Of a stretch of 64,000 bases of DNA, positions 1-64,000 are shown in pieces. Under the pieces are notes generated by a model. That model saw nothing but the letters and a program-made list of their open reading frames with translations. It searched no databases and was not told the origin of the DNA. The stretch is taken from positions 124,001-188,000 of the forward strand of contig NZ_QUZH01000023.1 in the NCBI RefSeq assembly GCF_009761675.1, given 5' to 3'. The DNA is from Bhargavaea sp. CC-171006 (GTDB lineage: Bacteria; Bacillota; Bacilli; Bacillales_A; Planococcaceae). Position 1 is the first letter of the stretch; every line of letters begins with the position of its first letter. The position numbers were made by a program, and so were the translations under genes.

Positions 1-161
1 ATCTGTTCCTTTCATCGGAACCGGCGACCGCGCGCCAGCAGGAACTGTTCAGGATGATGTTCGGCAACCGGTCGGTGTCAGCGGATTCGATCGACCGATT
101 TTCCGACGAGACCCTTCGGATCCTCCGCAAACTGCTTGTCCTCGCTTCGGGGAATATGTAA
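1..161 (+). CDS. C-terminal end of an unidentified protein (truncated by window edge)
   Basis: A frame open from the window edge runs through 52 sense codons to a TAA at 159-161. The translated tail is charged and helical, with segments such as QQELFRMMFG and ETLRILRKLLVLASGNM. I do not recognise the family and the N-terminal part lies outside the window. It converges on yaaN and shares the hairpin at 172-200 with it. The start and function cannot be given. Confidence 0.55.
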   Translation, partial: LFLSSEPATARQQELFRMMFGNRSVSADSIDRFSDETLRILRKLLVLASGNM

Positions 162-171
162 GAATAGCAGC

Positions 172-200
172 AAAAAAACCGTCCTCATTGAGGACGGTTT
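172..200. terminator. Bidirectional intrinsic terminator between the 5'-edge gene and yaaN
   Basis: AAAACCGTCCTC and GAGGACGGTTTT form a perfect stem around a short loop, with an A-run on one side and T-run on the other, so it can work on both strands. The yaaN stop codon (185-187) lies in the loop/stem, so the last yaaN codons (N-R-P-Q-stop) are themselves part of the terminator. Confidence 0.85.
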
Positions 201-1387
201 TCCGCTTTTTCCGCGACGGCGATCAAGCGCTGCTTGAGTTCTTCTTCCATACGGGCAATCTCGATTTCTGCGGCTTTCCGCTTTGCGCGTCCGTCCGCCT
301 GGATAGCCAGTGTCTCCTCGATTGTGGAGAGAAGGTTTTCCTGGGTTTTCTTGAGTGTGTCCACTTCCACGATACCGCGCTCGTTCTCTTTGGCCGTTTC
401 AATGCTGTTCATCTTGAGCATTTCGGAGTTGCGGAGAAGGAGCTCGTTTGTCGTCTCGGTGACGGCACGCTGTGATTCGACCGCTTTGCGCTGGCGGTTG
501 AGAGTCAGTGCGATGGCGATCTGATTTTTCCATAGAGGAATCGAGGTCATGATGGACGACTGGATCTTTTCTGCCAGAGTCTGGTTGGTCTGTTGGATCA
601 TCCGGATCTGCGGCGCACTCTGGATGGTGATCTGGCGGGAAAGCTGCAGGTCGTAGATGCGCTTTTCAAGCCGGTCCACAAACTGTGCCATATCATTCAC
701 TTCCTGGATCGCCATCTGGTCGTTGGACTCTTCGGCTTTTTTCCTCATCGCCGGAATGATCTCATTGACGATTTCGTCCCGTTTGAGTTCGGCCGCGGCG
801 ATATAGACATTCAGCGCCTGGAAGTAAGCCTTATTCTGATCATACAGCTGGTCGAGCATCTGTACGTCTTCTATGAGGCCCCGCTTGGCATGTTCCAGCT
901 GAACCCCGATACGATCAATCTGGGTACTCAGTTTCTGGTACTTTGTCATGAGTTCCTGAACGGATTTTTGTACCCGTCCGAACCATTTCCGGATGCCTGT
1001 TTTTTTCTCGACAGACAAATCTTCCGGGTCGATTTCATTCAGCTTGCCCATCAGATCCTTGAGGACATCACCGACAGGCCCTATGTCCTTGGACTGGACA
1101 TGGTCCAGCATCTTGTGGGAGAACGTCGACAGCTGATTTTGTGCGTTCGCCCCGTAAGTGATAATCGCTTCGTAATTGCCGGCGGGGATCTGCTTGGCAA
1201 GATCCCTCGCTTTCTGCTGTTCTTCCTCGCTCAGGCGCTCCATCAGTTTGACTCCCGGCTTGGCCGGTGCCTGGTTTGCCATCTCATCCGGAAGAAGAGA
1301 GGATTGGGGCTTAAGGTCGAACGGGTTATCGAGTAGGTCGTCCATCGTCAGATCTGCCGTTTCACGGGCGGGTTTATTTTCTGTCAT
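185..1387 (-). CDS. yaaN: TelA/YaaN family toxic anion resistance protein
   Basis: A 400-residue, soluble, mostly alpha-helical and coiled-coil protein of the TelA (toxic anion resistance) family; the length matches Bacillus YaaN. The N-terminal ~50 residues are polar and low in complexity, followed by long amphipathic helices (for example RIGVQLEHAKRG and ETTNELLLRNSEMLKMNS, the latter typical of the family's C-terminal half). The family is linked to tellurite and cell-envelope stress tolerance but its biochemical role is unsettled. It overlaps the end of xpaC by 14 nt and is surely cotranscribed with it, as xpaC-yaaN are in B. subtilis. The stop codon lies in the terminator hairpin. Confidence 0.9.
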   Translation of the reverse strand: MTENKPARETADLTMDDLLDNPFDLKPQSSLLPDEMANQAPAKPGVKLMERLSEEEQQKARDLAKQIPAGNYEAIITYGANAQNQLSTFSHKMLDHVQSKDIGPVGDVLKDLMGKLNEIDPEDLSVEKKTGIRKWFGRVQKSVQELMTKYQKLSTQIDRIGVQLEHAKRGLIEDVQMLDQLYDQNKAYFQALNVYIAAAELKRDEIVNEIIPAMRKKAEESNDQMAIQEVNDMAQFVDRLEKRIYDLQLSRQITIQSAPQIRMIQQTNQTLAEKIQSSIMTSIPLWKNQIAIALTLNRQRKAVESQRAVTETTNELLLRNSEMLKMNSIETAKENERGIVEVDTLKKTQENLLSTIEETLAIQADGRAKRKAAEIEIARMEEELKQRLIAVAEKAENRPQ

Positions 1388-2078
1388 CAGTGTCGTCTCC
1401 TTTCAGCGGCGCTTGCTCGGGCTGTTCCAGCTGTTTCCGCTCCTGCAGTTCAAGCTGCTTTTTTTCCTTACCCGTCAGGACCTCTGCATAGTCCAGTTCG
1501 AACCTTAATGTTTCCAGGTCGGTGGCAAGCGCACGTTTGACGTCCTTGCGAATCTCCACATTCAGGTCTTTCAAGGTTTCCCGGGTGTCTTCGAGAGCCT
1601 GTTTCATTTCCTCGTCCTTGGTCGGCTGATTCGCCAGGAGAGCATACTTGGAGGACAGCTCAACCGCGGAATCTAGATGGGCATAGAAAAACTTTTCGAC
1701 GTTATAGAACTTCTTCGGGTTCTGCTGGACAATCCCGATGATGCGCTTTGACAGCTTGTTCAGGTCATTGAGCTGGCGAAATGCCTGTACTGAACGGATG
1801 CTGCCGTAATGGGAGTTCAGCTGGCGAAGCTTGGCCTTCGCTTCTCCCAGCTGATGGACGATATGTTTATATTCGGACCGGGTCATGCCGAGTTGTTTCA
1901 CCGTTGAGCCAATTTGTACCTGCCTGATCGCGAAATCGCCTGCAAGGTAGATCGCGATGAGCAGGCCGGTTGCGGGGACGAATCCCATGCCGGCACCCAA
2001 CAGGAAATAGAGCCAGGATCCGAAACTGACCGGCAGCATAATCGCATGCCTCGTCAAAAATTGCTGGAATGTATTCAT
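1374..2078 (-). CDS. xpaC: XpaC family 5-bromo-4-chloroindolyl phosphate hydrolysis protein
   Basis: A 234-residue membrane-anchored protein. Residues ~15-50 hold two closely spaced hydrophobic stretches (LPVSFGSWLYFLLGAGMGF then ATGLLIAIYLAG), followed by a cytoplasmic coiled-coil domain with repeated Lys/Glu/Leu. This fits XpaC, named for a role in X-phosphate hydrolysis in Bacillus; its true activity is unknown. It is the upstream gene of an xpaC-yaaN pair and overlaps yaaN, which suggests translational coupling and a joint envelope function. A TATAAT-like -10 lies about 90 bp upstream of the start. Confidence 0.88.
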   Translation of the reverse strand: MNTFQQFLTRHAIMLPVSFGSWLYFLLGAGMGFVPATGLLIAIYLAGDFAIRQVQIGSTVKQLGMTRSEYKHIVHQLGEAKAKLRQLNSHYGSIRSVQAFRQLNDLNKLSKRIIGIVQQNPKKFYNVEKFFYAHLDSAVELSSKYALLANQPTKDEEMKQALEDTRETLKDLNVEIRKDVKRALATDLETLRFELDYAEVLTGKEKKQLELQERKQLEQPEQAPLKGDDTDDRK

Positions 2079-2165
2079 CTGGCCGGACCTCCTAATGGAA
2101 TCTAACTATTTTTACGTCCGGATCGGCCGGAAAGTTTCATTTTGTTTCCGGCGCGGCCTGTCTCC

Positions 2166-2171
2166 ATTATA
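2166..2171 (-). promoter_or_regulatory. Candidate -10 element for xpaC-yaaN
   Basis: A perfect TATAAT lies on the minus strand 88 bp before the xpaC start. At 17 bp upstream the hexamer is ATGTCT, a poor -35, so the promoter is only tentative. Confidence 0.4.
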
Positions 2172-2292
2172 GCGCATACCCGTCAGGGAGACATCCGAAT
2201 CGCCTGTTCTGAGCGTAACGCGTGGATAACGGACGCTCATTTGCTACAATGGGTCTGACGTCAGCATCACATGGAAAAGAAGGTTGATCCGT

Positions 2293-2595
2293 ATGTATGA
2301 AATCATTTATATGAGAGCAGACTATGAACCATGGTGGCAGTTTGAGGGATGGGAAGAACACATCCGGGAACGGAAAGTTTTCGACTGCGAGAAAGATGCC
2401 GAGGCAGGCCTGTCCGAACTGATCGCCCGGTTCAGGCGGGAATGCGATCATGAAGCGCAGAAAGACGGGAAGTTCTTTGCGTTTTGGAATGTAAAAGAAG
2501 TCTGCTACTGCGAAGACTGCGCAGAGGACCTGCAGCTATACCATGGCCTCATCATCATGAAAGATGGGAAGCCCCATCCGTTTTCGAAAAAGTAA
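2293..2595 (+). CDS. DUF1033 family protein
   Basis: A 100-residue acidic, aromatic-rich cytosolic protein. The N-terminal segment YMRADYEPWWQFEGWEE is the signature I associate with DUF1033 proteins of Bacillales and Lactobacillales. Two Cys pairs are seen near the C-terminus (CYCEDC). The ATG at 2293 is chosen because AAGAAGG ends 9 nt before it; the in-frame TTG at 2284 directly abuts that Shine-Dalgarno and is unlikely to be used. Monocistronic, with no clear operon partner. Function unknown; the CxCxxC could bind a metal, which is inference. Confidence 0.8.
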   Translation: MYEIIYMRADYEPWWQFEGWEEHIRERKVFDCEKDAEAGLSELIARFRRECDHEAQKDGKFFAFWNVKEVCYCEDCAEDLQLYHGLIIMKDGKPHPFSKK

Positions 2596-2616
2596 AAAAT
2601 ATTCTAACCATTACCG

Positions 2617-2644
2617 TTGACACGCTTCCTAAAGATGGTATAAT
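2617..2644 (+). promoter_or_regulatory. Sigma-A promoter of the cold-shock gene
   Basis: TTGACA (2617-2622), a 16-bp spacer and TATAAT (2639-2644). Both hexamers are perfect. Transcription would start near 2651, giving a leader of about 150 nt before the cold-shock start at 2801. Confidence 0.85.
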
Positions 2645-2677
2645 GGCATTAATTGAACACGAGGACTGGAAACACGG

Positions 2678-2741
2678 ATTCACCTATTATAAAAAGTGAT
2701 CGGGTTCAGGTCGGTACTTTTTATAATATGTGAATTTTTTT
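2678..2741 (+). promoter_or_regulatory. Long AT-rich hairpin with T7 tail in the cold-shock mRNA leader
   Basis: Positions 2678-2697 and 2716-2735 are complementary at 19 of 20 positions (mismatch 2684/2729), enclosing an 18-nt loop; seven T residues follow (2735-2741). In the transcript it is terminator-shaped but weak because it is A-U rich. Just after it, CCUCC (2745-2749) could pair with the GGGGG Shine-Dalgarno at 2786-2790. This suggests temperature-dependent control of elongation or initiation, which is inference; cold-shock genes are known for structured leaders. Confidence 0.6.
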
Positions 2742-2800
2742 GTTCCTCCAAAAAAGTTCCATATTAAAATTATTTCTTTTAAGTTGGGGGTAAAGTCAAC

Positions 2801-3001
2801 ATGAAACAAGGTACAGTGAAATGGTTCAACGCGGAAAAGGGATTCGGCTTCATCGAGGTCGAAGGCGAGGACGACGTATTCGTACACTTCTCCGCCATCC
2901 AGGGCGAAGGCTTCAAGACGCTTGACGAAGGCCAGCAAGTTGAGTTCGAAGTTGTCGATGGCAACCGCGGACCACAAGCAGCAAACGTCGTCAAGCTCTG
3001 A
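2801..3001 (+). CDS. csp: Cold-shock protein (CspB/CspD type RNA chaperone)
   Basis: A 66-residue single cold-shock domain. RNP1 (KGFGFIEV) and RNP2 (VFVHF) are intact, and the protein starts [10 protein letters not shown] as in Bacillus Csp proteins. It binds single-stranded RNA/DNA and melts secondary structure at low temperature. It follows a strong sigma-A promoter and an unusually structured 150-nt leader, and is closed by its own terminator, so it is monocistronic. Which paralogue (CspB, C or D) it equals cannot be decided from the sequence. Confidence 0.95.
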
Positions 3002-3019
3002 TCGGCGGGTTCATATGGG

Positions 3020-3048
3020 GGCTTCCGGATTTCCGGAAGCCTCTTTTT
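3020..3048 (+). terminator. Intrinsic terminator of the cold-shock gene
   Basis: GGCTTCCGG (3020-3028) pairs with CCGGAAGCC (3033-3041) across a 4-nt loop, followed by TCTTTTTTA. Confidence 0.9.
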
Positions 3049-3249
3049 TATATCTTTGCTCATTATGTAGAGTCTGCAGCGCTGCAAGAGGGAGAGGACG
3101 ACGACCGTTTCTGTCTTGAACCCAGCTTGCCGGGAATGAACCGGAATCGGCCCGTCCATTTCGCCATGTTTTGCTTATAGCTGTTTTTCTTGCAGTTACG
3201 TTTCATTTCATCGTAATTTTGGTATAGGACGGGGAAGGGACGTGATTGA

Positions 3250-3729
3250 ATGGATTCCGAACTGAAGCGTCCGCTGCCTTCGGGAGAAGAACAGCAGGAC
3301 TTTTATGAACAGCTGAGGGGCAAGGTGGCTTCATGGCTCGGCGACAAGCCCGGTAAGCGGGGTAGGTTTGCCGACATCATCCTGTTTGCGCCGGACCTGT
3401 TCCACCTTCTTATGAAGTCGCTGACCGACAGCCGGATTGACAGGAAAAGCAAACTGCTTGTCGCAAGCGGTATTCTGTACTTTATCTCGCCGATTGATTT
3501 CCTGCCCGAGGGTATTCTTGGGCCGGGCGGCTTCCTGGATGATGTTGCGGTCGCCGCATTCATTGTAAATACACTTGTCGCGTCGGCCGGGGAAGAAGTG
3601 CTGGAGGAGCACTGGACGGGGAATGTGAAGCTTCTCCGCACGCTCGAGGGCATCAGTGCAAAAGGCGGCAAAGTGGTGAGGAAGCTTCCTGCCGGAACGC
3701 TGGCACGGAGATTCATACGAAGGCGCTGA
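3250..3729 (+). CDS. YkvA family DUF1232 membrane protein
   Basis: A 159-residue protein with the DUF1232 core: YFISPIDFLPEGILGPGGFLDDVAVAAF at about residues 77-104, a pattern (SPxDxxPd...DD) shared by YkvA proteins. Hydrophobic stretches lie on either side of the motif, suggesting membrane association; the C-terminus is strongly basic (RRFIRRR). Function unknown. It stands alone between two terminators. A sigma-B-like element (GTTTCA, 14 bp, TGGTAT) precedes it at about 3200-3225, so general stress control is possible but unproven. Confidence 0.8.
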   Translation: MDSELKRPLPSGEEQQDFYEQLRGKVASWLGDKPGKRGRFADIILFAPDLFHLLMKSLTDSRIDRKSKLLVASGILYFISPIDFLPEGILGPGGFLDDVAVAAFIVNTLVASAGEEVLEEHWTGNVKLLRTLEGISAKGGKVVRKLPAGTLARRFIRRR

Positions 3730-3742
3730 TACGGCAGACACA

Positions 3743-3775
3743 AAAAAGGAGACGGCAGAAGCCGTCTCCTTTTTC
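3743..3775. terminator. Bidirectional terminator between ykvA-like gene and ykpA
   Basis: AAAAAGGAGACGGC and GCCGTCTCCTTTTT form a perfect stem with an AGAA loop; A-run and T-run flank it, so it serves both convergent genes. Confidence 0.92.
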
Positions 3776-3782
3776 TATGGAA

Positions 3783-5431
<1,649 letters not shown>

Positions 5432-5480
5432 TAAAGACGTGCCGAACTGTAACCGGGGGCATGGGGAAGAGACCGGCTGC

Positions 5481-5729
5481 CTATGAGGCGCCGCGAGTGT
5501 TGCTCCGGCGGTTCAGGTAATGCTCCAATGTGCCGAGCTCTTCGTTGATGAGTTCTTCCATCCGGTTATAGTCGCAGCGCTCCGGCAGGCGTGTGAATTC
5601 GCCTCCAGTGCAGGAAAAGAGAAAATAGAACTCACCGATGCGCCTGAACAAAAATACAGTCTCCGGAAAGTCATCAAAAACGGCTTTGATCTGATATTTG
5701 CGGGCATATGCCCACTGCATGAGTTTCAT
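5481..5729 (-). CDS. Small hypothetical protein (82 residues)
   Basis: A short acidic protein beginning MKLMQWAYARK, rich in aromatics (VFLFRRIGEFYFLFSC) and ending in a charged helix. The start at 5729 is chosen because AGGTGA lies 5 nt before it; two upstream in-frame ATG codons overlap or abut this site. No known domain is recognised. It lies downstream of msrA in the same direction but behind msrA's terminator, so it probably has its own promoter. Confidence 0.55.
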   Translation of the reverse strand: MKLMQWAYARKYQIKAVFDDFPETVFLFRRIGEFYFLFSCTGGEFTRLPERCDYNRMEELINEELGTLEHYLNRRSNTRGAS

Positions 5730-5850
5730 AGTCATCACCTACATTCCCAATATTAACCGGTGAAGTTTAGGAACGCAAGTTCGGTTAGCCCGGAATGGCA
5801 GTTTGGATCCGGAAGTGGGATATAATTGTGGGAATAGGGGAAGGGATGAA

Positions 5851-5880
5851 GAAAAAAGCATCCGCCTTTGCGGATGCTTA
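5851..5880 (-). terminator. Intrinsic terminator of msrA
   Basis: AAGCATCCGC (5856-5865) and GCGGATGCTT (5870-5879) pair perfectly, with a T-run on the minus strand beyond. The msrA stop (5878-5880) is part of the stem. Confidence 0.9.
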
Positions 5881-6411
5881 ACGTTCCCAATGGGCATTGA
5901 TGAATTCGTCACGGCCGGAATTGGCGCGATCCTGTTCATAATGCTCGCGTTCTTTGAGATAATAGTCCTGATGATAGTCTTCAGCCGGGTAGAAAGTCGA
6001 GGCCGGCAGGATTTCCGTAACGATCGGCTTATCGAACCGTCCGCTTTTCTCCAGGGCTTCCTTCGACCGAATGGCAGCATCCCGCTGTTCATCTGTCGTA
6101 TAGAAAATTGCCGTCCGGTAAGAATCGCCGCGGTCGTGGAACTGCCCGCCGTCATCGGTCGGATCGATCTGCTGCCAGTAGACATTCAGCAGTTCCTCAT
6201 AGGGGAATACCTCCGGATCGAATTCGATCTCAACAGCCTCGTAATGACCTGTATCGCCCCGCTTGACATCTTCGTAGGTGGGGTTCTGGAGCGATCCTCC
6301 CGTATAGCCGGAAACCAGATCCGCTACGCCGTCCCATTCTTTGAACGGCTTGACCATGCACCAGAAACATCCGCCGGCAAAAATTGCCTTTTCGGTTTTT
6401 TGTCCTGCCAT
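5878..6411 (-). CDS. msrA: Peptide-methionine (S)-S-oxide reductase MsrA
   Basis: A 177-residue protein with the MsrA active site GGCFWC (residues 13-18) and the family blocks [17 protein letters not shown] and AEDYHQDYY. It reduces methionine-S-sulfoxide in proteins and free Met, recycled by thioredoxin. The start at 6411 has GAAGGTG 6 nt upstream; the frame extends 27 codons further but without a ribosome site. No MsrB domain is fused and no msrB is adjacent. Confidence 0.95.
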
Positions 6412-6536
6412 TGCAGCACCTTCTCTTCCTATGAAATCATTCGGATTGTATTGTAGCACCCGGCATTGCGGGCGGCAAGGTGCAACCCCCACAAGGGAAG
6501 CGGCGTCCTATTCACGAATAAGAGTTTGGAGGAATC

Positions 6537-7523
6537 ATGATGGAAACACCGCATACAAGGAGGGGCAGGAAACGGCGCCGCAGGCTCCGTCCGTTCCGGG
6601 CACTGTTCGCTCTGCTGATCGTCCTGGCGATCGCTGTCGGCCTGTACTCCGTATGGCAATATAACCAGGGCCGCGAGCTCGCTAGCGGCAAAAAGCCGGA
6701 TTCCGAATCGTTCAGCGGCGATCCGATCGATCCGCAATATCCATATATCGAGAATTTCCTGCTTCTCGGCATCGATGATGACGGCTCCGGACAGTCCAGA
6801 TCCGATACGATGATCCTGGCTTCTCTCGATAAAGAAAATAACCGGGTGAAGCTCGTGTCGTTCATGAGGGATATCTACGCGGATATCCCGGGCTATCAAT
6901 CGTACAAGCTGAACACAGCCTATTATCTGGGTGGCGCACAGTTGGCCAAGGACACCATCTCGGGTATGTTCGGAGTCCCGATCCACCATTACGCCGTAAC
7001 CGACTTCGACAACTTTGAAAAACTGATTGATATTGCCGCACCAGACGGTGTTCGGATCGATGTTGAAAAGCCGATGTCCGAGAAAATCGGCGTGACCCTG
7101 TCTCAGGGGACACATGATCTGAACGGCAAAGAACTGCTTGGTTACGCACGATTCCGTGCAGACAGCGAAGGAGACTTCGGACGTGTCAAACGCCAGCAGA
7201 AAGTGATTTCCGCCCTGAAGGACGAAGTGCTCTCTCCAAGCACGCTGCCGCGACTGCCAAAACTCGCCGGTGCCGCGACAGGTTACGTCGAAACAGATGT
7301 CGGCGGTATGGACGGGCTGCGCAAAGTTCTGAAGGCGGCCGTATCAGGTGGACTGGAAATCGATCGGATGACGATTCCGGTGGATGGGACTTACCAATTC
7401 GGCTCTTATCCGCATGCCGGATCCGTGATTGAACTTGATGTATCCGCCAACCGGGAAGCGCTAAGCGAATTTCTCGGGACGCCCGAGGCGATGAAAGGCG
7501 CATCTGCGCTGCTTATGCCATAA
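6537..7523 (+). CDS. LytR-CpsA-Psr (LCP) family cell-wall glycopolymer ligase
   Basis: A 328-residue membrane protein with a very basic cytoplasmic N-terminus (RRGRKRRRRLRP), one transmembrane helix at about residues 22-40, and an extracellular LCP domain. The motifs NFLLLGIDD, RSDTMILASLD, SFMRDIYADIPGY, KLNTAY, and the Arg-rich GYARFRADSEGDFGRVKRQQ are all present. LCP enzymes transfer undecaprenyl-linked teichoic acid or polysaccharide to peptidoglycan. GGAGG lies 4 nt before the ATG at 6537 and 7 nt before the one at 6540; the latter may be the true start. It is followed after 21 bp by the AI-2E-family gene. Confidence 0.92.
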   Translation: MMETPHTRRGRKRRRRLRPFRALFALLIVLAIAVGLYSVWQYNQGRELASGKKPDSESFSGDPIDPQYPYIENFLLLGIDDDGSGQSRSDTMILASLDKENNRVKLVSFMRDIYADIPGYQSYKLNTAYYLGGAQLAKDTISGMFGVPIHHYAVTDFDNFEKLIDIAAPDGVRIDVEKPMSEKIGVTLSQGTHDLNGKELLGYARFRADSEGDFGRVKRQQKVISALKDEVLSPSTLPRLPKLAGAATGYVETDVGGMDGLRKVLKAAVSGGLEIDRMTIPVDGTYQFGSYPHAGSVIELDVSANREALSEFLGTPEAMKGASALLMP

Positions 7524-7544
7524 ACAGAGAGTAGGGGGAAGACG

Positions 7545-8756
7545 ATGGAAGGAGAAAAGGGGAATCCCGGACAAAGCCGGCTGATCCGTTTTCTGGGTGG
7601 ACGCACGACGCTGTTCGTCCTGGGGATCATCCTTTTGGCCGGGCTGATTATCCTTGTGTTCAACCAGATCCAATTTGTATTCACGCCTGTGAAAGTGCTT
7701 GTCCAGAACGTTGTGCTGCCAGTCGTGCTGGCAACTGTTCTTTTTTATCTGCTCCGGCCGGTTCTCCGGCTCCTGGAGCGGGCAAGAATCCCCCGGGTCT
7801 GGGGGATTCTAATTATTTATGTCGGGGGAATCGGGCTTATCTCGCTCGCCGTTTTCCTGATTTATCCGTTCCTTAAAACACAGGTGATCAACCTGTTCAG
7901 TGAATTCCCGAATTACTTCAGGCAGCTGATTTTGAACATCGACACATATATGAGCACGTCTCTGTTCGCCAGCTATTATAATCAGCTGGATGTGAACCTG
8001 AATCTCCTGGTCGATTCGGTATTTGAAGACATCGCCGGATTCTTCCGGGATACGGCGGGCGGCATCGCTTCAGGGGTGACGAATTTCATTTCGACGCTAA
8101 CGGGGATCATCATCTCGATCGTCACCGTTCCGTTCATCCTTTTTTATCTCCTGAAAGACGGGGACCAGCTCCCGGGCTATTTGATGAAACTCATGCCGCC
8201 GCGGATGAGACGGGATGCGAAGGATATCTTCCATGATGCCGACCAGCAGCTCAGCAATTATATCCAGGGACAGCTGATCGTCTCATTCTGCATCGGCCTG
8301 CTGATCTATATCGGGTTCGTGATCATCGGTATGGACTATGCACTGGCGCTCGGTGCATTGGCCGCAGTGACAAGCGTCGTCCCGTACCTCGGCCCTGTGA
8401 TCGCCATTACGCCGGCTCTGATCATCGCACTTGTCACATCACCATTCATGATTTTGAAGCTTGCTGCAGTCTGGACAATCGTCCAGCTGGTGGAAGGGAA
8501 GTTTATCTCTCCCCAGGTTATGGGTAAAACACTGCATATTCATCCGATTACCATCATATTCGTGCTTCTTACTGCCGGTTCGCTGTTCGGGGTACCGGGA
8601 GTCATCCTGGGAATCCCGGGCTATGCACTCCTGAAGGTCTTCGTATCCCATCTGTTCAAGCTGTTCAAAAAGCGATACGATAAACATGAAGTCAACGTGA
8701 ATATGAGATACGAAACGGACAGCAGAAGGATTATCGAAGAAACGGGGAGAGAGTGA
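7545..8756 (+). CDS. AI-2E family (PerM/YueF type) membrane transporter
   Basis: A 403-residue protein with about eight hydrophobic segments and the family core PFILFYLLKDG followed by SVVPYLGPVIAITPALIIAL and KFISPQVMGKTLHIHP. The family is annotated as AI-2 exporters, though many members have other or unknown substrates (some Bacillales members are Na+/H+ antiporters). A hydrophilic C-terminal tail (KKRYDKHEVNVN) is cytoplasmic. It starts 21 bp after the LCP gene and ends one base before the Spo0M-like gene, so all three are probably one operon. Confidence 0.88.
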   Translation: MEGEKGNPGQSRLIRFLGGRTTLFVLGIILLAGLIILVFNQIQFVFTPVKVLVQNVVLPVVLATVLFYLLRPVLRLLERARIPRVWGILIIYVGGIGLISLAVFLIYPFLKTQVINLFSEFPNYFRQLILNIDTYMSTSLFASYYNQLDVNLNLLVDSVFEDIAGFFRDTAGGIASGVTNFISTLTGIIISIVTVPFILFYLLKDGDQLPGYLMKLMPPRMRRDAKDIFHDADQQLSNYIQGQLIVSFCIGLLIYIGFVIIGMDYALALGALAAVTSVVPYLGPVIAITPALIIALVTSPFMILKLAAVWTIVQLVEGKFISPQVMGKTLHIHPITIIFVLLTAGSLFGVPGVILGIPGYALLKVFVSHLFKLFKKRYDKHEVNVNMRYETDSRRIIEETGRE

Positions 8757-8757
8757 C

Positions 8758-9162
8758 ATGTTGAAATCATTCCTATCCAAAATCGGCATCGGGGCGCTTG
8801 AAGTCGATACGGTCGTCGACAACCAGGTGCTGGAAGAAGGGGAGACTTTGAACGGCACCGTTTATATCGACGGCGGCGAAGCCGATCAGATTATTGACCA
8901 TATCACACTTGAAGTATTGGTCCGGACTCACCGGGAAGATGCCATGAGCGATTTTCAGGATGTGGACCGGACGATTACCAAGCATTCCATCGAGCTGATC
9001 GGTGATTCCAAGTCGAAAGAGACCAGGATGATTCCTTTCGAAATCGTGCCGGATGACCGCTGGCTGATCAATAAGGACAGCGAAAAGCTGTTGCTGAAGA
9101 CGACCGTCCATATCAACAACAGCGTCGATGCATTTGACGAAGATGAAATTCAATACGCCTGA
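8758..9162 (+). CDS. Short Spo0M-like sporulation-control protein
   Basis: A 134-residue protein whose start (MLKSFLSKIGIGALEVDTVVDN) and beta-rich body match the N-terminal arrestin-like domain of Spo0M. B. subtilis Spo0M has about 258 residues, so this protein covers only its first half, and it ends cleanly at a stop followed by a terminator. Spo0M acts in the cytosol and modulates early sporulation and cell shape. Start and preceding stop are one base apart, indicating coupling to the AI-2E-family gene. Confidence 0.8.
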   Translation: MLKSFLSKIGIGALEVDTVVDNQVLEEGETLNGTVYIDGGEADQIIDHITLEVLVRTHREDAMSDFQDVDRTITKHSIELIGDSKSKETRMIPFEIVPDDRWLINKDSEKLLLKTTVHINNSVDAFDEDEIQYA

Positions 9163-9171
9163 TTTTTCTGC

Positions 9172-9210
9172 GGAACGCGCAACCGATTCGGATGCGCGTT
9201 CCGTTTTTTT
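9172..9210 (+). terminator. Terminator of the LCP/AI-2E/Spo0M-like operon
   Basis: GGAACGCGCA (9172-9181) pairs with TGCGCGTTCC (9193-9202), followed by GTTTTTTT. Confidence 0.93.
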
Positions 9211-9245
9211 AATTTACAATTAATTTAAAGGGGAGGGGGATGGTC

Positions 9246-9662
9246 ATGGAACAACTGTTGGCAACATTCCATTCACTGAACGGGGAACTGAACAAAATTC
9301 ACAAAGAGGCCTGTACCGATGTTTCTGTGCAGCAAAGCACCATCATGCATGAAATTCAGTCGAGAAATGAGCCGTCGATGCAAGAGACGGCCAGGGGGCT
9401 CGGCATGGACATTACGACCTTTTCCCGCCAGGTCCAGACGCTCGTGAACGGCGGATATGTCAAACGGAAACCGTATCCCGGAGACCGCAGGATCCAGATT
9501 CTTTCGCTGACCGACAAAGGCAGCAAAAAGGTGAAACAGATTGATGACGAAATACAGAAACAGATGAATGAAGCCCTTGCGTCAATGGGAAAATTCGAAC
9601 AAGAAATCATTGTCCGTTCACTGAGTCAATTACATCGAATTCTTGGCGGGAATGAGGAATGA
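9246..9662 (+). CDS. MarR family transcriptional regulator
   Basis: A 138-residue winged-helix protein: helices around LNGELNKIHKEA, recognition region SMQETARGLGMDITTFSRQVQTLV, wing KRKPYPGDRRIQILSLTDKG, and a C-terminal dimerisation helix. The start at 9246 is preceded at 7 nt by a long purine Shine-Dalgarno; the ATG at 9240 abuts it. MarR proteins repress efflux, stress or virulence genes and respond to small ligands. No divergent or downstream partner gene exists here, so its target is unknown. An AT-rich near-palindrome (TTTACAATTAATTTAAA, about 9213-9229) just upstream could be an autoregulatory operator. Confidence 0.88.
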   Translation: MEQLLATFHSLNGELNKIHKEACTDVSVQQSTIMHEIQSRNEPSMQETARGLGMDITTFSRQVQTLVNGGYVKRKPYPGDRRIQILSLTDKGSKKVKQIDDEIQKQMNEALASMGKFEQEIIVRSLSQLHRILGGNEE

Positions 9663-9670
9663 TTCCCGCC
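9645..9670 (+). repeat. Perfect stem-loop overlapping the marR stop codon
   Basis: GGCGGGAAT (9645-9653) pairs with ATTCCCGCC (9662-9670) around an 8-nt loop that contains the end of marR. No T-run follows, so it is not a normal intrinsic terminator; it may stabilise the 3' end. Confidence 0.6.
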
Positions 9671-10179
9671 TGACCAATAGATGCAAAATGCAAGTTCAAT
9701 CATTGCAATAAGAGAATAACGGGTAGAAACCCATGATGATCCTATACAGTATACTAATTATTGCATTCTGCAAATGTAATGCTTGTGTTGTAAATCTATT
9801 TAATTTCATTTTGCAAGCAAGTTACAAACAATGATTTACTGGACTGTGGATAGATTATTATTGATATGCATCTATTATACGATAGATAACACGAAACAGC
9901 TGTTGGCGAATCAATGATACACGATTCAATTACTGCAGCAGACATTTGTGGCGTTTTGGATAATTGCCCCTTTATAAGTGAATCAGAATGACGAGCGGAT
10001 CAGCCAAAAATGCCGAATGTATTGAATCAGTCAAATGCTAATCCGTCATGACAAAAAGACGAAGCCAAAACGAGTTGCCATTGTGAACGGATTCCGGGAA
10101 ACGAATCGTTTCATGTAACCATGTCGATTGTTTTTGTTGTTTGGCACGATGATGAATGTGTAGGATAGGAGAGGAGTTT
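9671..10179. other. AT-richer gene-free stretch
   Basis: About 500 bp clearly lower in G+C than the rest of the window, with no credible gene on either strand. It holds short repeated words such as TGCAA (around 9690-9830), many TATA-like steps, and isolated AATGACGAG (9987) and CGTCATGAC (10044) words related to the 21-bp repeat core. I see no transposase remnant or RNA structure that I can name. Confidence 0.5.
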
Positions 10180-10341
10180 ATGGGCCGTGAATGTCTTCTC
10201 TTGTTTCTAGTTTACATAATTTCTATTTTCGGAAGTTACGTTTCAATAAGTAGTATACTTAAGATAGTGAGACGAAACGGAAAATTGGGTGCTGATACAC
10301 CCTTAGTTTTCCCAGTGTTCACCTGTATGTATTCTATATAG
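10180..10341 (+). CDS. Possible 53-residue membrane peptide
   Basis: Starts MGRECLLLFLVYIISIFGSY with one long hydrophobic helix (about residues 5-28), then a basic segment (KIVRRNGK) and a short tail. A purine-rich site, GGAGAGGAG, lies 3-8 nt upstream of the ATG. Nothing recognisable; it may be a real small membrane protein, the N-terminal remnant of a larger membrane protein, or chance. Codon use is AT-richer than in neighbours, in line with the composition of the island. Confidence 0.4.
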   Translation: MGRECLLLFLVYIISIFGSYVSISSILKIVRRNGKLGADTPLVFPVFTCMYSI

Positions 10342-10657
10342 GCTTTCAGCGGCATCTGCCGATATCGAAATACACGCCCAAATCTCATACTCATTTCAAT
10401 CTAGTCTGTAATCCGTTGCCGTCTCATTTGTATTGAGACGCTGAAATCATCTCTTGTTTTTTCATTGAGCCGGTATTTAACCTGTCCACCGGATATTAGC
10501 CCGGGATCCTTGTTTTTCTGGTTTTTACAGCTGTTTTCCGTCTCATAGATCATGTTCCTTGATCCCTTTTGCAATGATATGCACAAAACCCTTTGCATTC
10601 TTTGCCTCTTCATGTTAACGTAGTACACAAGATTCGAAATAACAAAATTTAATATCA
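10342..10657. other. Intergenic stretch before the lysine riboswitch
   Basis: No supported gene. A weak hairpin (GTCTCATTTGTATTGAGAC, 10420-10438) is seen. A promoter for the riboswitch transcript must lie in the last 50 bp but its hexamers are not clear. Confidence 0.45.
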
Positions 10658-10898
10658 ATGGATGAGGTGCAAAGCTCATGAGTACCCCGCTGCAACGGCT
10701 GCAGACCGGTAGCGGGTGGAAAGGGAGTTTTGCCGAAACGGGTTTCGGTTTGCAGACGGTTCCCCGTTGGACTGCATATGAATAATATGCAGGCTGTCAT
10801 TATTCTCGTAATAATGGAGTGCTTCCACTTGTGACCTCACGGTCGTGCATCGTCGACTATCACAAGCCGGAAACCTACACCGTTTCCGGCTTTTATTT
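10658..10898 (+). promoter_or_regulatory. Lysine riboswitch (L-box) with terminator platform
   Basis: The conserved lysine-aptamer blocks occur in order: GAGGTGC (10664), CATGAGTA (10677), GGTGGAAAGGGAG then TTGCCGAA (10715-10737), the ATGAATAAT loop (10778), GGCTGTCATTATT (10792) and GGAGTGC (10816). The expression platform is a strong terminator: AAGCCGGAAAC (10864-10874) pairs with GTTTCCGGCTT (10882-10892), followed by TTATTTAT. High lysine should stop transcription before dapA. The dapA gene downstream, the first committed enzyme of lysine synthesis, fits exactly. Confidence 0.95.
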
Positions 10899-10992
10899 AT
10901 GCCGATGCATGGGACATTTCATCCATTGTCCGGGCGTTTGTGCCGGAAACCGGGAAACCGGAATACATTATGGATAGAAAGAGGGATTTTAC

Positions 10993-11874
10993 ATGACACA
11001 TCTATTTACAGGAGTAGCCGCAGCAGTCACCACCCCATTCACGAACCAGGAAGTCGATTACAACAGCTTCCGCCGCCACCTGGAGTTCCTGATTGAAAAC
11101 AATATCCAGGCGCTCGTCATCAACGGCACGACAGGAGAAGGCTCGACGCTCACCGCCGAAGAAAGCCGCCGTCTTCTGGAAATCGCCGTTGAAACAGCAG
11201 CCGGCCGCGTTCCGATCATCGCGGGAACAGGTTCGAATTCGACTGCGGAATCGATTCGTGCTTCCCGTGAGGCCAAAGAGATCGGTGCGGACGGACTGAT
11301 GCTGATCACCCCTTATTACAACAAGACGAGCCAACGCGGCCTGATCCGCCATTTCGAAGCAATCGTGAACGCTGCGGAGCTCCCTGCCCTCCTTTATAAT
11401 GTCCCTTCCCGCACTGGTATGTCGATCACGCCTGAAACGGTGCTTGAGCTGAGCCGCCATCCGTATATTGTCGGCCTGAAGGATGCGACCGGTGATCTTA
11501 ATTACATGTCCCAGGTACGCCTTGTGACAGATCCTTCATTCGCACTTTACAGCGGAAATGATGATACGGCGCTGCCGTTTACTTCCCTCGGGGGCCAGGG
11601 AGTCATCTCGGTCGTAGCCAACGTGGTGCCTGCCCGGTTCCAGGAGATGTACGAACAGACATTCACAAATCTGACCCGGGCTCAGGAACTTCACTATCGC
11701 CTGACTCCGCTGATCAGTGCACTGTCTGTTGATGTGAATCCTATTCCAATCAAGGTGCTGACGTCGCACCTCGGTTTCGGCGACTACGAAGTGCGCCTCC
11801 CTCTTCTGCCACTGGAAGAGGAGGAGCAAAGCCGGCTGGTCCGGCAGTTTGAATCAATGATGATGGAGGTTTGA
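10993..11874 (+). CDS. dapA: 4-hydroxy-tetrahydrodipicolinate synthase DapA
   Basis: A 293-residue (beta/alpha)8-barrel aldolase that condenses pyruvate with aspartate semialdehyde, the committed step to diaminopimelate, dipicolinate and lysine. Seen: the INGTTGEGSTL block with Thr46/Thr47, Tyr135 in YNVPSRTG, and the Schiff-base Lys163 in GLKDATGDL. Full length for the family. It lies 95 bp after the lysine-riboswitch terminator and one base before dapB. Confidence 0.97.
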   Translation: MTHLFTGVAAAVTTPFTNQEVDYNSFRRHLEFLIENNIQALVINGTTGEGSTLTAEESRRLLEIAVETAAGRVPIIAGTGSNSTAESIRASREAKEIGADGLMLITPYYNKTSQRGLIRHFEAIVNAAELPALLYNVPSRTGMSITPETVLELSRHPYIVGLKDATGDLNYMSQVRLVTDPSFALYSGNDDTALPFTSLGGQGVISVVANVVPARFQEMYEQTFTNLTRAQELHYRLTPLISALSVDVNPIPIKVLTSHLGFGDYEVRLPLLPLEEEEQSRLVRQFESMMMEV

Positions 11875-11875
11875 C

Positions 11876-12613
11876 ATGAGATTGCTGCTTTGCGGGTACG
11901 GCGCGTCGAACAAACGCGTCGCTGCCCTTGCCAAGGAACGGGGACATGAGATTGTAGGTGTGCTGCTTTTGCGCGGCCAGTCTGCCGACGGCTATCCGGT
12001 TTACCGGCCGGATGAACGCCTGCCTGAAGCCGATGCCGTCATCGACTTCTCGCATCCTGTTCTCACAAAAGCTCTGCTTGCCGCGGACATCGGTCTCCCG
12101 CTGGTGATCGCGACTACAGGAGAGAAAGAAATATTGATCGAACAGATGAAGGAAAAGGCGGACCGTCAGCCGATATTCTTCAGTGCGAATATGAGCTACG
12201 GGGTGCATATTGTGACGGAGATTGTCCGGTATGCCACCTCCCTTCTCCCTGCCTTCGATATTGAAATGACTGAACGCCACCACCGCAAAAAGGTGGATGC
12301 GCCAAGCGGGACACTCATTAAACTGTATGACGCCATTGCGTCGGCCAGGCCGAATGTTCATCCTGTTCACGACCGGAGCCAGGAAGAAGGCGCCCGGACG
12401 GACGAGGAAATCGGTATTCATTCAGTGCGGGGCGGCACGATCACCGGTGAGCATGAGGTGCTGTTTGCCGGCCACGATGAAACAATCACCATTGCGCACC
12501 ATGCCCAGTCCAAGGACATTTTCGCATCCGGCGCCCTTGATGTTGCGGAGCGCCTGATCCATAAGGAAAACGGCTATTATACTTACGATAACCTTGGAAT
12601 CGGCGATTCCTGA
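11876..12613 (+). CDS. dapB: 4-hydroxy-tetrahydrodipicolinate reductase DapB
   Basis: A 245-residue NAD(P)H-dependent reductase, the second step of the pathway. Catalytic region ERHHRKKVDAPSGT and the substrate loop VRGGTITGEHEV are intact. The nucleotide loop reads GYGASNKRV instead of the common GxxGRMG; this is the form I know from Staphylococcus DapB (GYGAMNQRV), an enzyme that accepts both cofactors. Shares the riboswitch with dapA and starts one base after its stop. Confidence 0.95.
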   Translation: MRLLLCGYGASNKRVAALAKERGHEIVGVLLLRGQSADGYPVYRPDERLPEADAVIDFSHPVLTKALLAADIGLPLVIATTGEKEILIEQMKEKADRQPIFFSANMSYGVHIVTEIVRYATSLLPAFDIEMTERHHRKKVDAPSGTLIKLYDAIASARPNVHPVHDRSQEEGARTDEEIGIHSVRGGTITGEHEVLFAGHDETITIAHHAQSKDIFASGALDVAERLIHKENGYYTYDNLGIGDS

Positions 12614-12616
12614 GAA

Positions 12617-12650
12617 GAAAAAGCGGAGGGCGTACACCCTCCGCTTTTTC
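12617..12650 (+). terminator. Terminator of dapAB
   Basis: AAAAAGCGGAGGG (12618-12630) and CCCTCCGCTTTTT (12637-12649) form a perfect stem with a 6-nt loop; a T-run closes it. Confidence 0.93.
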
Positions 12651-12677
12651 CTATTCCAGATGTTACCGGCCGTCTGA

Positions 12678-12826
12678 TTACTCCATTCGCATGCCTAATC
12701 CCGTCATTCCACCCGTTAATTTCGTCATTAAATTTTCCGGCATGTCCGAATGACGAGATTAGCGCTTTGAATGCTGAAACCGAAACCGTGAATGACGAAA
12801 CTGATCCCAAGAATGACGAAACCGGT
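12678..12826. repeat. 21-bp phased inverted repeat array A
   Basis: Seven degenerate units with core AATGACGAAA or its complement. CTCCATT at 12681, CGTCATT at 12702 and 12723 (one orientation), then AATGACG at 12749, AATGCTG at 12770, AATGACG at 12791 and 12812 (opposite orientation). Spacing within each half is exactly 21 bp, with a 26-bp step at the turning point. The centre can fold: 12714-12729 pairs with 12749-12764 with a few wobbles. It lies between the terminators of the convergent dapB and parC. Unlike CRISPR: no constant repeat or long spacer, and the orientation flips. Confidence 0.85.
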
Positions 12827-12838
12827 GAAAAATAATAA

Positions 12839-12888
12839 AAGAGTCCCCCTGCCTGCAGCCGAAATGGCCTGCGGACAGGGGGACTCTT
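12839..12888 (-). terminator. Terminator of parEC
   Basis: AAGAGTCCCCCTG and CAGGGGGACTCTT pair over 13 bp; the inner part (CCTGCAGCC...GGCCTGCGG) can pair further. On the minus strand a T-rich tract follows the stem. It begins three bases beyond the parC stop. Confidence 0.85.
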
Positions 12889-12891
12889 CAT

Positions 12892-15338
<2,447 letters not shown>

Positions 15339-15342
<4 letters not shown>

Positions 15343-17321
15343 GCCTGTTCCTCCTCAGCTGTTTCGGCCGTCAGGAATTCGTTTTCCAGGATCGTCGCGC
15401 CGTCTTCCATGCCGAAGTCGACGTTGTCCTCGATCCACTTCCTCCTCGGCTCGACTTTGTCTCCCATGAGCGTAGTGACGCGCCGCTCGGATTTTGCCCC
15501 GTCCTCGATCGTGACGCGGATGAGTGTACGGGTCTCGGGATTCATTGTCGTATCCCAGAGCTGGTCGGCATTCATCTCGCCGAGCCCTTTGTAGCGCTGG
15601 AGGATATAGCCTTTTCCGACTTCCTGGATGGCCGCATCCAGTTCGCGCTCCGTCCAGGCGTAGGCAATCTTCTCTTTTTTGCCGGTGCCTTTGGACACTT
15701 TAAAGAGCGGCGGCAGTGCGAGATAGACTTTGCCGGCCTCGATGAGCGGTTTCATGTATCGGTAGAAGAAGGTCAGAAGCAGCACCTGGATGTGGGCGCC
15801 GTCGGTGTCGGCATCGGTCATGATGATGATTTTGTCATAGGCGATATCATCGACATTAAAGTCGGAGCCGACGCCCCCTCCGATCGTATGGATGATCGTC
15901 GAGATCTCTTCATTCTTCATGATGTCCTCAAGCTTCGCCTTTTCCGTGTTGATGACCTTGCCCCGAAGCGGCAGAATCGCCTGGAAAGTGCGGTCGCGTC
16001 CCTGTTTTGCCGAGCCGCCGGCAGAATCACCCTCGACGAGATACAGTTCGTTCTTCGCTGCGTTTTTCGACTGTGCCGGAGTCAGCTTGCCGGACAGCAG
16101 TATTTCGGAGCGCTTCCGCTTCTTGCCGGAACGTGCGTCTTCCCGTGCCTTGCGGGCAGCTTCTCGGGCCTGCTGGGCACGGATCCCCTTGCGGACGAGT
16201 GTCGCGGAAAGCTCTGCATGCTCCTCCAGGTAGTACATGAGTTTCTGCGATACGACGGCGTCTGCTGCCGCGCGCGCCTGGCTGGTGCCCAGCTTGCTTT
16301 TGGTCTGCCCTTCGAACTGGAGCAGCGCTTCCGGTACCCTTACGGAGATGATTGCAGAAATCCCTTCGCGGATGTCCGCGCCGTCGAGGTTCTTGTCCTT
16401 TTCTTTCAGCAGTCCCGCTTTCCGGGCATATTCGTTGAAGACCCGCGTCATCGCAGTTTTGACACCTGTCTCATGCGTCCCGCCGTCCTTTGTCCGGACG
16501 TTGTTGACGAATGACAAAATCGTCTCCGAGTAGCCGTCGGTGAACTGGAAGGCGAACTCGAGCTCGATGCCGTCCTGTTCACCTTCGATATAGGCGACGT
16601 CATGCATCGTGTCTTTTTCTTCATTTAAATATCCGACAAATTCCACGATGCCGGATTCATAGAGGAATTCATCATTCCGGCCGCTTTCTTCGTCAGACAG
16701 GGTGATTTTCATTCCTTTGAGCAGGAACGCCGATTCCCTCAGCCGTTCGCTCAGGATTTCATAGTTGTACTTCACCGTCGAGAAGATGGATGGGTCAGGC
16801 TTGAAATGGAGGAGCGTGCCCCGTTCACGTGTCTTGCCGATCTCCTCCAGTGTCGTGACGGCATGTCCACCGCTCTCGAACCGCTGGCGAAACTTCTTGC
16901 CGTCCTTGAAGACGGTCACTTCGAGCCATTCGCTGAGGGCGTTCACGACAGAGGCGCCGACGCCGTGGAGCCCGCCACTCGTCTTGTACCCTCCCTGCCC
17001 GAATTTGCCGCCTGCGTGCAGGACGGTCAGGATAACTTCCGTCGTCGGTTTGCCCGTGCTGTGGGTGCCCGTCGGCATGCCGCGTCCGTGGTCTCTTACG
17101 CTCACACTGCCGTCTTTATGGACGGTGACATTGATTTCTTCGCCGAATCCGGCCAACGCCTCATCGACCGAGTTGTCAACGATTTCATAGACAAGGTGAT
17201 GAAGTCCCCGTGAATCGGTCGAGCCGATATACATGCCCGGCCGCTTGCGTACCGCTTCGAGCCCCTCGAGCACTTGGATCGAATCATCGTTGTAATTCAT
17301 GTTTTCTGTAATTTTGGCCAA
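15339..17321 (-). CDS. parE: DNA topoisomerase IV subunit B ParE
   Basis: A 660-residue GHKL ATPase subunit. ATP-binding motifs [24 protein letters not shown] and [14 protein letters not shown] in the N-terminal part; the TOPRIM domain shows [15 protein letters not shown] and DADTDGAHI; the C-terminus has the [14 protein letters not shown] block. The TTG at 17321 is chosen because GGAGGA ends 6 nt upstream; the ATG at 17300 lacks such a site. A LexA box and a sigma-A promoter lie just upstream, so the operon is likely part of the SOS response. Confidence 0.95.
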
Positions 17322-17335
17322 GAGGATTCCTCCAT

Positions 17336-17349
17336 CAAACGTTTGTTCG
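17336..17349 (-). promoter_or_regulatory. LexA (SOS) box upstream of parE
   Basis: The minus strand reads CGAACAAACGTTTG, a complete match to the Bacillus LexA consensus CGAACRNRYGTTYG. It lies between the -10 (17361-17366) and the parE ribosome site, overlapping the expected start of transcription. Confidence 0.8.
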
Positions 17350-17360
17350 TATATGTTCCT

Positions 17361-17390
17361 ATTGTACTTGTTTTGCCGGCGTGTGTCCAA
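17361..17390 (-). promoter_or_regulatory. Sigma-A promoter of parEC
   Basis: On the minus strand TTGGAC (17385-17390), an 18-bp spacer and TACAAT (17361-17366). Distance to the parE start is about 40 bp. Confidence 0.7.
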
Positions 17391-17489
17391 CCGCCGGGTC
17401 GGGAGTCCCGCACTTCATTGTAGACTACAAAAGCCCGCCGTTGCAATGTTTCCCGGGGAATCGTGCTTTTTCGGCCCGTTGGCGGGGCA

Positions 17490-17518
17490 TTGTGCAGGCG
17501 GCGCTGATGATGTAAACT
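17490..17518 (+). promoter_or_regulatory. Candidate promoter of plsY
   Basis: TTGTGC (17490-17495), 17-bp spacer, TAAACT (17513-17518), about 47 bp before plsY. Each hexamer matches 4 of 6 consensus positions. Confidence 0.45.
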
Positions 17519-17564
17519 GAGACTGACTGTTATGACCAACCCTTAAACTGAAAAGAGGTTTGCT

Positions 17565-18167
17565 ATGGATACGGCTATCGTGCTTCTCCTCGCATATTTA
17601 CTGGGCTCTCTGCCATCGGGGCTTTGGATCGGGAAGATTTTCTATAACAAAGACATCCGGGAGTCGGGCAGCGGCAACCTCGGCGCCACAAACACGTTTC
17701 GTGTACTCGGCAAAAAGGCCGGTATCGCGGTGACCCTCATGGACATCCTGAAAGGGACGGCTGCTGTTCTCCTTCTTCAGATTCCGGCATTTGCAGACTC
17801 GGGCATCCACCCTCTGACACTCGGCATCGCAGCGGTCGTCGGCCATATGTTCCCGGTGTTCGCAAAGTTCCGCGGCGGAAAGGCGGTTGCGACATCCGGA
17901 GGTGTCATCCTCGGCTACAGCTGGCCTTTCTTCCTTCTTCTGATCGCATCTTTCCTCGTTATCCTGAAGCTGACGAAGATTGTCTCCCTCACTTCGATGG
18001 CGATGGGTGTCATCGCACTGATTTATGCGGTCATCAATTATTTCAGGACGGGCGACCTGTACCTTCTGGTTGTCATCATTGTCTTATCCGCCTTCATCTT
18101 CTACCGCCACCGTGCGAACATCGGCCGCATCAAGGCGGGAACCGAGCCAAAGGTGAAGTGGCTTTAG
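17565..18167 (+). CDS. plsY: Glycerol-3-phosphate acyltransferase PlsY
   Basis: A 200-residue integral membrane protein with five or so hydrophobic segments. Family loops are present: SGSGNLGATNTFRVLGKKAG near residue 34, GHMFPVFAKFRGGKAVATSGG near residue 92, and the C-terminal FYRHRANIGRIKAGTEPKV. It transfers acyl groups from acyl-phosphate to glycerol-3-phosphate, starting phospholipid synthesis. Divergent from parE, as in B. subtilis (yneS/plsY). Confidence 0.96.
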   Translation: MDTAIVLLLAYLLGSLPSGLWIGKIFYNKDIRESGSGNLGATNTFRVLGKKAGIAVTLMDILKGTAAVLLLQIPAFADSGIHPLTLGIAAVVGHMFPVFAKFRGGKAVATSGGVILGYSWPFFLLLIASFLVILKLTKIVSLTSMAMGVIALIYAVINYFRTGDLYLLVVIIVLSAFIFYRHRANIGRIKAGTEPKVKWL

Positions 18168-18203
18168 TATACTGTAGGGAGATCACGGAAGGCGGTGTGT
18201 TCC

Positions 18204-18500
18204 ATGGAAATCAGAGTTTCCGAAGACGCACAGAAATGGTTTCATGACGAGATGGGGCTCGGAACCGGTGATTTTGTCCGCTTTACGGTCCGCTATGGCG
18301 GATCCGGACTGCAGCCCGGCTTTTCCCTTGGACTCTCGGTCGAGAAACCAGAAAACCCGGCCGCACAGGCGGAGTCCGGCGGCATCACTTATTTTGTCGA
18401 GAATGATGATGAGTGGTACTTTGACGGACACGACCTCGTTGTCGGTTATGATGCCGCTTTGGATGAACCCAGATACACATATGAAAAAGAGAAAGCGTGA
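18204..18500 (+). CDS. yneR: HesB-like / IscA-fold protein YneR
   Basis: A 98-residue protein of the HesB/YadR/YfhF family (for example DFVRFTVRYGGSG and DEWYFDGHDLVVGYD). The conserved cysteines of true IscA Fe-S carriers are absent, as in B. subtilis YneR, so iron-sulfur transfer is doubtful. The ATG at 18204 gives the family's usual MEIRVSEDA start; the GTG at 18195 overlaps the Shine-Dalgarno. Located between plsY and convergent yneQ; its TGA lies inside the shared terminator stem. Confidence 0.9.
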   Translation: MEIRVSEDAQKWFHDEMGLGTGDFVRFTVRYGGSGLQPGFSLGLSVEKPENPAAQAESGGITYFVENDDEWYFDGHDLVVGYDAALDEPRYTYEKEKA

Positions 18501-18525
18501 ATCCCGCGGCGGATTCACGCTTTTT
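18491..18525. terminator. Shared bidirectional terminator containing both yneR and yneQ stop codons
   Basis: AAAGCGTGAATC (18492-18503) and GATTCACGCTTT (18512-18523) form the stem. The yneR TGA (18498-18500) and the yneQ TGA (complement of 18515-18517) sit at mirror positions, so both proteins end ...Lys-Ala from the same palindrome. Confidence 0.9.
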
Positions 18526-18832
18526 GTGTGCCGGTCAGCCTGAATCGGCTGATCAGGTCTTCCCTTCCCTCTTTTTTGAGGATCTCATATTCCCTATCGC
18601 CGAACAGGTCAAAATGCGGATATCGCTCCTTGTGATCGATCCATTCCGGCCGGAGACCGTACTGTCTGCCCCACTTCTCAAGTTTTGGGAGGTCGGCGCA
18701 ACCGGCTTTTGTGACCGTTTTGCAGCCGGGAAAACGGTCATCCAGCCAGTAGTGAGTCAGAAATGCGATCTCTCCCCTGCTGACGGCATCTTTCCAATCA
18801 GTCACTTCCTGCCGTTTGACGCCGAATGCCAT
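18515..18832 (-). CDS. yneQ: YneQ-like conserved hypothetical protein
   Basis: A 105-residue soluble protein beginning MAFGVKRQEVTDWKDAV with a basic/aromatic centre (FLTHYWLDDRFPGCKTVTKAG, then LEKWGRQYGLRPEWIDHKERYPHFDLFG). Position next to yneR and yneP identifies it as YneQ; function unknown. Its ATG overlaps the yneP stop (TGATG), so the two are translationally coupled. Confidence 0.82.
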   Translation of the reverse strand: MAFGVKRQEVTDWKDAVSRGEIAFLTHYWLDDRFPGCKTVTKAGCADLPKLEKWGRQYGLRPEWIDHKERYPHFDLFGDREYEILKKEGREDLISRFRLTGTQKA

Positions 18833-19257
18833 CAGGAAAGCTCCCTGGCCAGTTCCCGGTATTTTGCATCCCATTCCGGATCTGCCTTGCGCAGGCCGAC
18901 CGGACGGAATGTTTCCTTATGGACAAGCGTATGGACGGACTGCCCCGTCGCGGCAACCGTGCCGTCCTCATGGAGGATCTCATAGCCGTATGTCGTCCTT
19001 AGGCGGCCGTGAGACTCGATCCACGTCCGGATAATGGCTGATTCTCCGTAGCGCATCGCATTTTTATAGCTGATGTTCAAGTCGATCACCGGTGACAGGT
19101 ATCCCTCTTCCTCCAGTTTATCGTAGCGGAAACCGATGTCCTCTATGAGCGATGTCCGTCCAATCTCCATCCAGACCAAGTAATTGGCATGATAGACGAC
19201 GCCCATCTGGTCGGTTTCCGAGTAGCGCACCTTGACTGATGTTTCGTTCACATACAT
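18832..19257 (-). CDS. yneP: Acyl-CoA thioesterase YneP (4HBT hot-dog fold)
   Basis: A 141-residue hot-dog thioesterase: VRYSETDQMGVVYHANYLVWMEIGRTSLIE contains the 4-hydroxybenzoyl-CoA thioesterase active-site Asp and His/Asn pattern. It hydrolyses acyl-CoA thioesters in the cytosol; the substrate is not predictable. The start at 19257 has GAGGTG 6 nt upstream; the longer frame lacks a ribosome site. Lies downstream of aconitase, separated by a terminator. Confidence 0.9.
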   Translation of the reverse strand: MYVNETSVKVRYSETDQMGVVYHANYLVWMEIGRTSLIEDIGFRYDKLEEEGYLSPVIDLNISYKNAMRYGESAIIRTWIESHGRLRTTYGYEILHEDGTVAATGQSVHTLVHKETFRPVGLRKADPEWDAKYRELARELS

Positions 19258-19352
19258 TCCATTCACCTCACTGCCATTATACCGGAAACCACCGGGCCGC
19301 GTCCGGTGCCGGCCTGCCGGCTGCCTTCCGGTCATGCCAGTCAAATTAAGCG

Positions 19353-19386
19353 AAAAACAGCCTGAAGAGTTTCCTCTTCAGGCTGT
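19353..19386 (-). terminator. Terminator of the aconitase gene
   Basis: ACAGCCTGAAGAG (19358-19369 region) pairs with CTCTTCAGGCTGT (19374-19386), loop TTTC; on the minus strand TTTTTCGC follows. Confidence 0.92.
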
Positions 19387-19404
19387 CTGTCAACGAAATA
19401 TGGA

Positions 19405-22137
19405 TCAGTTGGCTTTCAGGCGGTTACGGAGAACCATCTGAAGGATGCCGCCGTGGCGGTAGTAGTCCACTTCCACTTCGGAGTCGAAGCGTGCGAGCGC
19501 CTGGAATTCCTTGACGGAACCATCTTTGGCAGTCGCGGTGACTGTCAGGATATCGCGTGGCTTCACGTTGTCCGTGAGGTTGACGCTGATTTCCTCTTCG
19601 CCTGTCAGGCCGAGGGATTCCACGCTGTCGCCCTTCATGAACTGGAGCGGAAGAACGCCCATCATGACGAGGTTCGAACGGTGGATCCGCTCGTAGCTTT
19701 CGGCGATGACTGTCTTGATGCCGAGAAGGTTCGTGCCCTTCGCAGCCCAGTCACGGGAGGAGCCCATGCCGTAGTCTTTTCCGGCAAGGATTGCGAGGCC
19801 CGTGCCGTCTTCCTGATACTTCATCGCAGCATCGTAGATCGGCATGATCTCTTTTGTAGGCCAGTAAGTCGTGTAGCCGCCTTCTGTGCCTTTTGCGATC
19901 TGGTTGCGGATCCGGATGTTCGCGAATGTACCGCGCATCATAACTTCGTGGTTACCGCGGCGGGAACCGTACGAGTTGAAGTAGCGTGGCTCAACGCCGC
20001 GCTCACGCAGGTACTTGCCGGCAGGCGTATCTTTACCGATCGCGCCTGCTGGAGAAATGTGGTCTGTCGTGATCGAGTCGCCGAACTTGCCGATGACACG
20101 GAGGTTTGCAAGCGTCTGGATCGGGCTTGCTTCCTTCGACAGTCCTTCGAAGAACGGAGGATTCTGGATGTATGTCGATTCAGGGTCGAAGTCATACAGG
20201 GAGTCATCCGTTGTTTCGATCGCGTTCCAGCGCTCGTTCTCCGTGAAGACATGCTCATACTCTTTGCGGAAGAGGTCAGGTGTGACTGTCCGCTCGATTT
20301 CAGCCTTCACTTCTTCAGTGGATGGCCAGATGTCTTTCAGGTAGACGTCCGTGCCGTCTGTTGCGCGTCCGATCGGCTCTTTCTCGAAGTCGATGTTCAC
20401 TGTGCCTGCAAGGGCATATGCGACGACGAGCGGTGGCGAAGCAAGGTAGTTTGCCTTGACGAGCGGGTGGATCCGGCCTTCGAAGTTCCGGTTACCGGAA
20501 AGGACGGAGGATACGAGCAGGTCGTTGTCCATGATCGTCTTTTCGATTTCCGGAAGAAGCGGGCCGGAGTTACCGATGCACGTTGTGCAGCCGTAGCCGA
20601 CTGTGTTGAAGCCGATCTGGTCAAGGTACGTGTTGAGGCCCGCGGCTTCGAGGTAGCCGGTAACGACTTTCGAACCTGGAGCGAGCGACGTCTTGACATA
20701 TGCCGGCGGGCGGATGCCTTTTTCGACGGCTTTTTTCGCGACGAGTCCGGCGCCGAGCATGACATAAGGGTTCGACGTGTTCGTGCACGATGTGATCGCT
20801 GCAATCGCGAGGTCGCCGGTCTTCATTTCGACTGTGCGGCCGTCTTCGAACTCGACTGTGCCTTTTTTGTCGATTTCTTTTTCTGTAAGACCGAAGCCTT
20901 GGTTGCCCATCGGAGCCGTGATCGCCTTGTTGAACTCTTCCTTCATCTTGGACATCGGGATGAGGTCTTGAGGGCGCTTAGGTCCGGACAGGTTCGGCTC
21001 GATCGTGGACAGGTCGAGTTCGACTGTGTCCGTGTAAGTCGGTTCCACGTTGTCCGGAGTGAAGAACATGTCGTTTTCCTGGAGATACTTCTTCGTGACG
21101 GCGATATGGTCTTCGTCACGGCCTGTCAGGCGCATGTAGTTGAGGGATTCTTCGTCTACCGGGAAGAAGCCGCAAGTCGCGCCGTATTCAGGTGCCATGT
21201 TGGCGATGGTCGCGCGGTCCGCAAGCGGAAGCTGTGCAACGCCAGAGCCGAAGAATTCGACGAATTTGCCGACGACGCCTTTCTCGCGGAGAAGTTGTGT
21301 GACACGGAGCGCAAGATCGGTTGCCGTCGCGCCGTTCGGGAGTTCGCCCGTCAGCTTGACGCCGATGACTTCAGGAAGCGGGAAGTACGAAGGCTGGCCA
21401 AGCATGCCTGCTTCTGCTTCAATACCGCCGACGCCCCAGCCGAGTACGCCGATCCCGTTGATCATTGTCGTATGGGAGTCGGTTCCGACGAGTGTATCCG
21501 GATATGTTTCGAATGTGCCGTCTTCGTTTTCGATTTCGTGTACAACGCTTGCGAGGTACTCGAGGTTGACCTGGTGAACGATACCGGTTGCCGGTGGTAC
21601 GGCACGGTAGTTGTCATAGGCCTTTTGCGCCCAGTTGAGGAACTGGTAACGCTCGGCGTTGCGCTCGAACTCCAGTTCCATGTTCAGGCGGAGTGCTTCT
21701 TCGCTGCCGTAGCGGTCAACCTGGACGGAGTGGTCAATTACGAGGTCGACAGGAATTTCAGGGTTGATCTCGTCAGGGTTTCCGCCGAGATCCGCCATTG
21801 CCTGGCGCATCGATGCGAGGTCGACGACGACCGGAACGCCTGTGAAGTCCTGAAGGATGACGCGGGAAGGCTTGAACGGAACTTCCGATGAAGGGTCGAC
21901 ATCCGTGCCCCATTTTGCAAGGTTTTCAACGTGCTCATCTTTGATAACATAGCCATCGTGCTGGCGAAGTACAGATTCCAGCAGCACTTTGATGGAGTAA
22001 GGCAGGCGCGATACATCAGCGATGCCTGCATCCTGCAGAGCCTTCAGACGGTAGTAGTTGTACGTCTTGCCGTTCAGCTCGAACGACTGGCGGCTGTTGT
22101 GCAGATTGCTTTTAACTGTTTGTGTGCTCTTAGCCAT
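19405..22137 (-). CDS. citB: Aconitate hydratase (AcnA/CitB type)
   Basis: A 910-residue aconitase with the three [4Fe-4S] cysteines in [10 protein letters not shown] and [13 protein letters not shown], and active-site blocks [22 protein letters not shown] and [16 protein letters not shown]. It isomerises citrate to isocitrate in the TCA cycle; Bacillus CitB is also an iron-responsive RNA-binding protein. The start MAKSTQ at 22137 is preceded by GAGGAGGAAAAGCA. A palindrome 60 bp upstream may bind a regulator such as CcpC. The genomic neighbours (yneP, yneQ, yneR, parE) match B. subtilis. Confidence 0.97.
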
Positions 22138-22197
22138 TGCTTTTCCTCCTCTGTTTCTACGTGAAAAGACGGATGGATCCACTTTTCTCTTCCTTAT

Positions 22198-22220
22198 CTT
22201 ATCGAATTACGCACGATAAG
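22198..22220 (-). promoter_or_regulatory. Palindrome in the citB promoter region
   Basis: CTTATCG (22198-22204) and CGATAAG (22214-22220) form a perfect dyad with a 9-bp gap. In B. subtilis citB is repressed by CcpC at ATAA/TTAT dyads; this element contains those words but with different spacing, so assignment to CcpC is a guess. Confidence 0.5.
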
Positions 22221-22347
22221 TAAATTACATAATATTGATTGAAGAGCATAAGAAAATTGAATGACCCTCACTTCCGACAAACGGCGAATGCCAGATATCC
22301 GAACTGCTCTTGCTTCACCTTAAGATCCGCTGAACCGGCAGACGCAG

Positions 22348-22381
22348 AAAATCCGGCAATCCATGAAGGAAGGCCGGATTT
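22348..22381 (-). terminator. Hairpin ending the small minus-strand unit
   Basis: AAATCCGGC (22348-22356) and GCCGGATTT (22373-22381) pair; only a short T-run follows on the minus strand, so it is a weak terminator. Confidence 0.55.
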
Positions 22382-22400
22382 CCATGTGCGATGTCAGGCT

Positions 22401-22508
22401 TCAGTAAAAGCTGATGAAGTCATAGGCAAGGGAAACGACGAACAAGCTGTGGACCAAGGCAAACAGAAATGCGTGGCGGTCAAGAACTTTCATCCGTTCG
22501 ATGTCCAT
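22401..22508 (-). CDS. Small membrane protein of 35 residues, unknown
   Basis: A short frame reading MDIERMKVLDRHAF then a hydrophobic helix (LFALVHSLFVVSLAYDFISFY) to a TGA at 22401-22403. The start at 22508 has GAAGGAG 9 nt upstream; another ATG 9 nt earlier touches that site. A perfect-spacing sigma-A promoter (22537-22565) lies 30 bp upstream and a hairpin follows the stop, so a complete transcription unit is present. I do not recognise a family; a single-pass membrane micropeptide is likely. Confidence 0.6.
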   Translation of the reverse strand: MDIERMKVLDRHAFLFALVHSLFVVSLAYDFISFY

Positions 22509-22536
22509 CGTGTCCATCTCCTTCTGCTTTTTTATG

Positions 22537-22565
22537 ATTATATAGGAAAGAGATTGATATTTCAA
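22537..22565 (-). promoter_or_regulatory. Sigma-A promoter of the 35-residue gene
   Basis: Minus strand TTGAAA (22560-22565), 17-bp spacer, TATAAT (22537-22542). Confidence 0.75.
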
Positions 22566-22628
22566 TATTTAAATCTTTCTGATTCCATTTTTTTCTGAGG
22601 TTTTTCGACTTTGTTTTGGGCATATTAG

Positions 22629-22654
22629 GTTTTAGCCCGGACACTTTTGGATAT
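22629..22654 (+). promoter_or_regulatory. Candidate sigma-B promoter of the YwzA-like gene
   Basis: GTTTTA (22629-22634), 14-bp spacer, GGATAT (22649-22654); consensus is GTTTAA-N12-14-GGGTAT. B. subtilis ywzA, the homologue, belongs to the general stress regulon, which supports the reading. Confidence 0.55.
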
Positions 22655-22704
22655 ATAAAGTACTGTAACGTCATAATAAAAATTTTAGAAGGAGTGAAGG
22701 CAAC

Positions 22705-22956
22705 ATGGAATTCTTAATGTATCTTATCATCGGCGGTATCATCGGATGGCTCGCAGGACTGATTCTCGGCAAGGACATCCCGGGCGGCATCATCGGTAAC
22801 ATCATCGCAGGTATCATCGGCGCATGGATCGGCGGCGCACTCTTCGGGAACTTTGGTCCTGACGTTGCAGGCATCGCTTTGATCCCTGCCCTGATCGGCG
22901 CACTGATTCTTGTGTTCGTCGTCAGCTTTATCCTTAAAGCCATGCGCAGAGCATAA
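22705..22956 (+). CDS. GlsB/YeaQ/YmgE family membrane protein (YwzA-like)
   Basis: An 83-residue, three-helix, Gly-rich membrane protein: MYLIIGGIIGWLAGLILGKD, GGIIGNIIAGIIGAWIGG and IPALIGALILVFVVSFILK. It belongs to the transglycosylase-associated (YeaQ/YmgE) family, which despite the name has no known catalytic function and is induced by stress. The ribosome site GAAGGAG lies 10 nt upstream. Alone between a sigma-B-like promoter and a strong terminator. Confidence 0.92.
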   Translation: MEFLMYLIIGGIIGWLAGLILGKDIPGGIIGNIIAGIIGAWIGGALFGNFGPDVAGIALIPALIGALILVFVVSFILKAMRRA

Positions 22957-22962
22957 CAGAAC

Positions 22963-23001
22963 ACACAAAAAAGAGGACCAAAACGGTCCTCTTTTTTGTG
23001 T
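22963..23001. terminator. Bidirectional terminator
   Basis: ACACAAAAAAGAGGACC and GGTCCTCTTTTTTGTGT form a 17-bp stem with A and T runs inside it, serving the YwzA-like gene and the convergent transglycosylase gene. Confidence 0.93.
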
Positions 23002-23005
23002 TCCT

Positions 23006-23692
23006 TTATTTTCCGCTGTATTCATCTGCCCTCTGTTGGTAATCCCTGTAAAATGACATGACATCCTCAACGTACTGGTCGCTGTGGTTGTACAGGAAGA
23101 TTGCCTGCTCCAACTGCCCTTCTGCCGCACCGTTTTGCGCCAGGTAGCTCGCCGCACTATAAAGCGAATCGCGAAGGTTGAACGGGTCTGCCTTTCCGTC
23201 CCCGTCTGCATCCAGCCCGTACCCGCCGTATGAACGGATCGCCTCAGGGTCGGTCTTTTCAACTTCAGGAATTTCTCCTTTTCCCAGCCCTGAGCAGCTG
23301 GGATGGGACCATCCGACCCAGGTGCAAGGCATGAATTGCATATGTCCTTCCGCACCTGCCGGCGAGACAAGCGGATCCATTGTGCTGAACCGCGTCTCGA
23401 CCCGGTGGTGGGCGGCCAGAAGCGTCCACGGTATTCCATATTCATCCGCCGCTTCTTTGTAGAGCGGCACGTAATTCTCAGGCACCCGGATATCAAACAG
23501 CCTGTCCGGGGTATGGTCGGCATACTCATTCAGCTCACGGATGAACGGGACATCCCGGAGCGCTGACCAAAACAGGGCGGTCATGACGTATAAAACAATC
23601 ATTGAAGGGATGAGAAAGATGAATGACGCAATCAGGCAGCCGCCTTTGCGCAGCGGCTTCCTCCTGTTTTTTATGATTTTCCGCTTGGCCAT
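23006..23692 (-). CDS. Membrane-anchored lytic transglycosylase-like protein
   Basis: A 228-residue protein with a basic N-terminus, one transmembrane helix (LIASFIFLIPSMIVLYVMTALF) and an extracellular SLT-fold domain: YGIPWTLLAAHHRVETRFS, SPAGAEGHMQFMPCTWVGW, and AASYLAQNG...AIFLYNHSDQYVEDVM. The catalytic position that is Glu in Slt enzymes reads HHRVETRF, with Glu in VET. It probably cleaves peptidoglycan glycan strands. MAKRKI at 23692 is chosen since AAGGGGG lies 6 nt upstream. Confidence 0.85.
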   Translation of the reverse strand: MAKRKIIKNRRKPLRKGGCLIASFIFLIPSMIVLYVMTALFWSALRDVPFIRELNEYADHTPDRLFDIRVPENYVPLYKEAADEYGIPWTLLAAHHRVETRFSTMDPLVSPAGAEGHMQFMPCTWVGWSHPSCSGLGKGEIPEVEKTDPEAIRSYGGYGLDADGDGKADPFNLRDSLYSAASYLAQNGAAEGQLEQAIFLYNHSDQYVEDVMSFYRDYQQRADEYSGK

Positions 23693-23710
23693 CCTCATCC
23701 CCCTTCCACG

Positions 23711-23738
23711 GAAAAAGCCGGCATTTGCCGGCTTTTTC
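23711..23738 (-). terminator. Terminator of sco1
   Basis: GAAAAAGCCGGC and GCCGGCTTTTTC pair perfectly around ATTT; it lies just beyond the sco stop and before the next gene. Confidence 0.92.
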
Positions 23739-23741
23739 ACA

Positions 23742-24341
23742 TCAGGCTCCCGCTTCGATCAGAGCTTCCATGTCTTCGACGATGATTTCATGTGGGACTT
23801 CCATATATCCGTCATAGCTTTTGACAGCTTCCCCTTCCTGGTTTACGAGGAAGAACGAGGAGGCGTGTGTGACCTGATCCGAGCCTTGCGGAGGCGCGAT
23901 GACCGGAACTTTGAACGATTTCACAGCCAGGTCTGCGATGTCTTCCATGTCATATCCCGTCAGCATCTCCCATTTGGACTGGTCGGCAACCTCAAAGGAA
24001 TCCAAATACTCCTGGAGCTTTTCCGGCGTGTCGTATTCAGGATCGACGCTGAATGAGACGATTTTATAATCCTCGATGCCGGCTTCCGCCAGATTGTCCT
24101 GGACTTCCGCCATATTGAACATCATCGGCGGACACACCGATGTACAATTGGTAAAGACGAACTGCGCGAGCCATGGCTGGCCTTTCAGGTCTTCAAGCGA
24201 GACCTTTTCATCATGCTGGTTCGTATATTCAAACGGCTGGACCTCCCAGGAAAAGTCCCCTTGGAACTTTCCTGCGTTACAGGCGCCGAGCACCAGTGCG
24301 GCCATGATTACCATCGCCGCAGCCGAGATGAGTTTTTTCAT
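23742..24341 (-). CDS. sco1: SCO1/SenC family copper lipoprotein
   Basis: A 199-residue lipoprotein: signal peptide with lipobox LVLGAC (Cys21), thioredoxin fold, copper ligands Cys66 and Cys70 in NCTSVCPP and His159 in VTHASSFF. Sco proteins deliver copper to, or reduce, the CuA site of cytochrome c oxidase (B. subtilis YpmQ). It fits with the cytochrome c biogenesis genes ccdA/ccdC nearby. Monocistronic, ending in a strong terminator. Confidence 0.95.
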   Translation of the reverse strand: MKKLISAAAMVIMAALVLGACNAGKFQGDFSWEVQPFEYTNQHDEKVSLEDLKGQPWLAQFVFTNCTSVCPPMMFNMAEVQDNLAEAGIEDYKIVSFSVDPEYDTPEKLQEYLDSFEVADQSKWEMLTGYDMEDIADLAVKSFKVPVIAPPQGSDQVTHASSFFLVNQEGEAVKSYDGYMEVPHEIIVEDMEALIEAGA

Positions 24342-24387
24342 CAGTAATACCGCCTTTACTTCTTCATTTACTTTTCATCTTATCGGA

Positions 24388-24424
24388 TACGGGGGGTGCC
24401 TTCAACAGAGACCGCCCCCGTTTT
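24388..24424 (+). terminator. Hairpin with T-run on the plus strand, no plus-strand gene
   Basis: ACGGGGG and CCCCCGT pair over an 18-nt interval and are followed by TTTTTCC on the plus strand. The neighbours sco1 and yvrJ are both on the minus strand, so its role is unclear. Confidence 0.4.
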
Positions 24425-24441
24425 TCCGACAATCCGATGAA

Positions 24442-24570
24442 CTAACCCGCTTTGAGTGACACAAGTGCTTCGTGAATGGCGGTCAGTTTTGTCTCCACCC
24501 TGTGCATCAGGTAAAACGATACAAAAATCGGGAATCCGAGATCCTGGATGAACGTCATCCATTCCTGCAT
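24442..24570 (-). CDS. yvrJ: YvrJ family small protein
   Basis: A 42-residue protein reading MQEWMTFIQDLGFPIFVSFY then LMHRVETKLTAIHEALVSL. The pattern of a short hydrophobic helix with GFPI followed by a (H/R)RxETKL helix is the YvrJ signature. GGAAGGAGG lies 8 nt upstream of the ATG. It follows DUF2922 and DUF1659 genes in the same direction, a cassette that recurs in Bacillales. Function unknown. Confidence 0.82.
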   Translation of the reverse strand: MQEWMTFIQDLGFPIFVSFYLMHRVETKLTAIHEALVSLKAG

Positions 24571-24615
24571 GATGGTGTCCTCCTTCCCATGTTGTTTCTT
24601 CCTGCATATCGGTTC

Positions 24616-24647
24616 AAAAAGAAGCCCCCCGGCATTGCCGGGAGGCC
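24616..24647 (-). terminator. Terminator after the DUF2922 gene
   Basis: GCCCCCCGGC and GCCGGGAGGC pair around ATT with one mismatch; on the minus strand TTCTTTTTG follows. Confidence 0.8.
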
Positions 24648-24651
24648 ATGG

Positions 24652-24870
24652 TCAGGCTGTAATGATGTCAGTCACGCCGCGGGATACGATGCGGGCGGCC
24701 TCGGCAGATTCAAGCGGGTGTCCGTCCGTGCCGAAGACGCCGCTGTCGATCACTTCCTGCATCGCCTGGCGCACCTCCGGTTCCGTGAGCCCTTCCTTCG
24801 GCTCATCGACTGAGAAAGTCATCCGCTTGCCTCCGGCTGTCCTGAAAATGAGTTCCAGAGTCTGATCCAT
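24652..24870 (-). CDS. DUF2922 family protein
   Basis: A 72-residue protein: LELIFRTAGGKRMTFSVDEPKEGLTEPEVRQAMQEVIDSGVF. This beta-hairpin plus helix pattern matches DUF2922. AAGGAGGGG lies upstream of the ATG. It follows the DUF1659 gene by 39 bp, with a small hairpin (24890-24911) between them. Function unknown; always seen with DUF1659 and often YvrJ. Confidence 0.85.
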   Translation of the reverse strand: MDQTLELIFRTAGGKRMTFSVDEPKEGLTEPEVRQAMQEVIDSGVFGTDGHPLESAEAARIVSRGVTDIITA

Positions 24871-24889
24871 TTCCTACCCCTCCTTTTAT

Positions 24890-24911
24890 GATCTTCCGGC
24901 CAAGGAAGATC
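24890..24911 (-). repeat. Hairpin at the DUF1659/DUF2922 junction
   Basis: GATCTTCC (24890-24897) and GGAAGATC (24904-24911) pair perfectly with a 6-nt loop and overlap the DUF1659 stop. No long T-run follows; an attenuator or processing site is possible. Confidence 0.5.
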
Positions 24912-25131
24912 AGTATTCTGTGATTTCCGCCGTTTCGATCTTCTCGGCTGCGATGTACGGGTAGCCCGATAGGCTTCCGAGTGCGCCGACAGCAGCTGCC
25001 AGAGATTCCGCATCCGCCGAACCGGACACATTCCGGTAGGTCTTCAGCTTGACGACCGGCTTGCCCTCCCCGTCCAGGCCCGCGTCAAAGTGAAGCCGGA
25101 TGGATGCGTTCTTGAAGATGATGTTTGCCAT
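24910..25131 (-). CDS. DUF1659 family protein
   Basis: A 73-residue protein: MANIIFKNASIRLHFDAG, then KTYRNVSGSADAESLAAAVGALGSLSGYPYIAAEKIETAEI. The (KT)(Y/F)xNV...A(D/T)...aLxxL pattern is DUF1659. GGGGGGAG lies upstream of the start. First gene of the DUF1659-DUF2922-yvrJ set. Function unknown. Confidence 0.85.
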   Translation of the reverse strand: MANIIFKNASIRLHFDAGLDGEGKPVVKLKTYRNVSGSADAESLAAAVGALGSLSGYPYIAAEKIETAEITEY

Positions 25132-25248
25132 GTTTTCTCCCCCCTTTCACCCGTTACATAGGGCGATTTGGTGAAAAGAATACAACGGAGGTGAAAAAAG
25201 TCGGCGCCCCCCTTATAATTGTTGGAGAATGCAAAAGAGGTGAGAGTG

Positions 25249-25689
25249 TTGCTGGAAGGCTGGTTTCTCTGGTTTATCCTGTTCTGGGCGGCTGTCCTGA
25301 TCGGCCTGTTCGCAATCGGCGGGTATTTCATGTTCCGCAAGTTTTTGAAGGCCCTGCCGAAGGAAGATGGACGGTCAACGCTCGACTGGGAAGAATACTA
25401 TGTCAATAAATCGCTTCATCTGTGGACGCCTGAGTCCAAAGAAATGCTGAATGAGCTCGTCTCGCCCGTACCGGAACTGTTCCGCCCGGTCGCCAAGCAG
25501 AAGATTGCAGGCAGGATCGGGCAACTGGCCCTGCGTGAAAAAGCGAAACGGATTGAGCTTGACCATATCATCCGCGGCTATATCCTTGCGACGCCGAAGC
25601 GTGACCATAAATTTCTCAAGAAAAAGCTGGAAGAGATGCAGATCGACGATACACCATACAAAAATCTGTATCAGTTCAGCAGGGATTGA
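25249..25689 (+). CDS. yneK: DUF2621 family membrane protein YneK
   Basis: A 146-residue protein with one N-terminal transmembrane helix (GWFLWFILFWAAVLIGLFAIGGYFMF), then the sequence RKFLKALPKEDGRSTLDWEEYYV and a charged helical domain. Matches YneK (DUF2621), which lies next to ccdC in B. subtilis as here. The TTG at 25249 is chosen because GAGGTG ends 6 nt before it. Its TGA is followed at once by a dispersed repeat. Function unknown. Confidence 0.88.
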   Translation: MLEGWFLWFILFWAAVLIGLFAIGGYFMFRKFLKALPKEDGRSTLDWEEYYVNKSLHLWTPESKEMLNELVSPVPELFRPVAKQKIAGRIGQLALREKAKRIELDHIIRGYILATPKRDHKFLKKKLEEMQIDDTPYKNLYQFSRD

Positions 25690-25841
25690 ACACAAAAGCG
25701 CAAGCGCCCGTTCTGCAACGTACAAACGGGAGTACTTCGGAACAAGATAAAGGAAACACGGTGAGGAACGGGCCGATGTTGACTTATCGCAATGAAGAGG
25801 GTGAAGTTTGCTGGTTGCTGGGCGCTGGAGCCGGACGGAGC
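25690..25841 (+). repeat. 150-nt dispersed repeat S, copy 1, in the yneK 3' region
   Basis: Begins directly after the yneK stop with AAAAGCGCAAGCGCCCG and ends GTTGCTGGGCGCTGGAGCC. Blocks GATAAAGGAAACACGG, GCCGATGTTGACTTATCG and GGTGAAGTTTGC are shared with the copy at 51027-51180 (opposite strand). GCGCCC near the left end can pair with GGGCGC near the right end, closing a long folded RNA. Repeats with such GCGC...GCGCTGGAGC ends are frequent in Bacillus genomes (general knowledge). Confidence 0.88.
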
Positions 25842-25878
25842 TTGTGAGGAAATCATCATTCATCTACAGACTAAATTT

Positions 25879-25916
25879 AAAACCGCCATTCCAAATTGAC
25901 CGGAATGGCGGTTTTT
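25879..25916 (-). terminator. Terminator of the ccd operon
   Basis: AAAACCGCCATTCC (25879-25892) and GGAATGGCGGTTTT (25902-25915) pair over 14 bp; on the minus strand a T-run follows. It touches the ccdC stop. Confidence 0.92.
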
Positions 25917-26431
25917 CATGCTGCTGCCCCGATGCGGGACTGCAGTTTTTTGTATTGCAGATACATGGCGATGCGCCATGGGACGATCATGCCGAATGCG
26001 AGGAGGAAGAACATCCCGGCAAGTTCCCCGACATCGATCGTGCTGCTGAGAATCAGTTTTCCTGCCACCCGCAGGATGAGCAGGCCGGCCAGGATAAAGA
26101 TGAATGCCTTTGACGGCTTCAGGTAAATCTCTCCCCCGCTCTCCTCGAACCTGGATGTCCGGATAAGAAGGAATGAAAACAGGATGCCGATGGCCAGTGC
26201 CTCGAACACATGTGGCCAGGCGACGCGGAATGGTTCGAAAAGGAACATCAGTGCGCCCGTCGACATCATGATCGGCGGCAGGATGATCTTTTTGGCGCTC
26301 GCAGGCTGTTTGCTTGCCCTGGAGCGCATGATCACCGCGCCGAGTCCCGCCATGGCGAAAATCACGGTCGAAGCAATAATCAGGACCGGCGCGGGAATCT
26401 CGGTGAAAATCCGGTTGATGAATTCATTCAT
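25916..26431 (-). CDS. ccdC: Cytochrome c biogenesis membrane protein CcdC (YneJ)
   Basis: A 171-residue protein with four or five transmembrane helices (for example PAPVLIIASTVIFAMAGLGAV and AFIFILAGLLILRVAG). It corresponds to B. subtilis CcdC, a partner of CcdA with unclear biochemical role. The ATG at 26431 overlaps the end of the thioredoxin-like gene by 8 nt. Last gene of ccdA-trx-ccdC. Confidence 0.88.
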   Translation of the reverse strand: MNEFINRIFTEIPAPVLIIASTVIFAMAGLGAVIMRSRASKQPASAKKIILPPIMMSTGALMFLFEPFRVAWPHVFEALAIGILFSFLLIRTSRFEESGGEIYLKPSKAFIFILAGLLILRVAGKLILSSTIDVGELAGMFFLLAFGMIVPWRIAMYLQYKKLQSRIGAAA

Positions 26432-26753
26432 ATTGTCCACCCGCCAGCTCGAGTTCGTCCATCCGGTGTTTCAGATCTGCCATCGGGACGAAACGGGCAA
26501 AGCGGGCGAACTCCCGGCCTTCCTTGAACAGCAGAACGACAGGTGCGGTGAAAAGTGACAATTGTCCGGCCAGCTCCGGAACCTGTGCAGCGTTGGCCAA
26601 ATAAAAAGGAAATGCATAATCTTCTTCAAGGGCTGCTACCTGCGGAAGCAGGCCTTCGCAGACCGAGCAGTTGTCGGTCTTGACGAAGAGGAGCAATGTG
26701 CCTTCCTCTTCCAGCGTGCCGATCCACTCCTCAAATGAATTGATTTGCTCCAT
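26424..26753 (-). CDS. Thioredoxin-fold protein in the ccd operon
   Basis: A 109-residue cytosolic thioredoxin-like protein with the active-site CSVC in FVKTDNCSVCEGLLPQV and the cis-Pro segment TAPVVLLF. No signal peptide. GGAGGG lies about 9 nt before the chosen ATG. In B. subtilis the middle gene between ccdA and ccdC is yneI (a CheY-like protein); here it is a thioredoxin, which could feed electrons to CcdA. That role is inference. Confidence 0.85.
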   Translation of the reverse strand: MEQINSFEEWIGTLEEEGTLLLFVKTDNCSVCEGLLPQVAALEEDYAFPFYLANAAQVPELAGQLSLFTAPVVLLFKEGREFARFARFVPMADLKHRMDELELAGGQYE

Positions 26754-26799
26754 TGCCGGATCCCTCCTTTCCCGCGGCAGTGTTGATGTCTTCATGATA

Positions 26800-27510
26800 T
26801 CAGAATCCCTGGAAATCTCCGAAGATCGGACTCAGCCAGCCGATGATCATCGTCATGCCGTCGAAGAACAAGAGGATCCCGACGAGAATCATGACCCAGC
26901 CGCCGACTTTCATGATGATGTTGCTGTATTTCCGGATGATCGAGAGCTTCGTGATAAAGAAAGACAAAACGAAGAATGGAATGGCAAAGCCCAGCACATA
27001 GGCCAGCATGTACCACATACCCGATCCCGGATTCTGCCCGGCAAGCGCGATGATGGCACCGATGATCGGGCCGCTGCACGGCGTCCATCCGGCGGCAAAA
27101 GCAAGGCCGATCACCGCGGAGCCGAAATAGCCGGCCGGCCGGTTCTTGAACTGGATCCTCCGCTCCTTCATAAGAAACTCGGGATTCAGGAGCCCGACGA
27201 TCATCAGGCCGAATGCGACGATGAAGATGGCGCCGATCTGTCTGAGAAGGTCATCGTACCTGACGAAGAACGAACCGATAAATGACGTGCCGAACCCGAG
27301 GGCGATGAAGATGGCCGAGAAGCCAAGCAGGAAAAACACCGTATGCAGGATTCCGCTTTTTGACATCTTTCCCCGGTCCGACTTCAGATCATCCAGCGAC
27401 ATGCCGGTGATGTAGGAGATGAATGCAGGATATAGCGGCAGCGTACACGGGGAGATGAAACTGAGGAACCCCGCTCCGAATGCCAATAGGATGTTGAGGT
27501 CTGTCGACAC
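26800..27510 (-). CDS. ccdA: Cytochrome c biogenesis thiol-disulfide transporter CcdA
   Basis: A 236-residue, six-helix DsbD-beta-like membrane protein. The two redox cysteines are in [13 protein letters not shown] and [14 protein letters not shown]. It moves electrons from cytosolic thioredoxin across the membrane for cytochrome c maturation and endospore cortex formation. The GTG at 27510 follows AAAGGGGGATT; the frame extends upstream without a ribosome site. First gene of the operon. Confidence 0.94.
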
Positions 27511-27657
27511 CACAATCCCCCTTTCTCTTGCTGTCCTTATACTATCAGAATCCGATTGCGTTTTCGCCATTCCTGTCTGTGACAGTTTGTTGTCTTTACG
27601 GTATATTCCCGCAAGCTGGAAACGTGTCGGCCAGAAACATGAAGAGGCAGAAGAAAT

Positions 27658-27694
27658 AAGCTGATGGCAGGCGAAAGGCGCTTGCCATCTGCTT
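27658..27694 (-). terminator. Probable terminator downstream of the ABC exporter genes
   Basis: AAGCTGATGGCAGGCG and CGCTTGCCATCTGCTT pair with two mismatches; a T-rich tract (TATTTCTTC) follows on the minus strand. Confidence 0.6.
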
Positions 27695-27727
27695 ATTCGT
27701 ATTCTTCACGATTTCGTCAAATGCCGA

Positions 27728-29521
27728 TCATCGGGCCTCGTTTTCTTCCAGTATGCCGTTCTGGAGACGGTACATCTTGTGGTAGAGGCCGCCTTTGGAA
27801 AGCAGCTCCCTATGGGTGCCCCGCTCCACGATCTCGCCCTGATGGAGAACGAGGATCAGGTCCGCGTCCTGGATCGTGCTGAGACGGTGCGCGATGGCGA
27901 TCGTTGTCCGGCCTTTCCGCATCCTCTCCAGACCTTTCTGAATCGCCACCTCGGTCTCAGTGTCGATATTGGCCGTCGCCTCGTCAAGGATGAGGATTTT
28001 CGGTTCCTTGACCATCGTCCGGGCGAATGCAATCAGCTGGCGCTGTCCGCCCGAGAACGTGGAGCCCCGCTCCGTCACTTTCTGGCCGTAACCGTCCGGC
28101 AGGCTCCGGACAAACGGATCAGCCTGGACGAATTCGGCGGCTGCCTGTACCTCGCCGGAACCGATCGACCCGTCAAATAGCCGGATATTGCTTTCGATAT
28201 CCCCGTAAAACAGGAACGGATCCTGCAGGACAAGCCCGGTCTTCTCCCGGAGCTCATCTTTAGGATAGGACCTGATCGGCTGTCCGTCGATCAGGATCTC
28301 CCCCCGCTCAAACTCATAGAATCGCATGAGCAGGTTGATGATGGAGCTTTTTCCTGAACCGGTATGGCCGACCAGTGCTACCGTCTCCCCCGGGTTGGCG
28401 GTGAAACTGATCTGTTTCAGGACATCTGTCTTTCCGTCATAGGAGAAGGAAACGTCCCTGAATTCAATTTTGCCTTCGGCGATGCGTGCGTCGCCTTGCT
28501 CAGGCTGTGCCGGTTCCATTTCCGGGTCGTCCATGAGCCGGAACACCCGGTCGGCCGCGACGATGGCCTGCTGGAAAATCGACAGGCGCTGCATCACCTG
28601 GTTGATCGGCTCGAAGAACCGGTCGATGTAGGTCACGAACGCATAGATGACCCCGATCTCCACCGGTTCGCTGAACGACGTGATTCCGAAATAGGACAGG
28701 AGCAGGATCAGCCCGAGCGCATAGACAATATCGACTGCCGGGCGCAGCAGCAGGCCATCCAGCTTGATGTTTCGCATGCCGGCCTCATAATGCTTGTCGT
28801 TGATCTCCCCGAACTCCTCCCGGAACCGCTTTTCCTGCCTGAACACCTGGATCATGCCCATGCCGTTCAGAGATTCCGCGATTTTGCCATTTAGCTGGCT
28901 GAGCCGTTCACGGAGATCCTGATAAAATTCGGAGCTGTACTTCCGGTAGATCCACATGATAAGGAAGATGAGCGGCAACAGAAGAAGCGACAGGAGGGCA
29001 AGCTGCACATCGAGCGCGAACATCGCGATGTACACGCCGATGATGAGGAACCCGCTCTGCAGGAATCCGACGAGTACGTCCACGAACATCTCGAGGATAG
29101 CTTCGGTGTCATTCGTCACCCTGGAGACGGTGCCCCCCGCCGGAGTTTTGTCAAAGTACCGCATCCCGAGTCGATGCACTTTCGTGAAGGCGTCGATCCG
29201 GATCTGGCGGACGATGCGAAGGGCGATCTCCTGGAATTTCAGGAGCTGGACATAGCCGAACACCGCATTCAGCACGAGAATCGACAGATAAGCGCCGGCA
29301 AGGAGCATGAGCGGTTGTGCCGGAAATTCCCGCGGCGTCAGATAGTCATCGATGAATGTCTTGATCAGGTACGGGCCGAGGACACTTCCGAGCACGGTAA
29401 GCCCGAGCAGAATGAGCGCAACGGTCGCCGCTCCCTTATGCGGGCGGAGATATCGGAGCAGCCGCTTGAGGACGCGCCACTGGTCGCGCCCGGTCAGTTT
29501 CTGCTGTTCAGGTGCATCCAT
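27728..29521 (-). CDS. yheH: ABC exporter subunit with canonical ATP site (YheH/BmrD-like)
   Basis: A 597-residue half-transporter: six-helix membrane domain (residues ~30-320) and an ABC domain with Walker A GHTGSGKS, Q-loop VLQDPFLF, signature FSGGQRQL, Walker B ILILDEATANID with catalytic Glu and H-loop IAHRLS. Pairs with the preceding gene, whose stop overlaps its start (TAATG), to form a heterodimeric multidrug exporter as with BmrCD. The Bacillus BmrD has a longer N-terminus (about 673 residues), so this is a shorter form. Confidence 0.92.
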   Translation of the reverse strand: MDAPEQQKLTGRDQWRVLKRLLRYLRPHKGAATVALILLGLTVLGSVLGPYLIKTFIDDYLTPREFPAQPLMLLAGAYLSILVLNAVFGYVQLLKFQEIALRIVRQIRIDAFTKVHRLGMRYFDKTPAGGTVSRVTNDTEAILEMFVDVLVGFLQSGFLIIGVYIAMFALDVQLALLSLLLLPLIFLIMWIYRKYSSEFYQDLRERLSQLNGKIAESLNGMGMIQVFRQEKRFREEFGEINDKHYEAGMRNIKLDGLLLRPAVDIVYALGLILLLSYFGITSFSEPVEIGVIYAFVTYIDRFFEPINQVMQRLSIFQQAIVAADRVFRLMDDPEMEPAQPEQGDARIAEGKIEFRDVSFSYDGKTDVLKQISFTANPGETVALVGHTGSGKSSIINLLMRFYEFERGEILIDGQPIRSYPKDELREKTGLVLQDPFLFYGDIESNIRLFDGSIGSGEVQAAAEFVQADPFVRSLPDGYGQKVTERGSTFSGGQRQLIAFARTMVKEPKILILDEATANIDTETEVAIQKGLERMRKGRTTIAIAHRLSTIQDADLILVLHQGEIVERGTHRELLSKGGLYHKMYRLQNGILEENEAR

Positions 29522-31275
29522 TATGCATCCCCTCCCTGTTCGACCAGTGCTTCAAGCTGCTGCAGCCGGTACATTTCATGATAGATTCCGCCGAGTGCCA
29601 TCAGTTCCTCATGCGTACCCTTCTCGGCGATCGTGCCGTCTTCCATGACGATGATCTGATGGGCGTGCTGGATGGCGCTCATCCGGTGGGAAGTGATAAT
29701 CGTCGTTTCCTCCGTGCGCGTTTCCTTCAGTGCGGCAAGGATCGCCTCCTCCGTGCGGGCATCGACCGCGGACAGCGAGTCGTCCAGGATGAGGAGTTCC
29801 GGCTCCATGAGCAGGGCCCGCGCAATGGAGATGCGCTGCTTCTGGCCGCCCGACAGCGAAACGCCCCGCTCGCCGACAACGGTGTCATAGCCGTCCGCAA
29901 AGCCGAGAATATCCTCATCGATATGCGCCAGGCGCGCAGCTTCCCTCACCTTGGCGAATGGGGCATCCACATCGGTGAATGCGATGTTTTCCCGGACAGT
30001 TGCCGAGAACAGGAAATGATCCTGCGGCACGTAGCCGAACGCTTCCAAGAGCCGCTCTTTGCGGTAGCCGGTGATCGGGATCCCCCCATATGTAATCGCA
30101 CCGTCATACCCCTCGAACTCGCGCAGAAGCAGCTTCAGGATGGCCGTCTTGCCGGATCCGGTTCTGCCGACGATTCCGAGTGTCTCGCCTTTTTTCAGTG
30201 TGAACCGGACATTGCGGAGTGCCGGATGTTCCGCTTCGGGGAACCGGAATTCCAGGATGTCGAAGGCGAGGTCCCCTCGGGGTGACGCATCCGCCGCTCC
30301 GTCCGCATCACCGATGTCGGGCGGGACCGCAAGAAGTTCACGGATCCTGCCGTAGGACGCCCTGCCCCGCTCGACGATATTGAAGAGGAAGCCGAACGCG
30401 AGCATCGGCCATACAAGAAGGCCGAGATAGGCGTTGAAAGCGACCAGATCCCCGAGCGTCATATCGCCGTTCAGGATAAATCGTGCCCCGAAGATGATCG
30501 AGAGGAAAAAGGACAGGCCGACGATCAGGGAGATGGTCGGGTCGAACAGGGCGTCCACCCTGGCGACGCGGACGTTCTTCCCGACGACATCCGCGGACAG
30601 CTTCCTGAAGTCATCGATGTCCTCCTCTTCCTGCCCGAACGTCTTGATGACTTTGATGCCGGCGATGCTTTCCTGGGTTTTGTCGTTCAGGTCGGAGAAA
30701 GCTTCCTGCGCCGTTCGGAAGCGCTCGTGCAGCATTTTGCCGTACCAGCTGGTCAGCACCGCCATCAATGGCATCGGGAGAAGCGCGATGAGCGTCAGCT
30801 TCCAGTCGATCGTCACGGCCATCGCGATGATGACCGCCCCGCCCGTCGTGACCGAATCGACAAGTGTCAGCACGCCATGCCCGGCCGTCTGCTGGACGGC
30901 GCGGATATCATTGGTCGCGTGCGCCATCAGGTCGCCGACCCGGCGCTGCTGGTAAAAAGAGGACGACATCTTCGTGAAATGGGCGAACAGCTCGCTGCGG
31001 AGCCTTCGCCCGAGAAGCACCGACGAACCGAAGATCATGATCCGCCAGTAGTAGCGGAGCACGTACATCGCGAGCGCCGCTCCGGCAAGGATGAGCAGCC
31101 ACCTGCCGAGCCCTGCCCCCGTCAGCGTGCCGAGCCGGATCTCATCGACGACATAGCCGATGACCCTCGGCGGCAGCAGTTGGAGCCCCGCTACGACAAG
31201 CAGCATCAGGATGCCGATGAGGTACTGCTTTTTCCGCTCTTTGAAAAACCACCCCAATTGCATGAACACATTCAC
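29521..31275 (-). CDS. yheI: ABC exporter subunit with degenerate ATP site (YheI/BmrC-like)
   Basis: A 584-residue half-transporter. Walker A GRTGSGKT, signature LSGGQKQR, but Walker B reads LLILDDSLSAVD: the catalytic Glu is Asp, the usual sign of the degenerate site in heterodimeric exporters. H-loop TSHRMS intact. The GTG at 31275 has GGGAG upstream at about 10 nt; an ATG at 31263 is an alternative. In B. subtilis bmrCD is induced by ribosome-targeting antibiotics through an attenuator; no such leader peptide is obvious here. Confidence 0.9.
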   Translation of the reverse strand: MNVFMQLGWFFKERKKQYLIGILMLLVVAGLQLLPPRVIGYVVDEIRLGTLTGAGLGRWLLILAGAALAMYVLRYYWRIMIFGSSVLLGRRLRSELFAHFTKMSSSFYQQRRVGDLMAHATNDIRAVQQTAGHGVLTLVDSVTTGGAVIIAMAVTIDWKLTLIALLPMPLMAVLTSWYGKMLHERFRTAQEAFSDLNDKTQESIAGIKVIKTFGQEEEDIDDFRKLSADVVGKNVRVARVDALFDPTISLIVGLSFFLSIIFGARFILNGDMTLGDLVAFNAYLGLLVWPMLAFGFLFNIVERGRASYGRIRELLAVPPDIGDADGAADASPRGDLAFDILEFRFPEAEHPALRNVRFTLKKGETLGIVGRTGSGKTAILKLLLREFEGYDGAITYGGIPITGYRKERLLEAFGYVPQDHFLFSATVRENIAFTDVDAPFAKVREAARLAHIDEDILGFADGYDTVVGERGVSLSGGQKQRISIARALLMEPELLILDDSLSAVDARTEEAILAALKETRTEETTIITSHRMSAIQHAHQIIVMEDGTIAEKGTHEELMALGGIYHEMYRLQQLEALVEQGGDA

Positions 31276-31355
31276 GGATCCTGTTCTCCCTTCTATGTTT
31301 GGCCGATATCCAGTGTAGCAAATGTTCAGAAATCCGAGAAGTGCCGGAATGCAAA

Positions 31356-31694
31356 TTATCCGGTTGTTGAAATATCGAGGATGTCCGAAGTCCGGATGAC
31401 TGCCGGCTCCCCGTCCGAACCGACCATCCGGATCGTTCCCGAAGCCGGATCGAAGTGATGGACCGCCCCCGTGCAGCACGACTCCCCGCCCGGCGTCCGG
31501 CTGGAGACGGACAGCAGGCTTCCATACTCGAGTGCCTCATGCAGCATCCGGTCCCATTCCTCCATCTGCTGGGGATCCGGCTCGAGCGGCTCCCGTCTTC
31601 CCTCCTCTTCCTGCCACTCCCTCAAAAGTTTCAGATGCTCCGGCAGCATCATCGCCGTCCATTTGATATTCCCTCTGTCGCGGATCATCCGCAT
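31356..31694 (-). CDS. YolD-like family protein
   Basis: A 112-residue protein with the YolD signature IRDRGNIKWTAMMLPEHLKLLREWQEEE, then an acidic region and a small beta-domain (VHHFDPASGTIRMVGSDG). YolD-like proteins normally sit next to UvrX/YqjW Y-family polymerases and are SOS-linked. Here the polymerase lies 1.8 kb away, behind an inserted opposite-strand gene. AAGGAG precedes the ATG at 31694 (4 nt) and that at 31688 (10 nt); either may be used. Confidence 0.88.
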   Translation of the reverse strand: MRMIRDRGNIKWTAMMLPEHLKLLREWQEEEGRREPLEPDPQQMEEWDRMLHEALEYGSLLSVSSRTPGGESCCTGAVHHFDPASGTIRMVGSDGEPAVIRTSDILDISTTG

Positions 31695-31800
31695 CACTCT
31701 CCTTAATAAAGATGTGCTCTTTCCCTGCCTGTACGCCGGATGAAACCTTTTGCGCGCCGCTCCGTAGATAAACCCGAAGATCAGAATAGGAGGAGCAACT

Positions 31801-33210
31801 GTGAAACCATTGTTAATCACTTTGTTGGCCGCCGCCCTGTTGGCAGGATGCTCAGGCGGAACCGCGGATTCGCCCGAGCAGGTGCCGGATGAAGCGGCCG
31901 GGTCCGCCCCCGCTGCGGAAAATAAGAAGGAAACGGATCAGGCGGCATTCTCCCCCGTCGTTTTGCAAGCGGAGACGGCGGACGAGCTTGCCGCTTTGCC
32001 GCCAGGCGAGCTCACGGCCGATTTCACGATTGAAGGGGAAGCCTCCACATGGAACGGCCGGGAAGTGCCGGAAACCATCCGCGATGCTTTTCTCGACAGC
32101 GTGAAGCCTGCCGCCGAAGCGGCGGGAGATGACCCCGATGCCCTGTTCGGTGCAATCGCCGGCACACTCGGCACCCCGTCCTACAGTGAACTTGTCGGAT
32201 GGCTGGCAGAGTACGAGCCGGCCTTTGACGAGCCGCTCCTGCCCGAACCCCATGAAGTCGAATCAGAAACGCGGCCGGCCTTCCCAGAAAAGGCCGTCAT
32301 CCTCCTCGACGCCAGCTCCAGCATGCTGCTGGAAGCCGATGGGCAGCTGAAGATGGAAACCGCCAAAAGCGCGGTGAGGAGCTTCGGCCGCACAATCGGC
32401 CAGAAAAGCGACGTGGCTCTTTATGCATACGGTCATGCCGGCACACAGAACGAAGCCGACAAGGCGCTTTCCTGCGGTACCATTGAGGACATCTACCCAT
32501 CCGGGAAGTATGACGCGGAAACGTTCAACGCTGCCGTCGACGGCGTGCAGGCGGCCGGATGGACACCGCTCGCCGGCGCCATCCGCCAGGCGCGGGAAGA
32601 TCTCGCGCAGCATGAAGGCGACATCACGGTCTATGTCGTAAGCGACGGGGCGGAGACGTGCGGCGGCGACCCGGTCAAGGAAGCCGCGGCTTTCGTCAAA
32701 GACCATCCCGGACGCCACGTCGACATCATCGGCTTCCAGGTCGACGCAGAGGCGGAAAGCCAGCTGAAAGCCGTAGCCGATGCCGGGAACGGCAATTACC
32801 ATGGGGCCGACAGCCTGGAAGAGATGACCGGCGGCATGACGGAGTACTGGCTGCCGTCCGACCTCGACCTCTCCCTCCTCGTCTACCAGTCGCCGGACGG
32901 ATGGGAAAGCTCGACGGCCCTCCACCGCATATCCGAACGGGCTACACTCGCGAAGCGCGCGGCCACGAGCGAAAAGTACAGGTTCATGGGCGCTGCCGAT
33001 CTGATGCTGGAAAAAGGCCTGATCGATGAAGCCATGCGGGATGCCCTGAATGACAGGAGCATTGCACGGGAAGAAGCCCACCTCCTTATCCTGGACGGGC
33101 TCGAAGAGGAAAAGCGTAACGCGATCAACTCTGAAGTCGAGCGGATCGATGCAAAGATCGATGATTACCGCACCCGGATGGAAGCGCTGAAAAAAGAACA
33201 AGGATCCTGA
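31801..33210 (+). CDS. VWA-domain lipoprotein
   Basis: A 469-residue protein: signal peptide with lipobox LLAGC (Cys17), an acidic Ala/Glu-rich linker, a von Willebrand A domain with MIDAS AVILLDASSSM (Asp170), Thr in GWTPLAGAI and Asp in VYVVSDGAETCGG, then a helical C-terminus ending in a coiled coil. Anchored outside the membrane; metal-dependent protein binding is likely. GTG start with AGGAGGAGC upstream. It splits yolD from uvrX and is read in the opposite direction. Binding partner unknown. Confidence 0.9.
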   Translation: MKPLLITLLAAALLAGCSGGTADSPEQVPDEAAGSAPAAENKKETDQAAFSPVVLQAETADELAALPPGELTADFTIEGEASTWNGREVPETIRDAFLDSVKPAAEAAGDDPDALFGAIAGTLGTPSYSELVGWLAEYEPAFDEPLLPEPHEVESETRPAFPEKAVILLDASSSMLLEADGQLKMETAKSAVRSFGRTIGQKSDVALYAYGHAGTQNEADKALSCGTIEDIYPSGKYDAETFNAAVDGVQAAGWTPLAGAIRQAREDLAQHEGDITVYVVSDGAETCGGDPVKEAAAFVKDHPGRHVDIIGFQVDAEAESQLKAVADAGNGNYHGADSLEEMTGGMTEYWLPSDLDLSLLVYQSPDGWESSTALHRISERATLAKRAATSEKYRFMGAADLMLEKGLIDEAMRDALNDRSIAREEAHLLILDGLEEEKRNAINSEVERIDAKIDDYRTRMEALKKEQGS

Positions 33211-33213
33211 ACC

Positions 33214-33247
33214 GGAACCGGTCATGCTGCGGCATGGCCGGTTTTTG
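33214..33247 (+). terminator. Terminator of the VWA gene
   Basis: AACCGGTCATGC and GGCATGGCCGGTT pair imperfectly around a short loop and are followed by TTTTT. Confidence 0.8.
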
Positions 33248-33284
33248 GCTTCCGGGAAAGGCCGGGCGGCTTGTATCTGCTGCC

Positions 33285-33440
33285 CAGTTTCGTCATTCGT
33301 CCTGTCGATCTCGTCATTGGGACCGGTAATTTCATCATTGGGCCCGCCATTTCGTCATTCACCGCATGAATGGCGAAACCGGAGGCGCGAATGACTAGAC
33401 TCCATCACCGAATGATGAAATCGGTGCCCTGAATGACGAA
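33285..33440. repeat. 21-bp phased inverted repeat array B
   Basis: Eight degenerate units. CGTCATT at 33291 and 33312, CATCATT at 33333, CGTCATT at 33353, then AATGGCG at 33369, AATGACT at 33390, AATGATG at 33411 and AATGACG at 33432. Steps are 21, 21, 20 bp, then 21, 21, 21 bp, with the orientation flip between 33359 and 33369. Same core and architecture as the array at 12678-12826. The centre folds into a hairpin (CATTTCGTCATTCA with TGAATGGCGAAA). Lies between the convergent VWA and uvrX genes; the last unit merges with the hairpin behind uvrX. Confidence 0.87.
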
Positions 33441-33441
33441 A

Positions 33442-33463
33442 CCGCCGTCCGTGCTGCCGGCGG
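33442..33463 (-). terminator. Hairpin behind uvrX
   Basis: CCGCCG (33443) and CGGCGG (33458) can pair just beyond the uvrX stop; the following minus-strand bases are GTTTCGTCATT, i.e. the first unit of array B, so there is only a three-T tract. Confidence 0.45.
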
Positions 33464-33468
33464 TGGAG

Positions 33469-34722
33469 TTACATCTTGTGGCCGCCGATCAGCTTCGCCC
33501 GCCCGACGGCGGTTCCGGCATCCGTATAGGAGACGGCGCGCAAAATGGCGGCCGGGCCGTACTTCGACCGGATTGCATCCATGGCGGCGCCGAGCTTGCG
33601 CTCCTCCCACTTGCGCGTCTCGAACAAGCTGAGCTGCATGGAGTGCTCCTCCTCCAGATTGGAAAGCGAAAGGGCGAGCCGACGGACCGGGCGGCCGTCG
33701 TGGAACTCATCAAGAAGCGTGGTGCATACCTGGTAGATGGCCATTGTCGAGTTGGTGGCCGTCTCAAGCGACCGGGAGCGGGAAAACCCTCCCCCGTACG
33801 CGTTCTCGCTGTAGCCGGCGGACAGGTGGATGGTGCGACCGGCGCGGCCTGCTTCCCGCGCGCGCCGTGCCACGTCTTCGCACATCTCCAGGATGACGGC
33901 GAGGATATCCTCCCGCTTCACGTAATCGCGGTAAAGCACCTGGCCCTTCCCATAGCTGACCTGCCCCGCGATAAGCGGTGCACCGAGCTCCGACAGGTCG
34001 ATGCCCCATGCATGGTGGTACAGCTGGTTGCCCATGACGCCGAACTCCTTCTCCAACAGCTTGAGATCGGCATGGGCAAGGTCGCCGACGGAAAAGATGC
34101 CAAGGCTGTTCAGCCGGCGCTCCATCCGGCGGCCGTTTCCCCACATTCCCGACAGCGGGGCGACCGGCCACAGTTTTTCCGGGACATCCCCGTACGTCCA
34201 TCTGGCGAATCCGGTCTTTTTTGCGTCCAGGTCGAGGGCGATCTTCGCCAATAGCATGTTCGGCCCCATACCGATGGCGGCCGGCATCTGGAACTGGGCA
34301 AGCAGCTGGTCCTGGATCCGCTTTACGGTCTCTTCCGGAGGCCCCCACAGCCGCTCCGTCCCGCCGAGATCGACAAACGCCTCGTCGATGCTGTACACGT
34401 GGATGGCTTCCTTCGGCACGTATTCGCCAAGGAGCCGGGTGATCTCCATCGACACCCGGACGTAGAAGCCCATCTTCGGTTCGATGAGCCGGATCGACGG
34501 ATCGTCCGGGATCTCATACAGCCGGTGACCCGTCCGCACACCGAACTCCCGCTTGAGCCGGGGCGAGGCCGCGAGGACGACACTCCCCTTGCGGTCGCGG
34601 TCCCCGATGATGGCGATCGGCTCCTTTAAAACGTCCAGTCCCTCGTCTGCGGCCGCGCAGCTTGCATAAAAGCTCCGCATATCCAGGCAGATGATTTTCC
34701 GGTCCGGCAGTCCCTCATACAT
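33469..34722 (-). CDS. uvrX: UvrX/YqjW-type Y-family DNA polymerase (UmuC-like)
   Basis: A 417-residue translesion polymerase. Catalytic motifs CLDMRSFYASC and VYSIDEAFVDL; thumb region with FGVMGNQLYHHAWGIDLS; clamp-binding sequence MQLSLFE near the C-terminus. Closest in type to the plasmid/chromosomal UvrX-YqjW group rather than DinB. The ATG at 34722 has GGAGG 9 nt upstream; an in-frame ATG at 34731 abuts it. A LexA box lies about 40 bp upstream. Its usual partner YolD is separated from it. Confidence 0.92.
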   Translation of the reverse strand: MYEGLPDRKIICLDMRSFYASCAAADEGLDVLKEPIAIIGDRDRKGSVVLAASPRLKREFGVRTGHRLYEIPDDPSIRLIEPKMGFYVRVSMEITRLLGEYVPKEAIHVYSIDEAFVDLGGTERLWGPPEETVKRIQDQLLAQFQMPAAIGMGPNMLLAKIALDLDAKKTGFARWTYGDVPEKLWPVAPLSGMWGNGRRMERRLNSLGIFSVGDLAHADLKLLEKEFGVMGNQLYHHAWGIDLSELGAPLIAGQVSYGKGQVLYRDYVKREDILAVILEMCEDVARRAREAGRAGRTIHLSAGYSENAYGGGFSRSRSLETATNSTMAIYQVCTTLLDEFHDGRPVRRLALSLSNLEEEHSMQLSLFETRKWEERKLGAAMDAIRSKYGPAAILRAVSYTDAGTAVGRAKLIGGHKM

Positions 34723-34760
34723 GGCGCGCATCCTCCTTTTTGATCAATATATTCGTTATA

Positions 34761-34772
34761 GAACAAATGTTC
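34761..34772 (-). promoter_or_regulatory. LexA (SOS) box upstream of uvrX
   Basis: GAACAAATGTTC, i.e. GAAC-N4-GTTC, 39 bp before the uvrX start; the outer bases deviate from CGAAC...GTTYG. The promoter hexamers around it are not clear. Confidence 0.7.
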
Positions 34773-34921
34773 CCCTCCCTCAGTATAGCCAAACCGCGGG
34801 GAATCATTCAACGGCAATTTTGGGAAATGGAGGGGATGAGATGAAAGAAAGAAGGGCATGAGTATTCATCGAACCGGGGCGATTGCGCTACGGAGAGCTC
34901 CGCCCCTTGAATCAAGGGAAA

Positions 34922-34953
34922 CAAAAAACCGGAACGCGCGATGGCGTTCCGGT
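34922..34953 (-). terminator. Terminator of argGH
   Basis: ACCGGAACGC (34928-34937) and GCGTTCCGGT (34944-34953) pair perfectly; TTTTTTGTTT follows on the minus strand. The 240 bp between this and uvrX hold only the SOS-controlled promoter. Confidence 0.92.
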
Positions 34954-34967
34954 CCGAATCTGAATTT

Positions 34968-36356
34968 TTATTTTGTTGCCACGCCGATGAGCTCTTTCGC
35001 CTTCCCGATCTGCACGCACACCTGGTCAAATCCGGTGCCGCCGTAGGAATTTCTCCTGCGGACGGCCGCAACGGGCGCAAGGACATCGTAGATATCCTCT
35101 TCAATCAGCGTGCTCTCCTCCTGCATGTCGGAAAGTGGCAGATCTTTCAGGACGCACCCTTTTTGAATGCAGGTGAAGACCAGCTTGCCGGTCACTTCAT
35201 GCGCTTCGCGGAACGGCATGCCCTTGGCTGCCAGATAGTCCGCGAGTTCGGTCGCGTTGGAGAAGTCTTTGCTGACCTCCTCTTCCATGACGTCCGTGTT
35301 CACGGTCATCGTGCGGATCATGCCCGCGAAGATGCGGAGCGAGCCGGTGACGGTCTTGACCGTGTCGAACATGCCTTCCTTGTCTTCCTGCATGTCCTTG
35401 TTGTAGGCGAGCGGCAGACCTTTCAGCGTCGTGAGGAGGCCGATCAGGTTACCGTACACACGCCCGGTCTTGCCGCGGATCAGTTCCGCCATGTCGGGGT
35501 TCTTTTTCTGCGGCATGATGCTGGAGCCGGTCGAGAACGCATCATCCAGTTCGATGAAGCCGAACTCCTGGCTGGACCAGAGGATGATCTCCTCGGCAAG
35601 ACGCGACAGATGGGCCATGAGAAGCGACGAGGCGGACAGGAATTCCACGATAAAGTCCCGGTCGCTCACCGCGTCCATGCTGTTTTCATACACGCCGGCA
35701 AAACCGAGCAGCTCCGCGGAGTAATGGCGGTCGATCGGGAACGTCGTCCCGGCAAGCGCGCCTGCTCCGAGCGGCGACAGGTCGATGCGCTTCAGGGAGT
35801 CCGTAAAGCGGCCCTTGTCGCGCTCAAGCATCCAGAAGTACGCCATCAGATGATGGGCGAACGATACCGGCTGCGCGCGCTGAAGATGCGTGTAGCCCGG
35901 AGCGAGCGTCTCGACATGGGCTTCCGCCTGCTCGAGGATCGCCTGTTGGAAATCTTCGGTAAGGGCGATGATCTCCTTCGTGCGCTCCTTCAGGTAAAGG
36001 TGCATATCGGTCGCGACCTGGTCGTTCCGGCTGCGTCCGGTGTGCAGCTTGCCGCCGACCGGGCCGATGTCGTCCGTCAGTTTTTTCTCCAGGTTCAGGT
36101 GGATGTCCTCGAGCTCGACTGAATATTCCAGCTCATCCGCCTTCGCCTGTTCCTTCAGCTTTTCCAGGCCGCCGAGGATCGCTTCCGTCTCTTCCTGTGT
36201 CAGGATGCCGCATTTGCCGAGCATCTTCACATGCGCGGTGCTGCCTTCAAGGTCCTCCAAGACAAGCTCCCGGTCAAAGCCGATGGATGCGCCGAACTCG
36301 TCGACCCACTCCTCGGCGGTCTTCTGGAAACGGCCGCCCCAGAGCTTTTCGGTCAT
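34968..36356 (-). CDS. argH: Argininosuccinate lyase ArgH
   Basis: A 462-residue fumarase/aspartase-superfamily enzyme with the signature [12 protein letters not shown] and blocks [15 protein letters not shown] and [14 protein letters not shown]. It splits argininosuccinate to arginine and fumarate, the last step of arginine synthesis. The ATG overlaps the argG stop by four bases (ATGA). Confidence 0.97.
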
Positions 36357-37579
36357 GACTGCACCTTCTCCGGCTGCTTCGCAGATTCGGCAGCTTTGTT
36401 GACGGATGCGTGGACTTTTGTCGGAAGGCCCCACAGCTCGATAAATCCGACGGCGGATGCGTGGTTGAACTCGTCTTCCTTCGTGTAGGTTGCGAGCTTC
36501 TCGTCATAGAGCGAGTTGTCCGACTTGCGGCCTTCGACGATTGCATGGCCTTTGAAGAGCTTCACGCGGACAGTACCGTTGACGAACTGCTGGGTCTCTT
36601 TCAGGAATGCCTGGAGCGCCTTGGTGAGCGGCGAGAACCAGAGGCCTTCATAGATGAGTTCCGTCAGCTTCTTGCTGATGACCGGCTTGAAGTGCGCGAG
36701 TTCCTTCACGAGCGTGATGTCTTCCAGCTCTTTGTGCGCAGTCAGCAGCGTCATCGCCGCCGGGCACTCGTATACTTCGCGGGACTTGATGCCGACGAGG
36801 CGGTTCTCGACGTGGTCGATGCGGCCGACGCCGTGCTTGCCCGCCAGTTCGTTCAGCTCGAGGATCAGTTCATGCAGTTCTTTCTTCTCGCCGTTCAGCG
36901 AAACCGGAACCCCTTTGACAAACTCCAGCTCGATGACGTCCGGTGTATCCGGTGCATCTTCGATGGAAGCAGTCAGGTCGTATGCATCTTCCGGAGGCGC
37001 GATCCACGGGTTCTCGAGGATGCCGCATTCGTTCGCACGGCCCCACAGATTCTGGTCGATCGAGTATGGGCTGTCGAGGTTGATCGGAATCGGGATATTG
37101 CGCTCTTTCGCATATTCAATCTCTTCCTCACGTGACCAGCTCCATTCGCGGACCGGTGCAACCACTTCCAGGGACGGATCAAGCGCGTTGATCGATACTT
37201 CGAAGCGGACCTGATCGTTCCCTTTGCCGGTGCAGCCGTGTGCCACCGCAGTCGCGCCGGTTTCATGCGCGATTTCGACGAGCTTCTTCGAAATGAGCGG
37301 GCGCGACAGCGCGGAGACGAGCGGGTATTTGTTTTCGTACATCGTGTGACCCTGGAGCGAAGTGAGGACGAACTCCTCGGCGAACTCTTTTTTCGCGTCG
37401 ATCATGTAGCTTTCGGAAGCGCCGACTTCAAGCGCCTTATTTTTGACGAAATCCAGGTCTTTCCCTTCACCGACATCGAGGCAGACCGCGACAACGTCAT
37501 ATCCTTTTTCCTTGAGCCACGCAATTGCAACCGATGTATCCAGACCGCCAGAGTAGGCGAGAACGACTTTCTTAGCCAT
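36353..37579 (-). CDS. argG: Argininosuccinate synthase ArgG
   Basis: A 408-residue ATP-dependent ligase with the N-type pyrophosphatase loop [14 protein letters not shown], and the conserved [14 protein letters not shown] and [13 protein letters not shown]. It joins citrulline and aspartate. First gene of argGH. Start with GGAGGG upstream; ARG-box-like words lie 15-65 bp upstream. Confidence 0.97.
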
Positions 37580-37594
37580 AGTGAATCCCTCCGT

Positions 37595-37656
37595 GTATGT
37601 TTATTCATAATATACATGTTTTATTCATGAGAGAATCATAACATGGAATAAACATC
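37595..37656 (-). promoter_or_regulatory. ARG-box-like operator region of argGH
   Basis: On the minus strand TATGAATAAACATA (37595-37608) and CATGAATAAAACATG (37615-37629) match the half-conserved ARG box bound by AhrC/ArgR in Bacillus (CATGAATAAAAATKCAAK type); a third AATAAACAT occurs in the other orientation at 37647. The minus-strand TATATT around 37608-37613 is a plausible -10 inside the operator. Confidence 0.65.
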
Positions 37657-37690
37657 GACGCAAGGAAATGTTTATGCAATTTCAAAGAAA

Positions 37691-37717
37691 ACAAAAAGAG
37701 CTGCCCTAAGGCCGCTC
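37691..37717 (-). terminator. Terminator of the His/Asp/Arg-rich gene
   Basis: GAGCTGCC (37698-37705) and GGCCGCTC (37710-37717) pair with one mismatch; TTTTTGTTTTC follows on the minus strand. Confidence 0.75.
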
Positions 37718-37759
37718 CCCACAATGTTTCTCCGGTGTGCAAGGCAATGATTTGGGCGC

Positions 37760-38140
37760 TTAATAAAAGCCGTATCCATACGGATGGCTGTCATAAGCGG
37801 AATGCAAAGGCTGCTGATATGGATACGGTTGAGAAAATGGATATGAATAATAATCGCCGTATGGATATTGCGGATACAACGCGCTTCCGATCAGGCTGCC
37901 CGCAAACCCGAATAAAGATTCTTCGTATCCGCTCCAACGGCCCCGATTCCTCCGCCGGTTCCAATCATGATCGTCATGGTGGCGCCGGTTCCAATCCCGA
38001 TGCCTATCCCTGCCGTGGTCATGGCGCCGCCATCGGTCATGATCCCAGTACCAGTCATGGTCATGGTGCCGGTGTCTGTCCTGCCAGAAATCCCTGTGAT
38101 CCCAATCCCGGTCATGGTGCCGTTCATAATTTCTGGTCAT
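37760..38140 (-). CDS. Low-complexity His/Asp/Arg/Trp-rich protein
   Basis: A 126-residue protein in two parts. Residues 1-70 are almost only His, Asp, Arg, Trp and Asn (for example DRDWDHRDFWQDRHRHHDHD). Residues 71-126 form a Gly/Tyr/Pro-rich tail (LFGFAGSLIGSALYPQYPYG, then YSYPFSQPYPYQQP). AGGGGGT lies upstream of the ATG and a terminator follows. Such composition recalls spore coat or metal-binding proteins, but I cannot name a family. Its monotonous code also opens frames on the other strand, which I regard as shadows. Confidence 0.65.
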   Translation of the reverse strand: MTRNYERHHDRDWDHRDFWQDRHRHHDHDWYWDHDRWRRHDHGRDRHRDWNRRHHDDHDWNRRRNRGRWSGYEESLFGFAGSLIGSALYPQYPYGDYYSYPFSQPYPYQQPLHSAYDSHPYGYGFY

Positions 38141-38247
38141 CTGTCATACCCCCTATCCCGCATATCCTATTCACAAAGGGGTTCGGGTCAAAGGGCGATT
38201 GCCTACGAAGCGTTGTCTGCCGGTATGAGGAAGACAAAATCAAAGGC

Positions 38248-39000
38248 TTATTTTTTTTCGAAAAAATTCCGCCCGATCTTTTCGGTTAGATTGGGGGCGA
38301 TCGAATGGATCCGGGTGACGGCGGCCATATACCAGGGTAGGTCCACCTCACGGATCGGCCGGCCCATCACGGTGATGATCGCTTTTGAGACTTGCTCGGG
38401 CGAGATCATATAGCCCTTCATGGATTCCCGGTACCGGGATCCCGGGGTGACGTGGTCGAGGAATGGCGTATCGACCGGGCCGGGATTGACCGTCGTCACC
38501 TCGAGTCCATGAGCGGCCATCTCAAGCCGGAGCGCGTCCGCATATCCGAGGATGGCGCCTTTGGATGCCGAATAGACGGCAGTTTTCTTTGTCGACACCT
38601 TTCCCGCCGCGGAGGCGATGAAAATGATATGGCCGCTTCCCCGCTCGATCATGCCGGGGAGAATCCGGCTGAGAAGCTTCATCGGAGAGACAGAATTAAC
38701 CTCCATCGTCTGTGAGATATCTGTATCGGTAAGTTCATGTGCATGAAGGAATGTGCCGACCCCCGCGCCGAAAATGACCACGTCGGGTGCCCCTGCCGCA
38801 GCCGTGACCCGGTCCAGCCCTTCCTTCGTGGTCAGGTCCGATTCGATGACACCCGCCCCCATCTTGTACAGATGGGAAAGGATATCGGGGTTCCGGCCTG
38901 TCGCGAGTACGAGATGGCCTTCGCGTAGAAGGTCCTTTACAACAGCCCGGCCGATGCCGCCCGTCGCCCCGGTGACCAGCACCCGCTTATGCTTTTTCAT
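38248..39000 (-). CDS. yqjQ: Short-chain dehydrogenase (YqjQ-like)
   Basis: A 250-residue classical SDR: cofactor loop TGATGGIGRA, NNAG-equivalent FGAGVG, catalytic Ser in IASAAGKVST, Tyr-x3-Lys in YSASKGAI, and PGPVDTPF. Substrate unknown; a similar gene pair yqjP-yqjQ exists in B. subtilis. Its start overlaps the end of the MBL-fold gene by 14 nt. Confidence 0.88.
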   Translation of the reverse strand: MKKHKRVLVTGATGGIGRAVVKDLLREGHLVLATGRNPDILSHLYKMGAGVIESDLTTKEGLDRVTAAAGAPDVVIFGAGVGTFLHAHELTDTDISQTMEVNSVSPMKLLSRILPGMIERGSGHIIFIASAAGKVSTKKTAVYSASKGAILGYADALRLEMAAHGLEVTTVNPGPVDTPFLDHVTPGSRYRESMKGYMISPEQVSKAIITVMGRPIREVDLPWYMAAVTRIHSIAPNLTEKIGRNFFEKK

Positions 39001-39934
39001 AATAAAGTACACCATCCTCTTTTCTTGTTTCCGTTACCAGCCCTTCTGCGGCCAGCCAGTCGGTCTGTCCGATTGTTTCAGAAAGCGTGAGGCCGAGTTC
39101 CCGCTCATAGGCATGAGGAAACAGCCGCTTCGTCAGTTCATAGATCGTCTTCGGCCCGTCCGAGAGCATGTCCAGCACGGCGTGGGCCCGTTCCTTCTGC
39201 TGGCCGAGCCGGCTTGAGACAAGTTCCGTGATTCCCCGGACCCCTTCCCCGTGCCCCGGATGGATGAGGGTGACGGGGAGCTCCGCTACACGGCGCATTG
39301 AATCATTGTAGAGAAGAAGCGACCGCGGGCGGTCTTCTTCCGGATCGAGCGGGGGCTCGATCAGCGGATTGGAAGAAATCTTCCCGAGTATGAGATCGCC
39401 GCCGATCATCTCCCCGTCCCGTTCATTAAAGAAGACAAGGTGGCTTTGGGCATGTCCGAGTGTTTCCATCACCGTCCACCCCGGATGTCCCGGGACATCT
39501 TCCCCGTCTTCCAGCACGCCGTCAAGCGGACGTTTCCCGATGTATTCCACAGGGCGCTTCATCTTCTTCACCCAGTGATGATCAGAGTCCGGCACGCCCT
39601 CTTCCTTGAGACATTCCAGATAAAACCGGTCATGCCACCGGAAAAATGCCTCGTCACGGACCAGCCAAGGTTCGTTGTACCTGTGACCGAGCAGGCGGGC
39701 GCGTTCAAACCGTTCGACGAGCCCGCTGTGGTCGGGGTGATGATGCGTAAGGATGACTTGCTCGATATCACGGGGTGCGTAGCCTGCCGCCTTCAGTCCG
39801 TATAACAGCGCTTCAGCAGCCTCCGGGGTATTGGTCCCTGCATCAAATAGCGTGAGCGCATCCCCCTTCATCAAGTATGCATTTACATCACCGACGGCAA
39901 ACGGCGTCGGCATCGTAATTTTATGGATAGTCAT
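38987..39934 (-). CDS. yqjP: Metallo-beta-lactamase fold hydrolase (YqjP-like)
   Basis: A 315-residue MBL-fold protein with the HHHPDHSG zinc motif (LTHHHPDHSGLVERF), TLGHAQSHLVFF, GDLILG and HPGHGEGV ligands; the C-terminal ~90 residues form a winged-helix-like tail as in LACTB2-type hydrolases. Likely a thioesterase or nuclease of unknown target. GGAGGGG lies upstream of the ATG at 39934. Divergent from the T-box-proI unit. Confidence 0.9.
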   Translation of the reverse strand: MTIHKITMPTPFAVGDVNAYLMKGDALTLFDAGTNTPEAAEALLYGLKAAGYAPRDIEQVILTHHHPDHSGLVERFERARLLGHRYNEPWLVRDEAFFRWHDRFYLECLKEEGVPDSDHHWVKKMKRPVEYIGKRPLDGVLEDGEDVPGHPGWTVMETLGHAQSHLVFFNERDGEMIGGDLILGKISSNPLIEPPLDPEEDRPRSLLLYNDSMRRVAELPVTLIHPGHGEGVRGITELVSSRLGQQKERAHAVLDMLSDGPKTIYELTKRLFPHAYERELGLTLSETIGQTDWLAAEGLVTETRKEDGVLYYEKA

Positions 39935-40001
39935 CGGATCCCCTCCGGAAAATGAATGGTCGTTCATCCATTTTACACAAGCGACTTCTTTACGTCACCT
40001 G

Positions 40002-40031
40002 TTGACTTTGCCGGTCAGGCATGCCTATAAT
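40002..40031 (+). promoter_or_regulatory. Sigma-A promoter of proI
   Basis: TTGACT (40002-40007), 18-bp spacer, TATAAT (40026-40031), just upstream of the T-box leader. Confidence 0.8.
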
Positions 40032-40039
40032 CGCACTAA

Positions 40040-40300
40040 TCAAATGAACGGACGCTCCGACGAAGACCAGTACGGGCGGTGATGGCGCACAGAAAATGCG
40101 GTCACCGGATGAGAGCCGCATCCCCTCTCCCGCCCCGAACCTGCTTCCGAGCCGCCATGGAAACATGGCCGTATCCCGCTGCGTTAAAGGGGAGAAGAGT
40201 TGCGCCGGCCAGTCCGGCGAACAAAGGTGGTACCGCGGAAACCGATGCGTTTTCGTCCTTTTCATGATGAACATCATGAGGGACGGAAGCGCATTTTTTA
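40040..40300 (+). promoter_or_regulatory. T-box leader, proline specific (CCT specifier)
   Basis: The T-box proper, AAAGGTGGTACCGCGG, is at 40223-40238. The stem I AGTA motif lies at 40069-40072 and the GGATGAGAGCCG distal element at 40106-40118. The specifier loop reads GAA-CCT-GC with the codon CCT (Pro) at 40140-40142. The terminator pairs ATGCGTTTTCGTCC (40245-40258) with GGACGGAAGCGCAT (40281-40294) before a T-run. Uncharged tRNA-Pro should switch on proI, the enzyme that makes proline, which confirms the specifier reading. Confidence 0.94.
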
Positions 40301-40324
40301 TTTTACCGGAGGAGATGATCAGAA

Positions 40325-41134
40325 GTGAAAAACGTACTATTTATCGGCGCCGGTTCAATGGCGGAGGCGATCATCGCCGGCATCACATCAAACGGAGCTG
40401 TGGAACCGGCTTCCGTATTCGTCATGAATAAGTCGGACCAGGCCCGCCTGGAGGAACTCAGGGACAAATACGGCATCACTCCTGTCAGGACCGGCGACCC
40501 GGAAATCAAACAGGCGGAACTGGCCGTCTTCGCGACCAAGCCGAAGGATGCCCGTCAGGCGATGGATGATGTGGCGGAGCAGCTGAATCCGTCTGCGGCT
40601 GTCCTTTCCGTCATGGCCGGTATTCCGATCAGCCTGTTTGAAGAAAAACTCGGAAACCGTCCGGTCGCCCGTTCCATGCCGAACACATCGGCCACAATCG
40701 GCCTTGCCGCAACCGGGGTCGCGATGAACGAGGATGTCGGCGACATAGTACGGCGCAACATCCTCTCGCTGCTCGGCTCGATCGGTCTCGTGAAAGAAGT
40801 CGAGGAGGATGAGCTCCATCTGATTACCGCATTGGCGGGAAGCGGCCCGGCCTACGTTTATTATTTCGCCGAAGCACTTGAGGAAGCGGCCACCACGTCC
40901 GGTCTTTGCGGGACCGACGCCCGAGAGCTGATCGTACAGGTGCTCGAGGGGGCAGCCGCGATGCTGAAGAGGAAAACGGGCGAGCCTGCGGAACTCAGGG
41001 AGCATGTGACAAGCCCGGGCGGAACGACGGCAGCGGGCATCCGTGCACTCGACGATGCAGGATTCAGAGAGGCGGTCGCATCCTGCATCCAGGCAGCGGA
41101 AAATCGCTCCCGCGAGCTTGCGAACGGACAGTGA
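40325..41134 (+). CDS. proI: Pyrroline-5-carboxylate reductase
   Basis: A 269-residue NAD(P)H enzyme: Rossmann motif FIGAGSMAEAIIAG, and C-terminal signature LAGSGPAYVYYFAEALEEA with the TSPGGTTAAGIRALD block. It makes proline from pyrroline-5-carboxylate. GTG start after GGAGGAGATGATC. B. subtilis proI is T-box controlled and sits between yqjP and namA, as here. Confidence 0.95.
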   Translation: MKNVLFIGAGSMAEAIIAGITSNGAVEPASVFVMNKSDQARLEELRDKYGITPVRTGDPEIKQAELAVFATKPKDARQAMDDVAEQLNPSAAVLSVMAGIPISLFEEKLGNRPVARSMPNTSATIGLAATGVAMNEDVGDIVRRNILSLLGSIGLVKEVEEDELHLITALAGSGPAYVYYFAEALEEAATTSGLCGTDARELIVQVLEGAAAMLKRKTGEPAELREHVTSPGGTTAAGIRALDDAGFREAVASCIQAAENRSRELANGQ

Positions 41135-41186
41135 ACGGCCCGGTTGATAGAATAGATAGGTATTCTATCGGAAAAGGGTGATTGTT

Positions 41187-42203
41187 TTGGCAAAGCTGTT
41201 TGAACCGATTGAAATCAGAGGCGTGACTCTCCGCAACCGGATCGTCATGTCGCCGATGTGCATGTATTCCTGTCCTGAACAGGACGGAAAGGTCCAGGAC
41301 TGGCACCTCGTCCACTACCCGTCGCGCGCCGTCGGAGGAGCGGGGCTCCTCATCGTCGAAGCGACAGCGGTACAGCCTGAAGGACGGATTTCGAATGAAG
41401 ACCTCGGCATCTGGGAGGATGGACATACCGAAGGGCTGAAGCACCTTACCCGACTCATCAGGCAGCACGGATCCGCGGCGGGCATCCAGCTTGCTCATGC
41501 GGGACGGAAATCAGAGACGGACGGGGACATTTTCGCCCCTTCCGCGATCGCCTTCAGCGACCGCTACAAGACGCCGAAGGAAATGTCGGAAGACGATATC
41601 CGGAAAACCGTCTCGGCATTCCGCGATGCGGCCGTCCGGGCCAAGGAAGCGGGCTTTGATGTGATCGAACTGCACGGTGCACACGGCTACCTGCTGAACG
41701 AATTTCTGTCCCCGCTGTCGAACAGGCGGACGGACAGGTACGGCGGGAGCGCAGAAAACCGCTACCGCATCGTACGGGAAACAGTCGATGCGGTACGCGA
41801 AGTGTGGAGCGGTCCCCTCTTCGTCCGGATCTCCGCAAGCGACTATACCGACGGCGGCATGACGCCTGAAGATTATGTGCAGATGGCAGAATGGATGAAG
41901 GAACAGGGTGTCGACCTCATCGACGTGAGTTCGGGAGCAGTCGTACCGGCGAGGATCAGCCCATACCCCGGCTATCAGGTCCCGTTCTCCGAAACGGTAC
42001 GGAACGGTGCGGGCATCCTGACCGGTGCGGTCGGACTCATCGAGGAGCCGGCGCATGCGGAAGAAATCGTGCAGAACGGGCGCGCGGACCTTGTCCTTCT
42101 CGGGCGGGAGCTGCTCCGCGATCCGTATTGGCCAAGACGCGCCGCCAAGGAACTCGGCGCGGAGATCCAGGCGCCTGTCCAGTACGAGCGCGGCTGGAAC
42201 TGA
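41187..42203 (+). CDS. namA: NADPH dehydrogenase NamA (Old Yellow Enzyme family)
   Basis: A 338-residue FMN-dependent ene-reductase close to B. subtilis Yqj[26 protein letters not shown] with the FMN Cys, active-site pair in [16 protein letters not shown] (His/His), [10 protein letters not shown] and the C-terminal VQYERGW contributing Arg to the neighbour subunit. It reduces activated C=C bonds and nitro compounds. The TTG at 41187 is chosen from the family's usual MA(R)KLF start and the site AAGGGTG. It follows proI by 52 bp. Confidence 0.94.
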
Positions 42204-42229
42204 TAAGACCATAGTTGAATAGGAAAGAC

Positions 42230-42271
42230 GAAAAAACGTGATCCCGCTCATTAAACGGGATCACGTTTTTG
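42230..42271. terminator. Bidirectional terminator between namA and helD
   Basis: AAAAACGTGATCCCG and CGGGATCACGTTTTT pair perfectly over 15 bp with a 9-nt loop. Confidence 0.93.
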
Positions 42272-42307
42272 GGTTAAGAACATGTTGCAGTACTTGAAGG
42301 CTTCAAA

Positions 42308-44644
42308 TCAGACCTGCAGGGTGCCTCCCCGGACTGCATCCTCGAGAAACGGGCTCGGCTCCCCCACACTGTACAGATGGAGTGCATGCATGGCCCGTGT
42401 ACATGCGGTATAAAAAAGCCTCCGAACGCTTTCGCCGCCATAGACTTCCCGGGAAGCGTTATAGATGATGACCGCATCGAATTCAATACCTTTGGATAGG
42501 TAAGACGGAATGACGACCACTCCCTGTTCATACTCCCCTGTTCCGTTCTTGATGAGCTTAAGCCCATCGATGGCGGACAATGATCCGTAAGCGTACAGGG
42601 CCTCTTCTGCAGATTGGCAGATCACCGCGATACTCTGATGCCCCTGACGCTGCAGGTCATGGACCCTACGGCCGATGCGGCTGTGCAGCTCTTTGAAATC
42701 GGAGACCTGTTCCAGGGATGGCCGCTCGCCGTCGCGGTCAAAAGGAATGATGGTTTCCCCTTGGGGGATCAGTTTCCGTGTGAATTCAATGATCGGCCTG
42801 GTGGACCGGTAGCTCCGGGTCAGATTCACCAGCTCTGTCTGATCAGGGCCGTAAAGTCCGGCGAGCATGCTGAAGTCCGTGCGGCCGTCGGCATGGGCAT
42901 AGATCGCCTGGTTAAAGTCCCCCAGCACCGTCATCTTTGCAACAGGAAACAGGTGTTTCAGAAATTCAAACTGGAAAGGTGTATAGTCCTGGGCCTCGTC
43001 GATGACGACATGCCTAATTGTATTGTTTGACTGAAAGCCCATGATCAGTTCCTTTAAAAACAGGAAAGGAGTGGCATCCTCATGGCTGAGCCGGGCGTCC
43101 TCAAGCATTGCCGCTGTCATCCGGCAGATATCCCCCCATTCCCCCGGCATCTCTCCTTGTGTCCACTGCCCAATCTTGGAAGGGTCATCAAACAACTGTC
43201 CGTACAGCGCTCCGAAATCGACGAACTGATAGGTACGGACAAGTTTGCGCAGAGGTTTGAGTTTCATGTGAACGACCAGCTTGGCCAGGGCCTGCGGCTC
43301 CATTTCATAGTCGGCAACAGCTTCTCTTGTAAATCCACGTTTCCCGGCAAGATAGCGGTGAGCCTTGAGATAGGCATCTTCACTGAGGATCTCGATTTCA
43401 TCCTGGACCCATTGCTTTTTCCATTCATCCTTCTGAAGGATTTTAAATTCTCCCAGCAGCCAGTCCTTCAGCTTTTCCAGACGGCTATGCAGGCGGAGTT
43501 CAGGGTCCTGACCGTAGAACTGTTCGGCCATTTGCTCAGCCGTAACAATCGGACGTCCTCTGAACGTCAACTCCCTGAAACGCATCCCCGATGATGCAAG
43601 TGACCGGCTGTACGATTTGATCGCTTCAATAAATTGGACGGACGATTTGAAGCGGATACTTTCCACCCTCGATCTTTTGGAGGCGGTGTCCGCGTCGCTC
43701 AGGACCGTCTCCAATTGACCGTAGGAAGTTTCAACTTGGAATTCATGGCCCAGCCGGTGTTCCAGATACTCCTGGAAAGTGACCTGCTGCATATTTTCTT
43801 CGCCGAGCTCCGGCAGAACGTTGGATACATAACTGCTGAACATCGTATTGGGGGAAAACAGAATGATCTGATCTGCATTCATGTGCTCCCGGTATTTATA
43901 TAGTAAATAAGCGATGCGCTGCAGGGCGGCCGACGTCTTCCCGCTGCCGGCGGCGCCATGGACGATCAGCAATCTTCCCCGATCATGGCGGATGATCCGG
44001 TTCTGGTCCTGCTGGATGGTCGCGACGATGTTATGCATCTGTTTATCGGTCCTTTTGCCGAGCACTTCCTGCAGCACTTCGTCTCCGATGGTGAGACTTG
44101 TATCAAACATGGATTCAAGGATGCCATTCCGGATGAGATACTGCCACTTGCCCTCCAGCGTGCCGCGTACGGTACCTCCCGGAGTCCCGTATTCTGCAGG
44201 TCCCGGCTGGCAGTCATAGTAGACACTGGAGACCGGAGCCCTCCAGTCGTACACCAGGAATTCCTCCCCGTCCGCATCAGTAAGAGAAGAGATTCCGATA
44301 TAGAAAGGTTCCGGGATGGATTCATCGTCCTCGGCAAAGTCAATCCGGCCAAAATAAGGAGATTCTTTCATTCTCTGCAGCGTCGACAACCGCCGGGACG
44401 CATGCCGGTGGGAGCCCTCGCTGACGGACAGCGCCTGAGCTTCCTGGCGCAGGCCGATGATGGTCTCAAGGTAATCATCGAATGTGTCGGTGTTCACCTT
44501 CACTTCGTCCCAGAAATGCCTCCTGATATTGACCACTTCATCTTTGCGTCTTGCCGTCTCTGCTTTCAGCCTTGCGATTTCTTTTGCAATGACGCCCATT
44601 ACAAGATCCGCCCGTTGCTGTTCGTGCCTGAATTCCGGGTTCAT
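42308..44644 (-). CDS. helD: RNA polymerase recycling helicase HelD
   Basis: A 778-residue UvrD/Rep-like ATPase, the length of B. subtilis HelD. N-terminal coiled-coil arm (ARLKAETARRKDEVVNIRRHFW), Walker A HGAAGSGKT near residue 229, Walker B VVIDEAQDYTPFQF, motif GDFNQAIYA, and C-terminal SKGIEFDAVIIYNAS. HelD inserts its arm into RNA polymerase and releases it from nucleic acid, using ATP. Ribosome site GGGAGG upstream. Ends at the shared terminator with namA. Confidence 0.93.
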   Translation of the reverse strand: MNPEFRHEQQRADLVMGVIAKEIARLKAETARRKDEVVNIRRHFWDEVKVNTDTFDDYLETIIGLRQEAQALSVSEGSHRHASRRLSTLQRMKESPYFGRIDFAEDDESIPEPFYIGISSLTDADGEEFLVYDWRAPVSSVYYDCQPGPAEYGTPGGTVRGTLEGKWQYLIRNGILESMFDTSLTIGDEVLQEVLGKRTDKQMHNIVATIQQDQNRIIRHDRGRLLIVHGAAGSGKTSAALQRIAYLLYKYREHMNADQIILFSPNTMFSSYVSNVLPELGEENMQQVTFQEYLEHRLGHEFQVETSYGQLETVLSDADTASKRSRVESIRFKSSVQFIEAIKSYSRSLASSGMRFRELTFRGRPIVTAEQMAEQFYGQDPELRLHSRLEKLKDWLLGEFKILQKDEWKKQWVQDEIEILSEDAYLKAHRYLAGKRGFTREAVADYEMEPQALAKLVVHMKLKPLRKLVRTYQFVDFGALYGQLFDDPSKIGQWTQGEMPGEWGDICRMTAAMLEDARLSHEDATPFLFLKELIMGFQSNNTIRHVVIDEAQDYTPFQFEFLKHLFPVAKMTVLGDFNQAIYAHADGRTDFSMLAGLYGPDQTELVNLTRSYRSTRPIIEFTRKLIPQGETIIPFDRDGERPSLEQVSDFKELHSRIGRRVHDLQRQGHQSIAVICQSAEEALYAYGSLSAIDGLKLIKNGTGEYEQGVVVIPSYLSKGIEFDAVIIYNASREVYGGESVRRLFYTACTRAMHALHLYSVGEPSPFLEDAVRGGTLQV

Positions 44645-44677
44645 GGCAAACCTCCCTGAAAAAATGTTGTAAAAGGC

Positions 44678-44807
44678 TTGACTTATTGACTGATGTTGAA
44701 TTATAGTTAAGATAGGGTAAGTGTTTCTGTTAACTGATTATAAGACGACATCCATACAACCATACCATAAAGCGCCCATTCCGTTCAATCGGATATGGGC
44801 GCTTTTT
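44678..44807 (+). ncRNA. Candidate small RNA between helD and rnz
   Basis: On the plus strand two overlapping promoter-like sets (TTGACT at 44678 with TATAGT at 44702, spacer 18; TTGACT at 44686 with TAAGAT at 44708, spacer 16) precede about 90 nt without an open frame, which ends in a strong terminator: AAAGCGCCCAT (44769-44779) pairs with ATGGGCGCTTT (44795-44805) followed by TTTTCATTTTTT. On the minus strand the hairpin has no T-run, so it does not serve rnz. No plus-strand gene is nearby. Confidence 0.45.
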
Positions 44808-44854
44808 CATTTTTTATTAAATTCGGACAGAGGACTTTCCCCAACTGCCCGCAT

Positions 44855-45805
44855 TTATTTGGATGGATAAAGCCGTCTTAACACGCCGTTTTTCCATTCA
44901 TACTCCGCTAGATCTTCCGCAATCTCCACTGGTGAGAATACCTGTGCCGCTTCCGCTGCCAAGTGTTCAGCGTCTTCGGGAAGGAAGCGTGCGCTGATAT
45001 GATTGGCGATCAGCGTCCCCGCCCCCGCCAGGCGCGCGGTTTTAGCGGCGTCCACAATCGTGGAATGCCCGTAGGGTCCTGCCAACTGGGCCGATTCCTG
45101 GTCAAACGTCGCTTCGTGGATGACGACGTCCGCATCCTGCGCAAGCTTGACGGCGTTGGCGGTGAATCGTGTGTCGCCCAGGATTGTGACAGTGAATCCG
45201 GGCTGCGGCGGGCCAGTGACATCCCGGCTTCTGACAACTGTCCCGTCTTCAAGAGTGATGTCCCTGCCTTCTTTCAGTTCACGCAACAGCGGTCCTTTTG
45301 GAACTCCGGATGCTTTTGCGTGGTCAATGAGCAGTTTTCCCGGCAGCGGCTTCTGCTCTATGCGGTAGCCGAAGCACGGTACCACATGATCAAGCGGAAG
45401 CGCACGGACAATGAAGGAATCATCCTCGAATATGGTTCCTTCATCCACTTCATGAATGGCCAGTTCATAGTTGAGATGAGTCCGGCTGATCCGGAGTGTC
45501 ACCTCAACCCATTCCCTGAGTCCCTTGGGCCCGTAAAGGTCAAGCCGCCCGGATCCTCCGAGGAACCCTCTTGAACCGAGCATGCCCGGAAGTCCGAAAA
45601 TATGGTCTCCGTGCAGATGTGTGATAAAGACTTTCTCCAGCTTCCGCGGTTTTAATGTCGTGTGAAGCATCTTATGCTGGGTGGCCTCTCCGCAGTCGAA
45701 TAGCCAGAAGCTCCCCCGCTCCTCCAGAAGCTTCAGTGCAAGTGCACTCGTGTTCCGCTGTTTGGACGGCATGCCCGCGCCTGTCCCCAAAAATTGTATC
45801 TGCAT
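44855..45805 (-). CDS. rnz: Ribonuclease Z
   Basis: A 316-residue MBL-fold tRNA 3'-processing endonuclease: zinc motif THLHGDHIFGLPG (His63, His65, Asp67, His68), the PxKxR-type loop KPRKLEK, exosite residues between residues 150-200, and HEATF, GHST, and HISAR motifs. It cuts tRNA precursors without encoded CCA. Starts two bases after the dinB stop, so both are cotranscribed. Confidence 0.95.
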   Translation of the reverse strand: MQIQFLGTGAGMPSKQRNTSALALKLLEERGSFWLFDCGEATQHKMLHTTLKPRKLEKVFITHLHGDHIFGLPGMLGSRGFLGGSGRLDLYGPKGLREWVEVTLRISRTHLNYELAIHEVDEGTIFEDDSFIVRALPLDHVVPCFGYRIEQKPLPGKLLIDHAKASGVPKGPLLRELKEGRDITLEDGTVVRSRDVTGPPQPGFTVTILGDTRFTANAVKLAQDADVVIHEATFDQESAQLAGPYGHSTIVDAAKTARLAGAGTLIANHISARFLPEDAEHLAAEAAQVFSPVEIAEDLAEYEWKNGVLRRLYPSK

Positions 45806-45806
45806 G

Positions 45807-47018
45807 TCAACCCTGCCTTCCGCCGGTTTTCGGTCCGGATATGCCTCTCGTGACGGCACCTTTTCCGAACTTCGATTCCAGCTCGCCGATCATTTTCAGG
45901 ACCGGCTCTTCTTTTGCGTGTTTTTCAAAGTTGAAAATCGACAGTTGCTCTGTCGTCTCCGAACGGTCGATGACCCGGCCGACGGTGATTCCCAGAAGGC
46001 GCACAGGCTGTCCGCCGTAGTGCCGGTCAAACAGGAGTTCCGCTTCCCTGTAGATGGCATCGGCTGTGAAAATCGCATTGGTGAGCGTCCGGCTTCTTGA
46101 ATGGTTCACCCAATCCGCATCACGGATCTGGATGGTCACCAGATCGCCCGCAAGCTCTCTGCGGTCCAGCCGTCCGGCCACTTTTTCAGCCAGCTTGATC
46201 AAAGTTTTCTTGAGCTCGGACGGATCGGTCTCGTCAACGGGCAGCGTCACGGACCCGCCGACGCTTTTGCGTTCATGGACGGATTCGGGGTCGACCGGCC
46301 GTGAATCCGTGCCGTTCGCCCGCCGTTTTAGATGGACGCCCCTCTTTCCGAGATGCTCTTTCAGAAAGCCTTCTTCTGCCGCGGCAAGGTCGCCGATCGT
46401 TTCGATCTTCAGTGACCGGAGTTTTTCTTCCGTGCTTTTGCCGATGCCGTGCATCTCGATGACCGGCAGTGGCCATAGGACAGTCGGCACATCACGTTTT
46501 CTCAGAATCGTGATTCCCATTGGTTTTTTCATGTCGGATGCCGTCTTGGCCAGGAACTTATTCGGTGCGATCCCGATCGAACACGGCAGGTCCAGTTCCG
46601 TCAGGATCCTGCGCTGCATCTCCTCCGCCAGTTCGACAGCGGTCCCCGGCCATTCCACATCCGACACGTCCAGATAGCCCTCGTCGATCGAAACCGGCTC
46701 GACCAATTCGGTATAAGTGCGGAGCAGGCTGAACATTGCGTCCGAAGCGTCACGGTAACGGTTATGGTCCGGCGGGATCACGATGAGTTCCGGGCATTTC
46801 CGGCGGGCCTCCCAGACCGGCATGGTGGTGTAGACCCCGTGCGCCCTGGCTTCATATGAACAGGTGACCACGATTCCCTTGCGCTCTTTCGGATTCCCGG
46901 CGACCGCCACCGGCTTCCCCTTCAGGGAAGGGTCGTGCGCCTGCTCGACAGATGCGAAAAAGCTGTTCATATCGATATGGAATATAATCCTGCCTTTTTT
47001 CGGCTTGCTCTCAATCAT
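45807..47018 (-). CDS. dinB: DNA polymerase IV (DinB)
   Basis: A 403-residue Y-family polymerase: HIDMNSFFASVEQ, SYEARAHGV, VSIDEGYLDVSD, helix-hairpin-helix around MHGIGKSTEEKL, little-finger domain and the clamp-binding motif TEQLSIFNFE. It performs error-prone bypass. The ATG at 47018 is chosen with GGAG 8 nt upstream. No LexA box is seen before it, unlike uvrX. Confidence 0.95.
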   Translation of the reverse strand: MIESKPKKGRIIFHIDMNSFFASVEQAHDPSLKGKPVAVAGNPKERKGIVVTCSYEARAHGVYTTMPVWEARRKCPELIVIPPDHNRYRDASDAMFSLLRTYTELVEPVSIDEGYLDVSDVEWPGTAVELAEEMQRRILTELDLPCSIGIAPNKFLAKTASDMKKPMGITILRKRDVPTVLWPLPVIEMHGIGKSTEEKLRSLKIETIGDLAAAEEGFLKEHLGKRGVHLKRRANGTDSRPVDPESVHERKSVGGSVTLPVDETDPSELKKTLIKLAEKVAGRLDRRELAGDLVTIQIRDADWVNHSRSRTLTNAIFTADAIYREAELLFDRHYGGQPVRLLGITVGRVIDRSETTEQLSIFNFEKHAKEEPVLKMIGELESKFGKGAVTRGISGPKTGGRQG

Positions 47019-47069
47019 GTTCATCGCTCCGGTGTGAAATACTTTCTCCATTATATCAACGGCCGGACC

Positions 47070-47100
47070 AAAAAGGAAAAAGACGGGCGCGGGCCCGTCA
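47070..47100 (-). terminator. Terminator just upstream of dinB
   Basis: GACGGG (47082-47087) and CCCGTC (47094-47099) pair on the minus strand, followed by TTTTTCCTTTTT. It ends transcription arriving from the peptidase gene, so the two repeats between 47158 and 47459 would lie in that gene's 3' untranslated region. Confidence 0.75.
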
Positions 47101-47157
47101 TGACTGTACAGTGAGTGTATAGTTCCTTTGTCTGCAATTTCCCCTAAAATTCTCCTC

Positions 47158-47281
47158 CGGATTTCCGCTGCGGGCCCTCGCTTACCGCGGGCGTTGCCTT
47201 AGTCTCCTCGAGCTGCGCTCTGCGGGGTCTTCGGCTAACGCTTTTCCCGCAGGTGTCTCGGACCCTCTGCTTCAATCCGCC
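47158..47281 (-). repeat. Palindromic dispersed repeat R, copy 1
   Basis: Read on the minus strand: GGCGGATTGAAGCAGAGGGT..., CACCTGCGGGAAAAGCG, GAAGACCCCGCAG, GCCCGCGGTAAGCGAGGGC, ending GCAGCGGAAATCCGG. The words CTGCGG(G)AAAAG, AGACCC(C)GC and CCGCGGAAAGCG, and the GATT...AATC ends, are shared with copy 2. This is a repeat type widespread in Bacillaceae genomes (general knowledge); a non-coding structured RNA or MITE-like element. Confidence 0.75.
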
Positions 47282-47346
47282 ATATATAATCCCGAACTAT
47301 TCCGGTAAAACAATTAATATTTCTTATTTAATGACCATAGATGGTT

Positions 47347-47459
47347 TGTTGATTGGAGTGAAGGGTGGCGACTCCTGCGGAAAAGGAAGAGCGGAGAGAC
47401 CCTGCAAGGGGCTCGATGCCTTCCCCGCGGAAAGCGTCCGCCCGTAACGGAAATCAACA
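47347..47459 (+). repeat. Palindromic dispersed repeat R, copy 2
   Basis: Terminal inverted repeats TGTTGATT (47347-47354) and AATCAACA (47452-47459). Inside: GGTGGCGACTCCTGCGGAAA, GAGAGACCCTGCAAGGGGC, CCCCGCGGAAAGCGTCC. Opposite orientation to copy 1, 65 bp away. No open frame of note. Confidence 0.82.
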
Positions 47460-47555
47460 GCGTTCTTTAATGTTTTTTATGCTAAATTATTCGCACGATC
47501 AAATTCGGAGAGGTTTTTTACAGACTATGACGGCCCGGGACCCTTCTCATCAATG

Positions 47556-48677
47556 TTATTGCTTCGCCGCAGTTTTCACGATTTCCACCAGCAGGTCTGC
47601 CAGCTTTTCAAGCTCTTCGACAGGCATCCGTTCGTTTGTCGTATGGATTTCTTCATATCCGACGGAAAGTGTGACAGTCGGGACACCGAAGCCGTTGAAG
47701 ATGTTGCCGTCGCTTCCGCCGCCGCTTGTCATGAGCTCAGGTTCGCGGCCGATGCGCCGGATGGCATCCATCGCAGTCTGTACGACCCGGTCCTCCCCGC
47801 CAAGCGAAAAGCCCGGATACATCAGCTGGACGTCTGTTTCGGCGGAACCGCCCATCAGGCTTGCCTGGCGTTCGAATGTGCGGACCATATGGGCAGTCTG
47901 TTCGTCGAGCTTGTCTTTGTTGATGGACCGCGCCTCAGAGAGGATATGCACTTCATCGCAGACGATGTTTGTCGCCTGCCCGCCTTCGAAACGGCCGATG
48001 TTAGCGGTCGTCTCGGAGTCGATCCGCCCGAGCGACATGTTCGAGATGGCTTTTGCAGCAATCGTGATGGCCGATACTCCCTTTTCCGGAGCGACCCCGG
48101 CATGGGCGGTCTTGCCCCGGACAACCGTTTTAAGCTTTGCCTGGAACGGAGCCGCCGTCACGATTCCTCCGACTTTGCCGTCTGAATCGACCGCGTAGCC
48201 GTAGTCCGCCCGGATGGCTTTCGGATCCAGTTCTTTCGCGCCGCGCAGGCCGCTTTCTTCTCCCGCCGTGATGACGAACTGGATATCACCGTGTGGAGTT
48301 TCCTCTTCATTGATGCGGCGCATCATCTCGAACAGGGCTGCAATGCCGGCTTTGTCATCCGCGCCCAGAATGGTTGTGCCGTCCGAATAGATATAGCCGT
48401 CTTCCTTAAGGACCGGCTTGATTCCCTTGCCGGGCACGACTGTATCCATATGGCAGGTGAAGTAGATGGATTCTGCGCCTTCCACGCTGCCTTTTTTCGT
48501 TGCAATCAGGTTGCCTGCACCATGCCCGGAACGAGCGGCGGAGTCGTCTTCCTTCACATCAAATCCGAGCTTCTCCATTTTCTCTTTCAGGATGCCGACG
48601 ATCTCCCCTTCGTGCTTCGTCTCCGAGTCGATCTGCACAAGTTCCATGAATTCATCGATCAGCCGTTTGTTTGTCAT
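47556..48677 (-). CDS. yqjE: M20/M42-type tripeptidase-like metallopeptidase (YqjE)
   Basis: A 373-residue dinuclear zinc peptidase: IYFTCHMDTVVPGKGIKP (first His/Asp), GADDKAGIAALFEMM, VITAGEESGLRGAK (Glu-Glu pair), the dimerisation domain with TAHAGVAPEKG, and GGGSDGNIFN with a late His in EEIHTTNE. Family PepT-like; B. subtilis has yqjE at the same place. Probably releases amino acids from small peptides. AGGAGG lies upstream of the start. Confidence 0.92.
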   Translation of the reverse strand: MTNKRLIDEFMELVQIDSETKHEGEIVGILKEKMEKLGFDVKEDDSAARSGHGAGNLIATKKGSVEGAESIYFTCHMDTVVPGKGIKPVLKEDGYIYSDGTTILGADDKAGIAALFEMMRRINEEETPHGDIQFVITAGEESGLRGAKELDPKAIRADYGYAVDSDGKVGGIVTAAPFQAKLKTVVRGKTAHAGVAPEKGVSAITIAAKAISNMSLGRIDSETTANIGRFEGGQATNIVCDEVHILSEARSINKDKLDEQTAHMVRTFERQASLMGGSAETDVQLMYPGFSLGGEDRVVQTAMDAIRRIGREPELMTSGGGSDGNIFNGFGVPTVTLSVGYEEIHTTNERMPVEELEKLADLLVEIVKTAAKQ

Positions 48678-48702
48678 CCAGCATGCCTCCTGTCAAATCC
48701 GA

Positions 48703-48730
48703 AAGCGCACCTTAAAAATCCGGTGCGCTT
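48703..48730 (-). terminator. Terminator behind the carboxylase gene
   Basis: AAGCGCACC and GGTGCGCTT pair perfectly with a 10-nt AT-rich loop; only TTT follows on the minus strand, so strength is moderate. Confidence 0.7.
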
Positions 48731-48740
48731 CCTATATCCA

Positions 48741-50288
48741 TTATAGCGGAATATTGCCGTGTTTTTTCTTTGGACGGTCTTCTTTCTTGTTGCGCATCAT
48801 CTCGAGAGCCTGGATCAGCTTGATCCGGGTCTCGCGAGGGTCGATGACGTCGTCGACCATGCCGTGGCTTGCCGCGACATACGGGTTGGCGAATTTCTCT
48901 TTGTACTCGTCGATTTTCGCTGCGCGTGTCGCCTCAGGATCATCGCTGTTGGCAATCTCCCGGGCGAAGATGATGTTCGCGGCTCCCTGTGGGCCCATGA
49001 CTGCAATCTCGGCATTCGGCCAGGCATAGACGATATCCGCGCCGATCGATTTCGAGTTGAGCGCAACGTAGGCGCCCCCATATGCTTTCCGGAGAATGAC
49101 CGTCATTTTTGGAACGGTCGCCTCCGAGTAGGCGTAAAGGATCTTCGCGCCGTGGCGGATGATGCCGCCGTGCTCCTGCTTGATGCCCGGGAAGAAGCCG
49201 GTCACATCCTCGAACGTGATGATTGGAATGTTAAATGAGTCGCAGAATCGGATAAACCGTGCGGCTTTATCCGATGAGTCAATATCGAGGCCGCCGGCCA
49301 TGACTTTCGGCTGGTTGCACACGAGGCCCACCGTCTCCCCCTTGATCCGGGCAAGTCCGATTACGATGTTGCGGGCAAACTCCGGCTGCACTTCCATGAA
49401 CGAATCGGCATCGACGACCTGGTCAATCACTTTCCGGACATCATACGGGCGGATGGTCTCAAACGGGACAACGTCCACGAGGTCCGGACGGTCGTCATTC
49501 TCCGCATCAGCTTCCAGCCGCGGAGGCATCTCTTCGTTGCTCTGAGGCAGATAGGAGAGGAGCCTGCGTACATCTGCAAGCACTTCCTCCTCGCTTCCGG
49601 CCCGGAAATGCGCATTACCGCTGATGGCGTTATGTACTTTTGAGCCGCCGAGATCCTCGGAGGAAATCTTTTCACCCGTGACGGTTTCGATGACTTTCGG
49701 ACCCGTGATGAACATCTGGCTTGTTTTGTCTGTCATGAAAACGAAGTCGGTGATGGCCGGAGAATAAACGGCACCGCCAGCACAAGGTCCGAGGATGACG
49801 GAAATCTGCGGGATGACGCCCGAATAAATGGCGTTTCGATAGAAGATATCCCCGTAGCCGTCAAGAGAGACGACACCTTCCTGGATCCGTGCGCCACCCG
49901 AGTCGTTCAGCCCGATGAAGGGCGCGCCGTTTTTAGCTGCGAGATCCATCACATTCGCGATTTTCATAGCGTGCATCTCGCCAAGCGCGCCGCCGAAGAC
50001 AGTGAAATCCTGCGAGAACAGATAGACGGGACGGCCGTTCACCTTGCCGTAGCCTGTCACGACGCCGTCGCCCGGCCCTTTCATCTTGTCCATACCGAAA
50101 TCCTGGTTCCGGTGTGTGACAAACGGATTCAGTTCGACGAACGTGCCCTCGTCAAGCAGCAGGTCGATCCGCTCTCGGGCGGTCAGTTTTCCCTTTTCAT
50201 GCTGGCGGTCGATCTTGTCGTCCCCTCCGCCGAGCTCGATTTCGCGTTTCCTGTCATATAGTTCATTGATTTTTTCATAGATATCCAT
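48741..50288 (-). CDS. yqjD: Acyl-CoA carboxylase beta subunit (propionyl-CoA carboxylase type, YqjD)
   Basis: A 515-residue biotin-dependent carboxyltransferase: RIDLLLDEGTFVELNPFV, oxyanion-hole Gly pairs in LNDSGGARIQEG and GPCAGGAVYSPA, and in the second half DVTGFFPGIKQEHGG and KAYGGAYVALNSK. Transfers CO2 to propionyl-CoA giving methylmalonyl-CoA. No alpha (biotin carboxylase) subunit is in the window. The ATG at 50288 is 11 nt from AGGAG; another ATG at 50297 overlaps the epimerase stop (TGATG). Confidence 0.93.
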   Translation of the reverse strand: MDIYEKINELYDRKREIELGGGDDKIDRQHEKGKLTARERIDLLLDEGTFVELNPFVTHRNQDFGMDKMKGPGDGVVTGYGKVNGRPVYLFSQDFTVFGGALGEMHAMKIANVMDLAAKNGAPFIGLNDSGGARIQEGVVSLDGYGDIFYRNAIYSGVIPQISVILGPCAGGAVYSPAITDFVFMTDKTSQMFITGPKVIETVTGEKISSEDLGGSKVHNAISGNAHFRAGSEEEVLADVRRLLSYLPQSNEEMPPRLEADAENDDRPDLVDVVPFETIRPYDVRKVIDQVVDADSFMEVQPEFARNIVIGLARIKGETVGLVCNQPKVMAGGLDIDSSDKAARFIRFCDSFNIPIITFEDVTGFFPGIKQEHGGIIRHGAKILYAYSEATVPKMTVILRKAYGGAYVALNSKSIGADIVYAWPNAEIAVMGPQGAANIIFAREIANSDDPEATRAAKIDEYKEKFANPYVAASHGMVDDVIDPRETRIKLIQALEMMRNKKEDRPKKKHGNIPL

Positions 50289-50296
50289 GACGATCA

Positions 50297-50707
50297 TCAC
50301 TCCTGGTTTCCGGATTTGTCGCACAGTTCGTAGAGAACACCGTATGAAGATTTCGGGTGCATGAAGGCCACCTGCGCTCCCCCGGCACCGGGCACCGGCC
50401 CGTCCGACAGCAGGCGTACGCCGTTCTCGCGCAGCTCGTCCATCCGTTCTTGGATGCCAGTCACGCCGAAAGCGATATGGTGGACGCCTTCTCCACGCTT
50501 TTCGATGAACTTGGCAACTGCGCTCGTTTCGGCAGCCGGCTCCAGCAGTTCCAGCTTCACATTCCCCGCATCCAGGAACGCGACCCTGAGTCCCTGCGTC
50601 TGAACGTCCTCGATCCCCATGAGTGGAATGCCGAGCGTGTCCGTGTAATATGGAAGGACAGCATCGAGGTCTTTTACCGCAATGCCGATGTGGTCGACCT
50701 TTTCCAT
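50297..50707 (-). CDS. mce: Methylmalonyl-CoA epimerase
   Basis: A 136-residue VOC-superfamily enzyme with two beta-alpha-beta-beta-beta modules: VDHIGIAVKDLDAVLPYY, VQTQGLRVAFLDAGNVKLELLEP and GVHHIAFGVTGI, PKSSYGVLYELC; metal ligands His, Gln, His and Glu are in place. Converts (S)- to (R)-methylmalonyl-CoA, the link between the carboxylase and MutAB. AAGGGGGCAAGGGAA precedes the ATG. Confidence 0.94.
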   Translation of the reverse strand: MEKVDHIGIAVKDLDAVLPYYTDTLGIPLMGIEDVQTQGLRVAFLDAGNVKLELLEPAAETSAVAKFIEKRGEGVHHIAFGVTGIQERMDELRENGVRLLSDGPVPGAGGAQVAFMHPKSSYGVLYELCDKSGNQE

Positions 50708-50835
50708 TTCCCTTGCCCCCTTTTTATGTATCCGATTACAATTGTACCGTTTCAGGGCGCAAAACTCTATATATTGCGCAAACGACAAAAAATCATTAAA
50801 ATGAACCCATCAGCAGTGAAGGAGCCAGAATAAAA

Positions 50836-50931
50836 TTGAGCAATAAAAAATTTCAGAAAATCGTCATCTACACCATGGTCGCTCTGATGCTTTTGTCGAC
50901 CATCGCCATGGGACTCAGCCTGTTCATCTGA
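50836..50931 (+). CDS. prli42: Stressosome-associated miniprotein Prli42
   Basis: A 31-residue protein from a TTG start, SNKKFQKIVIYTMVALMLLS then TIAMGLSLFI. The pattern (M)SNKK(x)xK(I/V)(V/I)(V/I)Y followed by a single helix and LST...G(I/L)S is Prli42, the membrane anchor of the stressosome known from Listeria and Bacillales. AAGGAG (50818-50823) lies 12 nt upstream, rather far. A terminator follows. Too short for most gene callers. Confidence 0.82.
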   Translation: MSNKKFQKIVIYTMVALMLLSTIAMGLSLFI

Positions 50932-50950
50932 CTACGGAAAAGTAAATACA

Positions 50951-50989
50951 AAAAATCGCAGCGCCGGCAAACGGCTGCTGCGATTTTTG
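50951..50989 (+). terminator. Terminator of prli42
   Basis: AAAAATCGCAGC (50951-50962) pairs with GCTGCGATTTTT around an inner GCC/GGC stem; T-run at the end. Confidence 0.88.
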
Positions 50990-51026
50990 TTACTTAGAAA
51001 AATTTCATGATTATTCCCGTGTTGGC

Positions 51027-51180
51027 CACGGCCAGCTCCAGCGCCCAGCAACTGGCAAACTTCACCCTTCTCCACTACGATAAGTCAACATCGGCTCGTT
51101 CCTCGCCGTGTTTCCTTTATCTCATTGTGAAGGGCTCCAGTTTGTATGTTGCTAAGCGGGCGCCTGCGCTTTTGTTCAGA
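51027..51180 (-). repeat. 150-nt dispersed repeat S, copy 2, in the brxB 3' region
   Basis: On the minus strand it starts directly after the brxB stop with AACAAAAGCGCAGGCGCCCG and ends GTTGCTGGGCGCTGGAGCTGG. It shares GATAAAGGAAACACGG, GCCGATGTTGACTTATCG and GGGTGAAGTTTGC with copy 1 at 25690-25841, in the same orientation relative to the preceding gene. Confidence 0.88.
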
Positions 51181-51621
51181 TCAGACTTCCTCGCAATACT
51201 CCTCGAACAAGCCCTGAAGATTGACGACGACCGACATCGGGTCGTGCCCTTCGATTTCGTGGCGCGGCACTTCGCCCACCACTTTGCCATCCTTCACGAG
51301 GATGAAGGACGGGGACGACGGAAGGTGGTCATCGCCGAAATGCATGCGTGCCTGTGCTGTCGCTTCCTTGTCCTGGCCCGCAAATACCGTCACCAGGTTT
51401 TCGGGGCGCTTGTCGTAATGAACGGCATGCATCGCTGCTGGACGGGCGATTCCGCCTGCGCAACCGCAGACCGAGTTGACCATGAACAGCGTCGTCCCGT
51501 CCCGATTAATTGCCGAATCCACTTCTTCCGGAGTCTTCAGCTGCTCGTAGCCGGAGGCTTCCATCTCACTCCGCGCCTGGCGGATCATATCTTGCATAAA
51601 CAGGTTCATATCCATGTTCAT
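51181..51621 (-). CDS. brxB: Bacilliredoxin BrxB (YqiW)
   Basis: A 146-residue thioredoxin-fold protein of the YphP/YqiW family with the active-site CGC in [15 protein letters not shown] and the conserved [18 protein letters not shown] and [18 protein letters not shown]. It removes bacillithiol from S-bacillithiolated proteins. Start at 51621 follows AAAGGGGATGCAGTC. It lies 70 bp behind meaB. Confidence 0.94.
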
Positions 51622-51691
51622 GACTGCATCCCCTTTCGGTTTATCCAAGAAAATCATAACAGGTCGGGCCCTTTCCTGCAAAACCCTAGTC

Positions 51692-52758
51692 TCAGCCGCG
51701 GAATAATTCCTCGACCGCAGCCGTCACGGTCAGCCGGCCGTCGAGAATCTTGCCCTCCAGGCGTTCGACTTCATTTTTCCTGCCTTCGGATGCGTAGAAC
51801 GACTCGATCAGCCGGTCTTCGATCGACTGCCGGAACCAGGCCTTGAGCTGCTCCCGGCGCCTTTTGTCCCATTCACCGGAAACGGACATGCTGTCCCGAA
51901 AACCGAGAATCGTCTCCCAGACGTCTTCCAGACCGGTCCCGGCAAACGAAGATACGGGATGGACGGTTGTCTGCCATCCTGGAGTCGCAGGCTGCAGCAT
52001 ACGAAGGAACTGTTTGTATTCCCTTGCCGTCCGCTTCGCAGGGGTGACATTATCACCATCCGCCTTATGGACGATGATGCCATCCGCAAGCTCCATGATG
52101 CCTTTCTTGACTCCCTGCAATTCATCACCGGCACCGGTCAGTACGAGAAGGAGGAAGAAATCGGCCATCCCCCTGACCGCGGTCTCGCTCTGCCCCACCC
52201 CGACCGTTTCAATCAGGATGACATCATAGCCCGCCGCTTCGCAGAGAAGCATTGTCTCCCTCGTCTTCCGGTGGACACCTCCGAGTGTGCCGGATGAAGG
52301 TGACGGCCGAATAAATGCGTTCGGATGACGGGACAGTTCCTCCATCCTCGTTTTATCGCCAAGGATGCTGCCGCCAGTGACAGTGGAGCTGGGATCGATC
52401 GCGAGTACCGCCACCTTGTGTCCGGCTTCGGCCAGCATGAGGCCGAATGATTCGATGAACGTGCTTTTTCCGGCGCCGGGCACTCCTGTGATGCCGATCC
52501 TGACGCTATTCCCGGAATCCGGGAGCAGGCCGAGGAGGAGTTCCTGAGAGTCCTTTCGGTCTTCCGGCGACCGGCTTTCCAGCAGTGTAATGCCTTTCGC
52601 CAGCGCCAGTCTGGATCCGGTCCTGATCTCCTTTGCCAGATCTGCTGCAGAGACGGGACGCCGCTTTTTGACAAACCGCTTTCTTGGACCCGCGGACATG
52701 CCGTCATGCGGCGGAATGCCGCCTTCGGTCCGCATTTGGGTCTCTTTTTCCCGTTCCG

Positions 52759-52762
<4 letters not shown>
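51692..52762 (-). CDS. meaB: Methylmalonyl-CoA mutase chaperone MeaB (ArgK family GTPase)
   Basis: A 356-residue G3E GTPase: P-loop [15 protein letters not shown], switch regions [21 protein letters not shown] and [10 protein letters not shown], base motif VHKADGDN. It loads and protects adenosylcobalamin on the mutase. The TTG start overlaps the mutB stop and has GAGGAAG 8 nt upstream, so the pair is coupled. The first ~35 residues are a poorly conserved basic extension. Confidence 0.94.
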
Positions 52763-54911
<2,149 letters not shown>

Positions 54912-54915
<4 letters not shown>

Positions 54916-56603
54916 CGCTGCATTCCCCCTTCAAGAATCCCTTTTACTTCTGTCAGCTTCTCAAGAATATCCTGGCCCCTGTAGTAAAAGCCGTTGAGTC
55001 CGGCTTGCTGCAGCGATGCTGCGGTCTCTTCCGGAAAACGTCCCGCAGCATCAAGAACAGTGCCGTCAGGTTTTCCTGTCAGTACTGCCCGTATCGATTC
55101 TTCCGCCTGTTCTGAAGATGAACATAGGATGGCATATTGCGGCTGTTCCGATTGCAGATATCCAAGGGCCTCTTCCACAGTTGCAAACAGCGGGGACAGT
55201 TCCGGGCGGATTCCTCCTACAGCAAGCACGCCCGCCGCGAAATCGGCCACCGGCTTGACTGCCTTCAGAGTGCCGAAGCGGATAAGATGGACCTTGCCCC
55301 CCTGAATGGAAGACCGGAGCGTTTCAAACGGTTCGGCCAGACGGCCATCCGATTTTTCTGACGGGGTCTGATTTTGGATCTCCTCTGCAGGATCGGCATA
55401 GATGTTCGTCCCGATCAGTGACTCTTTCCTTGTGGCAAGACGGCGGATGCGCGATTCTTTTTTCTCTGCGAGCAGCCGGTCCAGTGTGCCGTCCGAGGTG
55501 ATGGCCGAGATCCCTCCCCGTTGTTCGAATTCCAGGAACTGTTCCCATGCTTTCCGGTAAAGCGACTCGGTCAGCGATTCGATGTAGTAAGAACCACCGG
55601 CCGGATCCAAAACGCGGTCTGCATGGGCTTCCTCCTTGAGGATGTGCTGGACATTGCGCGCGACGCGTTCGGAGAAGCCTGTGCTTCCCGTCAGGGCATC
55701 AAGAGGCGCGACCGTGATGGCATCCGCGCCGCCGATAGCGGCCGCAAAGGCTTCATTGCCGCTCCTGAGAAGGTTGACATACGGGTCCGCCAGTGTATAG
55801 GTGCGCAGCGATGTCCGGGCAATAACCGGCACCCGCAGCGGCTCCTTCACGCCGTATGCAGCCGAAAACGACCGGAACAGCAGACGGAATGCACGCAGTT
55901 TGGCGATTTCAGTGAAAAAGTGAGTATCAATGTCAAATGTGAAGAAAAGCTTTCGGGCCATTGCTCCAAAATCATCTTCCTTCCCGGCGATATCAGCTGC
56001 CTCGGAAAGGGCCGCGGCCAGCTCGGTCACGGCATCTGCCCCTTTCATATGTACGGATCCCGTGTCCACGGCGATGGTCCGCAGTGACGGGAACCTGTGG
56101 GAAAGGTCAGCAGACGCATCCACATCGGCGTAGCCTGTAACCTGCTTCCGTTTGTCTTCCTCAACACGGCCGAATACGGCGAGAAACGGATCATCTGGCC
56201 GGCACCGCACATAAACGGGCACTTCGGTGATCAGTGATGCCAGAGCATCGAGCACCCCGGAATCTGCTTCTTTTTCCCATCCGCCTGTATAGACGACCGC
56301 GCCGTTCCCCCTGACAAGCGCAGTTTTTGTCTTTTCCAGGAATATTGCCGGGTCAGTCTCGCAGGTTTCCTGGAGCACCGTCCAGTCAGCCTTCCCCACC
56401 CCGTTCCGGATGGCGTTCAGCCGCTCTTCCTGTCCTTCCGGAATATCATCCGAGGTGTAAAGCGGCTTAAGCGTGATGCCTTCGGGTGTCGCCGTTTCAA
56501 GTGATGCAAGCGGTTTCCCTTTTAGCGAAGCTTCAGCTGCTTCGGTCCATTCCCCTGCGGTGGGCTGTGCGAACGACGTCTGTTTCATCGTATGAATTGT
56601 CAT
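54912..56603 (-). CDS. mutA: Methylmalonyl-CoA mutase small subunit MutA
   Basis: A 563-residue MutA-type subunit with the barrel sequences [21 protein letters not shown] and [20 protein letters not shown], and a C-terminal flavodoxin-like domain that lacks the DxHxxG B12 motif, as expected for the non-catalytic subunit. Starts after GGGGGAG. First gene of mutA-mutB-meaB-brxB, separated from bkdB by a strong terminator, so it has its own promoter (TAGAAT-like -10 in the 150-bp gap). Confidence 0.94.
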
Positions 56604-56756
56604 ATACGTCTCCCCCAATGTGAATTTTGCCTATTTTCATTCTACCGGAGAACAGGCAGGCTTGAAAGATGGAATGCTAATCGATGGCGATGCCTGTCTG
56701 AACAAGCGAAATCCCGCCGCAATCGTAATGTTTGGCCAGGACGTTCCTGCCTGCAA

Positions 56757-56791
56757 TAGAAAAAGGCCGGGAAGCGGAGAGCTTCCCGGCC
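56757..56791 (-). terminator. Terminator of the bkd operon
   Basis: GGCCGGGAAGC and GCTTCCCGGCC pair perfectly, followed by TTTTTCTATT on the minus strand. Confidence 0.94.
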
Positions 56792-56798
56792 GATGCGG

Positions 56799-58139
56799 TC
56801 AGTAGACCGAGGTATTCTCACTCGATATATTCTCGAGGATCTCCTTGACCCGGGCTAGGAACCGTCCTGCCACGAGGCCGTCCAGCACGCGGTGATCGAG
56901 GGAGAGGCACAGATTGACCATGTCGCGGGCTGCGAACATGCCTCCATCCATGATGACCGGGCGCTTGACGATCGATTCCACCTGGAGAATCGCAGCCTGC
57001 GGATAATTGATGATCCCCATCGACTGGACGGAACCGAACGAACCGGTGTTGTTCACCGTGAACGTTCCGCCCTGCATCTCTTCGGATTTCAGTTTTCCGC
57101 TCCGGACCTTATCGGCCAGCTCCTTGACCTCGCGCGCGATGCCTTTGATTGTCTTTTCGTCGGCATCCCTGATGACCGGAACGAACAGGGCATCTTCTGT
57201 CGCGACAGCGATTGAGATGTTGATCGCCTTTTTCTGGACGATCTTGTCGCCCGCCCACATCGAGTTCATCATCGGGAATTCCTTCAGCGCCTGGGCTACG
57301 GCCTTCACGAAAAAGGCGAAGTAAGTCAGGCCGAAGCCTTCCTTGCTCTTAAACTCGTTCTTGATGGAATCGCGGTACTGGACGAGGCCCGTCACATCGA
57401 CTTCGACCATCGTCCAGGCATGCGGCGCTTCCTGTTTGGAACGCAGCATATTGTTCGCGATCGCGCGGCGTACGCCGGAGACCGGAATTTCCACGTCGCC
57501 TGCAGCTGTCTGGACGCCCGCCGGCTGGCGTCCAGGCTGTTCTGCCGGAGCAGGTGCCGCACCCGTTTTTGGCTGCTCGGCCCGGGTTTGCGCCGGCTCA
57601 TGCTGTGGTCCGTCGGATTGCGTCGGGATATTCCCCGACTCGATCAGCCGCATAAGATCCTTCCTCGTGATCCTGCCTCCGCGGCCCGAACCCTCTACCT
57701 GCGAAAGATCGATGCCGTGTTCCTGGGAAAGTCGCAGCACGGCGGGTGAATACCTCGCACCTGATGGATCGGCTTTCGCCGGAGTGGAAGACCCTCCGGT
57801 CCCCGACAGCTTTTCATGCTGATCAGAGCCGGCAGCCGGCATCTCGTTCGCCGGTTCGCTTTCTGCGGGCGCGGCCTTGGCTTCTGCCGATTCTCCGCCT
57901 TCCGTCTCAATCGTGCAGACAGCCGCCCCGACTTCTAGTGTGTCGCCTTCACTGGCGATGAGTTCCTTGATTGTGCCGGAGAAGGAAGACGGGATCTCTG
58001 CCGTCACCTTATCCGTATTGACCTCGGCGAGGGGGTCGTATTTCTCGACCGTATCTCCCGGTTTCACGAGCCAGCGTTCAATGGTGCCCTCGGTGACGCT
58101 TTCGCCCAGCTGGGGCATGGTGATTGTTTGTTTCGCCAC
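56799..58139 (-). CDS. bkdB: Branched-chain 2-oxo acid dehydrogenase E2 (BkdB)
   Basis: A 446-residue dihydrolipoyl acyltransferase: one lipoyl domain with Lys in EVNTDKVTAEIPS, a Pro/Ala/Glu linker, peripheral subunit-binding domain (YSPAVLRLSQEHGIDLSQVEGSGRGGRITRKDL), second linker and the catalytic domain ending in LSLDHRVLDGLVAGRFL. GTG start at 58139 follows GGAGG. Last gene of the bkd operon. Confidence 0.95.
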   Translation of the reverse strand: MAKQTITMPQLGESVTEGTIERWLVKPGDTVEKYDPLAEVNTDKVTAEIPSSFSGTIKELIASEGDTLEVGAAVCTIETEGGESAEAKAAPAESEPANEMPAAGSDQHEKLSGTGGSSTPAKADPSGARYSPAVLRLSQEHGIDLSQVEGSGRGGRITRKDLMRLIESGNIPTQSDGPQHEPAQTRAEQPKTGAAPAPAEQPGRQPAGVQTAAGDVEIPVSGVRRAIANNMLRSKQEAPHAWTMVEVDVTGLVQYRDSIKNEFKSKEGFGLTYFAFFVKAVAQALKEFPMMNSMWAGDKIVQKKAINISIAVATEDALFVPVIRDADEKTIKGIAREVKELADKVRSGKLKSEEMQGGTFTVNNTGSFGSVQSMGIINYPQAAILQVESIVKRPVIMDGGMFAARDMVNLCLSLDHRVLDGLVAGRFLARVKEILENISSENTSVY

Positions 58140-58159
58140 TTGGTAGCCCTCCGTCCGTA

Positions 58160-59143
58160 TCAGAATTCCGCGAGATCGCGCATCGCTTTCTCGACCTTGT
58201 CCGGATTGATCATGAAGTATTTCTCCATTGTCGGTGCGTATGGCATGGCCGGCACGTCCGGCCCGGCCAGGCGCTGGATCGGTGCGTCCAGGTCGAACAG
58301 GCACTCTTCCGCGATGATGGCCGCCACTTCACTCATGATGCTGCCTTCCTTGTTGTCTTCCGTGACAAGAAGCACCTTGCCCGTTTTCGAGGCCGCCTCG
58401 GCAATCGCTTCACGGTCAAGCGGGTAAACCGTTCTGAGGTCAAGGACATGAACAGATATGCCGTCCTCGGCAAGCCGCTCGGCTGCCTGAAGGGCAAAGT
58501 GAACCGCGAGGCCGTAGGTGATGACGGTGATGTCCTCACCCTCGCGCTTGACGTCCGCCTTTCCGATCGGAAGGGTGTAGTCCTCATCCGGAACCTCGCC
58601 TTTGATCAGCCGGTAGGCGCGCTTATGTTCAAAGAACAGGACCGGATCGTCGTCACGGATGGCCGCTTTCAGAAGCCCCTTGGCATCATAAGGCGTCGAA
58701 GGAATGACGATCTTAAGCCCCGGCTGGTTGGCGAAAACCGCCTCCACCGACTGGGAATGGTAAAGGGCGCCATGGACGCCGCCGCCGAACGGGGCGCGCA
58801 CGACGATCGGGCAGTTCCAGTCGTTGTTCGAGCGGTAGCGGATACGCGCCGCCTCGGAGATGATCTGGTTGACTGCCGGCATGATGAAGTCCGCAAACTG
58901 CATTTCCGCGATCGGGCGCATGCCGTACATGGCTGCGCCGATTCCGACTCCTGCAATCGCCGACTCGGCAAGCGGCGTGTCGATGACACGCTCTTCGCCG
59001 AACTGGTCATAGAGTCCCTGTGTCGCTTTGAAGACGCCGCCTTTTTTTCCGACGTCCTCGCCGAGGATAAAGACGTTGTCGTCACGCTCCATCTCTTCTT
59101 TCATCGCGAGCGTAATGGCATCGATATAGGACCGTACCGCCAT
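58160..59143 (-). CDS. bkdAB: Branched-chain 2-oxo acid dehydrogenase E1 beta (BkdAB)
   Basis: A 327-residue transketolase-like beta subunit: ILGEDVGKKGGVFKATQGL, DTPLAESAIAGVGIGAAM, EMQFADFIMPAVNQI, and YHSQSVEA in the BCKDH-type position. With E1 alpha it decarboxylates 2-oxo acids from Leu, Ile and Val. The ATG overlaps the bkdAA stop (TAATG). Confidence 0.95.
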   Translation of the reverse strand: MAVRSYIDAITLAMKEEMERDDNVFILGEDVGKKGGVFKATQGLYDQFGEERVIDTPLAESAIAGVGIGAAMYGMRPIAEMQFADFIMPAVNQIISEAARIRYRSNNDWNCPIVVRAPFGGGVHGALYHSQSVEAVFANQPGLKIVIPSTPYDAKGLLKAAIRDDDPVLFFEHKRAYRLIKGEVPDEDYTLPIGKADVKREGEDITVITYGLAVHFALQAAERLAEDGISVHVLDLRTVYPLDREAIAEAASKTGKVLLVTEDNKEGSIMSEVAAIIAEECLFDLDAPIQRLAGPDVPAMPYAPTMEKYFMINPDKVEKAMRDLAEF

Positions 59144-60150
59144 TATTCATCCCCTCCCTGTTCCGCATAAACGTATTTCAGTGCCGCTTCCGGTTCCGCG
59201 TAAGGAGCCGCTTCCGCATAGTCCGTCGCTTCGTTGACGACCTGCTTTACACGGTCTTCCATTTCTTTCTCCGTTTCGTCATCCAGCACGCCCGCTTCCT
59301 TCAGATAGGCCGCGAAACGCGGGATCGGATCCTTTTCCCTCTCCGCCTTCAGGTCTTCCTCGGAGCGGTATGCGCGGTGGTCGTCATCAGACGAGTGCGC
59401 GGTCAGGCGATAGCAGATCGTTTCGACGAGCGTCGGGCCTTCTCCGGAACGGGCCCGGTCGGCAGCCGCCTTGACGACTTCATAGACGGCGAGCGGATCC
59501 GTGCCGTCCACCGTATGGCCCGGCATTCCGTAACCCGGCGCGCGGTCTGAAACGTATTCACACGCAAGCTGTTTTTCGAGAGGAACGGAGATTGCGTATT
59601 TATTGTTTTCCACCATGATGATGGTCGGCAGCTTGTGGACTCCCGCGAAGTTGGCACCTTCATGGAAATCACCCTGGTTGGAAGAACCTTCACCGAGTGT
59701 CACAAACGTGATAAAGTCCTTTTTCTTGATCTTGCCCGCCAACGCCACACCGACAGCATGTGGCAGCTGTGTGGTAACTGGAGAGGAACCGGTGAGGATG
59801 CGGTTCTTTTTCTGGCCGAAGTGGCCCGGCATCTGCCGGCCGCCGGAGTTGGGATCTTCAGCTTTCGCGAATGCGCTCAGCATCAGGTCTTTCGGCGTCA
59901 TGCCGAAGTGGAGGACGACCCCCATATCCCGGTAGTACGGTGCAATATAGTCTTTTTCGGTATCCAGCGCGAATGCGGCGCCTACCTGTGCCGCCTCCTG
60001 TCCCTGACAGGAAATGACGAACGGGATCTTGCCGGAACGGTTCAGCAGCCACATGCGTTCATCAAGCCTGCGGGCAGTCAGCATCGTCTCGTACATGCGC
60101 AGGACCTGTTCATTCGTTAGCCCCAGCTGTTCATGACGGTTATTGGTCAT
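59143..60150 (-). CDS. bkdAA: Branched-chain 2-oxo acid dehydrogenase E1 alpha (BkdAA)
   Basis: A 335-residue ThDP-binding subunit: RMWLLNRSGKIPFVISCQGQEAAQVG, YYRDMGVVLHFGM, the ThDP motif GEGSSNQGDFHEGANFAGVHKLP and the regulatory loop YRLTAHSSDDDHRAYR. Forms the E1 heterotetramer with BkdAB. Follows lpdV by 20 bp. Confidence 0.95.
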   Translation of the reverse strand: MTNNRHEQLGLTNEQVLRMYETMLTARRLDERMWLLNRSGKIPFVISCQGQEAAQVGAAFALDTEKDYIAPYYRDMGVVLHFGMTPKDLMLSAFAKAEDPNSGGRQMPGHFGQKKNRILTGSSPVTTQLPHAVGVALAGKIKKKDFITFVTLGEGSSNQGDFHEGANFAGVHKLPTIIMVENNKYAISVPLEKQLACEYVSDRAPGYGMPGHTVDGTDPLAVYEVVKAAADRARSGEGPTLVETICYRLTAHSSDDDHRAYRSEEDLKAEREKDPIPRFAAYLKEAGVLDDETEKEMEDRVKQVVNEATDYAEAAPYAEPEAALKYVYAEQGGDE

Positions 60151-60170
60151 CTTACGGTTTCCCCCTTTGA

Positions 60171-61598
60171 TTACATATGGATGGCCTTGCCGTCGACGGC
60201 AAGTGCCGCTTCACCCATCACTTCGCTCAGGGAAGGATGCGGGTGGACAAGGGACGCGACTTCCCAAGGCGTTGCATCAAGGACTTTCGCCAGGCCAGCC
60301 TCGGAGATCATGTCGGTGACATGAGGGCCGATCATATGGATGCCCAGGATATCGTCAGTGGCCTTGTCGGCGATGATTTTCACGAAGCCTTCGGACTCCC
60401 CGTGGACGAGCGCCTTTCCGATGGCCTTGAATGGGAATTTGCCGATTTTGACCTCGAAGCCCCGTTCTTTGGCTTGCTGCTCCGTGATGCCGACCGAAGC
60501 CGCCTCAGGGCTCGAATAGATACATTTTGGCACCATGTCCGGGTCGACCGGATGGGCATCCGTTCTCGCGATATGCTCGACTGCGGATATCCCTTCATGG
60601 GATGCCACGTGAGCCAGCTGGAGACCGCCGATCACATCTCCGATCGCATAAATATGGGACTCTTTCGTCTGGTAGGTCTTCTTGGTCTTAATGAATCCCC
60701 GGTCAAGCTCAATATCAGTGTTTTCCAGGCCGATGCCCTCCGTGTTGGCCTGCCGGCCGACGCTTACGAGCATCTTTTCCGCGGTGAATGTTTCTGTCCC
60801 TTGGCCGATCTTCGCGTCGATGGAAACTGAATCCGCCTGCTTGTTCAGGGAGTCGGGAAGCACTTCAGCCGAAGTGGCAAACCGGATGCCGCGTTTTTTC
60901 AGCAGTTTCTCCATCTCGCGGGAAACATCCGCATCCTCTGTCGGCAGGATCCTTTCCGCATATTCGATGACGGTGACATCTACACCAAAGTCATTCAGCA
61001 TCGAGGCCCACTCGATCCCGATGACACCGCCGCCTACGATCAGGATGGAAGCGGGCAGCTTATCGAGAGCGAGCGCCTCATCCGATGTGAGGACGGTCGT
61101 GCCGTCAATCTCAAGTCCGGGCAGGGTGCGCGGTCTGGAGCCGGTCGCGACGATGACGTTCTGGGGAATGAGGATGTCATTTTCCCTGCCGTCTTCATAC
61201 TCGACCGAGATGGTGCCGGGCATCGGGGAGAAGATGGATGGGCCCAATATTCTGCCGATCCCCTCGTAGACGTCGATTTTCCCTTTTTTCATCAGTACAC
61301 GGACACCGTTATGCAGTCCGTCGACAATCGACTGCTTGCGTTGCTGCACCCGGTCGAATGCCAGTTTGACTTCTCCGGTCATCACACCGAACGACTCTGA
61401 TTCCTCTTTGGCAAGACGGTAAACTTCGGCACTGCGGAGCAGAGCCTTGGAGGGGATACAGCCGCGATGCAGGCAGGTGCCGCCCAGCTTTCCTTTTTCG
61501 ACGACCGCCGTCTTGAGCCCCAGCTGTGCAGAACGGATGGCGGCTACATAGCCGCCGGTTCCGCCGCCAAGGATGACGACATCATATTCAAGAGCCAT
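60171..61598 (-). CDS. lpdV: Dihydrolipoyl dehydrogenase E3 (LpdV)
   Basis: A 475-residue flavoprotein: FAD loop ILGGGTGGYVAAIRSAQLG, redox disulfide GGTCLHRGCIPSKALL, NAD loop IVGGGVIGIEWASML, FAD-binding YAIGDVIGG and catalytic HPHPSLSEVMGEA. Reoxidises lipoamide on E2. Second of the structural genes, 45 bp after bcd. Confidence 0.95.
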   Translation of the reverse strand: MALEYDVVILGGGTGGYVAAIRSAQLGLKTAVVEKGKLGGTCLHRGCIPSKALLRSAEVYRLAKEESESFGVMTGEVKLAFDRVQQRKQSIVDGLHNGVRVLMKKGKIDVYEGIGRILGPSIFSPMPGTISVEYEDGRENDILIPQNVIVATGSRPRTLPGLEIDGTTVLTSDEALALDKLPASILIVGGGVIGIEWASMLNDFGVDVTVIEYAERILPTEDADVSREMEKLLKKRGIRFATSAEVLPDSLNKQADSVSIDAKIGQGTETFTAEKMLVSVGRQANTEGIGLENTDIELDRGFIKTKKTYQTKESHIYAIGDVIGGLQLAHVASHEGISAVEHIARTDAHPVDPDMVPKCIYSSPEAASVGITEQQAKERGFEVKIGKFPFKAIGKALVHGESEGFVKIIADKATDDILGIHMIGPHVTDMISEAGLAKVLDATPWEVASLVHPHPSLSEVMGEAALAVDGKAIHM

Positions 61599-61643
61599 GG
61601 GGTGGCCTCCTTTATCCTTTAAGGTTGCAAGGTGTGTTTGCCG

Positions 61644-62741
61644 TCAGCGGCGGTGGAGTGTATCCTTGCCGTTGCGCAGAAACTGGCTGCGCGATTTCGC
61701 TACGTTTGCGATGCGCTCTTCCGCAAGGCGGTCGGCCGCTGCATAGGAAGGGATGCCGTCACGTTTCGAAATCTCGAACACCTTTTCAATCGTGTCGTAG
61801 ATCTTTTCAACTTTCTTCATAGCGCGCTCACGGTTGTAGCCTTCCAGCTCATCGGCCACATTGATGACGCCGCCCGCATTGATGATGTAGTCTGGCGCAT
61901 AAACGATGCCCATCTCATGGATGCGGTCCCCGTGTTCAGGTGTCTTAAGCTGATTATTCGCCGACCCAGCGATCACTTTCGCCTTCAGCTGAGGGATTGT
62001 CTCGTCATTGATGGTCGCACCAAGCGCGCAAGGCGCATAGATGTCGCATTCCACACCGTAGATGTCATTGATCCCGACCGCTTCCGCATCGAACTCCTCC
62101 ACTGCGCGACGGACTGCTTCTTCGCTGATGTCAGTCACGATCAGCTTCGCGCCTTCCTCATGCAAGTGGCGGCAAAGAGTGAACGCCACGTTACCGACAC
62201 CCTGGACCGCTATTGTCTTGCCTTCGAGTGAATCGGAACCAAAGGCTTCCTTGGCGGCAGCTTTCATCCCACGGTAAACACCGTAGGCAGTGACCGGGGA
62301 CGGATTGCCGGAGGAACCTTCATGTGTCGGGGAAATACCGGTGACAAAATCCGTTTCCTGATGGATGACGTCCATATCCTCTTCTGTCGTGCCGACATCT
62401 TCAGCCGTGATGTAGCGGCCATTCAGGCCTTGGATATACCGTCCGAATGCACGGAACAGCTCTTCATTTTTATCGGTTTTCGGATTGCCGATGATCACGG
62501 TCTTGCCGCCGCCCAGGTTCAGGCCTGCTGCCGCGTTTTTGTAGGTCATGCCTTTTGCAAGGCGGAGTGCATCGATGACAGCTTCCTCTTCCGTCGCGTA
62601 CGTCCACATCCGGGCGCCGCCAAGCGCCGGGCCGAGCGTCGTGTCGTGAATGGCGATGATCGCCTTCAGTCCGGATGTCTTGTCGTGGCAGAACACCACT
62701 TGTTCGTAATCACTTTCCTCGAGGTATTTAAACAATTCCAT
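61644..62741 (-). CDS. bcd: Leucine dehydrogenase (branched-chain amino acid dehydrogenase)
   Basis: A 365-residue Glu/Leu/Phe/Val dehydrogenase: GGARMWTY, catalytic Lys in [21 protein letters not shown] domain [12 protein letters not shown] and PCALGATIN. Removes the amino group of Leu, Val and Ile to give the keto acids used by BCKDH. MELFKYL at 62741 is chosen among three adjacent ATGs (GGAGG 9 nt upstream). It begins 36 bp after bkdR. Confidence 0.95.
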
Positions 62742-62777
62742 CATCATTCTCCTCCTTGTGGTCATGTACACGGCCTG

Positions 62778-64000
62778 TCACACAAGCCGGTGCTTCTCCA
62801 GTTTGTAATAAAGCGTTCGGACCGAGATTCCGAGCTGTTTGGCAGCATCGGCCTTGTTCCCTCCGCATGATGTAAGCGCTTCCTTCAAAATTGATTTTTC
62901 GTGGGCATCCAGCTGTTCTGCCAGAGTGCCCCCGGTGCCGCCTCCCTCCGCCTGGAATACGGCGGAGAGTTCAGGCTTATCGAGTAATTTATCTGCAGGC
63001 TGCATAAAAATCAGAGCCCGGCTGATGACGTTTTCCAGCTCCCGGACATTGCCGGGCCAAGTGTGCTGCCTGAGAAGGGAGGCGGCATCCTCGGAAATCT
63101 CCGTGACGGAGCGTCCGAGATCGCGATTGAGTTTAGGCAGCAGTTTTTCGGCAAGGAGCTTGATATCCCCCCTGCGCTGCCGGAGTGGCGGGATATGGAC
63201 GGGCATGCGGTTCAGGCGGTGGAACAGGTCTTCACGAAACTTCCCTTCCCTCATGAGCTTCTCAAGGTTCCGGTTGGTGGCGGCGATGACCCGGACAGAA
63301 ACCGGAACGGGCCGGCTGCCGCCTGATCGGTAAAATTCGTGTTCCTCCAGAATCCTCAGAAGGGCCCCCTGCACATCGGTCGGCAGTTCTCCGATCTCAT
63401 CGATGAACAATGTGCCGCCATGCGCTTCTTCAAACAGGCCCTCGACAACTTCTGTTTTTCTATCCGCTGCCGGTTTCTCGGATCCGAACAGTTCACGTGA
63501 CAGGCGTTCTTCGGGGATCGCCGAGCAGTTGACCCGGACAAAGTTTCCCCGTCCGGCATCGTGGTGGATCGACTGGGCGAATACTTCCTTGCCGGTTCCC
63601 GACTCCCCCCGGAGCAAGATCGGGAGAGGCAGTGTGGCAGCAAGCCTTGCCTGCTGGATCGCCAGCTGCATCTCGGGTGATTCGCCGACCAGATCCTCGA
63701 ACGTGTAACGGGTCTCCAGCGAGCGGATGATACGGCGCGCATGATCGAGTTCATCGGCAAGTTCCCGCATTTCCGTCAGGTCATGGATGATCCCGATGCT
63801 TCCCTTAAGCCTCTCGCCTACAAGGATCGGCGCCACATTGACGACGACTTCCCTCGCCGCAGGTCCGACGCGCATCCTGACTCCCCGGATCGGCCGCCCG
63901 GTTTCAAGCACTTTCATGTGAATACTTTCACCCTCGTTGATATCGACCGTGGCCGGCTTCCCGATAACGTCCGCTTCGGCAAGGCCCGTAAGCCGGGTGT
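62778..64000 (-). CDS. bkdR: Enhancer-binding-type regulator BkdR lacking the GAFTGA loop (N-terminus outside window)
   Basis: The frame stays open to the window edge, so the first part is missing. Visible: end of a PAS domain (LTGLAEADVIGKPATVDI...IGIIHDLTEM), AAA+ domain with Walker A GESGTGKE and Walker B GGTLFIDEIGELP, sensor and R-finger REDLFHRLNRMPV, and a Fis-type HTH (NKADAAKQLGISVRTLYYKLEKH). Where sigma-54 activators carry GAFTGA, this reads ELFGSEKPAADRKTEVVEGLFE. It may act on sigma-A promoters as TyrR does. Target presumably bkd. Confidence 0.88.
   Translation of the reverse strand, partial: TRLTGLAEADVIGKPATVDINEGESIHMKVLETGRPIRGVRMRVGPAAREVVVNVAPILVGERLKGSIGIIHDLTEMRELADELDHARRIIRSLETRYTFEDLVGESPEMQLAIQQARLAATLPLPILLRGESGTGKEVFAQSIHHDAGRGNFVRVNCSAIPEERLSRELFGSEKPAADRKTEVVEGLFEEAHGGTLFIDEIGELPTDVQGALLRILEEHEFYRSGGSRPVPVSVRVIAATNRNLEKLMREGKFREDLFHRLNRMPVHIPPLRQRRGDIKLLAEKLLPKLNRDLGRSVTEISEDAASLLRQHTWPGNVRELENVISRALIFMQPADKLLDKPELSAVFQAEGGGTGGTLAEQLDAHEKSILKEALTSCGGNKADAAKQLGISVRTLYYKLEKHRLV

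Follow-up and report, generated by a model that had tools for sequence, protein, structure and literature searches.

Dispersed intergenic arrays of helically phased 21-bp units in Bhargavaea, candidate sites for a cooperative DNA-binding protein

The array at 12.7 kb and its neighbourhood

The array lies in the window, the 64-kb stretch of Bhargavaea DNA analysed here, in the gap between two convergent genes. The upstream gene (11876-12613) is presumably dapB-like and the gene that faces it (12892-15342) presumably parC-like, both names being assigned from the sequence. The features of this gap, and of a second place in the window where the same family occurs, are as follows.

12617-12650, plus strand: terminator-like hairpin after the upstream dapB-like gene (inverted repeat I4, 94% complementary)
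12676-12729, minus strand: B arm, three inverted units with cores at 12681 (two mismatches), 12702 and 12723, in 21-bp steps
12730-12747, no strand: centre between the arms, 19 bp from core to core (12730-12748)
12748-12823, plus strand: A arm, four direct units with cores at 12749, 12770 (two mismatches), 12791 and 12812
12839-12888, minus strand: terminator-like hairpin of the convergent gene (inverted repeat I3, 90% complementary)
12583-12891 and 12792-13061: small ORFs overlapping the array
33291-33438, no strand: second array of the same family, four inverted and four direct units
31801-33210, plus strand: ORF to the left of the second array, without an NCBIfam match
33469-34731, minus strand: DNA polymerase IV-like gene to the right of the second array, its best model scoring below the curated cut-off

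A first reading of the DNA letters without database searches (the sequence-only reading) had described seven 21-bp units at 12678-12826 that reverse at the centre and lie between the terminators of convergent genes. The array is real and lies where it was placed, flanked by the hairpins at 12617-12650 and 12839-12888, and it belongs to a larger phenomenon than was claimed. All seven cores that had been named are in register, but five of the seven are exact: CGTCATT at 12702 and 12723, and AATGACG at 12749, 12791 and 12812. The cores at 12681 (CTCCATT) and 12770 (AATGCTG) each differ at two bases. The core positions confirm the proposed phasing, with steps of 21 bp inside either half and 26 bp over the centre, and the consensus of an A-arm unit is GAATGACGARAYY followed by about eight variable bases. 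The second array departs slightly from this scheme, with one step of 20 bp and a centre step of 16.

Such an arrangement stands out in the window. There are three exact core pairs at the 21-bp step, compared to none in 20 Markov-resampled windows. When the window was scanned for 7-mers present at least three times at one spacing between 14 and 31, spacing 21 returned the 12.7 kb array alone; spacings 25 and 30 each gave a single isolated three-copy match.

We considered and rejected the idea that the array is a coding repeat. The direct half can be read as a 7-codon repeat that is nearly stop-free in one frame (26 stops in 4242 codons), but the inverted halves, the frame-breaking centre and the nearly free spacers rule this out, as do three array-overlapping ORFs translated at other loci, which are without a Pfam match. 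On the basis of these three, the array-overlapping ORFs look spurious. Two other such ORFs have Pfam matches, to a Crp-type regulator and a histidine-kinase ATPase domain, and we take them to be neighbouring genes that run into an array.

A dispersed family with a fixed rotational setting

The sequence-only reading had suggested searching the genome and its relatives for further copies, and these turned out to be numerous. The pair AATGACG-N14-AATGACG occurs 114 times in the array's own genome, and its reversed control is absent; likewise the 13-bp motif GAATGACGARAYY occurs 167 times and its reversed control not at all. These copies form at least 31 arrays, that at 12.7 kb included, a count that draws on stretches around the core-pair places listed (100 of the 114), on DNA matches to the array at 12.7 kb and on the window. 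In the 225 kb read, 160 of 161 exact motif copies (of 167 in the genome) lie inside arrays.

In a full array, a 19-bp centre separates four inverted from four direct units. Inverted halves are present in 73 of 96 arrays from five genomes; the other 23 have direct units only, mostly five (11 arrays) or four (7 arrays). A pair at the 21-bp step was the means of finding every array, so this step carries no independent weight, unlike the centre steps. The direct search pair gives preference to no centre step, except that some own-genome arrays (contigs C27, C30 and C32) came in through similarity to the array at 12.7 kb. The 74 centre steps in this set measure 26 bp (60 cases), 25 (2), 27 (1), 14-16 (9) and 47 (2). 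The 14-16 class is one helical turn below 25-27, and 47 is 26 plus a missing unit, so that all 74 lie within 1.5 bp of 26, 15.5 or 47: the rotational setting of the two halves is fixed. A wider set of 121 arrays, partly biased in that it adds the parC loci and loci from a model that includes the centre, gives 100 centre steps, of which 86 are at 25-27, 10 at 14-16, 3 at 46-47 and 1 at 18; the last, in L079, has a shortened gap, and the other 99 are on phase. The suggestion that phased sites are bound cooperatively by a protein is strengthened by this difference of one turn between the centre classes, as expected of protein sites that share a face of the DNA.

The two halves are not equivalent. 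When 63 dyads were oriented by likelihood, a polarity emerged in which the A arm has four well conserved units, and the inverted B arm has other spacer preferences and fades outward. The innermost units are the best conserved, above all in the B arm, and we found no conserved sequence past the outer units. This layout recalls the ends of Tn7-type elements (TnsB site arrays), which carry about four contiguous sites of about 21 bp with a second, inverted set. The arrays are similar in having about four 21-bp sites and an inverted set, but they have no visible cargo, tip sequence or target duplication, and it is their innermost rather than their outermost units that are best conserved.

Inverted halves could also pair with each other. 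The sequence-only reading had offered a structured RNA or cruciform as an alternative. On such a view the halves would form a long hairpin, acting perhaps as a small RNA or as a terminator for both directions. The array at 12.7 kb does fold better than 199 of 200 shuffles (z -2.69), there is a weak Rfam match to PrrB_RsmZ (23.6 bits against a gathering score of 44), and both members of one column pair, 12/52, are changed in 17 of 61 arrays. However, the covariation test that the reading had called for went against it. Over 23 mirrored pairs in the 61 arrays, 72.1% of cells are paired compared to 72.7% after shuffling, with scores of 0.111 and 0.116, none of the measures rising above the shuffles, and the predicted consensus helix consists of the nearly invariant core, with no compensated pairs. 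In the 2.5 kb that surround the array no Rfam family reaches its gathering score, distinct terminator-like hairpins often stand before an array, and both the direct-only arrays (23 of the 96) and the arrays of other lineages, nearly all built of direct units, argue against a hairpin. We consider folding very improbable as the explanation. We also discarded the converse, selection against pairing: mirrored spacers at first appeared less alike than between-array permutations, which we explain by the two arm types lying in arbitrary orientation.

Where the arrays lie with respect to genes was assessed with crude ORF calling, by which the ORFs on either side are co-directional for 48 of 99 arrays, convergent for 42 and divergent for 9. 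Thus 90 of the 99 lie between convergent or co-directional ORFs, and the intergenic position beside terminators, first noticed at 12.7 kb, is upheld across the arrays; a location in convergent gaps is not the rule, given the 48 co-directional and 9 divergent cases. A terminator-like hairpin stands between gene and array at 35 of 57 3'-facing flanks compared to 3 of 25 5'-facing flanks, counted over 41 arrays of several species with orthologues included, after 22 of 63 arrays were dropped for a flanking ORF more than 300 bp away. In co-directional gaps there is a weak trend for the A arm to point toward the 3' end of the upstream gene (14 cases toward, 5 away).

The neighbouring genes share no common theme that we could find among 40 flanking proteins of genome G000. 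NCBIfam matches were obtained for 27 of these (diverse enzymes, transporters and regulators) and not for the other 13. Plasmid centromere iterons, such as those of ParR/parC and TubR/tubC, are short direct repeats in small clusters that are cooperatively bound. The arrays resemble them in being short direct repeats in small clusters; the iterons, however, are single loci beside partition genes, whereas the arrays occupy about 30 dispersed chromosomal loci. There is no partition protein among the 27 family-matched neighbours, though the 13 matchless proteins could include a novel one.

We also considered whether viruses carry the arrays. The pattern matches at least 120 stretches of viral contigs, but among the 80 matches listed each contig has a single match, apart from one with three dispersed matches; we read these as chance and did not build on them.

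Conservation among Bhargavaea genomes

To follow one site between species, we used parC loci fetched by gene, not by array. The parC-like protein is 94-96% identical to those of five named Bhargavaea records, and the array is present at the locus in all six genomes (the array's own and the five records). Mean pairwise identity across the six is 0.84 for the cores, 0.51 for the spacers and 0.49 for the centre; the terminators at 12617-12650 and 12839-12888 stand at 0.84 and 0.80. A larger set of 342 orthologous unit pairs, biased toward conservation by its need for recognisable cores, has identities of 0.82-0.99 at the seven core positions and 0.49-0.64 at spacer positions 13-20.

One unit of the parC-locus array behaves differently. 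The second A-arm unit, at 12770 in the window, reads AATGnnG, off the core at the same two bases, in four of the six genomes; it departs at three bases in the fifth, and in the sixth the next unit departs instead. It looks as though a particular place in the block accepts, or even favours, another kind of site.

Other arrays are also kept between species. In the fetched parts of five other species, at least one orthologous array with a match on both flanks exists for 25 of the 31 own arrays; for 4 of 31, neither flank finds a match among the fetched loci. The centre class, or the direct-only class, is usually kept at a site, with exceptions. The expectation of the sequence-only reading that relatives would have copies with preserved spacing is borne out. 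Maintenance is not universal. The site in G003 orthologous to L119 has no array, and this one closely aligned empty site is without a clean boundary; the site in G005 orthologous to L126 has no recognisable array. Core pairs number 28-114 in six of eight genomes of the genus and are absent from the other two. Array number thus varies, with arrays lost or gained, and so no single array looks essential.

Some local events are visible as well. Whole arrays are duplicated in tandem, three of them in L238 (from 1555 onward) and two in L127 (2797-3188), the latter with spacers in common, and four identical spacers in L135 represent a recent unit expansion. The array in L141 / L219:13519-16672 lies in a region 97-98% identical between G000 and G003, well above the 84-86% of another locus of the pair; this suggests a recent exchange of the region between the two genomes, as judged from its identity. 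The units of that array look partly decayed.

These observations bear on whether the arrays are a selfish or once-mobile interspersed repeat, MITE-like or REP/BIME-like, that is now decaying and appears conserved through recent descent. The arrays are dispersed and intergenic, their copy number differs between species, there are the local duplicates in L127 and L238, and two sister-species sites have no recognisable array. The BIME and REP elements of enterobacteria and pseudomonads are likewise dispersed, intergenic, present in both orientations, often at gene 3' ends and lineage-specific; PMC2817692 deals with these elements. The position of the arrays at gene 3' ends (90 of 99; hairpin at 35 of 57 flanks) fits that description. 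REP units, however, are palindromes associated with RAYT transposases, whereas the unit here, GAATGACGARAYY, is asymmetric and helically phased, with nearly free spacers, and RAYT was not found in eight genomes of the genus (the REP-associated transposase PF01797 in 0 of 8; control search positive in 5 of 14). Moreover, local duplicates aside, what the own-genome arrays have in common is motif and spacing, not sequence; at an orthologous locus the spacers diverge but the cores stay; no sequence is conserved beyond the outer units; and the aligned empty site lacks a clean boundary. A selfish or once-mobile repeat seems unlikely.

Related arrays with other motifs

Outside the genus the Bhargavaea pair hardly occurs. 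Over a set of 61 genomes (the own one and relatives), 11 of the more distant members have it a single time each; as the reversed control gives three matches in all, such single matches are at about chance level. A sequence-only search model run over 151 genomes of the family gave at least 26-28 matches in each of the six genomes of the genus that have 28-114 core pairs, and one weak match in each of three others. By eye, L232 and L234, apparently two of these weak matches, are coding repeats, not arrays. L233, apparently the third, was read by eye as an array in a new dialect and was found again in G004.

G004, of a sister lineage, has a distinct array family of period 21, with core GTGTYAWCAT / GTGTCAAC. 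Ten copies of the pair GTGTCAAC-N13-GTGTCAAC are present in G004, and the other 150 genomes lack it. The loci of this family (L258-L277, L290-L297) are dispersed direct 21-bp arrays; two of them, L273 and L275, additionally contain a further repeat of about 21 bp, with core AACGTTTCA. In G002, a nearby relative, the Bhargavaea pair, the GTGTYAWCAT pair and the GTGTCAAC pair are all absent.

Two more dialects came from 738 kb of relatives' parC loci, scanned for 7-mers present at least four times at one spacing between 14 and 31. Spacing 20 was found in five Sporosarcina loci and spacing 21 in L029, a Psychrobacillus locus. The scan also returned L073 (spacing 21, in an ORF) and L023 (low-complexity, eight spacings); the 21-bp repeats within the ORF at L073:8830-9060 are a caution for period-21 scans in general. 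Intergenic arrays of period 20 with core G(C/A)TCATAA lie near the start of the named Sporosarcina loci L015, L016, L017, L018 and L083, and also in L298-L309 from further genomes, with related cores GCGCATAAA and CGCTCTATC nearby. The named Psychrobacillus locus has a period-21 array at L029:7091-7222 with core CTCTCGTAY; a 130-aa ORF that overlaps it on the other strand is read as spurious. Across the 151 genomes, CTCATAA-N13-CTCATAA occurs 151 times in G139, 9 times in G110, twice in G133 and once or twice in seven others, with single matches of the reversed control in four genomes. CTCTCGTA-N13-CTCTCGTA is confined to six genomes of one genus, with 72, 41, 17, 4, 3 and 1 copies (control 0); the other 145, several of that same genus included, lack it. 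For some genomes, the link to Sporosarcina or Psychrobacillus rests on the core shared with L015-L018, L083 and L029. The likeness between lineages is one of layout; common descent of the motifs is not implied.

The lineage dialects, together with a short motif, intergenic position and proximity to terminators, recall the self-recognition signals for DNA uptake. DUS and USS share these features; uptake-sequence dialects are the subject of PMC3630211. The Bhargavaea motif differs in occurring almost exclusively in phased arrays, with solitary copies nearly absent (160 of 161 copies read lie in arrays). Copies of DUS are solitary or in single inverted pairs, and present in large numbers; compared to this pattern, about 170 motifs in about 30 clusters are far fewer and more clustered. 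An uptake signal is an explanation to which we attach hardly any weight.

The long CTCTCGTA arrays of the Psychrobacillus type (L430-L459) suggest how phase may be kept over longer distances. They are built of blocks of 21-bp steps split by mostly shorter steps. Three to five units make up 45 of the 64 interior blocks, and the 93 block separators include 19 bp (46 times), 40 bp, that is 21 + 19 (10 times), 18 bp (8 times) and 20 bp (7 times). The best common helical period in 22 CTCTCGTA arrays of at least eight units is 10.24 bp. None of 200 shuffles of the step order was as coherent as the observed order (0.823 vs 0.733, sd 0.023), a result that may partly reflect duplication of whole blocks, visible by eye in L439, which also gives a regular order. 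The data fit shorter steps that restore phase.

Duplicated blocks raise the question of neutral tandem-repeat satellites arising by replication slippage. The unit expansion in L135, with its four identical spacers, and the block repeats in L439 are what slippage would produce. Spacers mostly differ within an array, however, yet the same core recurs at about 30 loci, and cores evolve more slowly than spacers at the parC locus. Slippage alone would not hold the core genome-wide, nor the centre at 26 bp or one turn less, and as a general account it is highly improbable.

A putative cooperative DNA-binding protein

The arrays are dispersed, regularly spaced and maintained at orthologous sites, their cores are conserved while their spacers diverge, and they lie mostly beyond gene ends and terminators. 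We propose that the array at 12.7 kb is one of about 30 dispersed non-coding arrays of phased double-stranded DNA sites for a putative cooperative DNA-binding protein, perhaps an architectural one, and we put the probability of this reading at roughly 60%. The 21-bp unit would consist of an asymmetric site of about 13 bp (GAATGACGARAYY) and about eight nearly free bases. A putative sequence-specific protein would bind each unit; molecules on adjacent units, aligned on one face of the helix, would bind cooperatively, with about four to five units to a block, and two such blocks would often face each other over the centre. With two turns of DNA taken as about 20.5 bp, the value fitted on arrays of a related lineage, the phase would slip by about half a base pair per 21-bp unit. 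This slip may account for the limit of four or five units per arm, and for the shorter step that follows about three to five units in the related lineage's long arrays.

In open-access literature, compared by title and the start of the abstract, we found neither a named element nor a description of such arrays; the sequence-only reading, too, had known of none with this form. As to purpose, position alone weakly suggests that chromosome architecture or topology in untranscribed gaps would be the most likely one, a role comparable to that of BIME in enterobacteria. Since the recognised motif differs between lineages, the specificity of the protein would have to change with it. A wider proposal is tentative, and we lean against it: chromosome-wide phased arrays, in at least four lineages of one family and each with its own dialect, would be read by a rapidly re-specialising putative protein that wraps or cross-links DNA over about four to five sites and so organises the chromosome in untranscribed gaps.

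Most dispersed repeats in bacteria are palindromes or transposon remnants; here the motif and its helical phase are conserved, and little else. A probe of four units offers a direct handle for finding the putative protein, and the arrays are a ready-made test of how DNA maintains helical phase across hundreds of base pairs. Their presence in the same gene gaps across species, with motifs that are specific to each lineage, would imply a sequence-specific DNA-binding system, not previously described, whose specificity changes.

Follow-up and report, generated by a model that had tools for sequence, protein, structure and literature searches.

A dispersed family of two-turn arrays at gene ends in Bhargavaea: possible docking sites for a DNA-binding protein

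Behind uvrX, in the 64,000-nucleotide stretch of DNA analysed here (the window), lies an array of eight short units in two opposed halves, array B, which is one copy of a dispersed family of TTTCGTCATT arrays of Bhargavaea (Bacillota, Caryophanaceae). The units of this family follow one another at a fixed step, are inherited with their loci, are under selection in their cores and are situated at gene ends, and the best explanation appears to be that they form arrays on which a protein docks at the level of the DNA, a reading to which we give a probability of about 0.5. In the open-access literature no account of arrays of this kind was found for Bhargavaea or for its family.

Results

The array behind uvrX and its surroundings

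The features of array B and its flanks, in window coordinates, are as follows.

31882 to 33210, plus strand: VWA-domain gene, flanking array B on the left; two species have a different gene here and keep the array
33212 to 33249, plus strand: terminator-like hairpin and T-run directly behind the VWA gene, outside array B (z -5.1)
33288 to 33297, plus strand: unit 1, TTTCGTCATT, exact
33309 to 33318, plus strand: unit 2, TCTCGTCATT; T/C at position 2 is ordinary variation within the family
33330 to 33339, plus strand: unit 3, TTTCATCATT
33350 to 33359, plus strand: unit 4, TTTCGTCATT, exact; reached by a step of 20, not 21
33360 to 33368, no strand: centre separating the two halves, 9 bp long; the five orthologs have 8 bp here and most other arrays 19 bp
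33369 to 33378, minus strand: unit 5, AATGGCGAAA as read on the plus strand
33390 to 33399, minus strand: unit 6, AATGACTAGA as read on the plus strand, 2 mismatches
33411 to 33420, minus strand: unit 7, AATGATGAAA as read on the plus strand
33432 to 33441, minus strand: unit 8, AATGACGAAA as read on the plus strand, exact
33441 to 33464, minus strand: weak hairpin behind uvrX, reaching the last unit (7-bp stem, z -1.1)
33469 to 34731, minus strand: uvrX, right of array B, a Y-family polymerase with IMS domains

The sequence-only reading had placed eight units between convergent genes, and this was borne out: all eight were found, the forward positions it gave beginning 3 bases inside the 10-bp core TTTCGTCATT, and the VWA-domain gene (plus strand) faces uvrX (minus strand) across the gap. 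The 21-bp step that it described holds for most of the array and fails at the third forward step, which is 20. Relative to TTTCGTCATT, the unit at 33390 carries two mismatches and four other units one each. With up to one mismatch the core occurs 21 times in the whole window, against 5.6 ± 2.3 in shuffled sequence (0/100 shuffles reached 21), and the six exact copies in the window all fall inside array A or array B. Array B is thus real and far from chance. The hairpin said to be fused to the final unit exists but is weak, 24 of 200 shuffles folding equally well or better.

Array A is the second copy in the window.

12699 to 12821, no strand: array A, same family, 2 + 4 units; cores at 12699, 12720 (plus), 12749, 12770, 12791 and 12812 (minus)

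It is flanked by dapB (plus) and a gyrA/parC-type topoisomerase gene (minus) and has a strong terminator-like hairpin on either side (z -6.6 and -7.5). Neither array matched any Rfam family. Elsewhere in the window, Rfam did recognise a lysine riboswitch (RF00168, 98.7 bits) at 10654-10832, upstream of the plus-strand gene at 10993-11874 that precedes dapB (at 11876), and, barely over the gathering score, a cspA thermoregulator (RF01766) at 2678-3047 on the plus strand.

A family confined to Bhargavaea

Arrays A and B are two among dozens and not a pair of special loci. In the window's genome, two cores at a 21-bp step were found 76 times in forward and 92 times in reverse orientation, against none for the reversed-pattern control, and the stretches fetched from this genome contained at least 33 arrays. 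A strict three-core pattern searched against one genome per species in 84,980 species, a collection that may lack the closest records to the window's genome, matched 42 stretches, all from Bhargavaea; no viral contig matched it. Among 261 genomes of the family, 59 to 146 two-core pairs were present in six of the eight Bhargavaea genomes and one and none in the other two (G004 and G006), and other genera stayed at the control level.

Unit anatomy and spacing

Across the genus (86 distinct arrays, 583 units) the unit profile was Y R R T Y T C G T C A T T C R, with six free bases behind it. Within one half, 408 of the 424 distances between successive detected units were exactly 21 bp. The exceptions comprised six steps of 20, 22 or 24 bp, six of 42 bp, in which a middle unit has decayed with the frame retained, and four larger ones, produced where the program merged tandem arrays. 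Several arrays run in one direction only; wherever halves are opposed, their order is constant. Of the 74 gaps between them, 61 measured 19 bp and another six 18 or 20; a single one was 40 bp long, and the remaining six were 8 or 9. These classes place the centre of array B about one helical turn off the standard 19 bp, and the 40-bp exception about two. The short centre is limited to array B and its five orthologs, and the one-turn change represents a single event. The TCTCG form of the core was shunned by the outermost units (5/57 versus 49/158, p 0.0006).

Inheritance and selection

The uvrX locus was retrieved from all eight Bhargavaea genomes by means of the uvrX protein, the core playing no part in the search. 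Array B was present behind uvrX in six species, in two of them with a different left-hand gene, and was missing in G004 and G006, one of which retains both neighbours. Many further arrays occupy orthologous places in different species. Between such orthologs whole 21-bp units have been gained and lost, and entire arrays have disappeared, which indicates that no single copy is essential.

In pairwise comparison of orthologous arrays the cores diverged by 8% (162/2033), the spacers by 34% (414/1223) and the flanks by 27%. As most of these pairs had been found by core patterns, the comparison is biased toward conserved cores; the orthologs of array B, which are free of that bias, gave 8.6% for cores against 30% for spacers and 19% for flanks (p 1e-10). 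The pairs are not independent and the p values therefore overstate the certainty, but the contrast was seen in nearly every pair. The low divergence of the cores relative to spacers and flanks indicates that they are under purifying selection, and that the spacers drift in sequence while their length is kept. At the edges of the unit, where the profile allows R or Y, changes were mainly transitions (168 transitions and 45 transversions, versus 601 and 659 in flanks), a pattern that would fit partial base recognition. The proposal that the array is a maintained architecture and not a recent duplication thus holds, given its retention behind uvrX in six species, the conservation of cores against spacers and flanks and the near-invariant 21-bp step.

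Location at gene ends

The 33 arrays comprised 16 in convergent, 16 in co-directional and one in divergent settings, compared with 4, 33 and 22 for array-free junctions of at least 150 bp, gene orientation being taken from a home-made gene caller based on codon usage. Taken alone, this location shows only that promoters are avoided, as would be expected of any insertion that spares them. The genes adjoining different arrays are unrelated to one another. At one locus (L093:8382-9779) two arrays flank a NERD-domain gene of atypical codon usage; in B. ginsengi (L047:5439) one short array remains and the NERD-domain gene is absent, as if the arrays had recombined.

Other cores with the same step

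Because the TTTCGTCATT family is missing from G004 and G006, a core-free scan for repeated units, covering all periods between 12 and 45, was run on 200 kb of each genome. A period of 21 ranked among the most frequent (6/13 and 10/34 matches), with 20 next; the core differed at nearly every locus, and all of the arrays lay in non-divergent intergenic gaps. Applied to Bhargavaea loci, a set enriched in array-bearing ones, the core-free scan gave 119 of 132 matches at 21 and 11 at 42, with none in shuffles, and it found no arrays in 50 kb of E. coli. As an unbiased test, a strict scan of contig C19 (364 kb) gave seven arrays, two with a step of 21 and five with a step of 20; no divergent gene pair enclosed any of them. 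Both steps therefore occur. Examples from G006 and G004 (L127-L146) include intergenic 21-bp-step arrays with locus-specific cores (L138:1105, L140:7888, L135:4023, L137:4622) and 20-bp-step arrays of up to at least 10 units, often of two alternating types (L136:11633, L140:7433, L141:12692, L143:1256, L146:1592). In another genus of the family, an intergenic array of about 0.9 kb (L160:3640-4560) alternates 20-21 bp units of CCGCTCTAAAAAGAGAGAAAG and CCGCTCCTAAGAAGTGAGAAC.

Single genomes contain several core families, for example TTCRTCACTTTCR and TTGGTCTTTCG at three places each and TGTGTACTTTCR at two, and an array of a second family, GAAAGACCAA, is shared by two species at orthologous positions (L095:179, L065:3482), its spacers having diverged. 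The motif YTCR was found on either strand in 34 of 55 consensus units, short noisy strings in which much of this may be chance. With a looser, family-wide pattern the reversed control rose too and coding repeats contributed, so all that this search shows is that periodic arrays are frequent and differ strongly from species to species.

Discussion

Several properties together point to assembly of a protein on the DNA: a spacing of exactly two turns, a selected, non-palindromic unit of 15 bp with R/Y edges, a spacer free in sequence but fixed in length, the fixed rotational register of the two opposed halves and the lack of RNA constraint. Array B would then be a single representative of a dispersed element that consists of recognition sites in tandem. 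A putative sequence-specific protein would occupy each 21-bp unit with one subunit or dimer, recognising 15 bp (YRRTYTCGTCATTCR) and leaving 6 bp as free spacer. As the step is exactly two helical turns, the bound proteins would share one face of the DNA and might polymerise along it, and the inverted half, whose rotational offset is constant (a gap of 19 bp, or one turn less in array B), would allow two filaments to meet. Such elements, inherited with the locus, could hold or insulate the DNA at gene ends or between convergent genes. That a protein binds the arrays at the DNA level we consider slightly on the probable side; a structural or insulating role, the likeliest of the candidate functions, is a tentative suggestion.

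One alternative is that the arrays are a selfish or neutral dispersed repeat of the MITE or REP type, which a unit-binding transposase dispersed in the distant past and which is now decaying with no benefit to the host. Its many copies are confined to one clade, loss of arrays is tolerated, and whole arrays have been copied in local tandem (L091, L102, L052). The location at gene ends is also like that of REPs, those of the GTAG and CGTC superfamilies lying mostly between convergent or co-directional genes (PMC3733652); 32 of the 33 arrays are intergenic in just these settings. The arrays further resemble REPs and BIMEs in being dispersed, clade-specific and composed of units in opposite orientations, and the core happens to contain CGTC. 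However, REP units are palindromes of 20-40 bp (PMC3733652), with stems of 8-9 bp in the CGTC REPs, whereas the profile YRRTYTCGTCATTCRN6 has no internal dyad, and the Bhargavaea units are co-oriented at exactly 21 bp with unpaired spacers. Against a selfish repeat also stand the purifying selection on the core after dispersal and the failure to find a target-site duplication or a precise empty site. In addition, all 26 arrays of other species whose flanks align to G000 have a counterpart there (the G000 set being array-enriched), and between unlinked copies the similarity of the spacers barely exceeds expectation. We therefore regard this explanation as unlikely, with the proviso that a selfish origin fits all of the evidence for docking and could predate the present use.

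The sequence-only reading had hinted at a role in transcript ends, in which the two halves would pair in the transcript as a long hairpin that ends or protects the mRNA. The arrays are situated in 3' regions and their predicted folds are strong (z -3.6 for array B, -10.8 for L086), but this strength stems from the inversion of the cores. Mirrored spacers were no more complementary than non-mirrored ones (1.11 versus 1.07 of 6 positions; random 1.76), and the two-letter (R/Y) core positions of mirrored units showed no covariation, no mirrored test falling below p 0.07. Active avoidance of spacer complementarity was rejected too, as non-mirrored spacers of the same array were equally low and there was no relation to gene strand. 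Several arrays have a single direction and the other core families were seen mostly as direct repeats alone, neither of which can form a hairpin. Array A sits between terminator-like hairpins and the VWA gene has its own; a consensus scan in and around array B found no intrinsic terminator (a G+C-rich hairpin followed by a T-run), the stable hairpins lying outside the arrays. An RNA element is accordingly improbable.

Iterons are direct repeats of about 21 bp with two-turn phasing, a conserved core and a freer spacer, in arrays of 3-8. Since the Bhargavaea arrays share this build, and two viral sequences have similar cores at the same step, it is attractive to suppose that they are decoy origins, which mimic the iterons of phage or plasmid initiators and titrate these. 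This would account for the many cores and their fast turnover. A viral contig, L169, has 21-bp units with GTTCGTCATTTTG inside a gene (490-1743) that weakly matches DnaD-like loaders or initiators, the units there encoding RQNDEPS repeats; the contigs L234 (7140-7500) and L253 (5200-5560) carry a non-coding, origin-like AATATGACGAAA array at 21 bp, with an AT-rich stretch and inverted copies of TTTCGTCAT. However, the arrays matched none of 50,697 phage and 72,556 plasmid records. For the L169 protein, neither Bhargavaea nor the phage records yielded a homolog. The PF09681-type initiators of the family carry repeats at steps of 12 to 24 bp, none at 21; among these Phage_rep_org_N genes (L171, L173, L177, L180, L183 and others), repeats at a 12-bp step in or near the gene are probably their own origins. 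Iteron origins also differ in having an AT-rich unwinding element, whereas the Bhargavaea arrays have a fixed centre, mostly G+C-rich centres and flanks, opposed halves and dozens of chromosomal copies at gene ends; no recognisable initiator was seen among the genes beside arrays A and B or among ten further genes adjoining arrays. Phage-encoded resistance (PER), in which a phage origin is borne on plasmids or prophages (PMC6356513), offers a parallel in the titration of initiators by extra binding sites, and differs in that no matching phage origin is known for these arrays. Decoy origins are hence very doubtful.

The constant repeat and the variable spacer of constant length recall CRISPR and TIGR arrays, from which the present ones differ in their spacers of 6-11 bp, inherited at orthologous loci and drifting with the flanks, their opposed halves and their tens of loci; no cas or nuclease genes were found among the array neighbours examined. 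Three further candidates were rejected: an uptake sequence, as the window has no exact cores strewn about as single copies; cargo-bearing opposed transposon ends (TnsB-like), as all halves have the same order and no far-apart pair was seen; and heptapeptide coding, as the arrays are intergenic and accompanied by 20-bp-step arrays. Viral matches to ATGACGA were mostly coding repeats.

More speculatively, the docking arrays may belong to a two-turn class of the Caryophanaceae, in which the 21-bp frame stays constant, frequently along with a YTCR end, and the core varies from one family to the next (TTTCGTCATTCR, TTCRTCACTTTCR, TTGGTCTTTCG, TGTGTACTTTCR, GGTAGNGAYTCR, TCCGATKACACTCR and others). 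Such 'dialects', several to a genome, would be read by fast-diversifying DNA-binding proteins, for example as decoy origins in an arms race against phages or plasmids, or for chromosome marking. We think it rather unlikely that this is the case, but if several dialects do coexist in one genome they would represent a new kind of genome-wide DNA marking. The array itself is a ready bait, and the two congeneric genomes that lack the core are a natural control. The exact phasing, the selection on the core and the turnover of the recognised sequence among close relatives imply a DNA-binding protein system that would be new in Bacillota.
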